In this document: piece after piece, positions 1 through 64,000 of the stretch
Numbering within the stretch: position 1 is the first letter of the stretch
Layout of the letters: every line of letters starts with the position of its first letter
Origin: an uncultured Roseovarius sp.
Lineage (GTDB): Bacteria; Pseudomonadota; Alphaproteobacteria; Rhodobacterales; Rhodobacteraceae
DNA length: 64,000 bases
Assembly: GCF_947489715.1 (NCBI RefSeq)
Contig: NZ_CANLER010000001.1
Coordinates: 186,001 to 250,000 of the forward strand
Reading direction: 5' to 3'
Position numbers and translations under genes: made by a program
The notes under the pieces: generated by a model
Seen by the model: the letters and a program-made list of their open reading frames with translations, nothing else
The model's database searches: none
Told to the model about the DNA's origin: nothing

Positions 1-66
1 CCTCGCGTCGGCTTGGTTGCTATCTGGCCCTTTGAATGCCTGATCAATTTGATCGGAAAAACGTGA
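1..66 (+). CDS. C-terminal tail of a probable ABC transporter permease (partial)
   Basis: An open frame enters from the left edge and ends at a TGA, giving about 21 residues that end in LINLIGKT. The piece is too short to classify by itself. It lies seven bases upstream of an ATP-binding subunit in the same direction, and the hydrophobic character fits the last membrane segment of an importer permease. The permease assignment is inferred from the neighbour; only the frame and stop are seen. Confidence 0.5.
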   Translation, partial: PRVGLVAIWPFECLINLIGKT

Positions 67-72
67 GGCCCC

Positions 73-1158
73 GTGGACGAAATCCCCCCCAGACTTGAGA
101 TCAAGAACCTCAGACGCCTATACGACGGGCGTCTTGTAGTTGATGATGTCTCGCTCAAGGTTATGCCAGGGCAGGTGACCTGCCTCTTGGGTCCGTCAGG
201 CTGTGGCAAATCGACGACGCTACGGATGATCGCCGGCGTCGAGATGCAGGATAGCGGTGAAATCTGGGTAGATGGCAATCTGATCTGCGACACAATCTAC
301 CGTGTCCCGCCTGAGCGACGCCATATCGGGCTGATGTTTCAGGATTTTGCCCTGTTTCCGCATCTTCGGGTCGGTGAGAACGTGGCCTTTGGCCTGACTG
401 GCGACAAGGCTGAGAAAGGCGCGCGGGTCGAGACACTGCTTGAACGTGTTGGCATGGGCAAATATCTCGATGCCTATCCGCATGAACTTTCCGGGGGTGA
501 ACAACAACGCGTCGCATTGGCCCGTGCGTTGGCACCACGTCCTCGGATCATGCTGATGGACGAGCCGTTTTCGGGGTTGGATAATCGTTTGCGCGACGGC
601 ATCCGGGATGAAACGCTTGAGATTTTGCGCGAGCAGGATACCGCGGTTCTGTTGGTCACCCACGAGCCGGAAGAGGCGATGCGCATGGCTGATGAAATCG
701 CCCTGATGCGCCGTGGCCGGATCGTGCAGCAGGGTGCGCCATACAATATCTACAACGCCCCCGCAGATCGAGACTCGGTTGCATTTTTTAGTGATATCAA
801 TGTGATACGAGGTGATGTTAAAGGATCTTTAGTGGAAACCCCCTTTGGCCAGTTTCTTGCCCCCGGGGTGATGGAAGGTCATGAGGTTGAAATCGTCATA
901 CGTCCACAGCACCTAAAGATAGACTTTGATCGCGACGGGCGCGGACCCAACCCTACAATTTCTGATGGCACACCGGCGCGTGGAATTGTGCAACGGGCGC
1001 GCTTCATGGGTAGCGAAAGCTTGGTGGAATTCAAAATGGACCATGACGGATCTATCCTGAAAGCGACCGTGCCGAATGTTTTCCTGCCCGCAACAGGCAA
1101 GCCGCTGTGGCTGATGATCCGACGGGATCGGTGTTTCGTGTTTCCTGTGGAGGGATAA
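73..1158 (+). CDS. ABC transporter ATP-binding protein, FbpC-like
   Basis: This is the ATPase of a binding-protein-dependent importer and acts on the cytoplasmic face of the membrane. The Walker A motif GPSGCGKST is at about residues 40-48, the signature LSGGEQQR at 139-146, Walker B LMDEP at 161-165 and the switch His at 197. A C-terminal TOBE-like region of about 120 residues follows. Length (361 aa) and order match iron(III) or thiamine/spermidine-type ATPases; FbpC is the closest family I recognise, but the substrate cannot be read from the sequence. The start is GTG and follows the end of the permease frame by seven bases, so the two are probably cotranscribed. The next gene begins two bases after its stop. 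Confidence 0.85.
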   Translation: MDEIPPRLEIKNLRRLYDGRLVVDDVSLKVMPGQVTCLLGPSGCGKSTTLRMIAGVEMQDSGEIWVDGNLICDTIYRVPPERRHIGLMFQDFALFPHLRVGENVAFGLTGDKAEKGARVETLLERVGMGKYLDAYPHELSGGEQQRVALARALAPRPRIMLMDEPFSGLDNRLRDGIRDETLEILREQDTAVLLVTHEPEEAMRMADEIALMRRGRIVQQGAPYNIYNAPADRDSVAFFSDINVIRGDVKGSLVETPFGQFLAPGVMEGHEVEIVIRPQHLKIDFDRDGRGPNPTISDGTPARGIVQRARFMGSESLVEFKMDHDGSILKATVPNVFLPATGKPLWLMIRRDRCFVFPVEG

Positions 1159-1160
1159 AA

Positions 1161-1916
1161 ATGTCTGATCTGACGGGGAAGCGCGCACTGGTGACCGGTG
1201 GGGCCGGGGGCATAGGCTTGGCCTGTGCCCAGAGTTTGGCGAAGGCTGGCGCGCACGTGACCATTACAGATGTTTCGGATGAGGTGTGCATGCGCGCCAT
1301 GGTGGATCTGCCAGCAGGTGTCGATTGGATCACCTTCGACGTCAGCGATCGCGCCGCGGTTGAACGCGGCTTTGCCGAGCTTGAAGCAGGGGGAGGTGTA
1401 GATATCCTAGTGACCTGCGCCGCTATTGTGAAAGCCGCGCATATACTGGATTTCGACCCCGACGATTTTTCGCGCATCATTGATGTAAACCTGACCGGCA
1501 CATTCCATTGCTGCCAGTTGGCGGGGCGGCAGATGGTTGCGAAGAACTGGGGACGGATCATCACGCTGAGCTCGGTTAATGGCCAGATAGCCAATATCGG
1601 GCGTGGGGCCTATTCTTGCAGCAAGGGAGGCGTTGATATGCTGACGCGGCTTTTAGCTGCGGAATTAGGTGGCAGCGGTGTAACGGCCAATGCGGTGGCA
1701 CCGATTCCGGTCAATACACCCATGATCAAACAGGTGCATGGACCAAAAGACCGTGCGCTTTGGTATGCGCAGACCCCGATTGAACGCTATGCGGAACCGG
1801 CGGAGGTAGCCTCGGCCGTGTGTTACCTTGCGTCCGACGAGGCGGCGTTCATCAATGGGCATATTTTGAACGTTGATGGCGGTTTCATGGCCTCTGGCGT
1901 GCTACCGCGCGGCTGA
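1161..1916 (+). CDS. SDR family oxidoreductase (FabG-like)
   Basis: A short-chain dehydrogenase of 251 residues, using NAD(H) or NADP(H) on an unknown substrate. The nucleotide-binding motif TGGAGGIG is at residues 12-19, Asn109 is the structural/catalytic Asn, and the Ser137/Tyr150/Lys154 set is intact (YSCSK). The C-terminal segment with NVDGGF is typical of the classical family. The usual NNAG motif reads TCAA here, which is uncommon. The ATG was chosen because it follows the ABC gene by two bases; the frame also stays open upstream inside that gene. Linkage to the importer suggests oxidation of the imported compound, which is inference. Confidence 0.85.
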   Translation: MSDLTGKRALVTGGAGGIGLACAQSLAKAGAHVTITDVSDEVCMRAMVDLPAGVDWITFDVSDRAAVERGFAELEAGGGVDILVTCAAIVKAAHILDFDPDDFSRIIDVNLTGTFHCCQLAGRQMVAKNWGRIITLSSVNGQIANIGRGAYSCSKGGVDMLTRLLAAELGGSGVTANAVAPIPVNTPMIKQVHGPKDRALWYAQTPIERYAEPAEVASAVCYLASDEAAFINGHILNVDGGFMASGVLPRG

Positions 1917-1987
1917 TTTTACGCGTATAAGTTGTTGTGCTAAAGTAACATTATTACTGTGGTTTCCGCAGGCTAACGGATTGAGAT

Positions 1988-3097
1988 ATGCGCAATTTCT
2001 TGACTCAAAAGCGGCAGGTGCCGCCAGCCTGTTTTCTTATTCTGGTGGCACCCGTGCTGGTTTTCGTCCTCAGCGACTGGCTTGTGCCGCAACTGGGTGT
2101 GCCGATGTTGCAGATCACCGCAGACGAATTACTGATTGACGGCAAAGGATACCTGGAAGCAGCGGGGCGTAATCGTTATCTGGCCGCGTTGATGTTCTTT
2201 ACTGTTCTGGTGGTCATTGCCGTGGTGATGTTCATCGCAGAATTGTTGCGCCCGTTGACGATCAAGACGCGGGTGTTGGCAGTTGCGGTATTTCTGGCGA
2301 CGCAATTGCCGGTCCTAAGTACCGTGATGAGCCATCAGGAAGACAGCATTACAACCTGGCGATCCTATCATCAGCTGGGCGAGGATGTGATGGCTGAGGT
2401 GCTGTCACGTGGCACGGTTCGGCGGTGTCAGGATGTAGTGGTGAAAGATGGTATCGAGCAGTTTCAGAACAATCCCGGCAAAAAGCTTATAGCAGGGCGG
2501 CCCTGTACCAATAACCCGGCGATGGCGCTGTTCCGGCTGCTTCTGGATGTCGGTTCGACCTTATCGGGAATCGGCGTTGCGGCGCTGGTTCTGGGGATGA
2601 TCCTGTCATTATCGCACCCACCCAAAGGGACGCCACTGGAAGAACGTGCCTTTGATCATGGCCGCAATCAGCGGGCGGCTCGGCGGTTTCTTTATCTGGC
2701 CGGGTTGATGCTGAGTTCGGGCATGTTCATGGCGATGGCCTGGATGCATTGGCCAATGCCGCTGGTCGATACAAAAGCACATCCGGGCTATGGTGAGGCG
2801 ATCAAGGCAACGCTATTCTATTCCGGTGTTTTTTATACGCTTTTGATCGTGACGGGGTTTGGTCCGGTGATGTTTCTGGCGGCACGGCGGTCAGATCAAC
2901 TGGCGCTCGAAAGCCTGATGGTGGAAGAAAGCACGTCTGAGGCGGCAGCGGATAAAATCGTTCCTACAGTCACACGGCTAGATAAGTGGAAGGCCAGCCA
3001 CGGTTTGCAGATCAGTATGACCGAAGCGATACAAGCGTTAATTGCAACGGGGTCACCTCTGCTGACAGCTTTCGCCGGAAGCTTTTCGCCAGTTTAA
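1988..3097 (+). CDS. Hypothetical multi-pass membrane protein
   Basis: I do not recognise this 369-residue protein. It has hydrophobic stretches near residues 15-35, 62-85, 90-112, 190-210, 232-252 and 275-298, so about five or six membrane segments. A polar loop between the third and fourth holds two cysteines (near RRCQD and GRPCTN) that could pair in the periplasm. The C-terminal part is polar. It stands alone between the SDR gene and tat, with about 70 bases upstream and 265 downstream. No catalytic motif is visible. Confidence 0.6.
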   Translation: MRNFLTQKRQVPPACFLILVAPVLVFVLSDWLVPQLGVPMLQITADELLIDGKGYLEAAGRNRYLAALMFFTVLVVIAVVMFIAELLRPLTIKTRVLAVAVFLATQLPVLSTVMSHQEDSITTWRSYHQLGEDVMAEVLSRGTVRRCQDVVVKDGIEQFQNNPGKKLIAGRPCTNNPAMALFRLLLDVGSTLSGIGVAALVLGMILSLSHPPKGTPLEERAFDHGRNQRAARRFLYLAGLMLSSGMFMAMAWMHWPMPLVDTKAHPGYGEAIKATLFYSGVFYTLLIVTGFGPVMFLAARRSDQLALESLMVEESTSEAAADKIVPTVTRLDKWKASHGLQISMTEAIQALIATGSPLLTAFAGSFSPV

Positions 3098-3362
3098 GCC
3101 GTGCGTTGCGGCGCTCAATGTGAGTTTGGGATTGTCCGAACAAGCTGAGCGAGACATTTTTTAGATGACATGCCGGATGGTTGAATGGCAGTGCTGCCAA
3201 CTCTTCAGCGCCCCGTACTATGCGGATGATCCCGCATTTTTTACCCGATTTGGCCTGCTTGCGGCGCTTTGGTTCTTCCAACCTGCCTTGGAAGGGCTTA
3301 GATACAGTTGACGAAATTCCCGGCGCCGCTCAAAGATGGCGCCGAGTTAGGGAGAATTGAAC

Positions 3363-3587
3363 ATGCTGAACAATATCGGTCTTCCGGGCCTTCTGCTGAT
3401 TGCGGTCGTGGTGCTGGTTCTTTTTGGACGCGGCAAGATATCGTCGCTGATGGGTGAAGTTGGCAAAGGCATCACCTCATTCAAAAAAGGCGTTGCCGAG
3501 GGTAACAAAGAAATCGACGATGCCAGCGAAGATGCGGCAGATGCGGCCAAGGACGTGACGCCCGAAGACGAAAAAGACAAGGCCTGA
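3363..3587 (+). CDS. tatA: Twin-arginine translocase subunit TatA
   Basis: TatA forms the pore-forming oligomer of the Tat system, which exports folded proteins across the inner membrane. The 74-residue protein has one N-terminal membrane helix, an FGRGKI hinge and an amphipathic helix ([17 protein letters not shown]), then a short acidic tail rich in Asp and Glu. The start was set at ATG because GGAG lies eight bases upstream; a TTG six bases earlier is in frame but lacks this spacing. It is followed after eight bases by tatB, and tatC overlaps tatB, so all three form one operon. Confidence 0.95.
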
Positions 3588-3595
3588 GAACGTAG

Positions 3596-4159
3596 ATGTT
3601 CGACCTGGGCTGGACCGAGCTACTGCTGATCGGCATCGTGGCGTTGATCGTCGTGGGGCCAAAGGACCTGCCGGGTATGTTCCGGGCAGTTGGCAATTTT
3701 GTTGGCAAGGCCAAGGGGATGGCGCGCGAATTCAGTCGGGCGATGAACGAAGCGGCGGATGATGCGGGTGTCAGCGATGTGACCAACACGCTGAAAAAGG
3801 CCAGCAATCCAATGTCGAGCGCGATGGACGAGGTCAAGAAAGCCACCAGCTTCACCGAGCAGACGATGAATAGCGGCAAACCCAAGGGGGGCAGCTCGAC
3901 ACTCTCGCCCGAGAGGCAGGCGCAGGCCGACAAGATCCGTGACAAGGCTGCGGAAAAGGCCACTGAACGCAAGGCGGACGAGGCTGCGAAAGCCGCTGAA
4001 GCTAAACCGGCAGCAAAGAAGGCCCCTGCCAAGAAAGCGCCTGTTAAAAAGCCTGCAGCTAAGAAACCGGCGACCAAGAGCACAGCGACGAAGCCAGCGG
4101 CAAAGAAAGCAACGGCCAAAAGGGCGGCGACCAAGAAATCCGCTGAGGGCAAGGCATGA
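3596..4159 (+). CDS. tatB: Sec-independent translocase subunit TatB with lysine-rich tail
   Basis: TatB works with TatC to receive twin-arginine signal peptides. The N-terminus ([21 protein letters not shown]) gives the short membrane helix with the Glu near residue 8 expected of TatB, followed by GPKDLPG and an amphipathic helix. The 187-residue length is ordinary. The last 55 or so residues are a low-complexity Lys/Ala/Pro tail with repeated KKPA and KKAP units, like a histone H1 tail. Its stop overlaps the tatC start (ATGA), which implies translational coupling. Confidence 0.95.
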
Positions 4160-5064
4160 GCAATCCCGAAGAGATCGAAGACAGCTCAGCCCCGCTGATT
4201 GAGCACCTGGCGGAACTACGCAATCGGCTGATCCATTCGGTCGTGGCTTTCATCATCGGCATGGTGATCTGTTTTACGGTCGCCACGCCGATTTTCAATT
4301 TTCTTACGGCCCCCTTATGCTCGGTGCTCGCTGAGAGAGGGCAAGACTGCGACCTTATTTTTATTAGCCCGCAGGAAGGTTTTTTTGTCGCGATCAAGGT
4401 CTCGCTACTGGGTGGGTTTATCCTGGCATTCCCCTATATCGCCAACCAGATGTGGCGGTTCGTGGCGCCGGGACTCTATAAATCCGAGAAGGGTGCATTC
4501 TTGCCGTTCCTTGTCGCGTCTCCCTTCATGTTCTTTCTTGGCGCGTCCTTTGCCTTTTATGTGGTTACGCCTCTGGCCTATGATTTTTTCTTGGGGTTCC
4601 AGCAATTCGGCAATGCTGGCGAAGCGGTCGAGGGCGGGCAAAACGCGGCACCGTTGAGCGTGGTTTTCCAGGGCTCGGCGCAGGAATATCTGAACCTTAC
4701 GATCAAATTCATCGTGGCGTTTGGCATGTGCTTCCAACTGCCCGTGCTTTTGACACTCATGGGAAAGGCGGGGTTGGTCAGTTCAGAGGGCTTGCGCGCT
4801 GTACGTAAATACGCTGTGGTTGGCATCCTGGTGCTGGCCGCACTTGTCACGCCGCCGGATGTGATCACGCAGGTGATCCTCTTTGTTGTGGTCTACGGTC
4901 TTTACGAGGTGTCGATCCAGCTGGTCAAACGTGTGGAAAAGCAGCGCGAAGCGCGGATGCGCGCGGAAGGTACCTGGTTCGAGGATGACGAGGAAGAAGC
5001 CGACGAAGAGTTGGCTGACGAGTTGGCGTCCGAGCTCGATGAGGCAAAGGGTGACAAACCGTGA
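4156..5064 (+). CDS. tatC: Twin-arginine translocase subunit TatC with acidic tail
   Basis: TatC is the multi-spanning receptor core of the Tat translocon. The N-terminal [14 protein letters not shown] motif and the later SPQEGFF and [14 protein letters not shown] stretches are typical, and six membrane segments can be placed. The protein is 302 residues, longer than the roughly 250 of many homologues. The excess is partly a periplasmic loop with a GGQNA stretch and partly a strongly acidic cytoplasmic C-terminus ([20 protein letters not shown]). It overlaps tatB by four bases upstream and the DUF815 gene by four bases downstream. Confidence 0.96.
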
Positions 5065-5897
5065 GCGATCCGGTGGAGCGGATCGCGGATGCGCTGGAAC
5101 GGCTGAGCCCTGCGCCGCTGGAACCGCCTGATTTTAAGGCTGCTGATGCATTCGTTTGGCACATAAATCCTGATCGGGTGCAGCCGGTCGGAAAGGTCAA
5201 TCGTGTTGAAATGGACCTATTGGTCGGGATAGATCGATCGCGCGATACGCTGCTGGAGAACACTCAGCAATTTGCCCGAGGCCTGCCTGCAAATAACGCG
5301 CTTTTGTGGGGCGCTAGGGGGATGGGAAAATCCTCCCTCGTGAAGGCTGTGCATGCGGCGGTGTTGGCGCAAGGATTGCCCCTCAAGATCGTGGAGTTGC
5401 AGCGCGAAGATTTGGCGAGCGTTGGGCGTCTTCTGAATATACTGCGTGTCAGCACGGAGCGGTTCCTTCTCTTTTGCGATGATCTGAGCTTTTCCCACGA
5501 TGACCAGCACTACAAATCGCTCAAAGCGGTTCTGGACGGTGGGATTGAAGGGCGGCCAGAAAACGTGGTCTTTTATGCGACCTCAAACCGCCGACATCTG
5601 ATGCCGCGCGACATGATCGAAAATGAACGCTCGACCGCGATTAACCCAAGTGAGGCTGTAGAAGAAAAGGTTTCACTTTCGGACCGGTTCGGGCTTTGGT
5701 TGGGCTTCCATCCCTGTGATCAGGATGAGTATTTGGCAATGATCCGTGGGTATTGTGATGCCTACGGGATCGACATTGACAACGAGACTTTGCGTGCAGA
5801 GGCCATCGAATGGCAAGCGACACGTGGGGCGCGATCGGGCCGGGTAGCATGGCAGTATTTCACTGATCTGGCCGGGCGTCACGGCGTTTCAATCTGA
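5061..5897 (+). CDS. DUF815-family ATP-binding protein
   Basis: This is an AAA-type ATPase of the DUF815 family, function not established. The Walker A motif GARGMGKSS lies near residue 77, and an FCDDLSF segment near residue 138 serves as Walker B. ATSNRRHLMP resembles sensor 1. Length (278 aa) is normal for the family. It overlaps tatC by four bases, so it is the last gene of the tat operon. The same linkage occurs in other Rhodobacterales as I know them, but no role in export has been shown. Confidence 0.85.
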   Translation: MSDPVERIADALERLSPAPLEPPDFKAADAFVWHINPDRVQPVGKVNRVEMDLLVGIDRSRDTLLENTQQFARGLPANNALLWGARGMGKSSLVKAVHAAVLAQGLPLKIVELQREDLASVGRLLNILRVSTERFLLFCDDLSFSHDDQHYKSLKAVLDGGIEGRPENVVFYATSNRRHLMPRDMIENERSTAINPSEAVEEKVSLSDRFGLWLGFHPCDQDEYLAMIRGYCDAYGIDIDNETLRAEAIEWQATRGARSGRVAWQYFTDLAGRHGVSI

Positions 5898-6038
5898 ATA
5901 ATGACATAGCTGGGGCTGGCATTTTGCCCCGATGCGTCACGGTCTAACGCGTCGAAGCGCCGCGCCGCGCCCTTAGCGCAAAACCTCAATGATCGTCAGT
6001 GAATTCCTTTGGGATGGTGCGATCGCCCGATTTTTAGT

Positions 6039-7190
6039 TTAGCCCAGATAGGGCATGGGATCGACGCTGTCGAAACCTTTGCGGACTTCGAAATGAAGGG
6101 CCGCTGTGCCCTCTCGACGGATTTCGGCCAGTTTTTGCCCTCGAGCGACTTGATCGCCTTTCTTGACAGCAACACCAGCTACATTTGAATAAACCGTCAA
6201 TAGGTTGTCGGGGTGTTTGATCACGATGATCGGGATGCCGTTTGTATCTTCCGTGATTGCGGCAACCACGCCCGAAGCCGCTGCCTTGACCGGAGAACCG
6301 GGATTGGCGGCTATGTCGATGCCTTCGTTCTTACCCTTCTGATATTCGCGGATTATGTCGCCGCGGACCGGGAAACCCATGCGCGACTTTTTTACGGAAG
6401 CGGTTGTGCGACTTTCGCCAAGGTCCGGCGCAGCAGCGGATTTTTCCGGGCGCGCGGCAGGTTTTGTATCCTCGGTCGGTAGCGGTTTTGTGGCGCTTGG
6501 CGGTGTGGGCGTCGGTGTGCCTTCCCCGGGGGCGGTGGCCGCGGCAAGAGGTACGGGGCTTCCGTCTTGTTGTGCAACCGGGATCAAAAGAAATTGTCCT
6601 TCGCGTACCGCAAAATCACTGTTCAGCCCGTTCCAGTCAGCGAGGCTGCGGATTGACACATTATAAAGCCTGGCGATGGTGAATGCAGTTTCACCCCGCT
6701 CTACCTTGTGGCGGATCGGTTCCACACCGGTCTGAGAAGGTGGTGCGAGCGCCGTGGTCTGCACTTCGGACGTTTGCGCATTTTCGAGCGCATTGCCGGC
6801 AATCGACGTAATTTCTGAATTCGGGGGTTGGATTGGGCCACCACTGGGTTCAGCGACACGACCGGGCAGGGCGATGATTTCACCCTGTCGCAAGATATCG
6901 CCGCTTTGAACGCCATTGAATGTAGCCAACTGGTTCGGGTCAACACCGACACGGGCGGCCACACTGGCCACAGTATCGCCACGCCGGGCGACGGCCACCT
7001 GATAACCGGGATAAGAAATGATGCCCCGGCTGTCGGGTTCTGGGCGATTAGCGGTTGCCGTCCGGGCTGCGGCCGAGGTGTTGAGAGCTTTACCGCCGCG
7101 CAGATCGAAATCCAGCGGTTCATCGCAGGCGCTCAGTAGCATCAGAGCCGAGCCGGCCAAAGCCAAGGCGGGGCGTGTTGGAAAGGTCAT
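6039..7190 (-). CDS. nlpD: NlpD-like lipoprotein, LysM plus degenerate M23 (LytM) domain
   Basis: A lipoprotein expected to activate a periplasmic cell-wall amidase during division. A signal sequence ends in the lipobox LLSAC (Cys about residue 22). Two LysM domains lie at about residues 62-108 and 160-205, then a Pro/Thr/Lys-rich linker, then a LytM fold from about 275. All the zinc ligand positions of active M23 peptidases are changed: GKNEGID for H-x3-D, TVYSN for YxH, and ALHFEV for HLHFEV. That pattern is shared with NlpD and EnvC. Gene order surE-pcm-nlpD, as in E. coli, supports the assignment. Confidence 0.85.
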   Translation of the reverse strand: MTFPTRPALALAGSALMLLSACDEPLDFDLRGGKALNTSAAARTATANRPEPDSRGIISYPGYQVAVARRGDTVASVAARVGVDPNQLATFNGVQSGDILRQGEIIALPGRVAEPSGGPIQPPNSEITSIAGNALENAQTSEVQTTALAPPSQTGVEPIRHKVERGETAFTIARLYNVSIRSLADWNGLNSDFAVREGQFLLIPVAQQDGSPVPLAAATAPGEGTPTPTPPSATKPLPTEDTKPAARPEKSAAAPDLGESRTTASVKKSRMGFPVRGDIIREYQKGKNEGIDIAANPGSPVKAAASGVVAAITEDTNGIPIIVIKHPDNLLTVYSNVAGVAVKKGDQVARGQKLAEIRREGTAALHFEVRKGFDSVDPMPYLG

Positions 7191-7255
7191 ATGCTCGTGT
7201 CCTCGTCATCTGCCCCTTGTGCTCCGGGGCTTGAAATTATGCTTCTCTAACCTTT

Positions 7256-7912
7256 TTACGCGTCTTTGCCCAGTCCTTCGACCAGGGGTACAAAACGCAC
7301 CGGAAGCAATTCGTCATAGTCAAATCCCTGATCTGTGCGGGTGACGCGGATCAGGTGCTGAACGGTATCGGACTGACCAACCGGCACCACCATGATACCC
7401 CCGATCTTGAGTTGCGCCAATAGGGGCCCGGGTGGGTCTTCGGCGGCTGCGGTTACCAGGATACGGTCGAAAGGTGCCTGATCCGGCAGACCAAAGCTGC
7501 CATCGGCGACGACCGGTGTGATATTCGTCAGATTCAGGTCGTTGAAAATTGCACTGGCCTCGCGCACCAGGCGTTTGTGGCGGTCGACTGTATAGACCCG
7601 TCGCGCCAGCTGGCTGAGGATCGCCGCCTGATAGCCCGATCCGGTCCCAACCTCCAGGATCTTGTTGCGTGGTTCAATCTTTAGCGCCTGTGTCATAAGG
7701 CCGACCACCGAGGGCTGACTGATGGTTTGGCCGCAGGCAATTGGAAGCGGCATGTCTTCATAAGCGCGTTCCGAGAATAGCCCACGGATAAATGGACCGC
7801 GGTCAACCTTTTCCATTGCAGTCAGGACGCGCGCATCGGTAACGCCCTTGGAGCGCAGCGCAAAGAGGAACTGCATTTTGCGTTCGGCGATATCGTCTTC
7901 TGCGTCGCTCAT
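7256..7912 (-). CDS. pcm: Protein-L-isoaspartate O-methyltransferase
   Basis: Repairs damaged proteins by methylating L-isoaspartyl residues with S-adenosylmethionine in the cytoplasm. The SAM-binding motif [12 protein letters not shown] is near residue 80, preceded by the family signature [37 protein letters not shown] forms the later motifs. Length (218 aa) is standard. Its ATG overlaps the surE stop by four bases, so the two are translated together, and nlpD follows 65 bases on. Confidence 0.95.
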
Positions 7913-8691
7913 TCGATGGCTTTCAGTGGCTCCAGCACGTCATGGGCTGTCAGATCGGCTCGCATCGGTGTGACCGAGATGTAGCCTTGTAGATTAACAT
8001 CTGCGTCCGATCCTGGCATGGTGGGTTGCTGTTGCGGTGCCCCTGTTACCCAGAGAAAACGGCGGCCCGAGGGTGAGAGGTGTGGCTGAACCCCAAATCC
8101 CATATCGCGGCGGAACCCTTGTGGTGCCGAACGGACACCTTTGACATTTGCGGCGGGCACCGGTGGGAAGTTGATATTGTAAAAAATGCCGTAGTCATCC
8201 TTGGTCCAGACACCCTTATCCAGCAGGGTGCGCAGGGTTTGCAGACCATGCACACGGGCCGCTTCGAACTGGTCATCGAGATCGCGATTTTCGGGGCCGT
8301 AGTACTGGCTTAGGGCAATCGCTGGGATGCCCTGAAGGGCCGCTTCCATCGCTGCGCCGACTGTGCCGGAATAGACGGCATTTTCGGCAGAATTGTTGCC
8401 GCGATTGACGCCTGACAGCACTAAGTCCGGCAGCGTGTCTTTCATTACATCATGCACACCGACCAGCACACAATCGGCAGGGCTGCCCTGTGTTGCATAA
8501 TTGCGTTCACCCATTTGGGTTACCAGCATCGGTTGCGTATAAGAGATACAGTGACCGACGCCGGACTGCTCGAATGCCGGCGCAACGGTCCATACTTCGC
8601 CGTTGGGACCAGCAAGTTCGGTTGCGATGTCATGCATCACTTTTAGTCCAGGGGCGTTGATGCCGTCGTCATTGGTGATGAGAATGCGCAA
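7909..8691 (-). CDS. surE: 5'/3'-nucleotidase SurE
   Basis: A metal-dependent nucleotidase and survival protein. The N-terminal NDDGINAPG carries the two metal-binding aspartates, and [25 protein letters not shown] is the conserved active-site stretch. Length of 260 residues matches the family. First gene of the surE-pcm-nlpD run, overlapping pcm by four bases. Confidence 0.96.
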
Positions 8692-8779
8692 ATGTCAGCC
8701 CCTTTATGCTTTGAGCCTTAGTAGCGGCGGCAATGCGGCGGAGCAAGCGTTGGGGCGCTTTGATGGCATGCCCACGTAG

Positions 8780-9433
8780 TTAGCCGAGTTCGTTCAGTAG
8801 GCGACGGGCCTCGTCCTTGGGATTCGCCAATGGTGTGCGGTCTTCTCCTGGAAAAAAGCGGGCGCGGGTGGCGGTTGGCATGGGATTTGGCGTCAGGATG
8901 TGAACATGAGGGCCGGTCCGAACGGTTTCGGACTGCCAACTGCGGGCAAGAGCAATTTGTGCGGATTTGCTGGCGCCATAAGCTCCGAAGAATTTTGCAC
9001 CCGCTTGTGGGTCATCAAAGAAAAGAGCTGTTCCCTCGGCGCCCAGAAGCGGTGAGATAAAGGGAATAAGCTGGCCGGTGGCAGTGACGTTGCAAGTGAC
9101 AGATTTTGTCCAATCCTTTGCGTCTAGATGTGCCGCTGGTGTCAATGGAGCGGCGTGGATTGCGGTGTGCGCCCAAATATCAAGCATGCCCCAGCGATCA
9201 TGGATCGAGCGACATAGCTGCGCCATTGCATCTGTATTGGTGATGTCCATAGGGGCCAGGGTGGCTTGGCCTCCAGCTGCTTGAATCCGATCGTCCAGTT
9301 CTTCCAGCGCGCCGGTGGTACGGCCCACGGCAACAATATGATGCGTCTTTGCCAGGTCTTCTGCGAGCGCCGCGCCCAACCCACGCGAAGCACCGGTGAT
9401 CAGGGCAATTTTGGGAGAGGTGGTATCTGTCAT
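8780..9433 (-). CDS. SDR family oxidoreductase
   Basis: A 217-residue short-chain dehydrogenase of unknown substrate. The motif TGASRGLGAALA at about residues 14-25 binds the nucleotide. The catalytic region is YGASK (FFGAYGASKSAQIALARSW), giving the Tyr and Lys. The usual NNAG is replaced by HTAIHAAP. It is short for the family because the C-terminal substrate loop is small. It lies in the same direction as purF and the small gene at 9790 but is separated from them by a 356-base gap, so it probably has its own promoter. Confidence 0.8.
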   Translation of the reverse strand: MTDTTSPKIALITGASRGLGAALAEDLAKTHHIVAVGRTTGALEELDDRIQAAGGQATLAPMDITNTDAMAQLCRSIHDRWGMLDIWAHTAIHAAPLTPAAHLDAKDWTKSVTCNVTATGQLIPFISPLLGAEGTALFFDDPQAGAKFFGAYGASKSAQIALARSWQSETVRTGPHVHILTPNPMPTATRARFFPGEDRTPLANPKDEARRLLNELG

Positions 9434-9789
9434 GCTGCGGCAATCCCATCAGTTGGCACATTAATCAAGAACATTCGCCGATCTTTTTGGCACCCGATCA
9501 GAAAAAGATCGAGATTTCATTTGTCGTCCGACTGAATACCAAAACTAGTGTAAATAGCATTGGGTCGGTCGTTCCAAATAACCTATTGATTCAAAAGAAG
9601 ACATACAGCTTGGTTTGCTGCACCTTGGCTTACTGCGGCGAAATGGAAAGGAGCCCAGTAAGCAATCGTGCCTGAAAATTTACCACCTTGAACATAATCA
9701 TGAGGATAAGAAAGTAATGCCAGGCTGGTAATCACCGCGCAATCAGAACGTGCCTTGGACAAGAGGGTGGAAAACAGGTGCGGTATCCG
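9434..9789. other. 356-base intergenic stretch, no gene seen
   Basis: No convincing reading frame, RNA gene or terminator with a T-run was found. The region is visibly more AT-rich than its surroundings. Its only clear structure is a 10-bp inverted repeat close to the SDR gene, listed separately. It probably holds the promoter of the minus-strand SDR. Confidence 0.5.
9479..9511. repeat. 10-bp perfect inverted repeat upstream of the SDR gene
   Basis: Arms CGATCTTTTT and AAAAAGATCG are separated by 13 bases. They lie 46-78 bases upstream of the SDR start codon. There is no T-run outside the arms, so this is more likely an operator or a structured leader than a terminator. Confidence 0.45.
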
Positions 9790-10053
9790 TCAACCGCCCG
9801 GCACGACGAGCTTTCGGGACGTGCCGTTCAGGGCGAGCATTAGGGTGCCATCTTCGATAGCAACGATCGTGCCAGACCCCAGCTTGTCCCCTGTGGTTAC
9901 GCTTTTGATCTTGCCGTTGCTGTAACGCACCAGGGCCTTGACGCTATCGGGCTTGATCACGGTGCCCAGCAGAGTGACCCAGGAATGCTTCAATGCGTTT
10001 TCATTCGTGGCGGCCCGCAGGGTGCCCTGCGGTGTTTCTGTATTGTCTGACAT
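9790..10053 (-). CDS. Small conserved hypothetical protein, PilP-like fold possible
   Basis: An 87-residue protein with a soluble N-terminus and the core KSVTTGDKLGSGTIVAIEDG, which resembles the small beta domain seen in type IV pilus biogenesis protein PilP. There is no signal peptide and no pilus gene nearby, so a pilus role is unlikely to be read from context. The ATG at MSDN was preferred over an in-frame start 15 codons upstream because the extra residues look non-coding. It follows purF on the minus strand, about 180 bases downstream of the purF stop. Confidence 0.6.
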   Translation of the reverse strand: MSDNTETPQGTLRAATNENALKHSWVTLLGTVIKPDSVKALVRYSNGKIKSVTTGDKLGSGTIVAIEDGTLMLALNGTSRKLVVPGG

Positions 10054-10231
10054 TTTGGGGTTAGCCTTGATTTCTCGCGCGCTTTTGGCTTGACACAACA
10101 GTGTAACTAAGCGCGCGGCGGGCGCATAACAGGGCTAGTCTGGAATGAAAAGCGGTAAGATACGCCACATCGGCGGAATTACGCTGCAACGCAGCATTGC
10201 TCAGTCGAATAGAGGCGACTAACGCGAGAAA

Positions 10232-11683
10232 CTATTCCGCTGCTTTCAGCTCAAACCCTTTTTCGATCATGTCCGAGGGGGACACCGGGTATTCACCCGA
10301 GAAGCAGGCATCGCAATATTGCGGGCACTTGGCGTCGCGGCCTTTGACCTCGCCCACTGCACGGTAGAGCCCATCAAGTGAAATGAATTTCAGACTATCC
10401 ACGGCAAGATGCTCGCACATTTCGTCTTCGCTCATCGTGGCGGCCAGCAGTTTCTCACGCTCGGGCGTATCGACCCCGTAAAAGCAAGGCCAGGCCGTGG
10501 GCGGAGACGCGATGCGGAAATGCACTTCGGCGGCACCTGCATCAAGGATCATTTCTTTGATCTTGCGGCTGGTGGTGCCGCGCACGACGCTGTCATCCAC
10601 AAGGATCACCCGTTTTCCTTTGATGAGTGCGCGGTTGACGTTGAGCTTGAGCCGCACACCCATGTTGCGGATCTGCTCGGTCGGTTCAATAAAGGTCCGG
10701 CCCATATATTGATTACGGATAATGCCCATTGCGTAGGGGATGCCGGATTCGTGGCTGAAACCGATTGCTGCTGGTGTGCCGCTGTCAGGCACTGGACAAA
10801 CAAGATCAGCGTCAACAGGTGCTTCTCGAGCCAGTTCGATCCCGATTTGACGGCGCGTTTCATAGACACTGCGGCCACCGATGATGCTATCGGGACGGGA
10901 GAAGTAAACATGTTCGAAGATGCAGAAACGGGATGCCTGCGGGCGGAAGGGGTAATGGCTTTCGACGCCTTTGCTGGTGATCACGACCATTTCGCCGGGC
11001 GCTATTTCACGCACATATTTGGCACCGATGATATCCAGCGCACAGGTCTCGGAACTCAACACCCAACCATCGCCGACCTGACCCAGTACCAGAGGGCGCA
11101 CACCCAACGGGTCACGCACTCCAATCAACTTGGTCCGAGTCATAGCTACAACTGAAAACGCTCCTTCGACACGGCGCAAGGCGTCTTCCATCCGCTCGGG
11201 GATGGTACGTTGCAGGGAACGGGCCATCAGGTGGATGATACATTCACTGTCAGAATTGGATTGGAAGATCGAACCGCGCTCAATCAATTCCTTACGCAGT
11301 GCATCGGCATTGGTGATGTTGCCGTTATGGGCGATGGCGGCACCACCCATGGAAAACTCGCCAAAGAAGGGCTGCACATCGCGGATCACCGGGGTTTTAC
11401 CCCCCGCTGTCGAATAGCGCACATGGCCAATTGACAATGGCCCGGGCAGCGTTTCCATCAACGACTGCTTGGTGAAATTGTCGCGCACATAGCCAAAGCG
11501 TCGGGCCGAGTTGAAACCTTTTTCAGGATGATGACAGACGATACCGCCAGCCTCTTGTCCGCGGTGTTGCAGGGCGTGCAGGCCAAGGGCCACGAAATTC
11601 GCTGCATCGGTAACGCCGATGACGCCGAATATGCCGCATTCCTCGTGGAGTTTATCATCATCAAAGGGATGGGCGGGGGGCAT
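10232..11683 (-). CDS. purF: Amidophosphoribosyltransferase
   Basis: Catalyses the first committed step of purine synthesis, PRPP plus glutamine to phosphoribosylamine. With the chosen ATG (MPPAHPFDDD) the N-terminal nucleophile is Cys16 in EECGIFG, exposed after removal of a short propeptide. The glutaminase domain fills the first half. The PRPP-binding loop VILVDDSVVRGTTS is in the second half. The frame remains open for another 27 codons upstream (GTG at 11764, ATG at 11740), and none of the starts has a strong Shine-Dalgarno, so the start is uncertain. The residues before MPPAHPF do not look like family sequence. Confidence 0.95.
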   Translation of the reverse strand: MPPAHPFDDDKLHEECGIFGVIGVTDAANFVALGLHALQHRGQEAGGIVCHHPEKGFNSARRFGYVRDNFTKQSLMETLPGPLSIGHVRYSTAGGKTPVIRDVQPFFGEFSMGGAAIAHNGNITNADALRKELIERGSIFQSNSDSECIIHLMARSLQRTIPERMEDALRRVEGAFSVVAMTRTKLIGVRDPLGVRPLVLGQVGDGWVLSSETCALDIIGAKYVREIAPGEMVVITSKGVESHYPFRPQASRFCIFEHVYFSRPDSIIGGRSVYETRRQIGIELAREAPVDADLVCPVPDSGTPAAIGFSHESGIPYAMGIIRNQYMGRTFIEPTEQIRNMGVRLKLNVNRALIKGKRVILVDDSVVRGTTSRKIKEMILDAGAAEVHFRIASPPTAWPCFYGVDTPEREKLLAATMSEDEMCEHLAVDSLKFISLDGLYRAVGEVKGRDAKCPQYCDACFSGEYPVSPSDMIEKGFELKAAE

Positions 11684-11808
11684 CTGTTTGGACAAGGCGG
11701 GCAGCTCCGAATCCGTGTGTTCGTGAATTGCCCCGTACATAGGGGCTTGGGTGCAGTATGTCACGAAACTATCACAAAATCAGCAAGTATGAGATTGGGG
11801 TGTCCCCG

Positions 11809-11828
11809 TGACGCCACGTAAAGCGTCA
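11809..11828 (-). terminator. Short hairpin after the Hint-domain gene
   Basis: TGACGC and GCGTCA form a six-pair stem with an eight-base loop just past the stop of the Hint gene and upstream of purF. No T-run follows, so termination is uncertain. Confidence 0.3.
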
Positions 11829-11832
11829 GGCG

Positions 11833-12861
11833 CTATGTCAAATAAGCACGCATCAAGGTCGCGTCGGATTTTTTCAGAGTCAGTGCGGCGCTATCCCCGA
11901 ACTGATCAAGCCCTTCGTCAAGGGACGGGAACAGGGCCAAAAGCTCCTGCCTTTGATCTGATGATACGCCCGCAAGGGCATTTTTGGACAGAAAGAAGCT
12001 TTCGGTCAGTGAGCCGTTTGAAAGGATGATCTGGTGAGTGTCAAACATCAGATGAGTATAACGGATTTCATCTTGTTCACGGATCGACACTCCGGGCAGG
12101 CCACAGAGGTGTTTCGCGGCAATCAGAACCTCGGGTTGCCCAAACAGAACCTCCGCCATCGCAGAGGTGACAAAGATGCGATGTTCAGGCGACACGACAA
12201 GTTCCTCGACATTTCCGATGGAATTTGGCGCAAAGACCACGGGTGCGAAAGCTCCTTTTCCCGGAACTGTCGTTGAACCAACCCATTTGACCGGCAAATT
12301 GCCATTGTCGCGCGTCCACACAAGTTGCCCTGGTTTGATCGTCTCAACCCTTTTTTGACCGTCCGGTGTCTGGATCCTTGTGCGCGGGCCAAAACAGGTG
12401 ATGAAGTTCCGATATCGCGAGTCACCGATATTCGAGCCACCGGTCTTGATATAGGACACACCATCCTGAAGCTCTGTATCGGTTGCAAAGCCCCAGACAT
12501 CGCCCGTCACACCGCCCTGCGAAAATACCGTGATGGTAATCGTCGGGCCGGTCGGGTTACCGCTGCCATCAAGGGCGCGCATTAAAATCAGAGATTCGGC
12601 TTCGACTGCAGTGCCGTTTGGTAGGAGGCCGCCACCGTTGGCGATGATGTGGTTGTTTTCGTCATCATCTTCGAAAGTATTTCGACGACCGCCGGTGTCG
12701 TCGAGCGTCACAGTTGCTCCGCCGCCACCGGAATAGGTGAAAATGGTGCCATTGGGGGTGCTGGAATTGTTGATAACGGGATCGCCGACAATCCCACTAT
12801 TCGGGCTTGAGTCCACCACGAGGTTTGCACTGTCGATCGCAAAAAAGTTCCGAAGTACCAT
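11833..12861 (-). CDS. Hint-domain protein (342 aa)
   Basis: The N-terminal 150 residues are Gly/Asn/Asp-rich and beta-like. A Hint (hedgehog/intein-type) domain follows, beginning at Cys156 in the motif ITCFGPRTRIQTPDG, with the LVVSPEHRIFV block about 60 residues later. Hint domains can self-cleave at their N-terminal Cys. No intein C-terminal His-Asn is seen, so splicing is unlikely. There is no signal peptide, and such Rhodobacterales proteins are thought to leave the cell by type I secretion, which is inference. It lies next to a second, smaller Hint protein, and together they separate cvpA from purF. Confidence 0.8.
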   Translation of the reverse strand: MVLRNFFAIDSANLVVDSSPNSGIVGDPVINNSSTPNGTIFTYSGGGGATVTLDDTGGRRNTFEDDDENNHIIANGGGLLPNGTAVEAESLILMRALDGSGNPTGPTITITVFSQGGVTGDVWGFATDTELQDGVSYIKTGGSNIGDSRYRNFITCFGPRTRIQTPDGQKRVETIKPGQLVWTRDNGNLPVKWVGSTTVPGKGAFAPVVFAPNSIGNVEELVVSPEHRIFVTSAMAEVLFGQPEVLIAAKHLCGLPGVSIREQDEIRYTHLMFDTHQIILSNGSLTESFFLSKNALAGVSSDQRQELLALFPSLDEGLDQFGDSAALTLKKSDATLMRAYLT

Positions 12862-13012
12862 TGCTCTACCGTTTATCCATCAAGATTACTTGCCAACTAA
12901 TGCGGTTTGTTAGATCGGCAAGGCGCAAATATAGCAAGATTTCCCTTTAGTTCTATCGTTTTAGGCCAGGTTAGCGAATTTCGGCCCATCAGTTTCGCCA
13001 CTGATCGAGCAA

Positions 13013-13043
13013 CATGGCCGCCCCGGGATCAGGAGCGGCCGTG
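13013..13043 (-). terminator. GC-rich hairpin between the two Hint genes
   Basis: CATGGCCGC and GCGGCCGTG pair over nine bases with one mismatch and a 13-base loop. It lies 19 bases after the stop of the upstream Hint gene on the minus strand. The T-run is short and lies on the plus-strand side, so efficiency and direction are uncertain. Confidence 0.4.
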
Positions 13044-13061
13044 TTTTGGATGGCGGCGAAA

Positions 13062-13667
13062 TTAGGCGGCAAGCGCGTGCAGGCGTTCTGTTTCCGCAGT
13101 ATCCAACAGGGCCAGCAGGATGCGCGCTTCGGCATTGGTCAGTACCCGGAAGAAGCCATCGCTTTGGCCCGATTGGGCTGCGCAACGCAGCATTGCACCG
13201 CTGTTTGCAAAGATAATTTCGTCGGTATCGAAAGTCACTTCGACGGCAATGGTGTTGGGCAGACTGTCGATCTGGCGGGTGCCACGAAAGCCTTGAAGGG
13301 CTGGGACAGGCACAAGCACATATGGCGTGTCATAGAGGTCTTCGGCGTTGTCGTCGAAAATCATCACATGCTGGTCTTGGGTTAGGAACATGTCGTCGCA
13401 ATTGTTCAGTGCACCGCCGGGAACGTGCCACAGTTGAGTACCAGCCTTCAGGCGAGCCTGGCGCAACCCAGCGATGGGTGCAAGGCCACCGTCGAACGTG
13501 TAGATCGCATCGCCGAGGCTTAGCCGCTCGACCGGCATCCATCCACTTTCGGTCTCGACCATCGTGCCGGCAGTAAGGGCCGGTGCGGAGACGATCTGGC
13601 GGGGTTTTTCAGCGGCTTCAGAGACGGGTTCAAAGCTGGTGAAGGCGGTAGAATGATTGAGCAGCAT
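13062..13667 (-). CDS. Second, shorter Hint-domain protein
   Basis: A 201-residue protein with a Hint-like domain starting near residue 30 (ALTAGTMVETESGWMPVERL). The normal Cys at the start of the Hint domain reads Ala-Gly-Thr here, so the cleavage nucleophile appears to be missing. The QDQHVMIFDD block corresponds to SPEHR in the neighbour. The start at MLLNHS was chosen because AAGGA lies nine bases upstream; two in-frame ATGs further upstream lack this. It is about 200 bases upstream of the longer Hint gene in the same direction. Confidence 0.75.
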   Translation of the reverse strand: MLLNHSTAFTSFEPVSEAAEKPRQIVSAPALTAGTMVETESGWMPVERLSLGDAIYTFDGGLAPIAGLRQARLKAGTQLWHVPGGALNNCDDMFLTQDQHVMIFDDNAEDLYDTPYVLVPVPALQGFRGTRQIDSLPNTIAVEVTFDTDEIIFANSGAMLRCAAQSGQSDGFFRVLTNAEARILLALLDTAETERLHALAA

Positions 13668-13953
13668 GGGTCGGTTTCCTTGAGTTGGTGCGTTTCGTTG
13701 TCTGCCAACCAGCAGGACCCGAAAATCTGCCATAATTTCGACACCGTCGGGGCGATTAAAAGTCAATATTTCCATATGGTTGCTAGTCTTGGCGCAATAG
13801 AGCTATTCCCTGCCAGATGCGAACGCCGGGCAAGTATTTGTTAACCAAGATCGCGTGTTTCGCCTTAAAAAACAGGGGCTAGAGCAACGGCGGTAGTTCG
13901 CCGAATCACGTCGAAACTCGCCTTTTCAGTGCGAAAACTCTCGTTCGGGGCTG

Positions 13954-14520
13954 TTATTCAACCAACGACCCTTCGCATTTGCCAACCAGTTCTTCGTATT
14001 GCTGGGTGATCCAGCCAAGCGCCTGTTCAGGGTTGCCACTTTCGACCTTTTCGGTCATCCGCGCAAACACCCGGGCTGATCGGCTGTCGTCGATGATCTG
14101 GATATTCTGCGATGTGATGATGGTCTCGTAGACAAAATAGGCGATTGCCACCAGAAGGATGCCGCGCGCCACGCCAAAGATAAATCCCAACCCCTGATCC
14201 AGCCCGCCGAGGGCTGATCTTTGGACGAGAGACGAAAACAGTGGTGTGATCAGCGACGCGACAATGAGAGCCACGGCAAAAACCACTGCAAAGGCGGCAA
14301 TCATCGACAACTCGCAGCTATCAGAGATGAAATCACCGACGACGGGGATTTCCTTGACCAGCGGTTCAAGTTGCGGCGCAAAGATGAAAGCGACAATACC
14401 GGCTGCGATCCAGCCTGCGATGGCCAGAGCCTCTCGGACAAAACCGCGCGAATAGGCCAGCAGGGCCGATAAGACGATAACCAGCGCAACAACGCCGTCT
14501 ATGATGGTAAAGCCGTCCAT
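13954..14520 (-). CDS. cvpA: CvpA family membrane protein
   Basis: A 188-residue inner-membrane protein of the CvpA (colicin V production) family with four predicted helices: MDGFTIIDGVVALVIVLSAL at the start, then around residues 28-48, 72-95 and 105-128. The family affects envelope integrity; the mechanism is unresolved. In many bacteria cvpA precedes purF directly. Here two Hint-domain genes lie between them. It begins 27 bases after the radA stop, with a strong AGGAAGAGCAGGA upstream of its ATG. Confidence 0.9.
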   Translation of the reverse strand: MDGFTIIDGVVALVIVLSALLAYSRGFVREALAIAGWIAAGIVAFIFAPQLEPLVKEIPVVGDFISDSCELSMIAAFAVVFAVALIVASLITPLFSSLVQRSALGGLDQGLGFIFGVARGILLVAIAYFVYETIITSQNIQIIDDSRSARVFARMTEKVESGNPEQALGWITQQYEELVGKCEGSLVE

Positions 14521-14547
14521 TCCTGCTCTTCCTCAACCTCTTGGCGC

Positions 14548-15912
14548 TTAACCAGCACCGAATTTTTCACCCACAAAGCTTGTCAGATCACCCATCAGCG
14601 ACAGTTCCATGCCACTTTCTCCGGTGGATTTACCACCCGCGGGTGCGATGGCGGACGTGAAACCAAGTTTTCGGGCTTCTTTCAACCTGTTTTCTGTCTG
14701 TCCTACCGGTCTGAGCGCGCCGGACAAACTTATTTCGCCGAAAACCACCGTATCTGCGGGCAAAACTGTGTCTTCCCGGGCACTAAGCAGTGCGGCGGCC
14801 ACGGCCAGATCTGCGGCCGGTTCCGAGATTTTCAACCCTCCGGCGACGTTCAGATATACATCAAGCCCGGCAAAAGGGATGCCGCACCGCGATTCAAGCA
14901 CCGCCAGGATCATCGCCAGACGCGATCCATCCCAGCCGACAACCGCGCGCCGGGGTTGCGAATGCGGGGTAGGGGCCACCAACGCCTGTAACTCGACCAG
15001 CACGGGCCGTGTGCCCTCGATACCGGAAAAGACCACGCTGCCGGGGCTGGGTGTGCCACGCGTCGACAGGAAAAGCGCCGAAGGGTTGGCAACTTCGTCC
15101 AGTCCTTTGCCCGTCATCTCGAAAACGCCGATTTCATCTGCGGGACCAAAACGGTTCTTGACCGCACGCAGGATACGGAACTGATGGCCGCGTTCGCCTT
15201 CGAAATAAAGCACCGTGTCGACCATGTGTTCCACGACGCGGGGGCCAGCGATCTGGCCCTCCTTGGTGACATGGCCCACAAGGACGACCGAAACGCCCTT
15301 GCGCTTGGCAAAACTGGTCAATTCATGCGCAGCCGCACGGACCTGCGCCACGCTGCCCGGCGCGCTTTCGACCGTATCCGACCAGATCGTCTGGATTGAG
15401 TCGATGATCACGAGGCCCGGTGCCTCGGATTCAAGTGTCGTCAGGATATCGCGCAGCGACGTGGCGGCGGCCAGTTGCACAGGCGCATCTGCTAGGCCCA
15501 GTCGTTGTGCGCGCATGCGGACCTGTGCACTGGCTTCTTCACCTGAAACATAGATAGTTTTCAGCCCCGACTGGGCAAAGCGGGCGGCGGCTTGCAACAA
15601 AAGCGTGGATTTTCCGATACCGGGGTCTCCACCTACGAGGATCGCGCTGGCTGGCACCAGACCACCCCCCAGAACCCGGTCCAGCTCGGTTATTTTGGAA
15701 CAGGTACGCGGTGGCGGTGCTTCATCCGTGGACAGATCGCTGAGCGGGATCGGTGTGCCGCGTTTGGCCCCAAGGCTCTTGGACTTTGGGCCGGTTGTCA
15801 GTGGCGCTTCCTCTACGATGGAATTCCATTCGCCGCAGCCGTCACATCGGCCTGACCACCGGGAATGTACTGCGCCACAGACGGTACAGGTAAATGAGCT
15901 CGATTTTGCCAT
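14548..15912 (-). CDS. radA: DNA repair protein RadA
   Basis: A RecA-related ATPase that helps branch migration in recombination. The N-terminal zinc finger uses Cys9, Cys12, Cys23 and Cys26. Walker A GGDPGIGKST is at residues 94-103. The RadA-specific KNRFG motif and a C-terminal Lon-like domain with GISLSGALRPV-type sequence (GEISLSGALRPVGQ) are present. Length of 454 is standard. It sits between a coiled-coil membrane protein and cvpA on the minus strand. Confidence 0.96.
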   Translation of the reverse strand: MAKSSSFTCTVCGAVHSRWSGRCDGCGEWNSIVEEAPLTTGPKSKSLGAKRGTPIPLSDLSTDEAPPPRTCSKITELDRVLGGGLVPASAILVGGDPGIGKSTLLLQAAARFAQSGLKTIYVSGEEASAQVRMRAQRLGLADAPVQLAAATSLRDILTTLESEAPGLVIIDSIQTIWSDTVESAPGSVAQVRAAAHELTSFAKRKGVSVVLVGHVTKEGQIAGPRVVEHMVDTVLYFEGERGHQFRILRAVKNRFGPADEIGVFEMTGKGLDEVANPSALFLSTRGTPSPGSVVFSGIEGTRPVLVELQALVAPTPHSQPRRAVVGWDGSRLAMILAVLESRCGIPFAGLDVYLNVAGGLKISEPAADLAVAAALLSAREDTVLPADTVVFGEISLSGALRPVGQTENRLKEARKLGFTSAIAPAGGKSTGESGMELSLMGDLTSFVGEKFGAG

Positions 15913-15956
15913 GCCCCCTGATGCCCGAAGGCGCGGGGCCGGTCAAATGTCTAATC

Positions 15957-16721
15957 CTATTCCGCGGCGTAGCGCGGCATTGGAACGACATGCCCGTTGA
16001 TCGAGGTTGTGTCCGGTTGGACGAGTTCCGGCAAGATCTCAGCCAGCGAGTCGCGCAGGCGCGCCACCTGGCTGTTCGCCACGCTCTCATCGACCTCGAT
16101 TGCATTTTTCCAGTTTTGCAGCTTTGCCGTGATCTGTTTCGCATGGTCGATCTGGGCGTTGAAACTTTCGATCTCGTGCTGGCGCGCCTGCAAGAACGAC
16201 TGCGCCCTTGCAACGTTTTCGTCAGAATATGTAGTGGCCAAATCCTGACTGACCTGAGACATCTGTGCCGCAAGTTCAAGGATTTCTGGCTCGATACCCT
16301 CTAGATCGGGATGATTGCGAAGATGTACGATGCGTTCGCGCACTGCGTCATATTCCGATGACATCTTGAAAAGCCCGGCACGGTCTGATGCATGTGCTTT
16401 TGCATAAGCCTGAGCGACGTCCTGCATATTCATTTCAAAGCGCCGATGAGAGGTTTCCAATCGCATCACGCGATGGGCTGAGGGTAGGTAGACGCTGAGA
16501 AGCAAGAGCAAAAGGGTCAAGCCGACCTGTGCGATCTGCCCCGCATTTTCATATGTTACGCCGCCGATACCTGCCTGGAGTTCCAGCCAGGGCAGCACTC
16601 CGGTAGTCGCCAAAATGGTCATGATGACCATTGCTGTCGTGATTACGGCCAAAGCGATCATACCCACCGCATTCGCCAAAGTTGCCATGTTAAGAATAGT
16701 TGTTTTCAGTTGTTCAGACAT
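15957..16721 (-). CDS. Conserved hypothetical membrane-anchored coiled-coil protein
   Basis: A 254-residue protein with two N-terminal membrane helices (about residues 14-42 and 62-80) and then a long charged, helical region with heptad-like spacing from about 90 to 225. It lies 44 bases upstream of radA in the same direction, and homologues in that place are often labelled as repair proteins by position only. No catalytic motif is seen. A structural role at the membrane is the most that can be inferred. Confidence 0.7.
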   Translation of the reverse strand: MSEQLKTTILNMATLANAVGMIALAVITTAMVIMTILATTGVLPWLELQAGIGGVTYENAGQIAQVGLTLLLLLLSVYLPSAHRVMRLETSHRRFEMNMQDVAQAYAKAHASDRAGLFKMSSEYDAVRERIVHLRNHPDLEGIEPEILELAAQMSQVSQDLATTYSDENVARAQSFLQARQHEIESFNAQIDHAKQITAKLQNWKNAIEVDESVANSQVARLRDSLAEILPELVQPDTTSINGHVVPMPRYAAE

Positions 16722-16845
16722 GGAAATGCCCCCAATGATGTATGAGTATCATGTAGGATGTCCGAAAGCGGATTTCTGCCGGTTGGGGAAGCTGAGCGCT
16801 CAAAACCATTCACGTCTGAGCGACAGATTTGTAACGTATTGCCGC

Positions 16846-17307
16846 TTATCCGCTTGAGCTTTGTCGTCTATCTATTTGATTTTGCTTCTCTGTCAGGAAG
16901 CCAATTACTATGGATGCAAGTATGCAAGCGGTAAATAAGTAAAGCCCCCATGCGGTTTCGATCGTGCCAATGCCGATGCCTTTGGAGAGTGTGATGTAGA
17001 GCGCAATCAGAAAAACATCGGCCATGGCCAGTTTGCCCAATATATGGAGCACTGGCAGTACCTTTCGCCGCATCAATCTGAAATGGATCAAAGCAAGGCC
17101 CGTCGTTTTTAGATATGGCGCAAATAACGCGAAAAATGTGACAAGCAGCGCCAGAAAAACATCAGAATCCCACAGGCTTTGCAGCCCAGAGATGACGCTG
17201 ATTTCGCTAAGCCCAAACAGCGGTAAGCCTAGCCCAGCACGCATCAACGGTGCAAACCATGCGATGGGGAAGAGGACAAGCAGTGCTAGGTTGGTAAATT
17301 TCAGCAT
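16846..17307 (-). CDS. PqiA-like (paraquat-inducible protein A) membrane protein
   Basis: A 153-residue protein with four membrane helices. The segment around LKTTGLALIHFRLMRR followed by LHILGKLAMADVFLIAL matches the core of PqiA domains, which act with MCE proteins in lipid transport between membranes. Only one PqiA domain is present, whereas classical PqiA has two. No MCE gene is adjacent, so it may serve a distant partner or a different role. Confidence 0.7.
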   Translation of the reverse strand: MLKFTNLALLVLFPIAWFAPLMRAGLGLPLFGLSEISVISGLQSLWDSDVFLALLVTFFALFAPYLKTTGLALIHFRLMRRKVLPVLHILGKLAMADVFLIALYITLSKGIGIGTIETAWGLYLFTACILASIVIGFLTEKQNQIDRRQSSSG

Positions 17308-17382
17308 ATCGTCCTCAGCGTGGTGGCGAAGATTAGGTAACGTTTCGCATGGATCGTCACAAGGAGGTCAGTTTAGTTGAGA

Positions 17383-17403
17383 GTGATAAGCTTTTATTAT
17401 CAC
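17383..17403. repeat. 7-bp inverted repeat between the YbaK-like and PqiA-like genes
   Basis: GTGATAA and TTATCAC are separated by seven bases, just past the stop of the YbaK-like gene. No T-run follows in either direction. It may be a weak terminator or an operator for the PqiA-like gene. Confidence 0.35.
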
Positions 17404-17418
17404 GCATAAATTACTTAC

Positions 17419-17889
17419 CTATTTGACGAAATCTGCCTTGGAAGCTCCGGAAATACGGATCATTTCGGTTGGAGACGACGCAAAAACATGACGAGGTGTT
17501 CCGGCGGCAGCCCAAATCTGATCAAATTCAAGCAAGCGCGGATCGAAAAATGCCCGTGTCGGACTCAGGTGACCGATCGGAGAGACCCCCCCGATGGCGA
17601 AACCAGTTTGTGCTCGGATCAGATCAGCATCGGCTTTGCCCAACGCTTCACCGACCACTTTGCTGGCCTTTGTTGCGTCGACCTGATTACCACCTGCTGT
17701 GATGAACAGCAGTGCTTGATCAGAGGTGTCACCCCGAAAGATGATGGATTTGGCAATCTGATCGACATGACAGCCAATGAGATCTGCGGCCATTTGCGCG
17801 GTTGTCGCCTCTCCAATTTCAACCGGTTCAGCGCTGATTCCGGCCTCGGAAAGGGCGCGGGTGACGCGTTTAAGGCTTTTGCTCATCAT
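17419..17889 (-). CDS. YbaK/EbsC family aminoacyl-tRNA deacylase-like protein
   Basis: A 156-residue single-domain YbaK/ProX protein, expected to hydrolyse mischarged aminoacyl-tRNA in the cytoplasm. Family landmarks are the IAKSIIFRG segment, VVGEALGKAD, and the FAIGGVSPIGH stretch that shapes the active site. Two adjacent ATG codons could serve as start; GAGG lies nine bases upstream of the first. The substrate within the family cannot be told. Confidence 0.85.
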   Translation of the reverse strand: MMSKSLKRVTRALSEAGISAEPVEIGEATTAQMAADLIGCHVDQIAKSIIFRGDTSDQALLFITAGGNQVDATKASKVVGEALGKADADLIRAQTGFAIGGVSPIGHLSPTRAFFDPRLLEFDQIWAAAGTPRHVFASSPTEMIRISGASKADFVK

Positions 17890-17921
17890 GCAATCCTCGT
17901 GCTCGGCAAAGGTAAGACAGG

Positions 17922-19901
17922 TTAGTTGGCAGCGCCTGAAAACAGAACCTCATAGATTTTGTCTGTCAGTAACAGCGCACCCTTATGGCTGAGATGGTCA
18001 CCATCACGATAAATCCTCAGATCTCCATCGTAGAGCGGGCAGACTTCAGGCCCGCAAAGAGATTTGAAAATACTCCGATACTCAACATTGGGAAACTCGG
18101 CGGCAAGCTTTTGCAAATGCGGCTCGTATGTTTCACGCTGTCTGCGCTCCTCTGCAACCGGTAACCCAAGCACAGAGAGGTGTTTTTTGTCGCCGTAAAG
18201 CAGGAGCCTCGCGTGAGTTCGCAAATCAAGCTCATCCCCGGTGGGGATATCATCCAGTAAGACAATCCTGACATTCGGAAAAGCTTTGGCAAATTTTGAC
18301 AGCCCGTTGGCGGTTGCCGTCGGATTATAGCTTGTACCCGATCCGTCATAGCCATCATCAAGCCAGATCCGGCCGGTATGTCGATAGGATTCTCCGGTCA
18401 TTTGCACCAGCCAGAGGCGCGCGATGTAAAGCGTTTCGATCTGGGGCCGTTGTTTCAGAAATTCAATCATGGCGTCGGTTTGTTCAGGCCATTCAGGCAT
18501 TCCAGGCCTGGAAACATCGATAAGCGGAATAAACGATCCGGTGAAATGATACCCCGACAGGTGCGCGCGTTCTGCCGCCTTGAAAATGGCGGGGCTGATG
18601 GCATCCGCATGGCTGTCACCGACCAGCATGAAACTGGGCTCGACCGACATATCACCACGAACACAGACGTCCCCGTTTCTGGCGCGTTCAGGCGTGACCC
18701 GGTGACAATCACGTCTGTCATGCAGCAAGCCGTCGCGAGACAATGCCTTTGTAATCTCGGTGGGCATCCGGTCTGGAAATCCTTCCATCTGGGTTGTGAC
18801 ACTCGCGGCAGTAAAAATAACGGCTGAGGTCGCAAAAAAACCAGCGAAAACCTTCGCGCGCGAAATCTGTTTTTTCTGCCGAAACGGCTGTTCGATATAG
18901 CGCCAAGAAGCAATCGCCAGCGCGAAGGAAAGAGTGATGCAGATCAGGCCCTGAGTGGTGCTGAAGTCATCGACATTGATATAGTAGTAAAGCGAAATGA
19001 CCGGCCAGTGCCAAAGGTAGAGCGAATAGGAAATCTTACCGACAAATACAAACGGAGTGAGGCTAAGCAGCCGCGACAATGGAGTTTGGACATGGGTTCC
19101 GCTGGCAATCAGAGCCGCCGCACCAAGACACGGAGCAAGCGCTGCAAGACCTGGGAACTGCGTTTCTGGGCCGAAAGTCACCACTGACCATACGATTAAC
19201 GCGATGCCAGCAAAGGCAGTCACTCCGGCCAACGTTTTGTTCATCAAGAATTGCTTGATCCAGCCTTCTGTTATCGCGATGGCGAGAACTGCACCCAACA
19301 CAAGTTCCCATATCCGATATTGCGGTAGATAAAATGCTGCGTCCGGGTTGTTTGCCACTGCCCAGATGGAAAACCCAAATGAAATCAATCCCAGGATACC
19401 CAGCCATGATACAGTTTGGCCGACGCCCGCTCGCCGGAACAGCCAAACAAAAAGGGGTGGAAAGAAGATATAAAACTGTTCTTCGATTCCCAGTGACCAT
19501 GTGTGCAGCAATGGTTTGAGTTCGGCGGCCTCGGTGAAATAGCCCTGTGAGAGGTACTGCCAGATATTGGCAAAGAAAAACGCCGAGGCGATGGCGCTCT
19601 GGGCGAAATCCTCAAGGTGGCTTGGGATCATGATCGCATAGGCTGCGATGGCAGTGAGCAGGATTACGGAAAACAGGGCAGGGATAATCCGACGCACACG
19701 CCTTTCGTAAAACGCAACAATGGAAAAGCTGCCGGATTTTGCCTCGTCAAAGATGATCGAGGTGATGAGGAAGCCGGAAATGACGAAAAAGATATCAACG
19801 CCGACGAAACCGCCGCTCAGCCCGAGGCCGGTGTGAAAAGCGACAACCGGCAGGACAGCCACCGCGCGAAGCCCGTCAATGTCGGCGCGATACTTCATCA
19901 T
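17922..19901 (-). CDS. OafA/YrhL-type acyltransferase with SGNH domain
   Basis: A 659-residue membrane acyltransferase that probably O-acetylates a surface polysaccharide. It starts with the family signature YRADIDGLRAVAVLPVVAFH, which holds the catalytic His. About ten membrane helices fill residues 10-365. A periplasmic SGNH hydrolase domain follows, with GDSHADA near residue 435 and DGDHLSHKGA near residue 635 for the catalytic Ser and Asp/His. The gene looks more AT-rich than its neighbours, which often marks transferred surface-glycan genes. No glycan cluster is near. Confidence 0.88.
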   Translation of the reverse strand: MMKYRADIDGLRAVAVLPVVAFHTGLGLSGGFVGVDIFFVISGFLITSIIFDEAKSGSFSIVAFYERRVRRIIPALFSVILLTAIAAYAIMIPSHLEDFAQSAIASAFFFANIWQYLSQGYFTEAAELKPLLHTWSLGIEEQFYIFFPPLFVWLFRRAGVGQTVSWLGILGLISFGFSIWAVANNPDAAFYLPQYRIWELVLGAVLAIAITEGWIKQFLMNKTLAGVTAFAGIALIVWSVVTFGPETQFPGLAALAPCLGAAALIASGTHVQTPLSRLLSLTPFVFVGKISYSLYLWHWPVISLYYYINVDDFSTTQGLICITLSFALAIASWRYIEQPFRQKKQISRAKVFAGFFATSAVIFTAASVTTQMEGFPDRMPTEITKALSRDGLLHDRRDCHRVTPERARNGDVCVRGDMSVEPSFMLVGDSHADAISPAIFKAAERAHLSGYHFTGSFIPLIDVSRPGMPEWPEQTDAMIEFLKQRPQIETLYIARLWLVQMTGESYRHTGRIWLDDGYDGSGTSYNPTATANGLSKFAKAFPNVRIVLLDDIPTGDELDLRTHARLLLYGDKKHLSVLGLPVAEERRQRETYEPHLQKLAAEFPNVEYRSIFKSLCGPEVCPLYDGDLRIYRDGDHLSHKGALLLTDKIYEVLFSGAAN

Positions 19902-20018
19902 TCGATGTCCGTTTGTCTGTCCCTTGGCGCTATTGCTTGCTGCGTATCACCGTTGATGAAAAAGCGAAAGTCATTGCGGGACGTTGACCCGGCATGGCGG
20001 CGTTGTATCACTAGGCAC

Positions 20019-22805
20019 ATGGAATTTTTGCCCCGTGTCACCCGACTACCGCGCCCATATGAACCCGAACAGGGGGCTGAGGCGCGAGCACTGATGCCTG
20101 ATGTCACCGGTACATTGGCGGATCTGGTCGATGGGGCAGCAGGATGCAGTCCCTACCTCGCAACGTTAATCAGCCATGAGCGTGACTGGCTGCCGGTTGC
20201 GCTGCACGAACCCGAGGGGGCTTTGGGAGATGTATTTGCTGACTTGAGTGTATTGCCACCAGATCAGTTGGGCGACGCTCTGCGTAAAGCCAAGCGTCAG
20301 GTGGCGTTGATCACGGGTTTGGCCGATCTGGCTGGCGTCTGGCCGCTTGAAATGGTGACACAAGTCCTGACGGATTTTGCAGATCTGGCGGTTGATCTGG
20401 CCACAAAGGCAATGATCGCGGCCGAGATCAAACGTGGAAAATTGCCCGGGATGGGCCCCGAAGATATCGCCTCTGCGGGTGGCATGGTGGCCCTCGCAAT
20501 GGGCAAGATGGGGGCTGGAGAGCTGAATTACAGCTCGGATATCGACCTGATCTGTCTTTTTGATGAAACCCGGTATTCGGCCGATGACTATCACGATGCG
20601 CGGGCCTCTTTGGTGCGCGCGACGCGACGGATGTCGTCGATGCTCAATGATCGCGCAGCGGGTGGTTATGTGTTCCGCACCGATCTGCGGTTGCGGCCCG
20701 ATCCGGCCGTTACGCCTGTCTGCATGGCGATGGCGGGCGCCGAGGCCTATTATGAAAGCCTTGGACGCACGTGGGAACGTGCAGCCTATATCAAAGCGCG
20801 CCCCTGTGCGGGTGATTTGGCGGCGGGTCAGCGGTTTCTTGAAACCTTGCGGCCCTTCGTTTGGCGCAAACATCTTGATTTCGCTGCGATCGAGGACGCC
20901 CATAACATGCGTTTGCGCATTCGCGAGCATAAGGGCTTGGGCGGCAAGCTATCCTTGTCAGGTCACAATATGAAACTGGGTCGCGGCGGTATCCGCGAGA
21001 TTGAGTTTTTCACCCAAACTCGCCAGATCATCGCTGGCGGTCGAGATCCTGATTTACGTGTCAGGGGGACAATGGAAGGGCTGGCCAAACTTGCAGACAA
21101 GGGCTGGGTCCCGGAGGACGCAGCGGCGCTGCTGACCGATCACTACAGATTTCATCGCGAGGTCGAACACCGATTGCAGATGTTGCGCGATGCCCAGACG
21201 CATACATTACCAAATTCGGATGAAGAATTCGACCGCCTAGCCTGTTTCATGGGGCGTGAGGTGGATGAGCTGAAGGCCGATTTGCGCGCTCGGTTGGGCG
21301 AAGTCCACGAGGTGATCGAGGGTTTCTTCGCCCCCGAAGCCGGGGATTCCACAGGGCCCGTCGCAAGCGATCTTGATGAAGAAATCATTGGCCGATGGCC
21401 CAGCTATCCGGCGTTGCGTTCGGACCGGGCAGTGCAAATTTTCAAACGGCTCAGGCCCGACATTCTGGCGCGTCTCGCAAAGACGGCTCATCCTAATGAA
21501 GCGCTGCTGGCATTCGATGGGTTTTTGGCAGGATTGCCAGCGGGTGTGCAGGTTTTCTCACTTTTCGAAGCCAATCCGCAGTTGATTGACCTGCTGGTTG
21601 ATATCGTTGGCACCGCACCCGCTTTGGCTGGGTATTTATCGCAGAACGCAGGTGTTTTCGACGCAGTGATAGCGGGCGATTTTTTTGCGCCTTGGCCCGG
21701 GCAGGCAGCGCTGGCAGTACAGCTGCGTGATCGGTTGGATGCAGAGCAGGATTACGAGCGCAAGTTGGATGCGGCGCGGCGTTGGCGCAAGGAATGGCAT
21801 TTTCGTATTGGTGTGCACCACCTGCGTGGGTTGATCCGCGCAGATTATGCGGGCGAGCATTATGCTGATCTGGCGGGAGCTGTGATTGCCGGTATCTGGC
21901 CCGAAGTATTATGCCATTTCGCCGACAAACACGGATCCCCGCCGGGGCGTGGTGCTGTGGTTCTGGGGATGGGATCGCTGGGCGCTGAAAAACTGAACGC
22001 CGGCTCAGATCTGGATCTGATCGTGATCTACGACGCGGCGGGTGTGGATCAGTCGGAGGGGAGGCGTCCTTTAATGTCGCGGCTATACTACTCGCGTCTG
22101 ACACAGGCGATGATCACCGCATTGACAGCCCCGATGGCCGAAGGGCGGCTTTATGAGGTGGACATGCGCCTGCGCCCTTCCGGCAACCAGGGGCCGGTCG
22201 CAACTGGCTGGGCCTCCTTCAGGGAATATCAACGATCAGATGCCTGGGTTTGGGAGCATTTGGCGTTGACCCGCGCGCGGGTGATTGCCGGGGACGAGGG
22301 ATTGTCAAAAGAGGTTGAAGCCTTCCGAAAAGAACTTCTGGAGCAGAGTGGCGAACCCGGGCGCGTATTGATTGAGGTATCGGAAATGCGCGAACGGATT
22401 GCGACTGCCAAACCTCCGGAAGGGCCGTGGGATACCAAACTGGGCAAGGGTCGGCAGCAGGAAATCGAGTTGCTGGCGCAGGCGGCTTTACTGATGTCAG
22501 GCTCGGCCAAGCGTGATGTGACGGCCGGACTGAATGCGAGTGTCGCAATCGGCTGGCTGGACGACGCGGACAGGACGGCGCTTTCTCGGGCTTACGAGGT
22601 TTGTTGGCAGGTGTTGCAGGCGGCCCGGCTACTGAGTGACAAGCCACTTGATCCGGATAAGATTGGAGCGGGTGGGGCAGGTTTCGTGCTGCGCGAGACT
22701 GGCCACCAAAACCTTTCGGCTTTGCACAAGGCACTTGAAGCTGCGACGGTCAGGGCCGGAGAGATCATCGATAGCGCTTTGGCGCGTCAACCGCGAGGAA
22801 TTTGA
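20019..22805 (+). CDS. glnE: Bifunctional glutamine synthetase adenylyltransferase/deadenylase
   Basis: Controls glutamine synthetase by adding or removing AMP in response to PII signalling. Two nucleotidyltransferase domains are visible: GELNYSSDIDL near residues 168-178 and LNAGSDLDLIV near 659-669. The first is the deadenylase half and the second the adenylase half in the family. The start at MEFLPRVTRL gives 928 residues, normal for alphaproteobacteria. The frame stays open about 400 bases upstream, but that part overlaps the divergent acyltransferase and has no family sequence. A small gene begins one base after its stop. Confidence 0.95.
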   Translation: MEFLPRVTRLPRPYEPEQGAEARALMPDVTGTLADLVDGAAGCSPYLATLISHERDWLPVALHEPEGALGDVFADLSVLPPDQLGDALRKAKRQVALITGLADLAGVWPLEMVTQVLTDFADLAVDLATKAMIAAEIKRGKLPGMGPEDIASAGGMVALAMGKMGAGELNYSSDIDLICLFDETRYSADDYHDARASLVRATRRMSSMLNDRAAGGYVFRTDLRLRPDPAVTPVCMAMAGAEAYYESLGRTWERAAYIKARPCAGDLAAGQRFLETLRPFVWRKHLDFAAIEDAHNMRLRIREHKGLGGKLSLSGHNMKLGRGGIREIEFFTQTRQIIAGGRDPDLRVRGTMEGLAKLADKGWVPEDAAALLTDHYRFHREVEHRLQMLRDAQTHTLPNSDEEFDRLACFMGREVDELKADLRARLGEVHEVIEGFFAPEAGDSTGPVASDLDEEIIGRWPSYPALRSDRAVQIFKRLRPDILARLAKTAHPNEALLAFDGFLAGLPAGVQVFSLFEANPQLIDLLVDIVGTAPALAGYLSQNAGVFDAVIAGDFFAPWPGQAALAVQLRDRLDAEQDYERKLDAARRWRKEWHFRIGVHHLRGLIRADYAGEHYADLAGAVIAGIWPEVLCHFADKHGSPPGRGAVVLGMGSLGAEKLNAGSDLDLIVIYDAAGVDQSEGRRPLMSRLYYSRLTQAMITALTAPMAEGRLYEVDMRLRPSGNQGPVATGWASFREYQRSDAWVWEHLALTRARVIAGDEGLSKEVEAFRKELLEQSGEPGRVLIEVSEMRERIATAKPPEGPWDTKLGKGRQQEIELLAQAALLMSGSAKRDVTAGLNASVAIGWLDDADRTALSRAYEVCWQVLQAARLLSDKPLDPDKIGAGGAGFVLRETGHQNLSALHKALEAATVRAGEIIDSALARQPRGI

Positions 22806-22806
22806 G

Positions 22807-23076
22807 ATGGAACGTGATCCGTTGGACCACAAGGGTTTGATCCGAGAGGCGTATCGTATCGACGGGATCACGTTGGGTGAATGCCGTTCAATCTTTCTGG
22901 ATTGGGCACTTTCAACGCCGGACGGGGCTGATAGCCGCCCAATGATTGCCGCCTTGCTTGAAAAATACGAGAGTGAAAACCCAGATCATCCGATGACGCA
23001 GGTGTTGATCGAGGGTAATCAGCGCGCGATGGCACCGAAGCGACGCGGTGGCTGGCGATCACGCCCGAGGGACTGA
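22807..23076 (+). CDS. Small conserved hypothetical protein downstream of glnE
   Basis: An 89-residue soluble protein (MERDPLDHKGLIREAYRIDG) with no known motif and a basic C-terminus (PKRRGGWRSRP). Its ATG starts one base after the glnE stop, so it is very likely cotranscribed with glnE. It is of the kind conserved beside glnE in Rhodobacterales. A link to nitrogen control is guilt by position only. Confidence 0.75.
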   Translation: MERDPLDHKGLIREAYRIDGITLGECRSIFLDWALSTPDGADSRPMIAALLEKYESENPDHPMTQVLIEGNQRAMAPKRRGGWRSRPRD

Positions 23077-23092
23077 GTGTTCTTCGGTGTTT

Positions 23093-23263
23093 CTAGATCG
23101 CCTGAAAGCCCAAATAGATCACCACAGCCACGATAAGCGAGAAACCGAAGAGCACGGTGATTGCCATGCCTTCCAGGAACGTGCGGCGCACCGGCTCAAT
23201 TGAGCAGATGGCCAGGATACCCATCGCGCACAGCACAAACATCAGGAGTATAAAAATATCCAT
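23093..23263 (-). CDS. Small two-helix membrane protein (56 aa)
   Basis: A short frame encodes MDIFILLMFVLCAMGILAI, a loop with PVRRTFLEG, and a second helix ITVLFGFSLIVAVVIYLGF. Two clean membrane segments joined by a basic loop make it a plausible real protein. It is convergent with the glnE partner gene, with 16 bases between the two stops. I do not recognise the family. Confidence 0.6.
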   Translation of the reverse strand: MDIFILLMFVLCAMGILAICSIEPVRRTFLEGMAITVLFGFSLIVAVVIYLGFQAI

Positions 23264-23415
23264 TACTAACAACCAGGTAAAGAGCAGCTGGCACTAATAG
23301 TTACAGATGAATTTGGCAGAAATTGGTTTGAATGAGGCTGTTCGTGTGGTGGTGGAAACAATCAATTCCGAACAACCAGGATTGTCCGTGATAATCCGTT
23401 GAGCGCGCTTTTACA

Positions 23416-24057
23416 TCAGAATTTCAGTCGCGAAGCGTCGCGGGCCAGCTGGGTGACGCGATCCCAGTCGCGGGTTTCTAACAACTCAACCGGTGTAACA
23501 AAATCAGAGGCCACATTGAGTACGTTCTGCAGCCCGGTGTAATCGGTTGCGTCTTCTTTGCGCATGTCACCTGAAACACTGAACTTTAACTGTGGAATAG
23601 CATGCTGCATGGCTTTTAGGGTCGACAGGGCATTGGTCGATCCACCGGGAAAGAAATTCAACACCGTGTAACCCCGGCTGAGCAGATGCATAGCTTCGGT
23701 AGGGGTGGATACACCGGGGAGTAACGGCACTTCGATCCCATCAAAATAGCGCAGTAAGGGGTCTGTAATACCGGGCGTTGAACAGAATTTGGCACCGGCA
23801 TCCCGGGCAATGCGTACATCATCGGGGGACAGTATCATACCAGCGCCGACAATCGCATCGGGCACTTGCGACATCTCGCGTATCACGTCTGCTGCGTTGC
23901 GTCCGCGTATCGAAATTTCGATCACTGGTAACCGTCCCTTGGTCAGCGCGCGTGCCAACGGTGCGGCAAGGGTAGTGTTGTCGAGTGTTGGTGTGGTAAT
24001 GATGGGCGACGTGCGGCAGATCATCTCGATCGTGTCCGAGGCCAGTTTGGTCTGCAT
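23416..24057 (-). CDS. KDPG aldolase-like protein lacking the Schiff-base lysine
   Basis: The 213-residue sequence matches KDPG/KHG aldolase along its length: VIEISIRGRN with the catalytic Glu (residue 48) and Arg51, IVGAGMIL, AGAKFCSTPGIT, and PLLPGVSTPTEAM. The key site differs. Where aldolases have the Schiff-base Lys (LKFFPA), this reads VLNFFPGG with Asn134, codon AAT. GAGT has become GAGM, and the PTGGI phosphate loop reads VSGDM. Normal aldol cleavage is therefore unlikely. It may be a different lyase or a binding protein. It stands alone, not beside edd. Confidence 0.75.
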   Translation of the reverse strand: MQTKLASDTIEMICRTSPIITTPTLDNTTLAAPLARALTKGRLPVIEISIRGRNAADVIREMSQVPDAIVGAGMILSPDDVRIARDAGAKFCSTPGITDPLLRYFDGIEVPLLPGVSTPTEAMHLLSRGYTVLNFFPGGSTNALSTLKAMQHAIPQLKFSVSGDMRKEDATDYTGLQNVLNVASDFVTPVELLETRDWDRVTQLARDASRLKF

Positions 24058-24217
24058 TCAGTATTCCAGTTCAGTATCGTGAATGCCCCCGCTCACAATC
24101 GGATTACTTGGCGGCTACCCGACCTGCGTCAATCCGTAACCGTTTGGAAAGGCGTTTCTTTTTGAAGTGTTGCATTAGGGGTTCAACTTCACTCACCAGG
24201 GCAGAATTTGCCGCGTA

Positions 24218-24225
24218 TTAACCAT
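24218..24225. promoter_or_regulatory. TTAACCAT, possible CtrA half-site
   Basis: The octamer matches the CtrA recognition half-site known in alphaproteobacteria. It lies about 90 bases upstream of the lipoprotein gene. There is no second half at the usual spacing, so the call is weak. Confidence 0.25.
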
Positions 24226-24314
24226 GTTTTAGTGCCGGTACTGCCCTATCCAAGCCGCAATCACTGCCCACCAAAGGACGCAATGAAAAATGGCCAGAAG
24301 GTCAGGAGGGCAAA

Positions 24315-24950
24315 ATGAGCAGTTTCAGGAAATTTCTGTTGGTCTTGGTGGCCGGGGCTTTGTCGGCCTGTGCATCGGTTGAGACGGCGACACGCAATGC
24401 ATCCTATTCGGGCGATGGCGCTGATGTCATGCCACGATCAATTGATATTCAGGCCGTTCGGGTGGTGGTGCCGGAAACACTGAAGGTTTCCGAGGCGAAT
24501 ATGTACTATCCGGGCGGTGATATCGTATGGCGTGGTGATCCTGTGGGTGACCGTCATGCGCAGGTAAAGGCAATCTTTGAAACCGCGATGCAGCAGGGCA
24601 TCAGCCGGGTGTCAAAGGGGGCTGTGCCTGTGGTTTTGGATGCTCAGGTGACGCGTTTTCACGCCTTGTCGGAAAAAGCGCGCTATACGGTGGGCGGTGT
24701 CCACGCGCTGCAATTTACCATCATTTTGCGAAACCCCGAGACGCTTGAAGCTTTGGGCGCCCCGCGAAATATAAAGGCGGATTTCAAAGCCCTTGGCGGC
24801 GGTGAGGCGATCGCGGCCGAACGGGTCGGAATTACGCAAAAATCTCGCATCACAGACCATCTGGCGGATGTAATCCAGGCAGAGTTGACGCAATCCGAGG
24901 GTTATAAGCCTGCAAAACTGGGTCTGATAGGTGCAATCAATCAAATGTAA
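24315..24950 (+). CDS. Conserved hypothetical lipoprotein (DUF6778-like)
   Basis: A 211-residue protein with a lipoprotein signal (FRKFLLVLVAGALSACAS, lipobox LSAC). The mature part is beta-rich with repeated VVPETLKV and FTIILRNP stretches. It resembles a Rhodobacteraceae family of unknown function. AGGAGGG lies four bases upstream of the ATG. It is followed 37 bases later by an RNA methyltransferase gene, with no evident functional tie. Confidence 0.7.
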   Translation: MSSFRKFLLVLVAGALSACASVETATRNASYSGDGADVMPRSIDIQAVRVVVPETLKVSEANMYYPGGDIVWRGDPVGDRHAQVKAIFETAMQQGISRVSKGAVPVVLDAQVTRFHALSEKARYTVGGVHALQFTIILRNPETLEALGAPRNIKADFKALGGGEAIAAERVGITQKSRITDHLADVIQAELTQSEGYKPAKLGLIGAINQM

Positions 24951-24987
24951 TCTTTTCGACGCGGCCGAAACCTTCTAAGGGGGCGGT

Positions 24988-26184
24988 ATGACCTTGCCCT
25001 CCTTACCCGTTATCCGACTAAGACCCAAAGTGAGACCCCAGGCGATCCGCCACGGGTTTCCATGGATATATGACAATGAATTGGTGACTGACCGGCGCAC
25101 CAAGGCCTTGAAACCCGGCGCAATTGCTGTGCTGGAAGATGCCGAGCGCAAGCCGTTGGCATTGGTCGCCGTCAATCCGGTATCGCGTATCATGGCACGT
25201 GTGCTGACACGGGACGTAAACGCCACAATTGATGAAAACTGGTTGGTGGCAACGCTCGGTCGCGCATTGGCTCTGCGTGAACGGCTGTATACGGCACCAT
25301 TCTACCGATTGGTCCATGCCGAGGCCGACGGGTTGCCAGGTGTGGTGATCGACCGTTTCGGTGATGTCGCCGTGATCCAGCCCAATGCCGCCTGGGCAGA
25401 ATTGTTATTGCCGCAACTGACTAGGGCTCTGGCAGAGGTGACCGGCGTTTCAAGCGTGCTCAAGAACGCTTCGGGTCGGGCGCGGGGATTGGAGGGGCTG
25501 GACGAAGTCAGCGCCGTTTTGTTGGGCCAAGCGCCTGATACGCCGCTTGCCGTACCGATGAACGGGGCGACCTATATGGCCGATCTGACCGGTGGCCAGA
25601 AGACCGGATTGTTTTATGATCAGCGGTCCAACCATTCTTTTGCTGCGAAACTGGCGCAGGACGCGCGGGTCTTGGATGTATTCTCACATGTTGGAGGCTT
25701 CTCGTTGGCGATGCTGGCGGGAGGGGCAAAAACGGCTTTGGCCGTCGATGGATCAGAGGCGGCACTGGCCCTGGCGACCGAAGGTGCTGAACGCATGGAG
25801 ATGGCCGAAAAGTTCGCCTCCCGCAAAGGCGACGCATTTGATGTGCTTGCAGCCTTGGCCGGTGAAGGGGAACAATTCGACGTCGTTATCTGCGACCCGC
25901 CTGCCTTTGCGCCGTCAAAGAAAGCCTTGGAGGCTGGATTGCGCGCCTATGAGAGGGTCGCGCGTCTGGCGGCACCGCTGGTTGCTGAGGGTGGCTATCT
26001 GGGGCTTTGTTCGTGTTCCCATGCGGTGGAGTTGACGCGGTTTCGTGCGGCATCGACCCGCGGTATCGGGCGGGCAGGGCGCGCGGGTCAGCTTATCCAC
26101 ACAGGTGCGGCAGGTCCTGACCACCCGACACATCCGCAGTTGGCGGAAAGCGGGTATCTCAAAGCGCTGTTTTACCGGCTGTGA
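24988..26184 (+). CDS. Class I SAM-dependent rRNA methyltransferase (RlmI-like)
   Basis: A cytosine-5 RNA methyltransferase of the RlmI family, 398 residues. The N-terminal PUA domain (residues 1-80, RHGFPWIYDNEL) binds RNA. The middle has the family motif GGQKTGLFYDQR, then a Rossmann fold with VLDVFSHVGGFS. The catalytic block is CDPPAFAPSKKA, and CSCSH holds the candidate nucleophile cysteines. The site modified (23S C1962 in E. coli) is presumed, not shown. The stop overlaps the GTG start of the PIN gene. Confidence 0.9.
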   Translation: MTLPSLPVIRLRPKVRPQAIRHGFPWIYDNELVTDRRTKALKPGAIAVLEDAERKPLALVAVNPVSRIMARVLTRDVNATIDENWLVATLGRALALRERLYTAPFYRLVHAEADGLPGVVIDRFGDVAVIQPNAAWAELLLPQLTRALAEVTGVSSVLKNASGRARGLEGLDEVSAVLLGQAPDTPLAVPMNGATYMADLTGGQKTGLFYDQRSNHSFAAKLAQDARVLDVFSHVGGFSLAMLAGGAKTALAVDGSEAALALATEGAERMEMAEKFASRKGDAFDVLAALAGEGEQFDVVICDPPAFAPSKKALEAGLRAYERVARLAAPLVAEGGYLGLCSCSHAVELTRFRAASTRGIGRAGRAGQLIHTGAAGPDHPTHPQLAESGYLKALFYRL

Positions 26185-26726
26185 AAGTTTTGCTGGATAC
26201 CTGCGTGATTTATCCAACGGTCATGCGCCAGATGATCCTGGGCGTGGCCCGTATGGGCGCGTTCACACCAATCTGGTCGGCACGAATAATCGAGGAATGG
26301 CTGCGTGCGGCTGAGAAACTTGGACCGCAGGGCGTGACACAGGCGCAAAGCGAGGCGGTTCTTCTGAAAACGCAATGGCCCGAGGCCGAGGTGAGCTATG
26401 CGTCATCGCTTGAGGCGCGATTGTGGTTGCCAGATCCTGCTGACATTCATGTGTTGGCTGCGGCAATTGCGGGATCGGCAGATATCGTTCTGACGATGAA
26501 CGCAAAGGATTTCCCGCGTAACATTCTGGCTGAGGAAGGGCTGAACCGGGCCGACCCGGATGGGTTTCTGCAGGGTATCTGGCAGGCGCAGCCGGAACTT
26601 GTGGCCAGCGTCGCACATAACGTTCTGGACGAGGCAAGCCGCCTTTCCGGTAAGACATGGGAAATGCGCGCGTTGCTCAAGAAAGCGCGGCTTCCGAGGC
26701 TTGGAAAAGCGCTATCCCGAGGCTGA
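26181..26726 (+). CDS. PIN-domain protein
   Basis: A putative metal-dependent ribonuclease of 181 residues. The PIN acidic residues can be placed at Asp6 (VLLDTCVIYP), Glu39 or Glu40 (ARIIEEW) and in LPDPADIHVLAAA. The start GTG overlaps the methyltransferase stop as GTGA. No antitoxin-sized gene is adjacent, so it is probably not a VapC toxin; its coupling to an rRNA methyltransferase suggests an RNA-processing role, which is inference. Confidence 0.75.
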   Translation: MKVLLDTCVIYPTVMRQMILGVARMGAFTPIWSARIIEEWLRAAEKLGPQGVTQAQSEAVLLKTQWPEAEVSYASSLEARLWLPDPADIHVLAAAIAGSADIVLTMNAKDFPRNILAEEGLNRADPDGFLQGIWQAQPELVASVAHNVLDEASRLSGKTWEMRALLKKARLPRLGKALSRG

Positions 26727-26795
26727 CTGAGGTTTCACCTGTTCTATTGCGCAGCTCAGGCCATGATCAACCTCACAGCACTGACAACGCGTACG

Positions 26796-27476
26796 TTACT
26801 GCCACCGTGTTTCGAGTTTTTCGATCGCTGCAATACGCTCATTCGTTTTGGGGTGGCTCATGAGCCAGGCCGGGGCGGCACCGGAGCGCGATTGGGTCAG
26901 AGCTTCGAGCTTGTTGAAGAGCGATTTTTGCGGGGCGGTGCCGATCCCGGCTTTCGTTAACAGTGCGGCGGCGTATTCGTCGGCCTCGTATTCATCCGAG
27001 CGCGACAGACGGGCTGCCAAAAGCGTGGTCAGCCCGTTGGCGATCCAGACGCCGATGCCGGGCAGAAAGCGACTGAGGATCATCGCGAGCGCCGTGCGCA
27101 GCGCGTTCTGACCGGAAAAGTCGATCATCCGCCGGCGCGAATGGCCGAGCGCGACATGCCCCAGTTCATGGGCGATCACGGATGCCATTTCATCCGCCGT
27201 CACCTCTCCGTTCTGGAATTTCCGGTAGAAGCCTCGGGTGATAAAGATGCGCCCATCGGGGGCGGCGAGGCCGTTCACCGGATCAATCTCGTAGATATGG
27301 ACTTTGATCCGCGGCAGATCGAGCGCCTTGGCCAGCCGGTCGGTCATGACCTTGAGCATGGGATCAGCCAGTTCGGTCGAGCGGCTGTCAAGTTCGCGCC
27401 GAGTGCGCCAGACAGAAAACCGGTACATGGCCAGGGCATAGGCGATTGCCAGTATGATGGGCGTGAATTTCAGCAT
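26796..27476 (-). CDS. M48 family metallopeptidase
   Basis: A membrane-associated zinc protease of the HtpX/M48 type, 226 residues. One N-terminal membrane helix (residues 4-18) is followed by the fold with the zinc site HELGHVALGH and the third ligand region SDEYEADEYAA. It probably degrades misfolded envelope proteins, with the active site side depending on the single anchor. It is convergent with the PIN gene and stands 36 bases downstream of the creatinase-like gene in the same direction. Confidence 0.88.
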   Translation of the reverse strand: MLKFTPIILAIAYALAMYRFSVWRTRRELDSRSTELADPMLKVMTDRLAKALDLPRIKVHIYEIDPVNGLAAPDGRIFITRGFYRKFQNGEVTADEMASVIAHELGHVALGHSRRRMIDFSGQNALRTALAMILSRFLPGIGVWIANGLTTLLAARLSRSDEYEADEYAAALLTKAGIGTAPQKSLFNKLEALTQSRSGAAPAWLMSHPKTNERIAAIEKLETRWQ

Positions 27477-27512
27477 ATGCCTTATATGGGGTAGGGCGCC
27501 TGCGCGGGCAAG

Positions 27513-28661
27513 TTACCTGATCAGCAGGTCCAGCGGTTGACGGGACAATCGCTCGACACCGTTGGCGGTTACCAGAACAGAATGGCCATAGCACATGGCA
27601 AGGCCTGCTTCGCTATCCATCAGGATCATGTGCAGGAAGAACACCTGGTTTTCCTGCATGATCAGGGGGTTGCCGTGATAGAACATCGGAAAATCCACCC
27701 AGATCGGATTGTAGATCGCACCCATCGCATAGCCGCAGGCCTGCGAACGGGCGTGGTTGAGCCCGGCGGCATCGAACACCCTGGCATGAGCGTCAAAGAC
27801 ATTTCCCATCGGGTCCCCGGGGCGGATCGCTGCTTCGCAGGCTTCCAGCGCCTCGACACAAGCGGTGTGCATGTGGCGCTGCCAGTCATTAGGTTCGCCA
27901 ATCACCACGGTTCGCATCATGGCCGCGTGATAGCGGGCATAGGCGCCCGACCATTCCCAGGTGATCTGATCCTGCGCGTCCAAATGGCGGCGGCCCGAAT
28001 AGTAGCGGCAGAGCAGCGCGCCGGGACCCGAGCCTAGAATGAACTCATTCCCGGCATAATCGCCACCGCCCTTGAACACGGCGCCCTGCATCTCGGCCAG
28101 AATAGCGCCCTCGAACGCGCCCGCACGGGTAACGGCCAGGCCAGCATCCATTGCATCGTCCGAAAGCGCGGCTGCCTTGCGGTGCATGTCGATCTCGGCA
28201 GGGGATTTGAGGCGGCGCAAGTGGCGGATCAACTCGGACGCGTCGATCAGGTCAGGCAGGGCGCTGCGAAGCATCTGGCCGTTGAAATCCGTGAGGCCCG
28301 AGGTGTTGGATTCAAATCCCAGCCGCCCGCTCGCGACACCAAGCCGTTCAAGCAGCTTGATCAGGTCCTGAACCGGTTTGGCGCCTTCGACCTCGGTCCA
28401 GATATGGATTTCATCATCCGAAAGGGTGGAGGTCAGTTGCGCTTGGCGCAGATCGGGCAGGCGGGTCAGCAGGTGTAGATCGCCATTCGCCGTCACGACC
28501 ATCGCCTGGAACATGGCAAAGCCAAAGGTATCATAGCCGCAAATCCAGAAATGGCTTTCGGGCGCAAACATGATCAGCGCGTCAAGCCCGGCATCTGCCA
28601 CAGCTTGCGTGGCACGGGCCTGACGGGCGGTGTATTCGGCGGTGTCGAAATGAAGCGGCAT
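27513..28661 (-). CDS. M24-fold creatinase/ectoine hydrolase-like protein
   Basis: A 382-residue protein with the two-domain pita-bread fold of M24. The five metal ligands of aminopeptidases are gone: ITWEWSGAYARYHAAMMRT places Glu236 and Ala246 at the Asp positions, GYAMG has Tyr311 for the His, and the two Glu positions are changed as well. The same loss is known in creatinase and ectoine hydrolase (DoeA), which cleave C-N bonds without metal. The motif around YHAAMMRT is close to DoeA-type sequence. The substrate is not proven and no ectoine genes are near. GGAG lies nine bases upstream of its ATG. Confidence 0.75.
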   Translation of the reverse strand: MPLHFDTAEYTARQARATQAVADAGLDALIMFAPESHFWICGYDTFGFAMFQAMVVTANGDLHLLTRLPDLRQAQLTSTLSDDEIHIWTEVEGAKPVQDLIKLLERLGVASGRLGFESNTSGLTDFNGQMLRSALPDLIDASELIRHLRRLKSPAEIDMHRKAAALSDDAMDAGLAVTRAGAFEGAILAEMQGAVFKGGGDYAGNEFILGSGPGALLCRYYSGRRHLDAQDQITWEWSGAYARYHAAMMRTVVIGEPNDWQRHMHTACVEALEACEAAIRPGDPMGNVFDAHARVFDAAGLNHARSQACGYAMGAIYNPIWVDFPMFYHGNPLIMQENQVFFLHMILMDSEAGLAMCYGHSVLVTANGVERLSRQPLDLLIR

Positions 28662-28769
28662 TGAGGTCTCCGATCTGGTTCGGAAAACTCAATCGCGCGG
28701 CGGCAGCTTTGGCAAGAGAAATGAATGGCAGGCTGGCATAATAAAATACCTGCCTACCAGTGTGGTGGT

Positions 28770-29201
28770 TCAGGCGATCTCGGCCAGTCGAGCCAGAATG
28801 GCGGTCCAGCCGCCCTCGTGATTGTCACGGCTTTCTTCGTTGGGGAAACGGATATGGGTGAGGGTGACATGGGTGCCGTCGCCTTCGGGCCGGAAATCAA
28901 GCGTAACGGTGCTGCCGTCGACCGAGAAAGGCGATTCCCACGAAAACACAATACGATTGGGGCGGTCGATGACCTTGTAGACGCCGCCATGGGGCATTTC
29001 ATCGTCGTCTTTTTTCATGATCAGGTCGAACCGGCCGCCTATTTTGGCGTCGGTTGTTGCCTGTGGGGTGGTCATGCCGGGGCCGGGCTGCATGAAACGC
29101 ATCAGCATTTCCGGATCAAGCCAGGCGTCGAACACGCGTTCGGGCGGGGCCGCGATGGTGCGGGTAACGGTGAGGGAAAGATCAGTATCGGTAACGGTCA
29201 T
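28770..29201 (-). CDS. SRPBCC/AHSA1 domain protein
   Basis: A 143-residue START-like protein of the AHSA1 group, with VTRTIAAPPERVFDAWLDPE at the start and the closing GGWTAILARLAEIA helix. This fold binds hydrophobic ligands; function here is unknown. Its start overlaps the stop of the ArsR gene by four bases, a pairing seen in many bacteria in which the regulator controls the SRPBCC gene. Confidence 0.85.
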   Translation of the reverse strand: MTVTDTDLSLTVTRTIAAPPERVFDAWLDPEMLMRFMQPGPGMTTPQATTDAKIGGRFDLIMKKDDDEMPHGGVYKVIDRPNRIVFSWESPFSVDGSTVTLDFRPEGDGTHVTLTHIRFPNEESRDNHEGGWTAILARLAEIA

Positions 29202-29539
29202 TTGGCAGTCTCCTGAGTGAGCAGATGATCGAGCGCCTCAAGTCGCTGCGCCCAGATTGAACGAAGATCGGCAAACCACCGGTCGATTTCCTGAAGCGGG
29301 GCCATCTGCACTTCGATCAGATGTTCACGCCATTCGGTCCGGCGCGCCACCAGCCCGGCCCGCTCCAGCACCTTGATGTGTTTGGACACGGAATTGAGGC
29401 TCATGTCGAAATGTCCGGCGAGGCTGGTCACCCGTTGCGGCCCGTGCTGTGCCAGAAGCGTCAGGATCGACCGTCGCGTGGGGTCGCTGGCGGCCTTGAG
29501 GAGATCGGTCAGTGGGTCATGTGATTCTTGTTCAACCAT
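29198..29539 (-). CDS. ArsR family transcriptional regulator
   Basis: A winged-helix repressor of about 113 residues. The helix-turn-helix region is ASDPTRRSILTLLAQHGPQRVTSLAGHFDMSLNSVSKHIKVL, with the C-terminal helix LRSIWAQRLEALDHLL. The usual metal-binding Cys-Val-Cys of ArsR/SmtB is absent, so it probably senses something else. The start is uncertain: ATG at MVEQES is used here, but ATG five codons upstream is in frame and neither has a clear Shine-Dalgarno. Confidence 0.85.
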   Translation of the reverse strand: MVEQESHDPLTDLLKAASDPTRRSILTLLAQHGPQRVTSLAGHFDMSLNSVSKHIKVLERAGLVARRTEWREHLIEVQMAPLQEIDRWFADLRSIWAQRLEALDHLLTQETAK

Positions 29540-29728
29540 ATGGGTGAATAACATTTCAAAGCCAATCAATCAACCAAAAGGATGAATGAAGGATTCCGAA
29601 CCCATGACCGCCGCTGCAAGATACGACTTTAGTCGGGGGAGGGGCAGGTTGCGGGAAATCTTCCTTCCCATAACGCGACATGCGTGCTTATCTTCGGCGC
29701 ATAGACAAAACAAAACTGGGAGGTGCCG

Positions 29729-30214
29729 ATGTCACAGGTCAGCATGACCGTGAATGGCAAGTCTGCGTCCGGAGAGGTTGAAGGCCGCACATTGCTTGTT
29801 GAATTCCTACGCGAAAATTTAAGTTTGACGGGAACACATGTCGGCTGTGATACCAGCCAGTGCGGTGCCTGCGTGGTGCATGTGGATGGCAAGGCCGTGA
29901 AGGCCTGCACGATGTTCGCCGCCGAGGCCGAAGGTGCCGATGTCAGAACCATCGAAGGGATGGCGAATGACGATGGTTCGCTTGGCACCATCCAGCAGGC
30001 GTTTCAGGATCACCACGGGTTGCAATGTGGATTCTGTACACCCGGCATGGTGATGAGTGCGGCAGCGTTGTTGTCTGAAAACCCGAACCCCAGCGAAGCC
30101 GAGATCAGAGATTATCTTGAGGGTAATATTTGCCGCTGCACTGGTTACCATAACATTATCAAAGCGATCATGGCCGCCGCCGGTCAGGACGTTTCAGGAA
30201 TTGCCGCGGAATAA
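29729..30214 (+). CDS. [2Fe-2S] small subunit of a molybdenum hydroxylase, CoxS-like
   Basis: The electron-transfer subunit of a CO-dehydrogenase/xanthine-dehydrogenase type complex, 161 residues. The plant-type cluster ligands are in [13 protein letters not shown] and the second cluster in QCGFCTPGM and [12 protein letters not shown] was chosen over a GTG two codons upstream because GGGAGG lies five bases before it. Order S-L-M is that of form II clusters. It starts a three-gene operon, divergent from the ArsR pair. Confidence 0.93.
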
Positions 30215-30240
30215 CGCGCCGCTTTACGGGAGGATATAAT

Positions 30241-32604
30241 ATGCCAGCAGATGGAGGCATTGGCGCCGCCACAGCGCGCCGCGAAGACGTAAGGTTTCTG
30301 ACAGGGGTCGGAAACTATACCGATGACATTAATCTACGTGGACAGGCCTATGTGCATTTCCTGCGCTCGGACGTGGCGCACGGGACACTCAACAGTGTGG
30401 ACACATCCGCCGCTGACGGTATGCCGGGCGTGTTGCGCATCTTTACCGGTGCCGATTTCGCCGAGGTGGGCGGATTGCCCTGCGGTTGGCAGGTGACCGA
30501 CCGCCACGGTGAAGTGATGCAGGAACCGGCGCATCCGGTGCTGGCCCAGGGCAAGGTGCGCCATGTCGGCGACCCGATTGCCGCCATCGTGGCTGAAACC
30601 CGCGAACAGGCGCGCGACGCTGCCGAGGCCATCGAAGTTGACATCGACGACCTCCCAGCGGTGATCGACATGAAGGCCGCGCTGGAAGATGGCGCGCCCA
30701 AGGTACATGACGATCTGACCTCGAACCTTTGCTACGACTGGGGGTTTGTCGAGGAAAACAAGGGCGCGGTGGATGAGGCCTTTGCCAATGCCGCGCATGT
30801 GACAACGCTGGAACTGGTCAATCAGCGGCTGGTCGCCAACCCGATGGAGCCGCGCGTGGCCGTGGGGGATTATAACCGTGGCACCGATGACAGCACGCTT
30901 TACACCACCAGCCAGAACCCGCATGTGATCCGTCTGTTGATGGGCGCCTTTGTGCTGGGCATTCCCGAACACAAGTTGCGGGTGGTGGCGCCCGATGTGG
31001 GCGGCGGTTTCGGTTCGAAAATCTTCCACTACGCGGAAGAGGCGTTTTGCACCTTTGCTGCCAAGGCACTGAACCGCCCGGTCAAGTGGACAAGTTCGCG
31101 GTCCGAGGCGTTCATGACTGACGCCCATGGCCGTGACCACGTTACTAAGATCGAATTGGCGCTGGATGCGGATAACAACTTCACCGCTTTGCGCACCGAT
31201 ACCCACGCCAATATGGGCGCCTATCTGAGCACCTTTGCGCCATCGGTCCCGACCTGGCTGCACGGCACGCTGATGGCGGGCAATTACAAGACGCCGCTGA
31301 TCTATGTGAACGTCAAGGCGGTCTTTACCAATACCGTGCCGGTCGATGCCTATCGCGGCGCGGGCCGCCCCGAGGCGACCTTCCAGTTGGAGCGGGTCAT
31401 CGACAAGGCGGCGCGGGAATTGGGTGTCGATCCTATTGCATTGAGACGGCAGAATTTTGTGACCGAATTCCCCTATGCCACCCCGGTCGCGGTCGAATAT
31501 GACACCGGTGATTACGTGGCCACGATGGATAAGCTGGAAGAGATCGCCGATCTCAGTGGCTTTGACGCGCGGCTGGCTGAATCGCAGGCAAAGGGCAAGC
31601 TGCGGGGCCTTGGGATCAATTGCTATATCGAGGCGTGTGGCATCGCACCATCGAACCTCGTGGGGCAATTGGGCGCGCGCGCGGGGCTTTATGAAAGTGC
31701 CACTGTTCGGGTCAACGCCACCGGCGGGATCACGGTTATGACCGGCAGCCACAGCCACGGGCAGGGGCATGAAACGGCCTTTCCACAGGTGGTGGCCGAT
31801 ATGATCGGAATTGATGCCAGCATGATCGAGATCGAACATGGCGATACTGCAAATACTCCAATGGGCATGGGCACCTATGGCTCTCGCTCATTGGCAGTGG
31901 GCGGTAGCGCCATGGTGCGCGCGACCGAAAAGATTATCAACAAGGCCAAGAAGATCGCGGCTCACCTTATGGAAGCCGCTGATGCCGATATCGAGCTGAA
32001 GGACGGTCAGTTCAGCGTCGCGGGCACCGATAAATCGGTGGCTTGGGGCGATGTGACCCTGGCGGCTTACGTGCCGCATAACTATCCACTGGAAGAGATC
32101 GAGCCGGGGCTGGAGGAAACCGCGTTTTACGATCCGGCAAACTTCACCTATCCGGCAGGTGCCTATGCCTGCGAGGTTGAGGTCGACCCGGATACCGGCA
32201 AGGTCACTATCGAACGGTTCTCGGCGGCGGATGATTTCGGCAATATCGTCAACCCGATGATTGTCGATGGTCAGGTCCATGGTGGGATCGGGCAAGGGAT
32301 CGGGCAGGCGCTGCTCGAATCCTGCGTCTATGACGAAAGCGGTCAGTTGCTTAGCGGTTCCTACATGGACTATGCCATGCCGCGCGCAGACGATGTGCCG
32401 TTCTACGTCGTCGATCATTCCTGTCAGACGCCATGTACGCATAACCCGCTAGGGGTGAAGGGCTGTGGCGAGGCCGGGGCGATCGGATCACCGCCTGCGG
32501 TGGTCAATGCCGTGGTGGACGCGCTGCAACGCGCGGGTCACGGTGTTACCCATATCGACATGCCACTTTCGCCGTCGCGCGTGTGGCAGGCAATGCAAGG
32601 GTAA
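30241..32604 (+). CDS. Molybdopterin large subunit, form II CoxL
   Basis: The catalytic subunit with the Mo-pterin-cytosine dinucleotide site, 787 residues. GGGFGSK is at residues 254-260. The active-site loop reads AYRGAGR at 370-376, which marks form II; true CO-oxidising form I enzymes have AYxCSFR. The catalytic Glu is Glu744 in GCGEAGA. Form II enzymes have not been generally tied to CO oxidation and may use another substrate. It lies 26 bases after coxS and 11 before coxM. Confidence 0.93.
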
Positions 32605-32615
32605 GGAGAAAAACG

Positions 32616-33404
32616 ATGTATGCATTTGACATTGAACGCCCGACCCGCCTGGCCGATGCGGTCAAACTGCTGAGTGACTCGGTCGAGTCGCAACCGCTGG
32701 GTGGTGGTCAGACCCTGATCCCCACGCTCAAGCAGCGCCTGGCGATGCCTGATCGGCTGGTGAGCCTTGGGGCCATTGATGAAATCAAGGGTATTTGTAC
32801 CGGTGACGACGGCGCTTTGTGCATTGGAGGGACAACGACCCATGCCGATGTGGCCGCCGGTGCCGGAGCCTATCCGGCGCTTGCCGGGTTAGCAGGCAAT
32901 ATCGGCGATCCGGCGGTGCGTAACCGGGGCACGATCGGCGGATCGCTGGCCAATAACGACCCGTCCGCCTGTTATCCCGCAGGCGTTCTGGGCTCGGGCG
33001 CGACAGTGGTTACGAATACGCGCGAGATCGCGGCCGATGACTTCTTTGACGGGCTGTTTGCCACGGTCCTTGAGGAAGGTGAAATCATCACCGAGGTGAA
33101 GTTCCCTGTGCCGGAAAAGGCTGCCTACATGAAGTTCGAACAACCCGCCTCGCGGTTTGCTTTGGTAGGGGTATTTGTCGCGAAATACGGCGATGGCGTG
33201 CGTGTGGCCGTGACCGGTGCGTCCGAAGAGGGTGTGTTCCGCTGGTCCGAAGCCGAAGCGGCGTTGAGCGCGGATTTTTCGGCCGGTGCGATTGACGGGC
33301 TGTCGGTGTCCGGTGATGGCATGATCAGCGACCTGCATGGTTCGGGCGACTATCGTGCGCATCTTGTCGGTGTCATGACCAAACGTGCGGTCGCCGCGGC
33401 CTGA
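32616..33404 (+). CDS. FAD-binding medium subunit, CoxM-like
   Basis: The flavoprotein subunit, 262 residues. The FAD motifs are PLGGGQTLIP near residue 30 and GTIGGSLANNDPSA near residue 105. Start chosen at MYAFDIERP, with AAGGAG about eight bases upstream. Last gene of the S-L-M operon. No coxD, coxE, coxF or coxG maturation gene follows. Confidence 0.93.
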   Translation: MYAFDIERPTRLADAVKLLSDSVESQPLGGGQTLIPTLKQRLAMPDRLVSLGAIDEIKGICTGDDGALCIGGTTTHADVAAGAGAYPALAGLAGNIGDPAVRNRGTIGGSLANNDPSACYPAGVLGSGATVVTNTREIAADDFFDGLFATVLEEGEIITEVKFPVPEKAAYMKFEQPASRFALVGVFVAKYGDGVRVAVTGASEEGVFRWSEAEAALSADFSAGAIDGLSVSGDGMISDLHGSGDYRAHLVGVMTKRAVAAA

Positions 33405-33412
33405 ATTCAGGA

Positions 33413-33440
33413 AGGGCGGCATCGTTTTTTGCCGCCCTTA
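33413..33440 (+). terminator. Strong hairpin after the coxSLM operon
   Basis: AAGGGCGGCA and TGCCGCCCTT form a perfect ten-pair stem nine bases after the coxM stop. The T-run lies in the loop (TCGTTTTT) and not after the stem, so the hairpin may end transcription by another route or protect the 3' end. Confidence 0.55.
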
Positions 33441-33559
33441 CCGTTACGTCACGACCAGAAACACTGGCCGGATGTTCTGAGCGGCGATAGTCTCGTGGCG
33501 CAACTTCGGGGCGGCTTTTACAATACGCTCGCGTTTTCCGTTTGGGGGCGGAGCAATTG

Positions 33560-33952
33560 ATGATTGTTGATATCTGGCAGAGTTTTCGGAGATTGCCTGT
33601 CTGGGTGCAGATTTGGGTGGCGGCTATCTTGGTGCCGGTCAATCTGTCGCCGTTGCTTTTTCTATCAGAATTTCAGGGCGTCATGGTGGCAACCCTGGCC
33701 GTTGGAGGGATGGCGCCGAACCTTGTTATCATGATGCGGGATCACGGATTTTCGCGGGCGATGGCCTTGCCACATCTGTTGATCTGGACGCCGCTTGTGA
33801 TCTTTTTGATCAACCTGCTGAGCAGTGGCGCGGAACTGCCCGATATATATCGGAATTTCCTGATCTTGTTGTTGCTGGTCGACCTGGTGTCGCTGGCGTT
33901 TGACTGTCTTGATGCGCTGAAGTGGTGGAGAGGCGACCGGGGGGCCGCCTGA
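33560..33952 (+). CDS. Hypothetical membrane protein (130 aa)
   Basis: Four hydrophobic segments can be placed, around residues 17-37, 40-57, 68-85 and 98-115. I know no family for it. GGAG lies six bases upstream of the ATG at MIVDIWQSF. It follows the cox operon after the hairpin and is convergent with the valine operon, so it is probably a separate unit. Confidence 0.65.
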   Translation: MIVDIWQSFRRLPVWVQIWVAAILVPVNLSPLLFLSEFQGVMVATLAVGGMAPNLVIMMRDHGFSRAMALPHLLIWTPLVIFLINLLSSGAELPDIYRNFLILLLLVDLVSLAFDCLDALKWWRGDRGAA

Positions 33953-33961
33953 TCCGCTGTT

Positions 33962-34834
33962 TTATCCGTGACCGCGTGCGCTGAATCGCGGCAACATGGC
34001 GCTGAAATCGCGGCCCGCGCCGTCTTCTTCCTCGACAAATTTCGCGTAAAGATCACGCGCGGCTTTGCCCAGCGGCGTGTCGGCATCCGCCGCCTTGGCG
34101 GCCTGCTGCGCCAGACGCAGATCCTTGAGCATCAGATCAGCGGCAAAGCCGGGTTTGTAATCATTGTCCGCAGGGCTTTGCGGGCCGATCCCGGGGGCGG
34201 GGCAATAGGCGTTCATCGACCAGGAATAACCCGAGGAGGTGCTGACCACATCGAACATCGCCTGCCGGTCAAGCCCCAGCTTGTCGGCAAGGGCGAAAGC
34301 CTCGCAGGTGACGATCATGGTGGCGCCGAGGATCATGTTGTTGCAGATCTTGGCGGCCTGACCATTGCCCGAAGGGCCGCAGTGAACCGCTTTTTGGCCC
34401 ATGATTTCAAAAAGTTCCTTGGCAGTATTAAAGCCAGCATCGTCACCGCCGACCATGAAGGTAAGCGTACCACCCTGCGCCCCGCCGACGCCGCCGGAAA
34501 CCGGCGCATCCAGTGCTGAAAGTCCAGCCGCTTGCGCCTGTTCGGCGACCGCTCGGGCGCTTTCCACATCCACGGTCGAACAATCGAGCAGCACCGCGCC
34601 TTGCTGCATCACCGGAATGACCTGATCCGCGACCGCGCGCAGGATCTGACCGTTGGGCAGCATGGTGATCACGACGTCGCGACCCGTTGCAGCCTCTGCG
34701 GCACTGGCGGCCGTGCTGACTCCTTCAATCGAGACATCCGCCATGTCAAAGCCGGTGACCTCGTGTCCGGCGTTGGCAAGGTTTGCCGCCATCGGGCCGC
34801 CCATGTTGCCCAGTCCGATAAATCCGATTTTCAT
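33962..34834 (-). CDS. mmsB: 3-hydroxyisobutyrate dehydrogenase
   Basis: Oxidises 3-hydroxyisobutyrate to methylmalonate semialdehyde with NAD in valine breakdown. The Rossmann motif GFIGLGNMGGPMAANLANAGH opens the protein. The catalytic Lys lies in SGNGQAAKICNNM and the family DAPVSGGVGGAQ motif is present. 290 residues is standard. It ends the operon with the hydrolase and acyl-CoA dehydrogenase upstream; only three bases separate it from the hydrolase. Confidence 0.93.
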   Translation of the reverse strand: MKIGFIGLGNMGGPMAANLANAGHEVTGFDMADVSIEGVSTAASAAEAATGRDVVITMLPNGQILRAVADQVIPVMQQGAVLLDCSTVDVESARAVAEQAQAAGLSALDAPVSGGVGGAQGGTLTFMVGGDDAGFNTAKELFEIMGQKAVHCGPSGNGQAAKICNNMILGATMIVTCEAFALADKLGLDRQAMFDVVSTSSGYSWSMNAYCPAPGIGPQSPADNDYKPGFAADLMLKDLRLAQQAAKAADADTPLGKAARDLYAKFVEEEDGAGRDFSAMLPRFSARGHG

Positions 34835-34837
34835 GGC

Positions 34838-35881
34838 TTATCCTTTCGCATCGAATGTCAGTTTGTGTTCGCCCAGCGGCATCAGCATCTTTGTGGCGGC
34901 CAGCGCCGGTGGGTTGTCCAGATCATGCTGCCAATTGGGGCTGCGGTCCTTGTCGATCACCGCCGCGCGGATACCTTCGAGGAAATCGCCATGTTCCATC
35001 GCACGATAGGTGAAACGATATTCCAGTTCCAGCGCGTCGCGTATGGTGGTGCCGGGGCGGCGCAGACGGTGGGTCATCTCGACGGCGCAGGCCATCGACA
35101 GGGGAGAGTTGCGCGACAAGGCCTTGAGTGTTGCGGTGGCAAAGTCGCTGTCATCGGCGCGCAGGGCGTTGAGGATATCTATCAGGGAGTCGCCGCCGAA
35201 AAGCGCGTCAATCTGTGCCTGCTGAGCTGCCAGCGATCCGGTGGGAGCGTCCTGGGCCAAGGCGCCTATGGCGTTGATATCACCCGTTTCCTCAAGCCGC
35301 TGGATCAGCGCGGACCAATCCTCGGCGGGGATGTAAGTATCTGCGAAACCGACAAAAATTGCATCGGCGGGCCCCATGCGGGCGCAGGTCATTCCGAGGT
35401 ATTCACCCAACCGACCCGGCGCCTGCGCCAGCATCAACGACCCGCCCACATCCGGCACCAGACCGATGCCGCATTCAGGCATGGCGATCTGGCTGTTTTC
35501 ACACACGATCCGGTGCGAGCCGTGACAGGACACACCTACGCCGCCACCCATGGTAAAGCCCTGCATGAAAGACACGTAAGGTTTTGAATATTCATGGATT
35601 TTAGCGTTCAGGCGGTATTCATCGGCCCAGAATGTCTGCCCATAGCCAAAGTCGCCTGCGCGACCGGTTTCATAGAGTTTCTGAATGTCGCCACCGGCGC
35701 TGAAAGCCTTGTCGCCTTCGGCGTCGATGATCACCAATGCAATGTCATCATCGTCTTGCCACGCATCCAGAGCGGCCTCGATTGCCTGACACATCTCGTA
35801 GGTGACAGCATTGAGCGCCTTCGGGCGGGTCAAGGTGATGCGGCCTGCGTGACCGGATTTGCGAACGGAAATATCGCTCAT
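34838..35881 (-). CDS. 3-hydroxyisobutyryl-CoA hydrolase
   Basis: A crotonase-fold hydrolase of 347 residues that frees 3-hydroxyisobutyrate from its CoA ester. FSAGGDIQKLYETG and MGGGVGVSCHGSHRIV form the oxyanion region. The motif MPECGIGLVPDVG carries the Glu and Asp diagnostic of the hydrolase rather than of enoyl-CoA hydratase, and the length (hydratases are about 260) agrees. It overlaps the upstream acyl-CoA dehydrogenase by four bases. Confidence 0.9.
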   Translation of the reverse strand: MSDISVRKSGHAGRITLTRPKALNAVTYEMCQAIEAALDAWQDDDDIALVIIDAEGDKAFSAGGDIQKLYETGRAGDFGYGQTFWADEYRLNAKIHEYSKPYVSFMQGFTMGGGVGVSCHGSHRIVCENSQIAMPECGIGLVPDVGGSLMLAQAPGRLGEYLGMTCARMGPADAIFVGFADTYIPAEDWSALIQRLEETGDINAIGALAQDAPTGSLAAQQAQIDALFGGDSLIDILNALRADDSDFATATLKALSRNSPLSMACAVEMTHRLRRPGTTIRDALELEYRFTYRAMEHGDFLEGIRAAVIDKDRSPNWQHDLDNPPALAATKMLMPLGEHKLTFDAKG

Positions 35882-37020
35882 TGATCCGCCAGCAATTGGC
35901 GCGCGACGATCAGGCGCATAATTTCGTTTGTGCCCTCTAAGATTTCATGAACGCGCAGGTCGCGGACCAGTTTTTCGATACCGTAATCGGCAAGGTAGCC
36001 ATAGCCGCCATGCAGTTGCAGGCACTGGTTGACTACTTTCGATCCGGTCTCGGTCACGAAGCGTTTGGCCATGGCGCAGAACTTGGTGGCGTCGGGCGCG
36101 CCGCTGTCCAGTTTCCAAGCGGCCTGGCGCAGGAAGGTGCGGGCGGCCTGCAACTCGATCTCCATATCCGCGAGGCGGAATTGCAGGGCCTGGAACTGGT
36201 CGATGGATCGGCCGAATGCCTTGCGTTCACCCATATATTGCAGCGTCATCGTGAGGGCGGTCTGGGCCGCGCCAAGCGAGCAGGACGAGATGTTGAGACG
36301 CCCCCCATCCAGCCCCGCCATGGCGTATTTGAAGCCTTTTTCTTCTTCGCCCACAAGGTTGTCGGCACCGATCTGGCAATCATCAAATTGCACCTGCGCG
36401 GTGGGTTGCGAGCGCCAGCCCATTTTGTCTTCAAGGGCGCCAAAGCTGAGGCCCTTGGTGCCATCCTCGACATAGACGGTGGAGATGCCCTTGGGGCCGT
36501 CTTCGCCGGTGCGGACCATGACGACATAGGCGTCGGAATAGCCGCCGCCCGAGATGAACGCCTTGGTGCCGTTGAGGGTGTAGCCTTCGTTGGTACGCTC
36601 GGCGCGGGTCTTGAGGGCCGCGGCGTCCGAACCGGAGCCGGGTTCGGTGAGACAGTAGGAGAGGACGGTTTTCATGCTGAGAATGTCGGGCATCAGCCGC
36701 GCCTTCATCTCGTCACTGGCGAAGGTGTCGAGCATCTTGGCGCACATGTTATGGATCGACAGAAACGCCGCTACCGAGGGGCAAGCCATTGACAGTGCTT
36801 CGAAAACCAGCGTTGCGTCCAGCCGGGTGAGGCCCGATCCGCCGGTTTCTTCGGACACGTAGAGCCCGCCAAATCCAAGCTCGGCGATCTGCGGCCAAAG
36901 CTCTTTCGGGATGGTGCCCTGCTTTTCCCAATCGCGCGCGTAAGGCGCGATATTGTCCTGGCCAAAGGCATAGGCCATGTCGAAAATCGCGGTCTGTTCT
37001 TCTGTCAGGGCAAAATCCAT
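35878..37020 (-). CDS. Acyl-CoA dehydrogenase, probable isobutyryl-CoA dehydrogenase
   Basis: A flavoenzyme that oxidises an acyl-CoA in the first shared step of valine breakdown, 380 residues. The signature SYCLTEPGSGSDAAALKT and GMFxx-type QFQALQFRLADMEIE segments are intact. The catalytic Glu is expected at Glu362 in ILEGTNEI. The two partner genes that follow make isobutyryl-CoA the likely substrate. It is preceded by a palindrome and tandem repeats that may control the operon. Confidence 0.92.
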   Translation of the reverse strand: MDFALTEEQTAIFDMAYAFGQDNIAPYARDWEKQGTIPKELWPQIAELGFGGLYVSEETGGSGLTRLDATLVFEALSMACPSVAAFLSIHNMCAKMLDTFASDEMKARLMPDILSMKTVLSYCLTEPGSGSDAAALKTRAERTNEGYTLNGTKAFISGGGYSDAYVVMVRTGEDGPKGISTVYVEDGTKGLSFGALEDKMGWRSQPTAQVQFDDCQIGADNLVGEEEKGFKYAMAGLDGGRLNISSCSLGAAQTALTMTLQYMGERKAFGRSIDQFQALQFRLADMEIELQAARTFLRQAAWKLDSGAPDATKFCAMAKRFVTETGSKVVNQCLQLHGGYGYLADYGIEKLVRDLRVHEILEGTNEIMRLIVARQLLADQ

Positions 37021-37040
37021 CGAATCTTCCTTCAGCGCCA

Positions 37041-37064
37041 GTAATTGAACACGCGTTTAATTAC
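37041..37064. promoter_or_regulatory. 24-bp near-perfect palindrome, likely operator of the valine operon
   Basis: GTAATTGAACACGCGTTTAATTAC matches its own reverse complement at 20 of 24 positions. It ends 21 bases upstream of the acyl-CoA dehydrogenase start, where a repressor would block transcription. The length and symmetry suit a TetR-type dimer. Confidence 0.5.
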
Positions 37065-37146
37065 CAAATGTTGCAGGAGTTTTGCAAGCACTGCGAGAAT
37101 CACCCGCAAAGCCCAGGTTAACAAGGCAAATCCGGGGGGCTGTATC

Positions 37147-37179
37147 ACGTCGGTAAAACGTCGGTATTACGTCGGTATT
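37147..37179. repeat. Three tandem 11-bp repeats
   Basis: ACGTCGGTAAA is followed directly by two copies of ACGTCGGTATT. The spacing equals about one helical turn, so one face of the DNA would carry three identical sites. It lies 127-159 bases upstream of the acyl-CoA dehydrogenase start and 50-85 bases past the YbdK-like stop. Confidence 0.6.
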
Positions 37180-37231
37180 TTGCACCGGCTTTGTGGGCCT
37201 TAACAGAGCGCACGCAGGGAATGGCGCGCAA

Positions 37232-38362
37232 TCAGAGATCGGCGTGGAATTCTTCGACCAGATGGCGGACGACGGCCTGCAGGGCATGATCATGGTCATC
37301 CCCGGCCTGGATCGCATCTTCATAGGCGCGGCGCTGGCGGGTGGAACTGGTCCCGGTGCGCATGATGTCGCGAATGCGTTCCAGTTCGGATACGGATTCG
37401 AAGAACCGTGCATCCTCTTCGATCAATTCCAGGATTTCCTCGAACAGTTCGGCAGCGGGCACGATCTCGCTGCGGCCAAAGTCGATCAGCCCCTCGCGAA
37501 TCCCGTAGCGCTGTGCACGCCAGCGGTTTTCAGACACCAGAAACGCGTCGTAAATGCGCCAGCGCTGGTTCTTTTTCGCCAGCCGCCACAGCATCCGTGT
37601 CAGGGCCTGAACCAGAGCAGCCAGGGTCAGCGTATGCTCCATCCGGGGCTGGACGTCGCAGATACGGGATTCGATGGTGGGGAATTTCGAGGAGGGGCGC
37701 AGATCCCACCAGACTTTCGAACTGTCCTCGATCACGCCGAGATCGGTGAGCACGTTGACCGAACGTTCGAATTCCCCAAAGCTTTCCATGCGCGGGGGCA
37801 GGCCGGTTCGAGGCAGGTTGTCGAAAACTGTCAGGCGGTAGCTGTCGAGGCCGGTGTCGCGGCCCTGCCAATAGGGCGAGGAACACGAGAGCGCCAGCGT
37901 GTGCGGCAGGAAATAGGTCAACTGATTGATCAGGTCGGTGCGGCGATCACGGTTTTCGATGCCGACATGCACATGCATACCGCAGATCAGCATACGGCGG
38001 ACGACACCCGCCAGATCATGCGACAGATCGTTGTACCGTTCCTTGTCGGTATGGTGTTGATCGCGCCAGTCCGAGAACGGATGACACGACGCGGCGATGG
38101 GGGCGAGGTTGAACTTGGCGGCGTTTTCCGAAACGCAGCTGCGCAGATACCGGAGATCCTCGCGCGCCTCGGCCACGTTCTTGCAGACCTTGGTGCCAAT
38201 CTCGATCTGGCAATTCAGGAATTCCGGGCTGACCTGATCTTCGAGCTTGCTTTTGCAGGCTTCCATCAGCTCGGGCGGGGCCTCGGCCAATGCCAGGCTG
38301 TCGCGGTCAACCAGAAGGTATTCTTCTTCGATGCCAATGGTGAAATCAGTGTCTGATGCCAA
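37232..38362 (-). CDS. Carboxylate-amine ligase, YbdK/GCS2 family
   Basis: An ATP-dependent ligase of the glutamate-cysteine ligase 2 family, 376 residues. The start [18 protein letters not shown] is the family signature. The Mg and ATP residues are in [13 protein letters not shown] and [14 protein letters not shown]. coli YbdK shows weak gamma-glutamylcysteine ligase activity; the real substrate is open. TTG is used as the start because GGGAGGGG lies five bases upstream; a GTG five codons earlier is an alternative. Confidence 0.85.
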
Positions 38363-38860
38363 GCGCCCCTCCCGCACAGAGTTTCGCTCAGGATGCCCCG
38401 CGGTTTCTTGTTTGGCAAGCGATAGGGTTTCATGACGAAGGTGCGCGGGATCGGTCCCTGTTGGATCGTCCGAATATCAATCTGTGCCGGAGGTTAGTGA
38501 TTCGCCCTTGATGCCCATAAATTCGATTGCAGGAGGGGTGGTTCGCCGCAGTTTGACCGGAAATACGATATGCCCTTGAAAAAAATGACTAATCGCTGAT
38601 GTTTTCCTGATTTACCGCTAATGATCGCGATCGACCAATAAAACAAAGCCGTTAACCATGAATGGCGCGATTTGTTTCCATTTCCGGGACGCTGTGTCGC
38701 GCTGGAAAGACAACCAAAGGCGTTTTGGTGCATGGCCTCTGAGGGGAAATTCAGTTATTAAATTTTTCAGGAAATGCGACACCACTGCACGCTGGGCTTT
38801 CAGAGAATTTCAGGTTCTGCGTCGCGCAAATAGATATGTATGTGAAAGGGTTAACCAGTG
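38363..38860. other. About 500-base intergenic stretch, probable promoter region
   Basis: No convincing gene was found on either strand. It is AT-richer than its surroundings in the second half. It includes a TTAACCAT octamer at 38652-38659, similar to a CtrA half-site. The VPLPA protein downstream most likely has its promoter here. Confidence 0.4.
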
Positions 38861-39541
38861 ATGAGATTCACTACCTTGATTACCGCAGCTGCGATTGGTT
38901 TCTTCGCAGCCGGTGCAAATGCGGCAACAGTCACCTTTGATCTGCAAGGGTCTGACCGCGGCAACTATGACAGCCTGCCATCGTCGTTCTCCATGACGCA
39001 GGGTAGCCTGACCGGCAATTTCGATGCCAAATCCTTCTCAAAGGTTTCGGGGCGCAATGGCAAAATTACCAGCGGTACGGTCGTCGATGGCCGCATCGGT
39101 CGCTATTATGGTGGTGCAGGTGTCCTGAACTCGCGTGGCGACGGCAGCCACACCGTCGATGGCAACGGCTGGGATGACTTCATCCAGATTTCCTTTACCC
39201 AGTCGGTTCTGATCAAGTCGATCTCGTTCGGCTACTACGATGCGTGGGATTATTTCCGCATTCTGACAGATGCTTCGGGTGACGGCGCTATCGGCGTTGG
39301 CGACAGCTATTCCGCCGCGTATCAGCTTTTCAACCATAACCCTTTCACAGGGTTTGCCGGGCTCAGGACCAACGTTTTCGCGGTTGCGTCATTTGGCAAC
39401 AAAGACAGCTGGAAACTGAAAAGCGTTACGGTGGAATATGACGACCCCAATGGCGGGGTCGTGCCACTGCCCGCAGCGGGTTGGCTGATGCTGGGCGCGC
39501 TTGGCGGTCTGGGCGCGTTGCGTCGCCGCAAGAAAGCCTGA
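38861..39541 (+). CDS. VPLPA-CTERM sorting-domain protein
   Basis: A secreted protein of 226 residues with a Sec signal peptide ending about ANA (residue 21). The C-terminus has VPLPAAGWLMLGALGGLGALRRRKKA: a VPLPA motif, one membrane helix and a basic tail, the signal recognised and cleaved by an exosortase-type enzyme in Rhodobacterales. The mature part is beta-rich with Gly/Asp turns and a WDDFIQISF segment. No exosortase gene is in the window. A strong terminator follows. Confidence 0.85.
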   Translation: MRFTTLITAAAIGFFAAGANAATVTFDLQGSDRGNYDSLPSSFSMTQGSLTGNFDAKSFSKVSGRNGKITSGTVVDGRIGRYYGGAGVLNSRGDGSHTVDGNGWDDFIQISFTQSVLIKSISFGYYDAWDYFRILTDASGDGAIGVGDSYSAAYQLFNHNPFTGFAGLRTNVFAVASFGNKDSWKLKSVTVEYDDPNGGVVPLPAAGWLMLGALGGLGALRRRKKA

Positions 39542-39567
39542 ACCACTTAATCCGTGGTCACACATTC

Positions 39568-39605
39568 AAACCCGGAGGCTGATCTGGCCTTCGGGTTTTA
39601 TTTTG
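39568..39605 (+). terminator. Rho-independent terminator after the VPLPA gene
   Basis: AAACCCGGAGGC pairs with GCCTTCGGGTTT over 12 positions with one G-U wobble and a seven-base loop. TATTTT follows at once. It is 26 bases past the stop codon. Confidence 0.8.
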
Positions 39606-39638
39606 TCTGAATGCCGGGGCTTGAGACGCTTGGGCCTG

Positions 39639-39989
39639 TCAGCGGGGCGGTGACAGAAGTTCAGCGCGGTTGCTTTTGGCCAGCTCGCGCGTTTGGGCAT
39701 CCATTTCGGCAAAGCGCGAGGGCAGGGCGTGCCGAAGCAAGGACACCGAAATCTGCCCTTCCGAATGAAGCTGATCGGCCAGACTTGCCGGCTGGGCCGG
39801 TTCCTGCGGAGCGGATGGCGCCGGGCGTTTCGGCCGGGCCGGGGCGCTCTGGCAGGGGTGCTGAGCCGTGTGCGCCACAGGCTGCACCGGCGCGCGCGTA
39901 TGCGTGTGTGCAAATCGCGTGTAGCGTTTCTCCAGTTCCGGCGCGTGCAAATCCTGTTGCGCCTGTTTGCTGCCAAACAGTTTAATCAT
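39639..39989 (-). CDS. Hypothetical protein (116 aa), doubtful
   Basis: Starts MIKLFGSKQAQQDLHAP, is Pro/Ala/Gln/His-rich in the middle and ends in a helical segment with RFAEMDAQTRELAKSN. I recognise no family. Frames on both strands are open over this stretch, so the choice rests on a sensible N-terminus, a weak GGGGA ahead of the ATG and the helical end. It could be spurious. Confidence 0.4.
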   Translation of the reverse strand: MIKLFGSKQAQQDLHAPELEKRYTRFAHTHTRAPVQPVAHTAQHPCQSAPARPKRPAPSAPQEPAQPASLADQLHSEGQISVSLLRHALPSRFAEMDAQTRELAKSNRAELLSPPR

Positions 39990-40072
39990 GCGACATCCCC
40001 ATGTTGCGTCAGCGTTAAGGCTAGGTAACGAATGGGACGAAATTGTGTTAAGAACCTGACTAACCGATGCCG

Positions 40073-40107
40073 CAAAAGGAAAAGCGCCCGCCGGGGGCGG
40101 ACGCTTT
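40073..40107 (-). terminator. Rho-independent terminator after mmsA
   Basis: On the minus strand AAAGCGTCCGCC pairs with GGCGGGCGCTTT over 12 positions with one wobble and a three-base loop, then TTCCTTTT. It lies about 80 bases past the mmsA stop. Confidence 0.7.
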
Positions 40108-40184
40108 GGGTTAAGGCGCGATGGCCGGAAAATCCGAGGTGGTTTTCGGGCGCAGATCGCGCAAAGCCATTGGGTGATCCGGGA

Positions 40185-41684
40185 TCAGTCCATTGCTTTG
40201 AAGTTGAATTCTCCGCCTTCCTTGATGCCCGATGGCCAGCGGGCGGTCACGGTCTTGGTGCGGGTGTAGAATTTGAAGGAATCCGGGCCATGCTGGTTCA
40301 GGTCGCCGAACATGGATTTCTTCCAGCCGCCGAAAGTATGGTAGGCCAGCGGCACGGGGATCGGCACGTTGATGCCGACCATGCCGATATTGATACGGTG
40401 GGCAAAGTCGCGGGCAGTGTCACCGTCGCGGGTATAGATCGCGGTGCCGTTGCCGTATTCGTGGTCGAGCGCCAGGCTGATCGCCTCTTCATAGGAACCT
40501 GCGCGCACGGTGCTGAGGACCGGGCCAAAGATTTCCTGCTTGTAGATATCCATGTCGGGCGTGACGTGGTCAAAGAGGTGTGGGCCGACGAAGAAGCCGT
40601 TCTCATACCCTTGCAGTTTGAAATCGCGGTTATCGACCACCAGTTTCGCGCCCTGGTCGACGCCGGACTGGATCAGGCCCATGATGCGTTGCTTGGCGGC
40701 GGCGGTCACGACCGGGCCGAAATCGACATCATTGCCATCGGTATAGGGGGCCACGCGCAGTTTTTCGATGCGCGGCACCAGCGCGTCGATCAGACGGTCG
40801 GCAGTTTCATCGCCCACGGGCACGGCGACAGACACGGCCATGCAGCGTTCGCCCGCCGCGCCGAAACCGGCACCGATCAGCGCGTCGGCGGCCTGATCGA
40901 TATCGGCGTCGGGCATGACGATCAGGTGGTTCTTGGCGCCGCCAAAGCATTGCGCACGTTTGCCGTTGGCGGTGGCGCGGCTGTAGATATATTGCGCGAC
41001 CGGGGTCGAGCCCACGAAAGAGACACCACCGATGATGTCGTGATCAAGCAGGGTATCCACGGCTTCCTTGTCGCCGTTGACGACCTGGAAGACACCCTTG
41101 GGCAGACCGGCCTCGACGAAAAGCTCGGCCAGCATCAGTGGCACCGAGGGGTCACGTTCGGACGGCTTCAGCACAACGGCATTGCCACAGGCGAGCGCCG
41201 GGCCCACATGCCAGAGCGGCATCATGGCGGGGAAGTTGAAGGGCATGATCGAGGCGACAACACCCAGCGGCTGACGCATGGAATACATGTCGATGCCGGG
41301 GCCGGCGTCATCGGTGTACTCGCCTTTCAGCATCTGCGGTGCGCCGATGCAGTATTCGACCACTTCGAGACCGCGTTGCAGATCACCCTTGGCGTCGGGG
41401 ATGGTCTTGCCATGTTCGCGGCTGAGCGCTTCGGCAAGCTTGTCCATGTCGCGGTTCATCAGGCCGACCATCGCCATCATCACGCGGGCGCGTTTCTGCG
41501 GGTTCGTGGCGCCCCAGGCGACTTGCGCCGCGGCGGCGTCTTCGATCGCCTTTGTGGTCTCGGCCACGTTGGCCATCGGGCATTTCGATTGGACCTCGCC
41601 GGTGGCGGGGTTGAACACATCGTCAAACCGGCCGGACGTGCCTTTGGTCTGTTCGCCGTTCAGAAAGTGCGTCAGTTCTTGCAT
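40185..41684 (-). CDS. mmsA: CoA-acylating methylmalonate-semialdehyde dehydrogenase
   Basis: Converts methylmalonate semialdehyde to propionyl-CoA, the last step of the valine branch, 499 residues. The catalytic Cys is Cys281 in AGERCMAV. At the position of the general-base Glu of hydrolytic aldehyde dehydrogenases it has CFGGAKNH, the mark of the CoA-dependent type. The NAD region is IMPFNFPAMMPLW. GAGGAGG precedes the ATG. It faces a divergent LysR gene across 115 bases that carry a palindrome, and it ends in a terminator. Confidence 0.95.
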   Translation of the reverse strand: MQELTHFLNGEQTKGTSGRFDDVFNPATGEVQSKCPMANVAETTKAIEDAAAAQVAWGATNPQKRARVMMAMVGLMNRDMDKLAEALSREHGKTIPDAKGDLQRGLEVVEYCIGAPQMLKGEYTDDAGPGIDMYSMRQPLGVVASIMPFNFPAMMPLWHVGPALACGNAVVLKPSERDPSVPLMLAELFVEAGLPKGVFQVVNGDKEAVDTLLDHDIIGGVSFVGSTPVAQYIYSRATANGKRAQCFGGAKNHLIVMPDADIDQAADALIGAGFGAAGERCMAVSVAVPVGDETADRLIDALVPRIEKLRVAPYTDGNDVDFGPVVTAAAKQRIMGLIQSGVDQGAKLVVDNRDFKLQGYENGFFVGPHLFDHVTPDMDIYKQEIFGPVLSTVRAGSYEEAISLALDHEYGNGTAIYTRDGDTARDFAHRINIGMVGINVPIPVPLAYHTFGGWKKSMFGDLNQHGPDSFKFYTRTKTVTARWPSGIKEGGEFNFKAMD

Positions 41685-41760
41685 TTCGGTCCTCCTCTAA
41701 AGTTGCGCGCAGGGTAGCGTTGCAATTTTCATTGTAAAAGGGGCAATGTTCCAAAAGAGA

Positions 41761-41776
41761 TTTGCAAAAATGCAAA
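41761..41776. promoter_or_regulatory. Palindrome in the mmsA/lysR divergent promoter
   Basis: TTTGCA and TGCAAA are separated by four bases, 24 bases ahead of the lysR start codon. A second, looser motif with TTGCAA lies at 41720-41737. Both are candidate sites for the adjacent LysR protein. Confidence 0.45.
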
Positions 41777-41799
41777 GCCCCTGGTGAAAGGATCGCGCG

Positions 41800-42696
41800 A
41801 TGGACACGCAATGGGATGATCTGAAGATATTTCTGGCGGTGGCGCGACGCGAAAGCCTGTCTGCGGCGGGTCGGGTTTTGAAGGTCGATCCGGCGACGGT
41901 GGGGCGGCGGATTGCCCGGCTGGAGGCGTCCTACGGCGCGCCGCTTTTCGCCAAATCGCCCACGGGCTATGCGCTGACCGATGCGGGCCAGCGATTGATG
42001 GGGCATGCGGTGCGGGTCGAACAGGCGATGGAAGATGCCGCCGAGGAGATGCGGGGCACGACCGGTAGCCTGAGCGGACAAATCAGAATCGGTGCGCCGG
42101 ACGGGTCGGCAAATTTTCTGCTGCCGCAGGTCTGTGAGCGGATTGCCGACGATAATCCCGATCTGGATATTCAGCTGGTGGCCCTGCCGCGGGTGTTCAA
42201 CCTGACCCGGCGCGAGGCGGATATGGTAGTGGCGGTCAGCCCGCCCAACGCCGGGCGCCTGACGGTTCAGAAGATCGCGGATTACAAGCTGCATCTGGCG
42301 GCGTCGAAGAAATACCTGAAGAAATATCCGCCAATCACGTCACTGGCGGACCTCAAGGGGCACCGGATCGTGGGCTATATCCAGGACATGATTTTCGACA
42401 AGGAACTGGATTACCTGAGTGAAACCGAGGTCGAGCGGGTCAATCTGGCCTCGAATTCGGTCTCGGTGCAGATCAACTGGGTGCGACAGGGCAGTGGCAT
42501 CGGCATCGTACATGATTTTGCCATTCCCTGGACGCGCGGTTTGCAGAAGATCCTGCCCGATCAGGTCAGCCTGACGCGAAGCTTTTACCTGGTGCGTCAT
42601 GCGGATGACCGGCGGCTGGAGCGGTTGAACCGTTTCGCCACGGCGCTTGTCGACGGCATGCGGCACGAGGTAGCGCGACTCGAGGCGCTCACTTGA
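41800..42696 (+). CDS. LysR family regulator, likely of mmsA
   Basis: A 298-residue LysR protein. The winged helix covers about residues 5-63, with ARRESLSAAGRVLKVDPATVGRRIARLE. The effector domain follows. The recognition helix has the VDPATVGRR form rather than the common SQPAVS. It is transcribed away from mmsA, so control of mmsA and of itself is the likely job. Confidence 0.88.
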   Translation: MDTQWDDLKIFLAVARRESLSAAGRVLKVDPATVGRRIARLEASYGAPLFAKSPTGYALTDAGQRLMGHAVRVEQAMEDAAEEMRGTTGSLSGQIRIGAPDGSANFLLPQVCERIADDNPDLDIQLVALPRVFNLTRREADMVVAVSPPNAGRLTVQKIADYKLHLAASKKYLKKYPPITSLADLKGHRIVGYIQDMIFDKELDYLSETEVERVNLASNSVSVQINWVRQGSGIGIVHDFAIPWTRGLQKILPDQVSLTRSFYLVRHADDRRLERLNRFATALVDGMRHEVARLEALT

Positions 42697-42756
42697 CAGG
42701 GGGGTGCTCATGCGGGAACCTCGGGGAAGCGAAACAATTTATAGCGGAGGCCTGCC

Positions 42757-43191
42757 ATGCTGGTGCAACAAATCCTTAAATCCAAGGGCGATGAGGGCGT
42801 TATCACCATTAAACCCGGCATGCTGGTTTCCGAGGCAGCAAGCATTCTGGCGGAAAAGCGGATTGGTGGTCTGGTTGTGTCACAGGACGGGGACAGTGCC
42901 GATGGCATCCTGTCCGAGCGCGATATCGTTCGGTCGCTGGCGATGCGCGGGGCCAGCTGCATGAATGACAAGGTTGAGGATTTGATGACGCGCAATCCGG
43001 TTTGCTGCTCCAAGCAGGACACGTCCGATGCGGTTCTGACGCGCATGACCGATGGCCGTTTCCGCCATATGCCGGTCGTGTTCGATGGCAAATTGGTGGG
43101 GATCGTGACGATCGGCGATGTGGTCAAGGCGCGGCTTCAGGAACTGGCGATGGAGAAAGATGCCCTGCAGGGCATGATCATGGGGCATTAG
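42757..43191 (+). CDS. CBS-domain protein
   Basis: A 144-residue protein made almost wholly of two CBS domains (about residues 8-68 and 76-132), with SEAASILAEKRIGGLVV and DAVLTRMTDGRFRHMPVV. Such pairs bind adenine nucleotides and act as energy sensors; the partner is unknown. CGGAGG is well placed upstream of its ATG. Confidence 0.88.
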   Translation: MLVQQILKSKGDEGVITIKPGMLVSEAASILAEKRIGGLVVSQDGDSADGILSERDIVRSLAMRGASCMNDKVEDLMTRNPVCCSKQDTSDAVLTRMTDGRFRHMPVVFDGKLVGIVTIGDVVKARLQELAMEKDALQGMIMGH

Positions 43192-43270
43192 CGGCTTTCA
43201 TTAACCACTTGCATTCCGGGCCACAGTATTATTGCGTGCCGCCCGACGCCATATTTCAAGGAATCTGCCC

Positions 43271-43762
43271 ATGCGCATCGGCCTTTACCCCGGCACGTTC
43301 GACCCGATTACCCTGGGCCATATCGACATCATCCGCCGCGCCGCCGTTCTGGTCGACAGGCTGGTCATTGGCGTGGCGATCAACCGTGACAAGGGCCCGC
43401 TATTTTCGCTAGAAGAGCGCGTGGCGATGATTGAGGCAGAGTGCAAGGCCTTGTCAGCACAGACCGGGACCGAGATCGTGGTGCATCCGTTCGAGAACCT
43501 GCTGATCCAGTGTGCCCGTGACGTGGGCGCGCAGATGATCGTGCGTGGCCTGCGGGCGGTAGCCGATTTTGAATATGAGTTTCAGATGGTTGGGATGAAC
43601 CGGTCTATGGATGCGTCAGTAGAGACGGTATTCCTGATGGCGGATGCCAACCATCAGGCGATTGCTTCGAAACTGGTTAAGGAAATCGCGCGGCTTGGCG
43701 GGGACATCACCAAATTCGTGACGCCCGCCGTGAAGGACGCCTTGTTGCGCAGCTATTCCTGA
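43271..43762 (+). CDS. coaD: Pantetheine-phosphate adenylyltransferase
   Basis: Makes dephospho-CoA from 4'-phosphopantetheine and ATP, 163 residues. The nucleotidyltransferase motif PGTFDPITLGH (His17) opens the protein, and the second motif NRSMDASVETVFLM is present. The start at MRIGLYPG was used; an in-frame upstream start adds non-family residues. The cupin gene follows 14 bases later. Confidence 0.95.
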   Translation: MRIGLYPGTFDPITLGHIDIIRRAAVLVDRLVIGVAINRDKGPLFSLEERVAMIEAECKALSAQTGTEIVVHPFENLLIQCARDVGAQMIVRGLRAVADFEYEFQMVGMNRSMDASVETVFLMADANHQAIASKLVKEIARLGGDITKFVTPAVKDALLRSYS

Positions 43763-43776
43763 TTGGAGGGAACCTG

Positions 43777-44130
43777 ATGGCTGAAATTTTCAGGAATTCC
43801 GCCCCGGCGCTGCCGCGTCCCAAGGCCGAGACACTGGTGCGCCGCACGCAAGAGGCCGCGTGGCAGGAAACCGGCACCGAAGGGTTCCTGATCAAACCGC
43901 TATATGAGGACACCGCATCGGCTCAGCGGACCTGGTTGATGAAGGTCGAGCCCGGTGCGCTGGCACCGTCCCACGCCCATGACGAGACCGAACAGATCTA
44001 TGTCATCGAGGGTACGTTCTATGATCAGGAAAACACCTATGGCCCCGGTGATTTTGCGATCCGAGCGCCGGGTGTGATGCATACCGGTGGTAGCAAGCAC
44101 GGCGCGATCGTGATGCTGGTCTATAGCTGA
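43777..44130 (+). CDS. Cupin-domain protein
   Basis: A single cupin barrel of 117 residues. Metal-binding positions are visible in SHAHDETEQIYVIEGTFYDQ and in the later APGVMHTG. It resembles ChrR-type cupins or small dioxygenase-like proteins with no assigned reaction. GAGGGAA is well placed upstream, and it probably forms an operon with coaD. Confidence 0.85.
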   Translation: MAEIFRNSAPALPRPKAETLVRRTQEAAWQETGTEGFLIKPLYEDTASAQRTWLMKVEPGALAPSHAHDETEQIYVIEGTFYDQENTYGPGDFAIRAPGVMHTGGSKHGAIVMLVYS

Positions 44131-44226
44131 TCCATCTGCCAGAGTTTCCTGGGCAGGGCGGGCGCAGTTTCGCACGATTGACCATTTACACAAAAAAGAT
44201 TGACGCGGTGGCTGGGTGCTGAGGTC

Positions 44227-44370
44227 TTAGCGCCAAAAGGCTAGCCATTCGATTAGGTCGGCCAGTTTGCGACTGAGAAAGAGCGTGCCTGCCCAGTCGT
44301 AGCTGTACCAGTCGATGCCAAGCGCGATCAGGATGATGCAACCCAGCACTACGGCGATCTGATTGGTCAT
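44227..44370 (-). CDS. Small membrane protein downstream of gap (47 aa)
   Basis: The frame encodes MTNQIAVVLGCIILIALGID, a short polar stretch with WYSYDWAG, and ends FLSRKLADLIEWLAFWR. One helix near the N-terminus and an amphipathic C-terminal helix are clear. I believe small proteins with this LIEWxAFWR ending are conserved beside gap in Rhodobacteraceae. It lies 73 bases past the gap stop, behind a hairpin. Confidence 0.7.
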   Translation of the reverse strand: MTNQIAVVLGCIILIALGIDWYSYDWAGTLFLSRKLADLIEWLAFWR

Positions 44371-44394
44371 CTGGTCCTGCCCGCGAAACGAAAT

Positions 44395-44420
44395 GTCCCG
44401 CCCGGTATGCCGGACGGGAC
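44395..44420 (-). terminator. GC-rich hairpin between gap and the 47-aa gene
   Basis: On the minus strand GTCCCGTCCGG pairs with CCGGGCGGGAC over 11 positions with one wobble and a four-base loop. Only a weak T-run (ATTTCGTTT) follows, so read-through into the small gene is plausible. Confidence 0.6.
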
Positions 44421-44443
44421 GAATTTACGCAAGAATTCAGGGG

Positions 44444-45445
44444 TTAACCCAGTTTGCCCATCAGCACGGCGACATCTGCCATGCGGCAGGAAAAGCCCCA
44501 TTCATTGTCATACCAGGCCAGAATACGCACCAGGCGGTTGCCGATCACTTTGGTCTGTTCTGGCGCAAAGATCGAGCTTTCCTCGGTGTGGTTGAAGTCG
44601 ATCGAGACCTTGGGTTCGGGATCGTAACCCAGCACACCCTTGAGCGGCCCGGCGGCTGCCGCGGCGACAACCTCGTTCACATCCGCTTCGGTCACGTCTT
44701 TCTTGGCAACGAAAGTCAGGTCCACTGCCGACACGTTCGGTGTGGGTACGCGGATGGCCGAGCCGTCCAGCTTGCCTTTCAGTGCCGGCAGCACCTCGCC
44801 CAATGCTTTGGCAGCACCGGTCGAGGTCGGGATCATCGACATGGCGGCGGCGCGGGCGCGGTAAAGATCCTTGTGGCGGCGGTCCAGCGTGGGCTGGTCA
44901 CCGGTATAGGCGTGGATCGTGGTCATGATGCCGCTTTCGATGCCGATGCCTTCGTGCAGTACCTTGGCGACCGGGGCCAGACAGTTGGTGGTGCATGACC
45001 CGTTCGAGATCATGTTCTCGCCCGCCTGAAGATCGCCGTCATTGACGCCGAACACGACCGTGCGGTCGACGTTCTTGCCGGGCGCCGACAGCAGCACCTT
45101 CTTGGCACCGCGCTCAAAGTGCTTCTTGGCCTTTTCGCCATCGTTGAACTTGCCGGTACATTCCAGCACGACATCGACACCGGACCAGTCCAGCTCGTCC
45201 ATGTCATAGGTCGAGAACATCTGCATCGGACCCTTGCCCAGATCCATCGTGCCATCGCCCAGGGTGATCTCATTGGCAAAGCGGCCATGCACGCTGTCAT
45301 ACTTGATCAGATGCGCGGCTGTTTCCAGCGGGCCGGTCGCGTTGACTTTGACGACTTCGATATCGTCGCGGGTGCTCTGTGCGATATGAGCCAATGTGCA
45401 GCGACCGATGCGGCCAAAGCCATTGATGCCGACTTTGATGGTCAT
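44444..45445 (-). CDS. gap: Glyceraldehyde-3-phosphate dehydrogenase
   Basis: NAD-linked glycolytic and gluconeogenic enzyme, 333 residues. It has NGFGRIGR at residues 8-15 for NAD, the catalytic Cys151 in SNGSCTTNC, and the closing SWYDNE-type WYDNEWGFSCRM. Length is standard. LacI-type boxes lie upstream, so control by a central-carbon repressor is possible. Confidence 0.97.
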   Translation of the reverse strand: MTIKVGINGFGRIGRCTLAHIAQSTRDDIEVVKVNATGPLETAAHLIKYDSVHGRFANEITLGDGTMDLGKGPMQMFSTYDMDELDWSGVDVVLECTGKFNDGEKAKKHFERGAKKVLLSAPGKNVDRTVVFGVNDGDLQAGENMISNGSCTTNCLAPVAKVLHEGIGIESGIMTTIHAYTGDQPTLDRRHKDLYRARAAAMSMIPTSTGAAKALGEVLPALKGKLDGSAIRVPTPNVSAVDLTFVAKKDVTEADVNEVVAAAAAGPLKGVLGYDPEPKVSIDFNHTEESSIFAPEQTKVIGNRLVRILAWYDNEWGFSCRMADVAVLMGKLG

Positions 45446-45530
45446 GGCAGGTTCCTCTGATGCGGTTTCTTGCCTGCGATATAGACGGGCGGGATAGGCC
45501 CTGAAAGGCGAAAATCACCTAAATTTCGCG

Positions 45531-45585
45531 TGTTAGCGATAAACACTGTCCACGGTTTGGCAATGGTTGATCTGGTTGCGCTAAC
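45531..45585. promoter_or_regulatory. Two LacI-type half-palindromes upstream of gap
   Basis: TGTTAGCGATAAACA (45531-45545) and GTTGCGCTAAC (45575-45585) both resemble the TGTTAGCGCTAACA-like boxes of LacI-family regulators. They lie 85-140 bases upstream of the gap start. In Rhodobacter the LacI-family regulator CceR controls central carbon genes; identity here is inference. Confidence 0.35.
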
Positions 45586-45690
45586 GGCTGGTAACCGGGG
45601 GAGATGTGGCACGATGACTGTTTTGATGCTATCATGCACGCCATAGTTGAAGTGGTCCTTTGGACCTGAATTGAAACAGAGTGATTTCCT

Positions 45691-47454
45691 ATGCGAGCCG
45701 TCTGGTGCTCTGCGGTCCTTTGGATCGCGCTGATCTTTGCCGTGATGCCTGCGCCCACAGTGGCGCAAGCCCAGAATTCCGGAACCCGGCAGACCGGGGC
45801 CGCCGATCAAGGCCGTCAGATTGTGAACCCCCTGATTGAGGGGGTGTTGCAGCAGATGCTGGATCAGATGGCGCAGCCCCCTCGTGATCCTCCTGTAGTG
45901 CCTAATGACGATGTCCAACAGCCGCGCGGCGATAATACCCCAGGCGCGCCCGATGACGTACAGGCCGCCGACCGGGTGGGGCCGGTTGTCTCGCTGGACA
46001 GGTCCGTATTCCAGAGCCGAAGCAGGGCGGCGCTTGTCCGGGCGAAGATTACCGATAGCAGCGGGATTGACCGGGCTGTAGTGACGATCGGAAACCGGCA
46101 GGTGACCATGCGGGCCACGGGCCAAGATGTCTTTGAGGCTGGCGTGCCGCTTGCGCCCCATTACCGACCGATAGCGGTGACTGTTCAGGCCTGGGACAGG
46201 CGCAGAAACGCTTCGGCCATTGTGCCTTTGGCCGTGCGCCGAGTACCGGCTTGCGGGGCTGCTGATGATGTCAGCGTGTCACTGGTACAGTCCGTCCAGC
46301 GCAGCCTTGCGGCCCTGAACCGATACGGCGGGGGCATCGACGGTTTGGCGGGCCCCAACACGTGCCGGGCCATCGCGGAAGCAGGTATTGCAACGCCTTT
46401 CAGCTGGCCCCAGATCGCGCAGGAGCTTGAGACTCAGGTGGCCCTTGATCTGATCGCTTTGCAGGTCGACGCCCCTGCGGAAGTTCTGGACGAAACGGGC
46501 ACGATCCGCGTCAGCGTCCTTGATCCGCGCCGGACCGGTGCGGTTACCTGGGTCCGAATGCTGGTCGATGGGGTAATGGCGGAAGAGGTGCAAAACCGGT
46601 CGCAGGATTTGTTCTTTACGGTGCCTGTTGCCGAAGGGACCACCCGTCAGGTCACCTTTCTGGCGCTGGATCGAAGCAAAAACAGACCTCTGACGCAAGC
46701 GCGCGTCGTGCTGTCGCGGCCAGAGGCGCTGCGGCTTGAGCTGAGCGCTGAGGGGATGCTGGGCAATCGGATCGAAAGCGAAGACGCGCAGATTATGGTG
46801 ACGGCCAGCATCAGTGGCACTCAGGAAGCGCGGGTATTTTATGAGGATACTCAATCGCTTGAGCGTGGCGCGCGGGACTATGTTGGACGCCCGGTCACCT
46901 TCATGCTGAGCATGCCCGCGCCGGGTGCGCGCACGCTCGTGACCTTTTGGGCCGAGAGCGGGCGGCGTACCGTCCCACGGCAGCGGCTTGAATTGGTGCG
47001 AGTCCGTGTGCACGTGCCCGTCATCTGGATCGGTGATCTTGCGCTGTCTCCGATACCAGTGGCGGATCCGGGGTGGAGCTATACACCCGTGCCGCCACCG
47101 GGCCGGGCCGAGGTGCCGGCGAAATTGGCGCTGGCAAGCGCTGATCGAAGACCTGGGGCGGTATCTCCTCTGCCGGTGGTGCCGCGCGCTGGATTGCAAT
47201 GGTGGGTCGTGCCCGCCGGGTTGGGTCTGGTTCTGTTGCTTGGCGTGGCCGGGCTGATCCGAAAAGCGAAATCGCGGCCATCTGACATATCAAAAGCCCC
47301 TCCCACGCTGCGTGTTGTGGCGGTGCCCGATCCTGCCCCTTCAGTCGAAGTTGCAGGCGCCGATTTGCCGGGCCTGATGTTGACGGTCGAGCCGGGGTCG
47401 CGGGGCAAGGTCGCTTTGGAATTCGAGGAAACATTGGAGGATGCAGCGCCATGA
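45691..47454 (+). CDS. Exported peptidoglycan-binding-domain protein with C-terminal anchor
   Basis: I do not recognise the full architecture of this 587-residue protein. A signal peptide (residues 1-28) is followed by an Asn/Gln/Pro-rich linker and a beta-rich domain. A PG_binding_1-like unit (SVQRSLAALNRYGGGIDGLAGPNT) is near residue 200, and further beta domains follow. One membrane helix is at about residues 503-523, leaving a 60-residue cytoplasmic tail rich in Pro and Val. The topology suggests a cell-wall sensor or tether. The next gene overlaps it by four bases. Confidence 0.75.
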   Translation: MRAVWCSAVLWIALIFAVMPAPTVAQAQNSGTRQTGAADQGRQIVNPLIEGVLQQMLDQMAQPPRDPPVVPNDDVQQPRGDNTPGAPDDVQAADRVGPVVSLDRSVFQSRSRAALVRAKITDSSGIDRAVVTIGNRQVTMRATGQDVFEAGVPLAPHYRPIAVTVQAWDRRRNASAIVPLAVRRVPACGAADDVSVSLVQSVQRSLAALNRYGGGIDGLAGPNTCRAIAEAGIATPFSWPQIAQELETQVALDLIALQVDAPAEVLDETGTIRVSVLDPRRTGAVTWVRMLVDGVMAEEVQNRSQDLFFTVPVAEGTTRQVTFLALDRSKNRPLTQARVVLSRPEALRLELSAEGMLGNRIESEDAQIMVTASISGTQEARVFYEDTQSLERGARDYVGRPVTFMLSMPAPGARTLVTFWAESGRRTVPRQRLELVRVRVHVPVIWIGDLALSPIPVADPGWSYTPVPPPGRAEVPAKLALASADRRPGAVSPLPVVPRAGLQWWVVPAGLGLVLLLGVAGLIRKAKSRPSDISKAPPTLRVVAVPDPAPSVEVAGADLPGLMLTVEPGSRGKVALEFEETLEDAAP

Positions 47455-48029
47455 CCAATCAGACAATCGCCGAAAGCATACCACCCGCGGAATTCAATAA
47501 CGTTGTCGAGGCTGTGAAATCCGCGCTCAAATACGGCGATTCCGGCGTGCGGTTGACAGGCGTCGGGCTGGACGCCGGCACCTTGCAGAAAAGCGTGGCG
47601 GATGCAGTGGAAAGCGCGCTGTCGATCTCGGTTCTGGATGCGCTGCTGAAGGGGTGGTACGGGGCCAAGAGCATTGTGGCGCTGACCGGTGAAGAGGGCC
47701 CGATGGATGGCAAACCAAGGGTTGCCGCACTGGCCAGTCACACGCTCAAGGTTTCACACAAACCGGAAATTCGCGTGAGCCTGGGGGAAATGCTGGATAT
47801 CCGTACCATCGCGCTGCCGGTTACATTGAAGGTAGAAGCGTCGGGCGTGGCGCTGACGGTTGTGGACCGCACGATCACCAGGGTTTCAGCCGGGTATCTT
47901 CAGCCCAAGGTGGTGGTGAAGGTGGAGAAAGTGAAGGTGGTGGACGCTAAGCTGCCTCGGGTCGAGATGTCGGGTAACTTGCTGACAATGCAGAAAGATA
48001 CTGCCAGGGTCGACGCCCTGGAGGCTTAG
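47451..48029 (+). CDS. Hypothetical protein coupled to the envelope protein
   Basis: A 192-residue protein of unknown family. The N-terminal half is helical (EFNNVVEAVKSALKYGDSG and LQKSVADAVESALSI). The second half is beta-rich with Val/Lys alternation (LQPKVVVKVEKVKVVDAKLP). No signal peptide or membrane helix is seen. Its ATG overlaps the stop of the envelope protein, so the two are made together; it may bind the cytoplasmic tail of that protein, which is inference. Confidence 0.7.
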   Translation: MTNQTIAESIPPAEFNNVVEAVKSALKYGDSGVRLTGVGLDAGTLQKSVADAVESALSISVLDALLKGWYGAKSIVALTGEEGPMDGKPRVAALASHTLKVSHKPEIRVSLGEMLDIRTIALPVTLKVEASGVALTVVDRTITRVSAGYLQPKVVVKVEKVKVVDAKLPRVEMSGNLLTMQKDTARVDALEA

Positions 48030-48254
48030 AATCTAGCAAAGACCGACACATGGCTTTGGCGTGGTGCTGTGCCGGATATGACGTTGGTTTTACGTGTTGT
48101 GGGGCGGCGGGCGAGAATTTGCTTCCTGATAATGTGTTTATCCACTCACCGATTCCGTCGGGCGGAAGCATTATTCGCATTGATCTAATTATGTGTTGTG
48201 ACGCATCTGAACCCGACCAAGCGGATGGCCGGGCTCTTGCATTTTTGTTCTCGA

Positions 48255-50270
48255 TCAGATCAGGGATTTGACCCTTTCTGCGACGGCCTCGGCGGTGATG
48301 CCGAATTTCTCGTAGAGTGTGCCGGCAGGGGCCGATGCGCCAAAGCTCCACATGCCTACGAAACCGGCTTTGGCTTCGCGGCCCCGTTCGCCAAGCAACC
48401 AGCGGTCCCAGCCTTGCTGAACAGCCGCCTCGACACCGACGCGCACTGGACCGCCGGGCAGGATGCGTTTGCGATAGGCTTCGTCCTGGTCGGCAAAAAG
48501 CTCCATGCAGGGCATCGAAACGACACGCGTGCCGATGCCTTGGGCCTGCAACATGTCGCGCGCCTTCATGGCGATTTCGACCTCGGAACCGGTGGCGATA
48601 AGGATGGCCTGACGCTTGCCATCGGCATCGGCCAGAACATAGGCGCCCTGCGCGGTCAGGTTCTTGTTCTTATGCTCATGCCGAAGGGTGGGCAAACCCT
48701 GACGGGTCAGCGACAGCACCGAAGGTGTCGATTTTGAGCTGAGCGCCAGTTCCCAGGCCTCGGCTGTTTCGACCGTGTCACAGGGGCGGAAGACCCGCGT
48801 GTTGGGGGTGGCGCGGCTGATTGCCAGATGCTCGACCGGCTGATGGGTCGGGCCGTCCTCGCCCAGACCGATACTGTCATGGGTCATGACAAAGACGGTG
48901 GGCACTTTCATCAGCGCGGCCAGACGCATGGCGGGGCGTGCATAATCGGTGAAACACATGAAGGTGCCGCCATAGGGACGGATGCCGCCATGCAGCGCCA
49001 TGCCGTTCATCGCGGCAGCCATGCCATGTTCGCGAATGCCCCAATAGACATAGCGCCCTTTACGATTATCGATGTCGAAAACGCCCAGATCACCGGTCTT
49101 GGTATTGTTCGAGCCGGTCAGGTCGGCCGAACCGCCAACGGTTTCGGGCATGATCGGGTTGATCACCTCAAGCACCATTTCAGACGATTTACGGGTCGCC
49201 GCTTTTGGTTTTTCCTCGGAAATCTGCTTTTTCAGCGCCTTGATGCGGGCGGAAAGCTTGGCGGGAACATCACCGTCAAAGACGCGTTTGAATTCCGCCT
49301 GACGCCGCTCGGATACCTCGCCTAGACGCGCCCGCCATTCGGCATGATCCGCCGCGCCGCGCTGGCCGATTGCTTCCCACGCGGATTTGACATCGGCAGG
49401 CACCTCAAACGGGCCGGTTGTCCAGCCATAGGCGGATTTGGCGGCGGCCATCTGCGCCTCATCCGTCAGTGCGCCGTGACCTTTGGACGTATCCTGCGCC
49501 GCGTGACCAAGCGCGATGTGGGTCTTGCAGGCGATCATCGTCGGCTTCTTGGTTTTCTTCGCAGCCGTAATCGCTTCGTCAATCTCATCGGGGTTATGGC
49601 CATCAATTTCGATCACCTGCCACCCGGCGGCGCGGAAGCGTTTTACCTGATCGGTCTTGTCCGACAGTGAGACCTTGCCGTCGATGGTGATGTCATTGTT
49701 GTCCCAGAAGACGATCAGCTTGCCCAGCGAATGCCGACCGGCAAGGCCGATCGCCTCGTGGCTGACGCCTTCCATCAGGCAGCCGTCACCGGCGATGACA
49801 TAGGTATAGTGATCTACCAACTTGCGGCCATAGCGGGCGCGCAGGATTTCCTCGGCCATGGCAAAGCCCACGGCATTTGAGATCCCCTGGCCCAGCGGAC
49901 CGGTGGTGGTTTCAATGCCCGCATGCAGGAAGTTTTCCGGGTGACCGGCGGTCAGCGCACCCCATTGACGGAAATTCTTGATCTGCGCCAGATCCATGCC
50001 CTTGTAATCGGTGAGGTAAAGCAGCGAATAGATCAGCATCGAGCCGTGGCCAGCGGACAGGATGAACCGGTCGCGGTCAGGCCATTCGGGTGCGGCGGCG
50101 TCGAATTTAAGGTGCTTTTCATAGAGGACCGTGGCGACATCGGCCATGCCCATCGGCATGCCAGAGTGACCGGAATTGGCGGCATGAACCGCATCAAGGG
50201 TCAGCGCGCGGATGGCGGTCGCTTTGGACCAGTGATCGGGGTTGGCTTTGCGCAGGGCGGCGATGTCCAC
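48255..50270 (-). CDS. tkt: Transketolase
   Basis: Thiamine-diphosphate enzyme of the pentose phosphate and Calvin pathways, 671 residues. The TPP motif is [18 protein letters not shown] through [11 protein letters not shown]. The second half has the [15 protein letters not shown] and GEDGPTHQP segments. The start is taken as GTG at [14 protein letters not shown], which is where family members begin and is preceded by AAAGGA. An ATG 14 codons upstream is in frame but the extra residues are not family-like. Confidence 0.95.
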
Positions 50271-50461
50271 GGGGAGTTTTTCCTTTGGCAGTGGCAACAG
50301 ATAAGGCTGCATATCAGCCCAGCCTCAAAGATCAACCCGGCCAGAAGTTGCGAGCGTTAGGGGGGCGCATTTTACCTGGGTTTTGAGTAGGTTTAGGATC
50401 AGGTCACCGTTGGTCCGATTCGCCGGACGGGTGGGAATGATGATTGAGGGGGTTTGAGGCA

Positions 50462-50965
50462 ATGAGCCAGATAGAAGAACTGCAAAGGCGGATCACCGCT
50501 GCGCTGGACAGGATCGGGCAGGGCCTGGACGAGGTGGCGCCCGGGGGCGGTGCTGATGCCGGTGAGATTGACGCGTTGAAAAAAGAGCTGGAAGACGAGA
50601 AGCTGGTCAGTGCGCAGTTGGAAGAACGGTTGAAAGCGGTGAGCCAGAAGCAGCGAGAGCGTGCCGAGGCAGAGGATGCTGCGCGTGCCGAGCAGGCCGA
50701 TGCGCTGCGCAAGCTGGACACCGAGTTGCAATCCCTGCGCAAGGCCAATCAGCAATTGCGTGACAACAACAAGGCGCTGCGGGAAGCCAATGAGGCGGGC
50801 GTGGCCGAGCCTCATCTGATCAATAAATCCATGTTGGCCGAGTTGGAGGGCCTGCGTGCGGCGCGCGCGGCAGACCGGGCCGAGGCAGATGTGGTGATGG
50901 CGGATCTGGGACGGTTGATTTCAGGCGCGGCGACGGTCGAGCCCAGCCAGGCGGAGGATGCGTAA
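50462..50965 (+). CDS. Coiled-coil protein upstream of zapA
   Basis: A 167-residue, highly charged helical protein. Heptad-like repeats run from about residue 35 to 115 (DALKKELEDEKLVSAQLEERL and LQSLRKANQQLRDNNKALRE). The stop overlaps the zapA start (TAATG). It may act as a ZapA partner in the way ZapB does in E. coli, but it is not recognisably ZapB. Confidence 0.75.
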   Translation: MSQIEELQRRITAALDRIGQGLDEVAPGGGADAGEIDALKKELEDEKLVSAQLEERLKAVSQKQRERAEAEDAARAEQADALRKLDTELQSLRKANQQLRDNNKALREANEAGVAEPHLINKSMLAELEGLRAARAADRAEADVVMADLGRLISGAATVEPSQAEDA

Positions 50966-51360
50966 TGCCAGAGGTGACGATTGAAATCGGCGGAAGGTCG
51001 TTCGAGGTAGCCTGTCAGGAGGGTGAGGAGCATTATCTGCAATCCGCCGCCAAGATGCTGGATGAAGAAGCAGCGGTCCTGGCGTCGCAGATCGGGCGTA
51101 TCCCCGAAGCGCGAATGTTGCTGATGGCCGGGCTGATGCTGGCGGATAAAACCGCAGGCGTGCAGGATAAGCTGCGTGAAGTTGAAGACCGAATGGCCGA
51201 GAAAGAAGCCGAGCTGGAGCGATTGCGATCTGCGCCCCCGCCCGATGCCGAGCGGATCGAGGTGCCGGTGGTGCCGGGCCATGTGACGGATACGCTGGCC
51301 GAAATCGCGGCAAGAGCCGAAGCGCTGGCTGAAACGGTGGACGGCAAACGCGCGGGCTAA
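50965..51360 (+). CDS. zapA: Cell division protein ZapA
   Basis: ZapA bundles FtsZ filaments at mid-cell, 131 residues. The globular head has VTIEIGGRSFEVACQEGEE, followed by the helical domain with MLLMAGLMLADK and an EAELERL coiled coil. Length is typical for alphaproteobacteria. It is translated with the coiled-coil gene upstream. Confidence 0.9.
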   Translation: MPEVTIEIGGRSFEVACQEGEEHYLQSAAKMLDEEAAVLASQIGRIPEARMLLMAGLMLADKTAGVQDKLREVEDRMAEKEAELERLRSAPPPDAERIEVPVVPGHVTDTLAEIAARAEALAETVDGKRAG

Positions 51361-51363
51361 GCC

Positions 51364-52251
51364 TTAAACAGCACTGGAACTGGCCGGGCGGAACTTGTCC
51401 GTACGCCGAGCGAATGCGTGTTGGATAGCGGCCGCGATGCTGCGGCGTGCTGGTGACTCAGGCCCGGCGGTTTCTAGGATGAGGTTTGAAATCGGCATCT
51501 CGGGGAACCCCTGTTGTGGTCCGAGTGCCGTCATCTTTTCATTGATCGCACCACTGCCCAGAAGTGCTACGGCAACGCCCGCATCGACGGCAGCGGTAAT
51601 ACCTTGGACGCTTTGACTGGAATAGATCACGCGATAGGGGCGTTGCATGGCCTTTAAGGCCCCAAGCGCTGCATCGCGCCACCAGCAATCGCGATCAAAA
51701 AGAGCCACGGGCAGAACCTCGCGCGATAACAGGTCGTGATGGCGCGACATCAGCCATTGGGTCTGATCCCGCCACAGGACCGTGTCCGGATCATCGGGTG
51801 TTTCAACCTCATAGACCGCAAGATCGAGGGCTCCGTTCGCCAGAAGGCCGGGGAACCGCGCGCTCAGGTCGCAGATTACCTCAAGTTCGACGGAAGGATG
51901 CGATTGGGCAAACTCCGCGATGATCTGGGCCAGAGTGTCCTGGCTGTGATCGTCCGGGAGGCCTATTCGCAAACGCCCGGCCAATTGGTCCGCCGTCAGA
52001 TGGCGCAATGTAGTGTCTAGCGTTGCGGTCACCTGCCTGGCGATGGGCAGCAGTTCTTCACCGACAGGCGTCAGCGATACGCCGCGCCCGTGGCGCCTGA
52101 ACAGCGGCTGACCCAACGTCTCTTCCAGCTTTTTGATCTGCAGGCTGGCCGCCGATTGTGTGCGCAGGATACGGGCCGCCCCAAGCGTGAAACTGCCAGT
52201 GTCGGCGACAGCAATGAAGGTGCGCAGAAGATCACTATCAAGCGTATTCAT
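51364..52251 (-). CDS. LysR family regulator, divergent to a permease
   Basis: A 295-residue LysR protein: DSDLLRTFIAVADTGSFTLGAARILRTQSAASLQIKKLE is the winged helix and the effector domain follows. The recognition helix RTQSAASLQ is typical. It is transcribed away from the permease gene across a 93-base AT-rich gap with a palindrome, so it is likely the regulator of that gene. Confidence 0.88.
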   Translation of the reverse strand: MNTLDSDLLRTFIAVADTGSFTLGAARILRTQSAASLQIKKLEETLGQPLFRRHGRGVSLTPVGEELLPIARQVTATLDTTLRHLTADQLAGRLRIGLPDDHSQDTLAQIIAEFAQSHPSVELEVICDLSARFPGLLANGALDLAVYEVETPDDPDTVLWRDQTQWLMSRHHDLLSREVLPVALFDRDCWWRDAALGALKAMQRPYRVIYSSQSVQGITAAVDAGVAVALLGSGAINEKMTALGPQQGFPEMPISNLILETAGPESPARRSIAAAIQHAFARRTDKFRPASSSAV

Positions 52252-52253
52252 TC

Positions 52254-52267
52254 GATATGCTCATATC
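52254..52267. promoter_or_regulatory. 6-bp palindrome directly ahead of the lysR start
   Basis: GATATG and CATATC are separated by two bases and end three bases ahead of the lysR start codon. Its place suggests autoregulation or control of translation. AT-rich sequence with ATATATA follows toward the permease. Confidence 0.4.
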
Positions 52268-52344
52268 AGATAAAATATATATTCGTTTTTCTTTTAACTT
52301 GATGCCACGCATATTGGCAAATGAGAAATCAGAGGATTGAACCT

Positions 52345-53373
52345 ATGGCCGAACAGATTGAATCACGCGTGGGACTTGGCCGAATGCCGTTCTGGATGGT
52401 TGCAGCCGTGCTTTTCCTGATCGCTGCGGCGCTGATCTGGCCCGGGGATTTTGCGCAAACGGCTCTCTTCGTTGCATGGAGCCTCGTGGTAATTGCGCCA
52501 TTCGTCATACCGGGCATCCTGTTGGCGGCGTGGATCATTGCCAGCGGTGCGGACAGCCGGATCGCTCGCGTTTTCGAAGGGCGGATGGGGTGGTCGATCC
52601 TTGCGGCGGCGGCGATCGGTGCGGTGACACCCGTGTGTGGCGTGACCGTGCTCCCGCTCATGGCGGGCTTGCTGGCAGGAGGCGTGCCCTTGGCGCCGGT
52701 GATGGCTTTCTGGTTGTCGTCGCCGGTAACCGACCCGGCGATGCTGGCCACCACGGCGGCGACACTTGGTGTTGCCTTTGCTGTGGGCAAGACGGTTGCT
52801 GCCTTTATGCTTGGTTTGTTGGGTGGTGCCGGTACCTTGACCGTGTCGCGGGCGGGGTGGGCCCACGATCCGCTGCGAAATAATGCAATGGTTGGGCGCA
52901 TCGTGGCCGCACGCTGCGGTGGTGACATGCCATTTTTAATGGCCGTCTGGGCCGATGCAGACCGGCGGCGTGTGTTTGCGCGTCAGCTGTGGGCGACCAC
53001 CAGGCTGATCCTGATCTGTCTTATCCCCGCATTTGCGGCCGAACATGTACTGAATGCTTTACTTCAGCCCGAGGCGCTGAGTGCTTACGTGGGGCAGGGA
53101 ACAGCATGGGCAATTCCCCTAGCGGTTTTTGTCGGTGCGCCTGCCTATGTTGATGGTTACGCCGCCTTGCCGCTGACCCGTGCCCTGATTGACCACGGCA
53201 TGTCACAAGGTGCCGCGATGGCATTTCTGGTGTCGGGCGGGGTGGTCAGCATCTGGGGCGCGATGGCGATTTTCCCGGTGCTGAAATTGCGCCCTTTCCT
53301 GCTTTATCTGCTGCTGGCGGTCACAGGTTCGTTGCTGGCGGGATACGGATTCGAAGCCGCCATGTCGTTTTGA
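52345..53373 (+). CDS. Permease of the DUF318/YraQ family
   Basis: A 342-residue inner-membrane protein with about eight to ten helices. GAVTPVCGVTVLPLMAGLLAGG and the related VFVGAPAYVDGYAALPL stretch form an internal repeat typical of the family, with a possible metal-binding Cys in the first. Family members are linked to metal or metalloid export, but the cargo here is unknown. GAGG lies nine bases upstream of the ATG used; an ATG eight codons earlier lacks it. Confidence 0.8.
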   Translation: MAEQIESRVGLGRMPFWMVAAVLFLIAAALIWPGDFAQTALFVAWSLVVIAPFVIPGILLAAWIIASGADSRIARVFEGRMGWSILAAAAIGAVTPVCGVTVLPLMAGLLAGGVPLAPVMAFWLSSPVTDPAMLATTAATLGVAFAVGKTVAAFMLGLLGGAGTLTVSRAGWAHDPLRNNAMVGRIVAARCGGDMPFLMAVWADADRRRVFARQLWATTRLILICLIPAFAAEHVLNALLQPEALSAYVGQGTAWAIPLAVFVGAPAYVDGYAALPLTRALIDHGMSQGAAMAFLVSGGVVSIWGAMAIFPVLKLRPFLLYLLLAVTGSLLAGYGFEAAMSF

Positions 53374-53489
53374 TGCGCGATCACTTTTCGCCCAAACGTT
53401 CAGGTGTCCGGCCCGAGGAGGATGGCGGAGCTGGACGATTAGAGATCCTGCGTGTGCGGTAGCGCATTCGACTAAGCAACGGTTCTGGT

Positions 53490-53852
53490 TCAGGCGTTCG
53501 CTTCTCGGATCTTGTCAGCGGCTTCCTTATCGTAGACCACACCATTTTGTTCAAAAAGCGTGTCCAGTTCACCCGATAGCGTCATCTCGGTGATGATGTC
53601 GCAGCCGCCCACAAACTCACCTTTAACATAAAGCTGAGGAATTGTTGGCCAGTCGGAATAATCCTTGATCCCCTGGCGGACCGCATCATCGGCCAAAACG
53701 TTGATATCGGAAAATTCGACCCCCATGAAATTCAGCACGCCGGCCACGCGGCTGGAAAAACCGCATTGTGGCATTTCCTTGGTGCCTTTCATGTAAAGCA
53801 CAACGTCATTGGCTTTGACGGTTTCTTCGATCTGGGTTTTTGCGTCGGTCAT
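53490..53852 (-). CDS. grxD: Monothiol glutaredoxin Grx4/GrxD
   Basis: CGFS-type glutaredoxin of 120 residues that carries [2Fe-2S] clusters with BolA proteins. The active site is [12 protein letters not shown] and the glutathione site includes [19 protein letters not shown]. The bolA-like gene is 43 bases upstream in the same direction, matching the known Grx4-BolA partnership. Confidence 0.95.
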
Positions 53853-53895
53853 GTTGACTTCCTTGCTGTGTCAGTCGCGCCTTGGGCGACGCGTC

Positions 53896-54132
53896 TCAAT
53901 CCGGGGCTTTGGTGGTCAGCGCCAATGCGTGAATTTCGCCTTGCGGGCCGTCCATTTTACCTTTGAGGGCCGCCATTACCGCGCGTTGCTGCTGCACGCG
54001 GTTTTGGCCACGAAAGCTCTCGTCGATCACTTCGGCGGCAAAATGCGCACCGTCATCCCCTTGCACCGTGATCTGGGCATTGGGGAAGCTTTCGCGGATC
54101 AGCGCTTCGATATCTGTGGCGAGAATGGCCAT
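53896..54132 (-). CDS. BolA/IbaG family protein
   Basis: A 78-residue BolA-fold protein with IEALIRESFPNAQITVQGDDG and the conserved His region DGAHFAAEVIDESFRG. It forms a [2Fe-2S]-bridged pair with Grx4, whose gene is next. It acts in iron homeostasis or cluster delivery. The start is well supported by GGAG ten bases upstream. Confidence 0.93.
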   Translation of the reverse strand: MAILATDIEALIRESFPNAQITVQGDDGAHFAAEVIDESFRGQNRVQQQRAVMAALKGKMDGPQGEIHALALTTKAPD

Positions 54133-54211
54133 CTTAGCTCTCCTTGGTTCTTCCCTTAGGATGTAGAACGCAAGGGGGAGAAGCGCAAGGTGGCTGAGGG
54201 GCTGAAATGCG

Positions 54212-54745
54212 TCAGATTTCTTCGCCCTTTTTCAGCAATTCGTCGATCAGCCGCCGTTGGATCGGCGCACTGTCCCCCCCTTCGAATTGCAAGGCGCCAC
54301 CTGAATAGAGCGTCCCGTAGGACTGAGCGAGATTGACCGTTTGGCCCAGACTCGAGATGAACTCCTTTTTCTCCAGCGGTGAGAGCGGGTGGATAAAAGT
54401 GGCCCATAACGTGCCCTGTGCAATGGCGTAACGAGCGTCCAAAGCACTGTCAAAATTGGCTTGCATCATACGAGTGAGATCTTCGGTCGAAATCTCATCG
54501 CTTTTACGGATCGGAACCATTGCGCGCATGCGATCGGCTTTGGCATCGGTGACAACGAATACCATCGTGCCTGCCACCTCGAATTGCCATGCGGCACCGT
54601 TTGTCTGAGCTTCGGGGTCAAGCGTGCTGATGATTTGCCCCAGCGTTTCCAGGGTCATCGGCGGTTCGGAAACTGGATCGCCCTCCTGCGCGCTAAGGGC
54701 AGGGGGCAGGAAGATAATCAGGGCAGCAATGGCAATGCGGATCAT
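54212..54745 (-). CDS. Secreted hypothetical protein, YbjN/chaperone-like fold
   Basis: A 177-residue protein with a signal peptide (IAIAALIIFLPPALSAQE). The mature part has a helix-strand order (TLETLGQIISTLDPEAQ, AAWQFEVAGTMVFVVTD) like small type III chaperone or YbjN folds, by eye only. It lies between purL and the bolA-like gene in the same direction. No function can be assigned. Confidence 0.65.
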   Translation of the reverse strand: MIRIAIAALIIFLPPALSAQEGDPVSEPPMTLETLGQIISTLDPEAQTNGAAWQFEVAGTMVFVVTDAKADRMRAMVPIRKSDEISTEDLTRMMQANFDSALDARYAIAQGTLWATFIHPLSPLEKKEFISSLGQTVNLAQSYGTLYSGGALQFEGGDSAPIQRRLIDELLKKGEEI

Positions 54746-54828
54746 GGGGCAGTCCTTTCAGATTTGCCCTGATCCTGACACGCAGGCGGATGCCTTGCCA
54801 TGCGCCTGATATGAATGTGAACAAATGT

Positions 54829-56994
54829 TCAGTCGAAGGTCGCGCCAAATGTGCTGCGGTAAATCTGCGAGAGCGCGGTTAGCGGGGCCGCGCTATTGCC
54901 AATTTTAACCGCATCGCCAGTGAAACGACCCACGGTCTGAATCGTGACACCGGCGTTCCCGGCGGCGACCATCAGTGCTTCGGCCTGATCGAAATTGCAG
55001 GCGACCAGATAGCGACCCTGATCCTCGCCAAAGAGGATGGCGGTGTCGTCGCTGTCAAGCTGCACCCCCACACCCGCAGCTTCGGCCATCTCGAACGCGG
55101 CCACGGCCAGTCCGCCATCGGAAAGGTCGGTGCAGGCCTTGATCAGGGTATGGTTGGCACGAATGAAATCGCCATTACGTTTCTCGGTCGCCAGATCGAC
55201 CGGGGGCGCATCGCCCTCTACTCGGTGAAATACTTCGGCCAGAAGGGCGGATTGGCCCAGATGGCCATGGGTTTCGCCAATGACCAGGGCCACATGGCCG
55301 TCGCGCACCTTGCCGGTGATTGCGCAATCAGGATCGCGGATCAGGCCGACCGCACCGATCGTGGGGGTGGGCAGAATGGCAGCGCCATCGGTTTCATTAT
55401 AGAGCGAGACATTGCCCGAAACGATGGGCATGTCGAGCGCGGCGACCGCCTGACCGATACCGTTGATGGCACCGACGAACTGGCCCATGATCTCGGGCTT
55501 TTCGGGGTTGCCGAAATTCATGTTGTCTGTGGTCGCCAGTGGCACGGCACCAACGGCGGTAAGATTGCGATAAGCCTCGGCCACGGCCTGTTTACCACCC
55601 TCGACCGGGTTGGCCTTGACGTAGCGGGGCGTGACATCCGATGTGAAGGCCAGCAGCTTGTCGCTGCCATGCACGCGCACAAGTCCGGCGCCAAGGCCCG
55701 GTGTCCGCGCGGTATCGGCCATGACCATCGTGTCATATTGTTCGAACACCCATTCGCGCGAGCAATAGTTGGGCGAACCGATCAGTGCCTTGAGCCCGTC
55801 GATCGGATCGATATGAGCAACACTGCCGGCATCCAGAGGGGCCGCCGCAGGGGTTTCGACCCAGGGGCGGTCATATTCCGGTGCCGTCGAAGAGAGTTTC
55901 GAAAGCGGCAGGTCAGCCTTGACCTCGTTATGGTGCAGGATCAGGAAACGGTCTTCGGCGATGGTTTCGCCGACAATGGCGAAGTCCAGATCCCATTTTT
56001 CGAACACGGCCCGTGCTTCGGCCTCAAGCTCGGGCTTGAGGACCATCAGCATGCGTTCCTGGGATTCCGAGAGCATCATTTCATAAGCTGTCATGTCCTC
56101 TTCGCGCTGAGGCACATCTTCGAGCTTCAGCTTAACACCCAGACCGCCCTTGTCGCCCATTTCCACGGCTGAGCAGGTCAGACCCGCCGCGCCCATGTCC
56201 TGGATGGAGATCACCGCGCCGGTGGCCATCAGCTCAAGCGTGGCTTCCATCAGGCGCTTTTCGGTGAACGGATCGCCGACCTGAACGGTGGGGCGTTTTT
56301 CCTCGATACTGTCGTCGAACTCGGCGCTGGCCATGGTGGCGCCACCGACGCCGTCTCGCCCGGTCTTGGCACCCAGATAGACGACAGGCATGCCGACGCC
56401 GGATGCGGCCGAATAGAAGATGCTGTCGGTTTCGGCCAGGCCGGCGGCAAAGGCGTTTACCAGGCAGTTGCCGTTATAGGCAGGGTCGAACCGAACCTCG
56501 CCGCCTGCGGTGGGCACGCCGAAGCAATTGCCATAGCCGCCGACGCCCGCGACGACGCCATGTACCAGCTGGCGGGTTTTGGGATGCGAGGGTTCACCGA
56601 AAGACAGGGAGTTCATCGCGGCGATGGGACGTGCACCCATTGTGAAAACGTCGCGCAGGATGCCACCTACACCGGTCGCGGCACCCTGATAGGGTTCGAT
56701 ATAGGACGGGTGGTTGTGGCTTTCCATTTTGAAAACAACGCATTGGCCGTCACCAATGTCGACGATACCGGCGTTTTCACCGGGGCCACAGATCACTTGC
56801 GGGCCTTCGGTGGGCAGCGTACGCAACCATTTCTTGGAGGATTTGTAGGAACAATGTTCGTTCCACATGGCCGAGAAGATACCAAGCTCAGTAAAGCTCG
56901 GCTCGCGACCGATGATTTCAAGGATGCGCTCGTATTCGTCGGGCTTGAGGCCATGAGCTGCGATCAGCTCAGACGTGATTGCCGGGTCCTGCAT
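54829..56994 (-). CDS. purL: Phosphoribosylformylglycinamidine synthase subunit PurL
   Basis: ATP-dependent synthetase that makes FGAM in purine biosynthesis, 721 residues, the small-type PurL that works with PurQ and Pur[14 protein letters not shown] with the catalytic His and the [24 protein letters not shown] block are intact. The second half has MFVxx-type [11 protein letters not shown] and YNETDG segments. ATG was chosen because GGGGGA lies ten bases ahead; a TTG six codons upstream is in frame. Confidence 0.95.
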
Positions 56995-57128
56995 GTGAAT
57001 GGAATCCCCCAAAATGTCCGGTTGGCGCTTCTTTAGGGTATCGCGGGCCGGGGGGAAAGACCTTCGCGCATGTATGCTTGACCAAAACGGGCATATCGGA
57101 TTGTGTGACCGCGCATTAGGGAGAGATC

Positions 57129-58154
57129 ATGGAAAATCTGGTGAACCCATGGCGGGGTAAAGGGCTGTCGGACGAAGTGCTGAGTGGGGCGCCCGTGCCC
57201 AGTGTTGACGCGGCGGCACCAGCCGCTTTGCTGAAACAATGTCCGGCAGCGGGGGCAACGCCCTTGATCCGTATCGAGGGCCTAGGTGCGCAGGTTTGGG
57301 CTAAGGATGAACGCCAGCGCATGGGTCTTGGCAGTTTCAAGGCACTGGGGGCTGCCTATGTGATTGCGCATGAGGCTGCGGCCAACGGCAGAGATGATCT
57401 TTCAAATGCGTTGCAAGGTGAGACATTCGTCAGTTCCAGCGCGGGCAATCATGGCCTGTCTATCGCGGCTGGTGCCAAGGTATTTGGTGCAAAGGCGGTA
57501 ATTTACCTGTCCGAGCATGTGCCCGAAGGGTTTGCGGAACGGTTGCGTGATCTGGGGGCCGACGTGGTGCGGGCAGGCTCGGATTACGAAGGCAGCATGA
57601 CCGCGGCGATGCAGGCCGCTGATGACAACGGCTGGACCTTGCTGTCGGATACGTCATGGCCGGGGTATTTCGACATTCCGCACCGTCTGATGGAAGGGTA
57701 TCTGGTAATGGCAGCCGAGGCGGTAGAGCAGATGCCCCAGACACCGACGCATATTTTTCTGCAAGCGGGTGTCGGTGGCTTGGCTGGCGCTTGCGCCGCT
57801 TATTTCCGCAAAGCGTGGGGGGATGCGCCACAGATTTTCGTGGTTGAGCCTGAATTTGCACCGGCATTGCAGGTCAGCATCCGCGATGGGAAATGCGTGA
57901 ATTCCGAAGGGCCGGTTTCGGACATGGGGCGATTGGATTGTAAAGAGCCGTCGCTGATCGCGTTGAAGGGTTTGGCACTTGATGCGGATGCCTTTGTCAC
58001 GATCACTGAAGAAGAAGGATTTGCCGTGCTGCCCATATTGGACGGGCAGGGCACGTCAACCAGCACGTCGGGCGGTGCGGGGCTGGCGGCGGCAATGGCA
58101 TTGAAGTTGGACGCGGACGACCGCGTTCTGTGTATTATCAGCGAGGGAGCTTGA
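57129..58154 (+). CDS. PLP-dependent diaminopropionate ammonia-lyase-like protein
   Basis: A fold-type II PLP enzyme of 341 residues. The Schiff-base Lys is Lys71 in LGSFKALGAAYV, and SSSAGNHGLSIAAGA binds the cofactor phosphate. DpaL of E. coli is about 400 residues, so this is a shorter member. A close relation to threonine dehydratase-like enzymes cannot be excluded. It is followed two bases later by an M24 peptidase, suggesting a shared route that breaks down an amino acid or dipeptide. Confidence 0.8.
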   Translation: MENLVNPWRGKGLSDEVLSGAPVPSVDAAAPAALLKQCPAAGATPLIRIEGLGAQVWAKDERQRMGLGSFKALGAAYVIAHEAAANGRDDLSNALQGETFVSSSAGNHGLSIAAGAKVFGAKAVIYLSEHVPEGFAERLRDLGADVVRAGSDYEGSMTAAMQAADDNGWTLLSDTSWPGYFDIPHRLMEGYLVMAAEAVEQMPQTPTHIFLQAGVGGLAGACAAYFRKAWGDAPQIFVVEPEFAPALQVSIRDGKCVNSEGPVSDMGRLDCKEPSLIALKGLALDADAFVTITEEEGFAVLPILDGQGTSTSTSGGAGLAAAMALKLDADDRVLCIISEGA

Positions 58155-58156
58155 AC

Positions 58157-59293
58157 ATGAGCCAAGGTTTTCCTGAATCCGAATTTCAAACACGCACAAC
58201 CGCAGCGCAGGCACGCATGGGCGAGGCCGGACTGGCCGCGATCCTGCTGACGACAGAGCCGGAAATTCGCTATTTTACCGGCTATTTGACTCGCTTTTGG
58301 GAAAGCCCCAGTCGGCCTTGGTTTCTGATCGTTCCTGCCAGCGGGAAGCCGGTGGCGGTCATTCCATCAATTGGTGCGGCTTTGATGGGAAAAACCTGGG
58401 TTGATGATATCCGAACCTGGTCTGCGCCCGAGCCTGCTGACGATGGGGTAACACTGCTTGCTGCGGCGCTGCGCGAGCTGGCTGCAGAAGGCAAGGTCGG
58501 CCTGCCTTCGGGGGCGGAAAGCCATTTGCGGATGCCGCTGACCGATTTCGAAAGGGTCAAGGCCGCCGCCGGGATGGAGTTCACCGATGACCGTGGCATC
58601 GTTGCTACGCTGCGCATGGTCAAATCCGCCGCCGAAATCGAAAAGATCTCTGCGATCTGCGCAATAGCAGGACGGGCCTTTGGCCGGGTAGGCGAGATTG
58701 CACGCGAGGGCGTGCCGTTGACGCAGGTTTTCCGAGACTTTCAGCGCCTGTTGCTTGAAGAGGGGGCCGATTGGGTGCCTTACCTCTCGGGCGGCGCGGA
58801 TCAGGACGGGTATGGCGATGTTATCTCTCCTGCCAGCCATGCGCCTTTGCGGACTGGTGATGTGATGATGTTGGATACCGGCGCGGTGTTGGATGGCTAT
58901 TTCTGCGACTACGATAGAAATTTCGCGATCAGTCAGGCAAGTGATGCCGCGAAGAAGGGCCATGCGCGTCTGATCGAAGCAACGCATGCGGGGCTGGAAG
59001 CAGCCCGCGTCGGCGCGCGTGCCAGTGATGTCTGGAAGGCGATGGCGGATATTGTCGGCGGGGGTGAAGGCGTCGGTCGTATGGGGCACGGGCTGGGTAT
59101 GCAGCTGACGGAAGGCCTGTCGCTTACATCGAAAGATCATACGATCCTGCAAGCGGGTATGGTGATCACGCTTGAGCCTGGGGTAGGGACCGGAGCAGAA
59201 ACCATGATGGTTCACGAAGAGAATATCGTGATCGAGGCGTCTGGTCCAAGACTGCTGTCCCCCTTGGCCACGGCTGAACTGCCGGTTATCTGA
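58157..59293 (+). CDS. M24 family Xaa-Pro peptidase-like hydrolase
   Basis: A 378-residue pita-bread enzyme with an intact dinuclear metal site: Asp240 and Asp251 (MMLDTGAVLDGYFCDYDR), His311 (MGHGLG), Glu340 (TLEPGV) and a Glu at 354-355. It therefore probably cleaves a peptide or amide bond, unlike the metal-free homologue at 27.5 kb. GAGGGAG is seven bases ahead of the ATG. It is translated close behind the ammonia-lyase. Confidence 0.88.
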   Translation: MSQGFPESEFQTRTTAAQARMGEAGLAAILLTTEPEIRYFTGYLTRFWESPSRPWFLIVPASGKPVAVIPSIGAALMGKTWVDDIRTWSAPEPADDGVTLLAAALRELAAEGKVGLPSGAESHLRMPLTDFERVKAAAGMEFTDDRGIVATLRMVKSAAEIEKISAICAIAGRAFGRVGEIAREGVPLTQVFRDFQRLLLEEGADWVPYLSGGADQDGYGDVISPASHAPLRTGDVMMLDTGAVLDGYFCDYDRNFAISQASDAAKKGHARLIEATHAGLEAARVGARASDVWKAMADIVGGGEGVGRMGHGLGMQLTEGLSLTSKDHTILQAGMVITLEPGVGTGAETMMVHEENIVIEASGPRLLSPLATAELPVI

Positions 59294-59747
59294 GGGCAAA
59301 CTCCAATAACGGCAATGTGCGTCCGGGCAGTGAGCCTGAGGGTGCTGTGCCGATTAAACGGGCACCCATATGTTGGTAGAAGGACGCCGCTTGCGGATCC
59401 GCTTCGATCAGAAGGCGCGTCGCGGACATGCTGCGCGCCGATAATACACACCAATCAAAAAGGCATCGGCCTGCGCCCGTGCCGATGAAGGGTGGGTCGA
59501 CAAAAAGTTTGAGCAGGTTGGCATCGTCGCCTTCGCGGGCAACCTGCGCCATACCGACCAGTTGACCGTCCAGTTTGATCGCGGCCAACCGGGTAGAGAT
59601 GACATCCTGGGGCGTGACCGTCAACTCATCTTTGCAGGCCGCTATAAATTCGCTGTCATATCCCCAATGGGCTTTGGACCGCATGTTGAGCGCCGAAAGT
59701 GCATCAAGCTCTAAGGGGCGAGGCGCGCGGATTTCGAAATCAGTCAT
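59286..59747 (-). CDS. GNAT family N-acetyltransferase
   Basis: A 153-residue acetyltransferase. Beta-4 and the CoA loop are in LLKLFVDPPFIGTGAGRCLFDW, where the usual Q/RxxGxG/A reads GTGAGR. The C-terminal part EADPQAASFYQHMGARLIG is typical. Substrate unknown. It overlaps the end of the convergent M24 gene by eight bases. Confidence 0.85.
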   Translation of the reverse strand: MTDFEIRAPRPLELDALSALNMRSKAHWGYDSEFIAACKDELTVTPQDVISTRLAAIKLDGQLVGMAQVAREGDDANLLKLFVDPPFIGTGAGRCLFDWCVLSARSMSATRLLIEADPQAASFYQHMGARLIGTAPSGSLPGRTLPLLEFALR

Positions 59748-59788
59748 GAGACCGATTTAAGCCCGGTGCTGGCCATTCGCAATGCAGC

Positions 59789-59817
59789 AAAAAAAGGGCC
59801 GAGCATTAAGCTCGGCC
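59789..59817 (-). terminator. Rho-independent terminator
   Basis: GGCCGAGC and GCTCGGCC pair perfectly around a five-base loop and are followed on the minus strand by C and seven Ts. It is 150 bases past the lysR stop and may end the lysR message, the proposed small RNA, or both. Confidence 0.85.
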
Positions 59818-59890
59818 TTAGTCCAACAGGGAGGTATGATGGTGAACCGCCTCTCGGCTATCACCGTCAGGAGTTGAATTAGGCATCGAA
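59789..59890 (-). ncRNA. Probable small RNA ending in a Rho-independent terminator
   Basis: Reading the minus strand, a hairpin (GGTGA/TCACC enclosing GCC-GAGA-GGC with a GNRA tetraloop, 59841-59865) is followed by a single-stranded stretch with ATACCTCCCTG. Then comes a perfect eight-pair GGCCGAGC/GCTCGGCC stem (59797-59817) and seven Ts. CCTCCC is complementary to a ribosome-binding site. The layout is that of an Hfq-type sRNA or of a 3' UTR-derived sRNA of the lysR gene just upstream. The 5' end is unknown. A 44-codon frame also covers 59818-59952 but has no ribosome-binding site. Confidence 0.45.
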
Positions 59891-59936
59891 AGTGAGTCGT
59901 TCAAGAACAATAATGCCGCACCCGCAGCATTGCCGG

Positions 59937-59953
59937 TATGCAATTTGTGCATA
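59937..59953. repeat. 6-bp inverted repeat behind the lysR gene
   Basis: TATGCA and TGCATA are separated by five bases, 14 bases past the lysR stop and 70 bases ahead of the proposed small RNA hairpin. It could be part of a promoter or a binding site for that RNA. Confidence 0.3.
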
Positions 59954-59966
59954 TCGACACTAAAAT

Positions 59967-60872
59967 CTACGCAACATCTTGTTTTTTAAGGTTTTTCCTG
60001 TAGATGATGATTTCTTCCTGAACAAAGTCGCGGAAGGCGGCAATGCGCTTGGAATGCCGTAATTCCTCGGGGTAGGCTAAAAATACGGGGACTTCGACCG
60101 ATTCTACCTCGGGTAGAACGGGGACAAGCTGTGGGAAGTCATTGATCAGGTAGTCCGGCAAGACCCCGATTCCGAGATTATTCAGCACGCTTTGCAACAC
60201 GCCATAGTAGTTGTTGACCGTCAACAATGACGGAATATCGTGGGTCATCAGTTCATTTACCAGCACTGCACCGGCGCCAACTTGTGCCGATCGGGGGTTT
60301 TGACAAATCAGGCGATGGTCGTGCAGGTCAGTCGGGCTTTGTGGCATCGGGTGCGTTTCAAGATAGCTTTTTGCGGCATAAAGCTTCATGTGCACGCTCA
60401 TCAGCCGTTTGCGGATCAGGTCTGCCTGGCTGGGCTCTTTCATGCGGATGGCCACGTCGGCCTCGCGCATGGGCAGGTCGAGCACTTTTTCTTCGAGCAT
60501 GAGGTCAATTTTCAGGTCGGGATAGTTTTCGTAAAGTTTGGGCAGGCGCGGGGCCAGCCAAAGTGTTCCAAAACCGATTGTTGTTGTCACGCGAAGCTCG
60601 CCAAACACTTCTTCTTCGCTGTCGCGAATGCGGGCTGTGGCGGCATCAAGGCGTTTCATCATTGCGCGGGTGGCGTCGAACAGTAATTCACCCTGTTCAG
60701 TCAGAATCAGCCCGCGTGCGTGGCGGTGAAACAACGTGGCATTCAGTGATTCTTCAAGCGCTCTGATCTGCCGTGAGACGGCGGATTGCGACAAATGCAA
60801 CTGGTCACCTGCATGTGTCAGGCTGCCAGCATCCGCCACCGCGTGAAATATTCTGAGCTTGTCCCAATCCAT
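59967..60872 (-). CDS. LysR family regulator, divergent to indolepyruvate oxidoreductase
   Basis: A 301-residue LysR protein. The winged helix is IFHAVADAGSLTHAGDQLHLSQSAVSRQIRALE. The effector domain has GELRVTTTIGFGTLWLAPRLP. The start was put at MDWDKLRIFH, where the family begins; an ATG 15 codons upstream is in frame. It is read away from the indolepyruvate oxidoreductase gene and shares a 158-base gap with an inverted repeat. Confidence 0.9.
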   Translation of the reverse strand: MDWDKLRIFHAVADAGSLTHAGDQLHLSQSAVSRQIRALEESLNATLFHRHARGLILTEQGELLFDATRAMMKRLDAATARIRDSEEEVFGELRVTTTIGFGTLWLAPRLPKLYENYPDLKIDLMLEEKVLDLPMREADVAIRMKEPSQADLIRKRLMSVHMKLYAAKSYLETHPMPQSPTDLHDHRLICQNPRSAQVGAGAVLVNELMTHDIPSLLTVNNYYGVLQSVLNNLGIGVLPDYLINDFPQLVPVLPEVESVEVPVFLAYPEELRHSKRIAAFRDFVQEEIIIYRKNLKKQDVA

Positions 60873-60961
60873 ACCCGCAACTTTCGATTCAAACTTCCAC
60901 CGCTCACGCAATAGCAAAAAACTTCAAGAGATACACCGCCCATCGCCATAAATCTGCTTGG

Positions 60962-60982
60962 TAGGTCAGGATTTTTGACCTA
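60962..60982. promoter_or_regulatory. 7-bp inverted repeat between lysR and the oxidoreductase gene
   Basis: TAGGTCA and TGACCTA are separated by seven bases, 49 bases ahead of the oxidoreductase start. The site fits a dimeric regulator, most simply the adjacent LysR protein. Confidence 0.5.
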
Positions 60983-61030
60983 TTATCAGGCTATATTGAA
61001 TCCAGCAATCCACGCCGTGGGGAGGCCGCA

Positions 61031-64000
61031 ATGGGCAAGCAAGAGATATCACTGAACGATCGGTTCGATCTGGAGAAATCGCCGATATTGCTGAACGGAA
61101 CACAAGCGCTGGTGCGTTTAATGCTGACGCAAGCCGCTCGCGACAAGGCGGCGGGGTTGAACACCGCAGGATATGTGACCGGATATCGGGGCTCTCCTTT
61201 GGGCGCGGTCGATTTGCAGATGACCCGTGCAGCAAATCTGCTGGGCAAATCAAATGTCATGTTCAACGAAGGTTTGAACGAGGATCTGGCAGCGACGGCG
61301 CTGTGGGGAAGCCAGCAAGCTGAATTGCGTGGGGAAGGCAAATACGACGGTGTGTTTGGTCTCTGGTACGGCAAAGGGCCTGGGGTGGACCGGACAGGGG
61401 ATGTGATGCGCCATGCCAACATGGCTGGGACCAGCACGCATGGTGGTGTGCTGATGGCGATGGGCGACGACCATACGGGAGAATCGTCAACCGTACTGCA
61501 TCAATCCGAATGGGCTTTGGTGGACGCCTACATGCCCGTGGTTAGCCCGGCTGGCGTACAGGAGATCATCGATTACGGCATCTACGGTTATGCGCTCAGC
61601 CGGTTTTCTGGCCTTTGGGTGGGGCTGAAGACCATGAAAGACACTGTCGAAGCCACGTCGGTTGTGGATGGTCGTGTAGACCGGATGAAGCTGGTGACGC
61701 CCGAGTTCCAGATGCCCGATGGTGGTTTGAACATACGGCTGGGCGATACACCGCACCTGCAAGAAGCACGAATGATCGACTTTAAACGCTTCGCCGCCGA
61801 AGAGTTCAGCCGAGCCAACAATATGGACAAGCGCATGTTCGGCAAGCCCGGGGCCAAAATCGGCTTCGTCGCGGCCGGGAAAAACTGGCTTGATCTGGTG
61901 CATGCGCTGGACCTTTTGGGAATCGACGCCGATGAGGCAGAGCGTCTGGGGATCACGACGTACAAAATCGGCCAGACTTTCCCACTGGACATGAAAGGAT
62001 TCCATGAATGGGCGGAAGGTCTGGATCTGATTGTTATCGTAGAGGAAAAACGAAAACTGATCGAAGTTCAGGTCAAGGAAGCCATTTTCGATGACCGGCA
62101 GGGGCGTCGTGTCTACGGTTGGTACAAGGGTGGCGCTGGTGGCATGCACCGCGAAGAGCTGTTTCCGACCCGTGGTGCTCTTGATCCGATCATGATCGCC
62201 GAAAAGCTGGGTGAAATCCTTATAGAAGAAGGCCGCGGAACGGAACGCGTCAAGGCGGGGCTGGAATTGCTGGCCGATGCAAGACGGAATGACAATGCCG
62301 ATGAAATTGCCTCGCGCCTGCCTTACTTCTGCTCGGGCTGCCCGCATAATTCTTCGACCAAGCTGCCAGATGGTGCCCGTGCCTATGCCGGGATCGGCTG
62401 TCATTACATGGTGCAATGGATGGACCGCGAAACCACCGGGTTTACGCATATGGGCGGGGAAGGTGCGAACTGGATCGGTGAAGCACCATTTTCGACCCGC
62501 AATCACGTTTTCCAGAATCTGGGTGACGGCACGTATAATCACTCTGGCGTACAGGCCATTCGCGCGGCTTTGGCCGCTGGGACAAATATCACCTACAAGA
62601 TTCTGTACAACGACGCGGTCGCGATGACAGGAGGTCAGCCGAATGAGGGCGGCTTGGACGCCCCGCGTATTGTCGCTGAGTTGAAGGCGATGGGGGTTTC
62701 GAACCTGGCTGTTGTCTATGATGAAAAAGAAGAAATTGACTTTAAATCCTTCCCGCATGGCATTGAAATAAAAGAGCGTTCCGAATTGATGAACGTCCAG
62801 AACAGCATGTCCGAGAAAGAAGGGGTCTCGGCCATCGTTTATATCCAGACCTGCGCGGCGGAGAAGCGACGCCGCCGCAAGCGCGGTCTGTTCCCGGATC
62901 CGGATAAACGCGTATTCATCAATACGGATATCTGTGAGGGGTGCGGAGATTGCGGTGCCCAATCGAACTGTGTGTCGATTGTGCCGGTTGAGACTGAACT
63001 GGGGCGCAAGCGGGCGATCGACCAGTCAAGCTGCAACAAGGATTTTAGCTGCCTCAAAGGATTTTGCCCCTCGTTCGTTACTCTCGAAGGTGCGAAAATT
63101 CGAAAAGAGCAAACGGCCGAGATCGAAATACCCGATCTGCCGCAGCCAAAATTACCCGAGATTGATGGTACCCATAACGTCGTCATCACTGGCGTCGGTG
63201 GGACGGGTGTGGTGACAATCGGTGCTGTTCTGGCGCAGGCGGCTCAACTTGATGGCAAAGGTGCAGGCATGATGGAAATGGCCGGACTTGCCCAGAAGGG
63301 CGGCGCCGTTCATATCCACTGTCGCCTCGCTAACAGCCCCGAAGATATCAATGCGATCCGTGTGGCGACCGGTGAATGCGACGCGCTGATTGGCGGTGAT
63401 CTGGTGGTCAGCGCCGGTGCAAAAACCCTCGGATTGACAAATCTTGGCCGAACAGGGGCTGTCGTCAACAGCCACGAGATCATCACCGGAGACTTTACCC
63501 GCGATACTGAATTCAAATTGCCAATTGACCGTCTTGAACTGGCGCTGCAAGCCCGTCTGAAAGATCGGGTCCAACTGTTCGACGCGACCGAGTTGGCACG
63601 GGCATCAATGGGTGATTCCATCTTTTCTAATATGATGATCTTCGGCGCGGCATGGCAGCGCGGACTTATCCCGTTGACCCACAAGGCGATCGCAGCAGCG
63701 ATCGAGTTGAATGGAGCTGCCGTTGCCAAAAACCTGCGCGCGTTCGAAATCGGCCGGTGGGCTGCTGAGCATCCCGAAGACGCTGCGCGTGCGAGCCAAC
63801 CGAAGGTGATTGAATTGCCGAAATCAACGGAAGAAAAGATTGCGTTCCGGGCGGATCATCTGGTGGCCTACCAAGGCAAGGGATTGGCCAAACGCTATCG
63901 CAAACTGGTGGATCAGATTGACAATTCGGGGCTGAAATCGGCTGTTGCGCAAGGTTATCACAAGTTGCTGTCCTACAAGGATGAATACGAGGTGGCGCGC
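61031..64000 (+). CDS. Indolepyruvate ferredoxin oxidoreductase, fused IorA-IorB (partial)
   Basis: Converts aryl-pyruvates (from Trp, Phe, Tyr) to aryl-acetyl-CoA with TPP and iron-sulfur clusters. The first 990 residues are inside the window and the frame runs off the right edge. The IorA-like part fills about residues 1-690, with TGYRGSPLGAVD near the start and GGEGANWIGEAPF in the TPP region. A cluster motif CEGCGDCGAQSNC is at residues 635-647. The IorB-like gamma part begins near NVVITGVGGTGVVTIG (about 715). GGGGAGG lies five bases ahead of the ATG. Fused forms of roughly 1,100-1,200 residues are known in proteobacteria. Confidence 0.93.
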   Translation, partial: MGKQEISLNDRFDLEKSPILLNGTQALVRLMLTQAARDKAAGLNTAGYVTGYRGSPLGAVDLQMTRAANLLGKSNVMFNEGLNEDLAATALWGSQQAELRGEGKYDGVFGLWYGKGPGVDRTGDVMRHANMAGTSTHGGVLMAMGDDHTGESSTVLHQSEWALVDAYMPVVSPAGVQEIIDYGIYGYALSRFSGLWVGLKTMKDTVEATSVVDGRVDRMKLVTPEFQMPDGGLNIRLGDTPHLQEARMIDFKRFAAEEFSRANNMDKRMFGKPGAKIGFVAAGKNWLDLVHALDLLGIDADEAERLGITTYKIGQTFPLDMKGFHEWAEGLDLIVIVEEKRKLIEVQVKEAIFDDRQGRRVYGWYKGGAGGMHREELFPTRGALDPIMIAEKLGEILIEEGRGTERVKAGLELLADARRNDNADEIASRLPYFCSGCPHNSSTKLPDGARAYAGIGCHYMVQWMDRETTGFTHMGGEGANWIGEAPFSTRNHVFQNLGDGTYNHSGVQAIRAALAAGTNITYKILYNDAVAMTGGQPNEGGLDAPRIVAELKAMGVSNLAVVYDEKEEIDFKSFPHGIEIKERSELMNVQNSMSEKEGVSAIVYIQTCAAEKRRRRKRGLFPDPDKRVFINTDICEGCGDCGAQSNCVSIVPVETELGRKRAIDQSSCNKDFSCLKGFCPSFVTLEGAKIRKEQTAEIEIPDLPQPKLPEIDGTHNVVITGVGGTGVVTIGAVLAQAAQLDGKGAGMMEMAGLAQKGGAVHIHCRLANSPEDINAIRVATGECDALIGGDLVVSAGAKTLGLTNLGRTGAVVNSHEIITGDFTRDTEFKLPIDRLELALQARLKDRVQLFDATELARASMGDSIFSNMMIFGAAWQRGLIPLTHKAIAAAIELNGAAVAKNLRAFEIGRWAAEHPEDAARASQPKVIELPKSTEEKIAFRADHLVAYQGKGLAKRYRKLVDQIDNSGLKSAVAQGYHKLLSYKDEYEVAR

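Follow-up and report, generated by a model that had tools for sequence, protein, structure and literature searches.

The minus-strand segment directly downstream of a LysR-type regulator gene in this Roseovarius genome is very probably the ortholog of the small RNA (sRNA) SorY of Rhodobacter sphaeroides, with an RpoH-type promoter and a mode of action in which the ribosome-binding sites of transporter mRNAs would be blocked. It lies near the end of the window, the whole stretch of 64,000 nucleotides that was analysed, and its features, in the direction of reading, are as follows.

59967..60917, (-): LysR-type regulator gene, longest frame with a TTG start, directly upstream of the sRNA on the same strand
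59938..59952, (-): dyad ATGC-N7-GCAT, LysR-box-like (T-N11-A), centred 75 nt before the predicted start
59912..59931, (-): further dyad AATGCTGC..GCGGCATT, conserved in fewer loci, beside the -35 element (ATGC-N10-GCAT in 29/127 loci)
59900..59905, (-): -35 element CTTGAA, RpoH-like, from a relaxed pattern across loci
59877..59882, (-): -10 element CTAATT, 17 bases past the -35, from the promoter pattern across loci
59789..59870, (-): SorY-type sRNA of about 82 nt, 5' end by comparison with SorY, 3' end at the T run
59837..59869, (-): 5' hairpin with GAGA loop and covarying stem, from folding and covariation
59818..59839, (-): seed segment CATACCTCCCTGTTGGACT(AA), mostly unpaired, from alignment and pairing probabilities
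59789..59817, (-): intrinsic terminator, 8-bp stem and seven T, from a pattern scan

The Rfam SorY model (RF02651) matches window positions 59789-59867 over its full length (model positions 1-83 of 83; 53.3 bits, E 2.4e-9). Since this score falls far below the gathering cut-off of 111 bits, membership of the window copy rests on synteny and structure. The cut-off itself looks fitted to near relatives of R. sphaeroides, as a single one of 394 Rhodobacteraceae genomes exceeds it (locus L157, 115 bits, positions 1632645-1632727 of its contig 4). This match agrees with the SorY start reported for R. sphaeroides at position 1,632,642 (PMC6238624), and L157 is therefore SorY of R. sphaeroides 2.4.1. 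Our own covariance model scores the window sRNA at 94.9 bits (59789-59874). The other Rfam matches (Hrs12, sX14, sbrA, suhB, Betaproteobacteria toxic sRNA and Leu leader; E 0.56-0.96) are all under cut-off and were set aside as weak look-alikes. The sequence of the window sRNA, its structure and covariation, its synteny with SorY and its conserved promoter are established directly.

Synteny is nearly uniform. Of the 113 loci that have at least 1.3 kb of upstream sequence, 112 carry a LysR ortholog before the sRNA and on its strand, with a median of 153.5 nt between the end of the LysR match and the seed; no LysR match was found at the one exception, L035, whose sequence recurs with longer flanks as L133. 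In the window, NCBIfam LysR models match the upstream gene, none of them over its cut-off, and the true lysR start probably lies further in than the TTG. On the other side, a small acetyltransferase-like gene follows the sRNA (59286-59747, (-)) and has a match in few of the compared loci, while at several loci of the genus a Xaa-Pro peptidase-like gene directly follows the sRNA.

The sRNA opens with the hairpin 59869-59837 (TGA.GGTGA / TCACC.TCA, inner GCC-GAGA-GGC), and its GNRA-type GAGA loop at 59855-59852 is the tetraloop that a sequence-only reading of the segment had described. Folding of the 92-nt stretch 59880-59789 gives -34.8 kcal/mol, compared with -21.4 (s.d. 2.83) for dinucleotide shuffles (z -4.73, 0/200 as good). 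In 29 Roseovarius-like loci, hand-chosen from 128, six of the eight 5'-stem pairs show two-sided changes, which fill 20 cells where shuffles give 3.6 (0/500 as high), and sliding the stem partners within this alignment lowers the paired cells from 97% to 33-47%. With 98 distinct sequences, in an alignment that leans towards the structure its model was fitted to, the figure is 109 cells against 24.6 in shuffles (0/500 as high); here seven of the eight pairs show two-sided changes, a pair count reached by one of 500 shuffles. Our covariance model was trained on 20 sequences and matched all 100 loci given to it, from 107 eligible outside the training set, but these matches only place the alignment because the loci had been retrieved by the seed. 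An alignment-free measure points the same way, with the 41-nt hairpin segment folding at z < -1 in 126 of 128 loci.

Between hairpin and terminator, the unpaired segment expected there was found at 59835-59818 on the minus strand (ACCTCCCTGTTGGACTAA; core CAUACCUCCCUGUUGGACU, also given as CATACCTCCCTGTTGGACTAA), and the first seed bases, TCA, double as closing bases of the 5' hairpin. The seed is invariant across the 29-sequence alignment, but most of its bases were already fixed by the retrieval patterns; as the loci were retrieved via the seed and part of the terminator, the conservation of both is partly an effect of how the loci were selected. The terminator is as perfect as had been claimed: GGCCGAGC and GCTCGGCC form eight pairs (59817-59810 / 59804-59797), followed by one C and seven T (59795-59789). 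A pattern scan returned two terminator-like sites in 551 bases, against 0.6 in shuffles, and one of the two is this terminator. The Roseovarius genome holds three copies of the exact 14-mer CCTCCCTGTTGGAC, which is present in 59 of the 60 examined genomes of the genus, our own included. Aligning the segment across genomes had been proposed as a way to reveal covariation in both stems. The 5' stem does covary; in the terminator, helix 2 hardly varies and the retrieval pattern had fixed one arm. The earlier interpretation as an sRNA with an exposed anti-ribosome-binding-site segment accordingly gains from the 5' stem and from the lack of conservation of an overlapping frame, described below.

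That frame, of 44 codons (59952-59818), could suggest that the stretch is a small protein gene or, given that it sits where a lysR terminator would, the terminator and untranslated stretch of lysR with no sRNA at all. The frame is indeed open in the window. Across the compared loci, however, it is open for at least 40 codons in 9 of 127, and its GGACTAA stop context recurs in 7 of 127, so the protein reading was rejected and the initial judgement that no protein gene explains the segment holds. Against both versions also stand the covarying 5' hairpin, a conserved promoter at fixed spacing to the dyad, and the fact that the orthologous place in R. sphaeroides is a proven sRNA (PMC6238624). We regard an explanation without an sRNA as highly improbable.

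The SorY-type sRNA has a predicted RpoHI/RpoHII-type promoter of its own. A strict RpoH-like pattern is found in 82 of 127 loci (shuffles 1.3, at most 4; reverse strand 1), and a relaxed pattern in 123 of 127 (reverse strand 6). The L157 locus of R. sphaeroides carries CTTGAA-N17-CTAAAT, with the reported SorY start at the seventh base after it. Because CTTGAA-N17-CTAATT occupies the same place in Roseovarius, transcription is predicted to start near 59870, giving a length near 82 nt; this 5' end is the seventh base after the -10 box, as at the mapped SorY start (PMC6238624), which we placed on L157. If the predicted start is correct, the segment first ascribed to the sRNA divides in two, 59870-59789 being the sRNA and 59965-59871 its conserved dyad and its promoter region, of which the sequence-only reading made no mention. 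The Roseovarius genome has two strong RpoH matches, one of 368 bits (over the cut-off of 323) and one of 269 bits (under it); a third match to the RpoH model (142 bits) falls in a long frame that may be RpoD. In R. sphaeroides, SorY has been reported to depend on RpoHI/RpoHII, to co-purify with Hfq and to limit malate import (PMC5036791).

Upstream of the promoter, ATGC-N7-GCAT is present in 107 of 127 loci, whereas spacers of 3-6, 8, 9 and 11 give 0-4. Its T-N11-A core has the shape of LysR-type sites. In 95 of the 103 loci with both elements, the dyad centre lies 75 nt (79 loci) or 74 nt (16 loci) before the predicted start, and in the remaining eight it lies at 49, 50 or 66 nt; among the 127 loci, 20 are without the dyad and 4 without the promoter. 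Of 111 loci, one has the dyad before the lysR gene, and the overall density of the dyad is 0.13 per kb. Six hand-picked loci in which lysR is at least 800 nt away or undetected keep the dyad at 74-75 nt in five cases and at 64 nt in one. As the spacing is fixed and is kept where lysR is displaced or undetected, the dyad goes with the sRNA promoter.

These same loci bear on the origin of the transcript, for which the sequence-only reading had left two options, an independent sRNA or a product of the lysR 3' end. In the latter case the sRNA would be cut by RNase E from the lysR mRNA, much as SorX, which has the same seed, arises by processing from ompR-1 (PMC6238624). The sRNA does lie on the lysR strand, and read-through is plausible, as the only other terminator-like site past the lysR stop is the hairpin of the second dyad (59931-59912), which the pattern scan flagged and which has no proper T run. 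However, where lysR has moved away or is undetected the sRNA keeps its promoter and dyad, the promoter is conserved, and reports on the R. sphaeroides SorY describe transcription from a promoter of its own (PMC6238624) and an unprocessed RNA (PMC8307010). The conserved promoter and the reports on SorY favour an independent sRNA, and we consider RNase E processing from lysR improbable.

The adjacent LysR may control sorY via the dyad. We are evenly divided on a broader proposal, namely that sorY and lysR form a family-wide module in which LysR binds the -75 dyad (and a weaker one at about -51) as a metabolite switch atop RpoH. The sRNA locus is the one place in the Roseovarius genome with the exact extended site ATGC-N7-GCATANCGG, and on this basis the sRNA would be among the main targets of that LysR. 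With one mismatch allowed, the search gives 32 places, in which the sRNA locus is counted twice, once per strand, and the reversed control gives 13; no clean regulon emerged. No LysR-sorY link was found in the parts covered of the literature on SorY, LysR and Rhodobacter, which do not include the original SorY description, and such a link may be in print; in one paper the two names appear only among the references. The dyad at its fixed spacing would be a new element, with the same proviso that it may have been published. If the proposal is true, a single sRNA promoter combines stress with a metabolic signal, and the LysR-box-like site allows a direct test of this second, metabolic input to a stress sRNA, also in R. 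sphaeroides.

Small RNAs with CCTCCC loops pair with ribosome-binding sites. For the window sRNA, a mode of action by such pairing is well supported by analogy. Transcription would begin at the RpoH-type promoter near 59870 and end at 59789, yielding an RNA in which the 5' hairpin precedes the exposed CAUACCUCCCUGUUGGACU, with Hfq probably on the U tail. CAUACCUCCCUGUUGGACU would then pair with GGGAGG-type ribosome-binding sites of transporter mRNAs, and this would lower their translation or stability under oxidative or related stress. For Roseovarius we infer transcription, stress induction, a role for Hfq and the targets. In R. sphaeroides, SorY is a singlet-oxygen-stress sRNA that influences the stability of takP mRNA (PMC6238624).

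In a seed duplex test, one gene (L235) is the best of nine R. sphaeroides DctP genes, at -24.2 (next -21.5 and -19.0), and also the best of 29 R. sphaeroides start regions (mean -13.0, s.d. 3.1), a set without some of the DctP starts. L235 is identical in extent to the PDB 2HZK/2HZL chains (E 7.1e-255), recorded under the name SmoM, which we take to be TakP. Its predicted pairing is CCUCCCU with AGGGAGG. The Roseovarius genome holds no close takP ortholog, the best match having 37%. Its predicted best candidate target is a TRAP receptor gene of DctP type (L219), which ranks first among 162 start regions of the genome at -25.4 (mean -13.1, s.d. 3.8), a set biased by its make-up, since matches to AGGGAGG, DctP or the sRNA had brought in most of the loci. 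Both single-target calls, takP and L219, are weakened by a control of 58 GGGAGG-type start sites from other loci (mean -18.8, s.d. 4.25; some may be antisense of the sRNA itself), since 6.9% of them reach -24.2 and the same share reaches -25.4. The orthologs of L219, 26 loci spread over 25 of 60 genomes of the genus with our own among them, keep GGGAGG in 24 of 26 cases; with a mean duplex of -19.5 against -18.8, they pair no better than these control sites.

In the Roseovarius genome, AGGGAGG-N6-ATG occurs at 10 places and at none in the reversed control. For the complement AACAGGGAGG there is no clear enrichment (7 places versus 4 for the reversed control); four of the seven belong to the sRNA family or a related 3' UTR, and two of the other three precede start codons, one of a 496-aa protein (L188) and the other of a regulator that looks RpiR-type by eye (L193).

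In the literature covered, SorY is described from R. sphaeroides only. A genome-collection scan for ATACCTCCCTGTTGGACTNNGGCCGAGC gave at least 118 loci; among the 80 matches listed are Rhodobacteraceae genera, unclassified Rhodobacteraceae and Rhodobacterales or alphaproteobacterial bins, along with one labelled Alteromonadaceae at a contig edge. Removal of duplicates and of loci cut short left the 127 or 128 loci used for counts. At E 0.001, matches to the SorY model are present in 370 of 394 family genomes (in 328 of the 347 good-quality ones), counted together with what may in some cases be SorX-type copies, and in 0 of 14 control genomes. This suggests that the sRNA belongs to the core of the Rhodobacteraceae, including the roseobacters, and escapes the public RF02651 model at its cut-off. 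Class-wide, 13 of 385 genomes match at E 1e-4, five in the family (our own included) and eight outside it (33-37 bits). Five of these eight were inspected: two, from one genus, carry CCTCCCTGTTGACTT and a terminator, two carry CCTCCCTGTTTGACT and a terminator (the four are loci L284-L287), and the fifth has no such motif. This type of seed may predate the family. Homologs of SorY or SorX may be among the conserved sRNAs described for Paracoccus denitrificans (PMC5107571), and an sRNA survey of Ruegeria pomeroyi names neither in the parts covered (PMC4809877).

Several known systems share features with the Roseovarius sRNA. CcsR1-4 of R. sphaeroides carry a CCUCC-type loop. They are stress-network sRNAs that co-purify with Hfq (PMC8307010, PMC5036791) and are processed from the ccaF1 transcript (PMC8307010); the CcsR family has no entry in the Rfam match list for the window segment. 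SorX (RF02784) has the seed CCTCCCTGTTGGAC and the layout of hairpin, seed and terminator in common with the window sRNA, which raises the possibility that the latter is a SorX copy and not SorY: the seed is identical, and the SorX score of 44.2 bits is just below the cut-off of 46.6. Yet the E-value is better for SorY, and the sRNA sits behind lysR as SorY does, whereas SorX of R. sphaeroides is processed from the ompR-1 3' end (PMC6238624); no ompR-type response-regulator gene was found upstream of the window sRNA, where the gene is lysR. The same genome also has, on other contigs, two places that fit SorX better and exceed its cut-off (69.2 and 68.9 bits), and the window copy is therefore the SorY-type one. 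On these grounds the SorX identity was rejected, as a reading with very little chance of being right.

The two SorX copies are L194 (G000 C4:203416-203487) and L195 (G000 C10:87314-87385); one lies 94 nt behind the end of a response-regulator-like frame, and the other follows the end of a cytochrome c1-like frame (by eye). Elsewhere in the genome, L008 / L190 (G000 C7:195006-195088) has ACCTCCCTGTTGGGTAC and a terminator 22 nt behind a phasin-like frame (by eye) and is possibly a further 3'-UTR sRNA with the same seed. At L005 / L197 (G000 C1:377399-377479), CCTCCCTGTCAGACT is followed by a strong terminator, with 35 bits for SorX, under the cut-off, and a fourth family member in this genome is possible there. 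Another genome of the genus has the exact seed and terminator behind a universal-stress-protein-like frame (by eye; L010, G027 C27:112421), another 3'-UTR context.

The closest counterpart is SorY itself (formerly RSs1543). In R. sphaeroides it likewise has a LysR gene directly upstream on the same strand, 79% identical to ours; the promoter layout is the same, TCATACCTCCCTGTTGGACT is identical and the terminator is nearly so, whereas the 5' hairpin of the Roseovarius copy differs in sequence. The well-founded overall conclusion is that the window holds the ortholog of a known and widely conserved sRNA with one new, testable element, the LysR-box-like site at fixed spacing.
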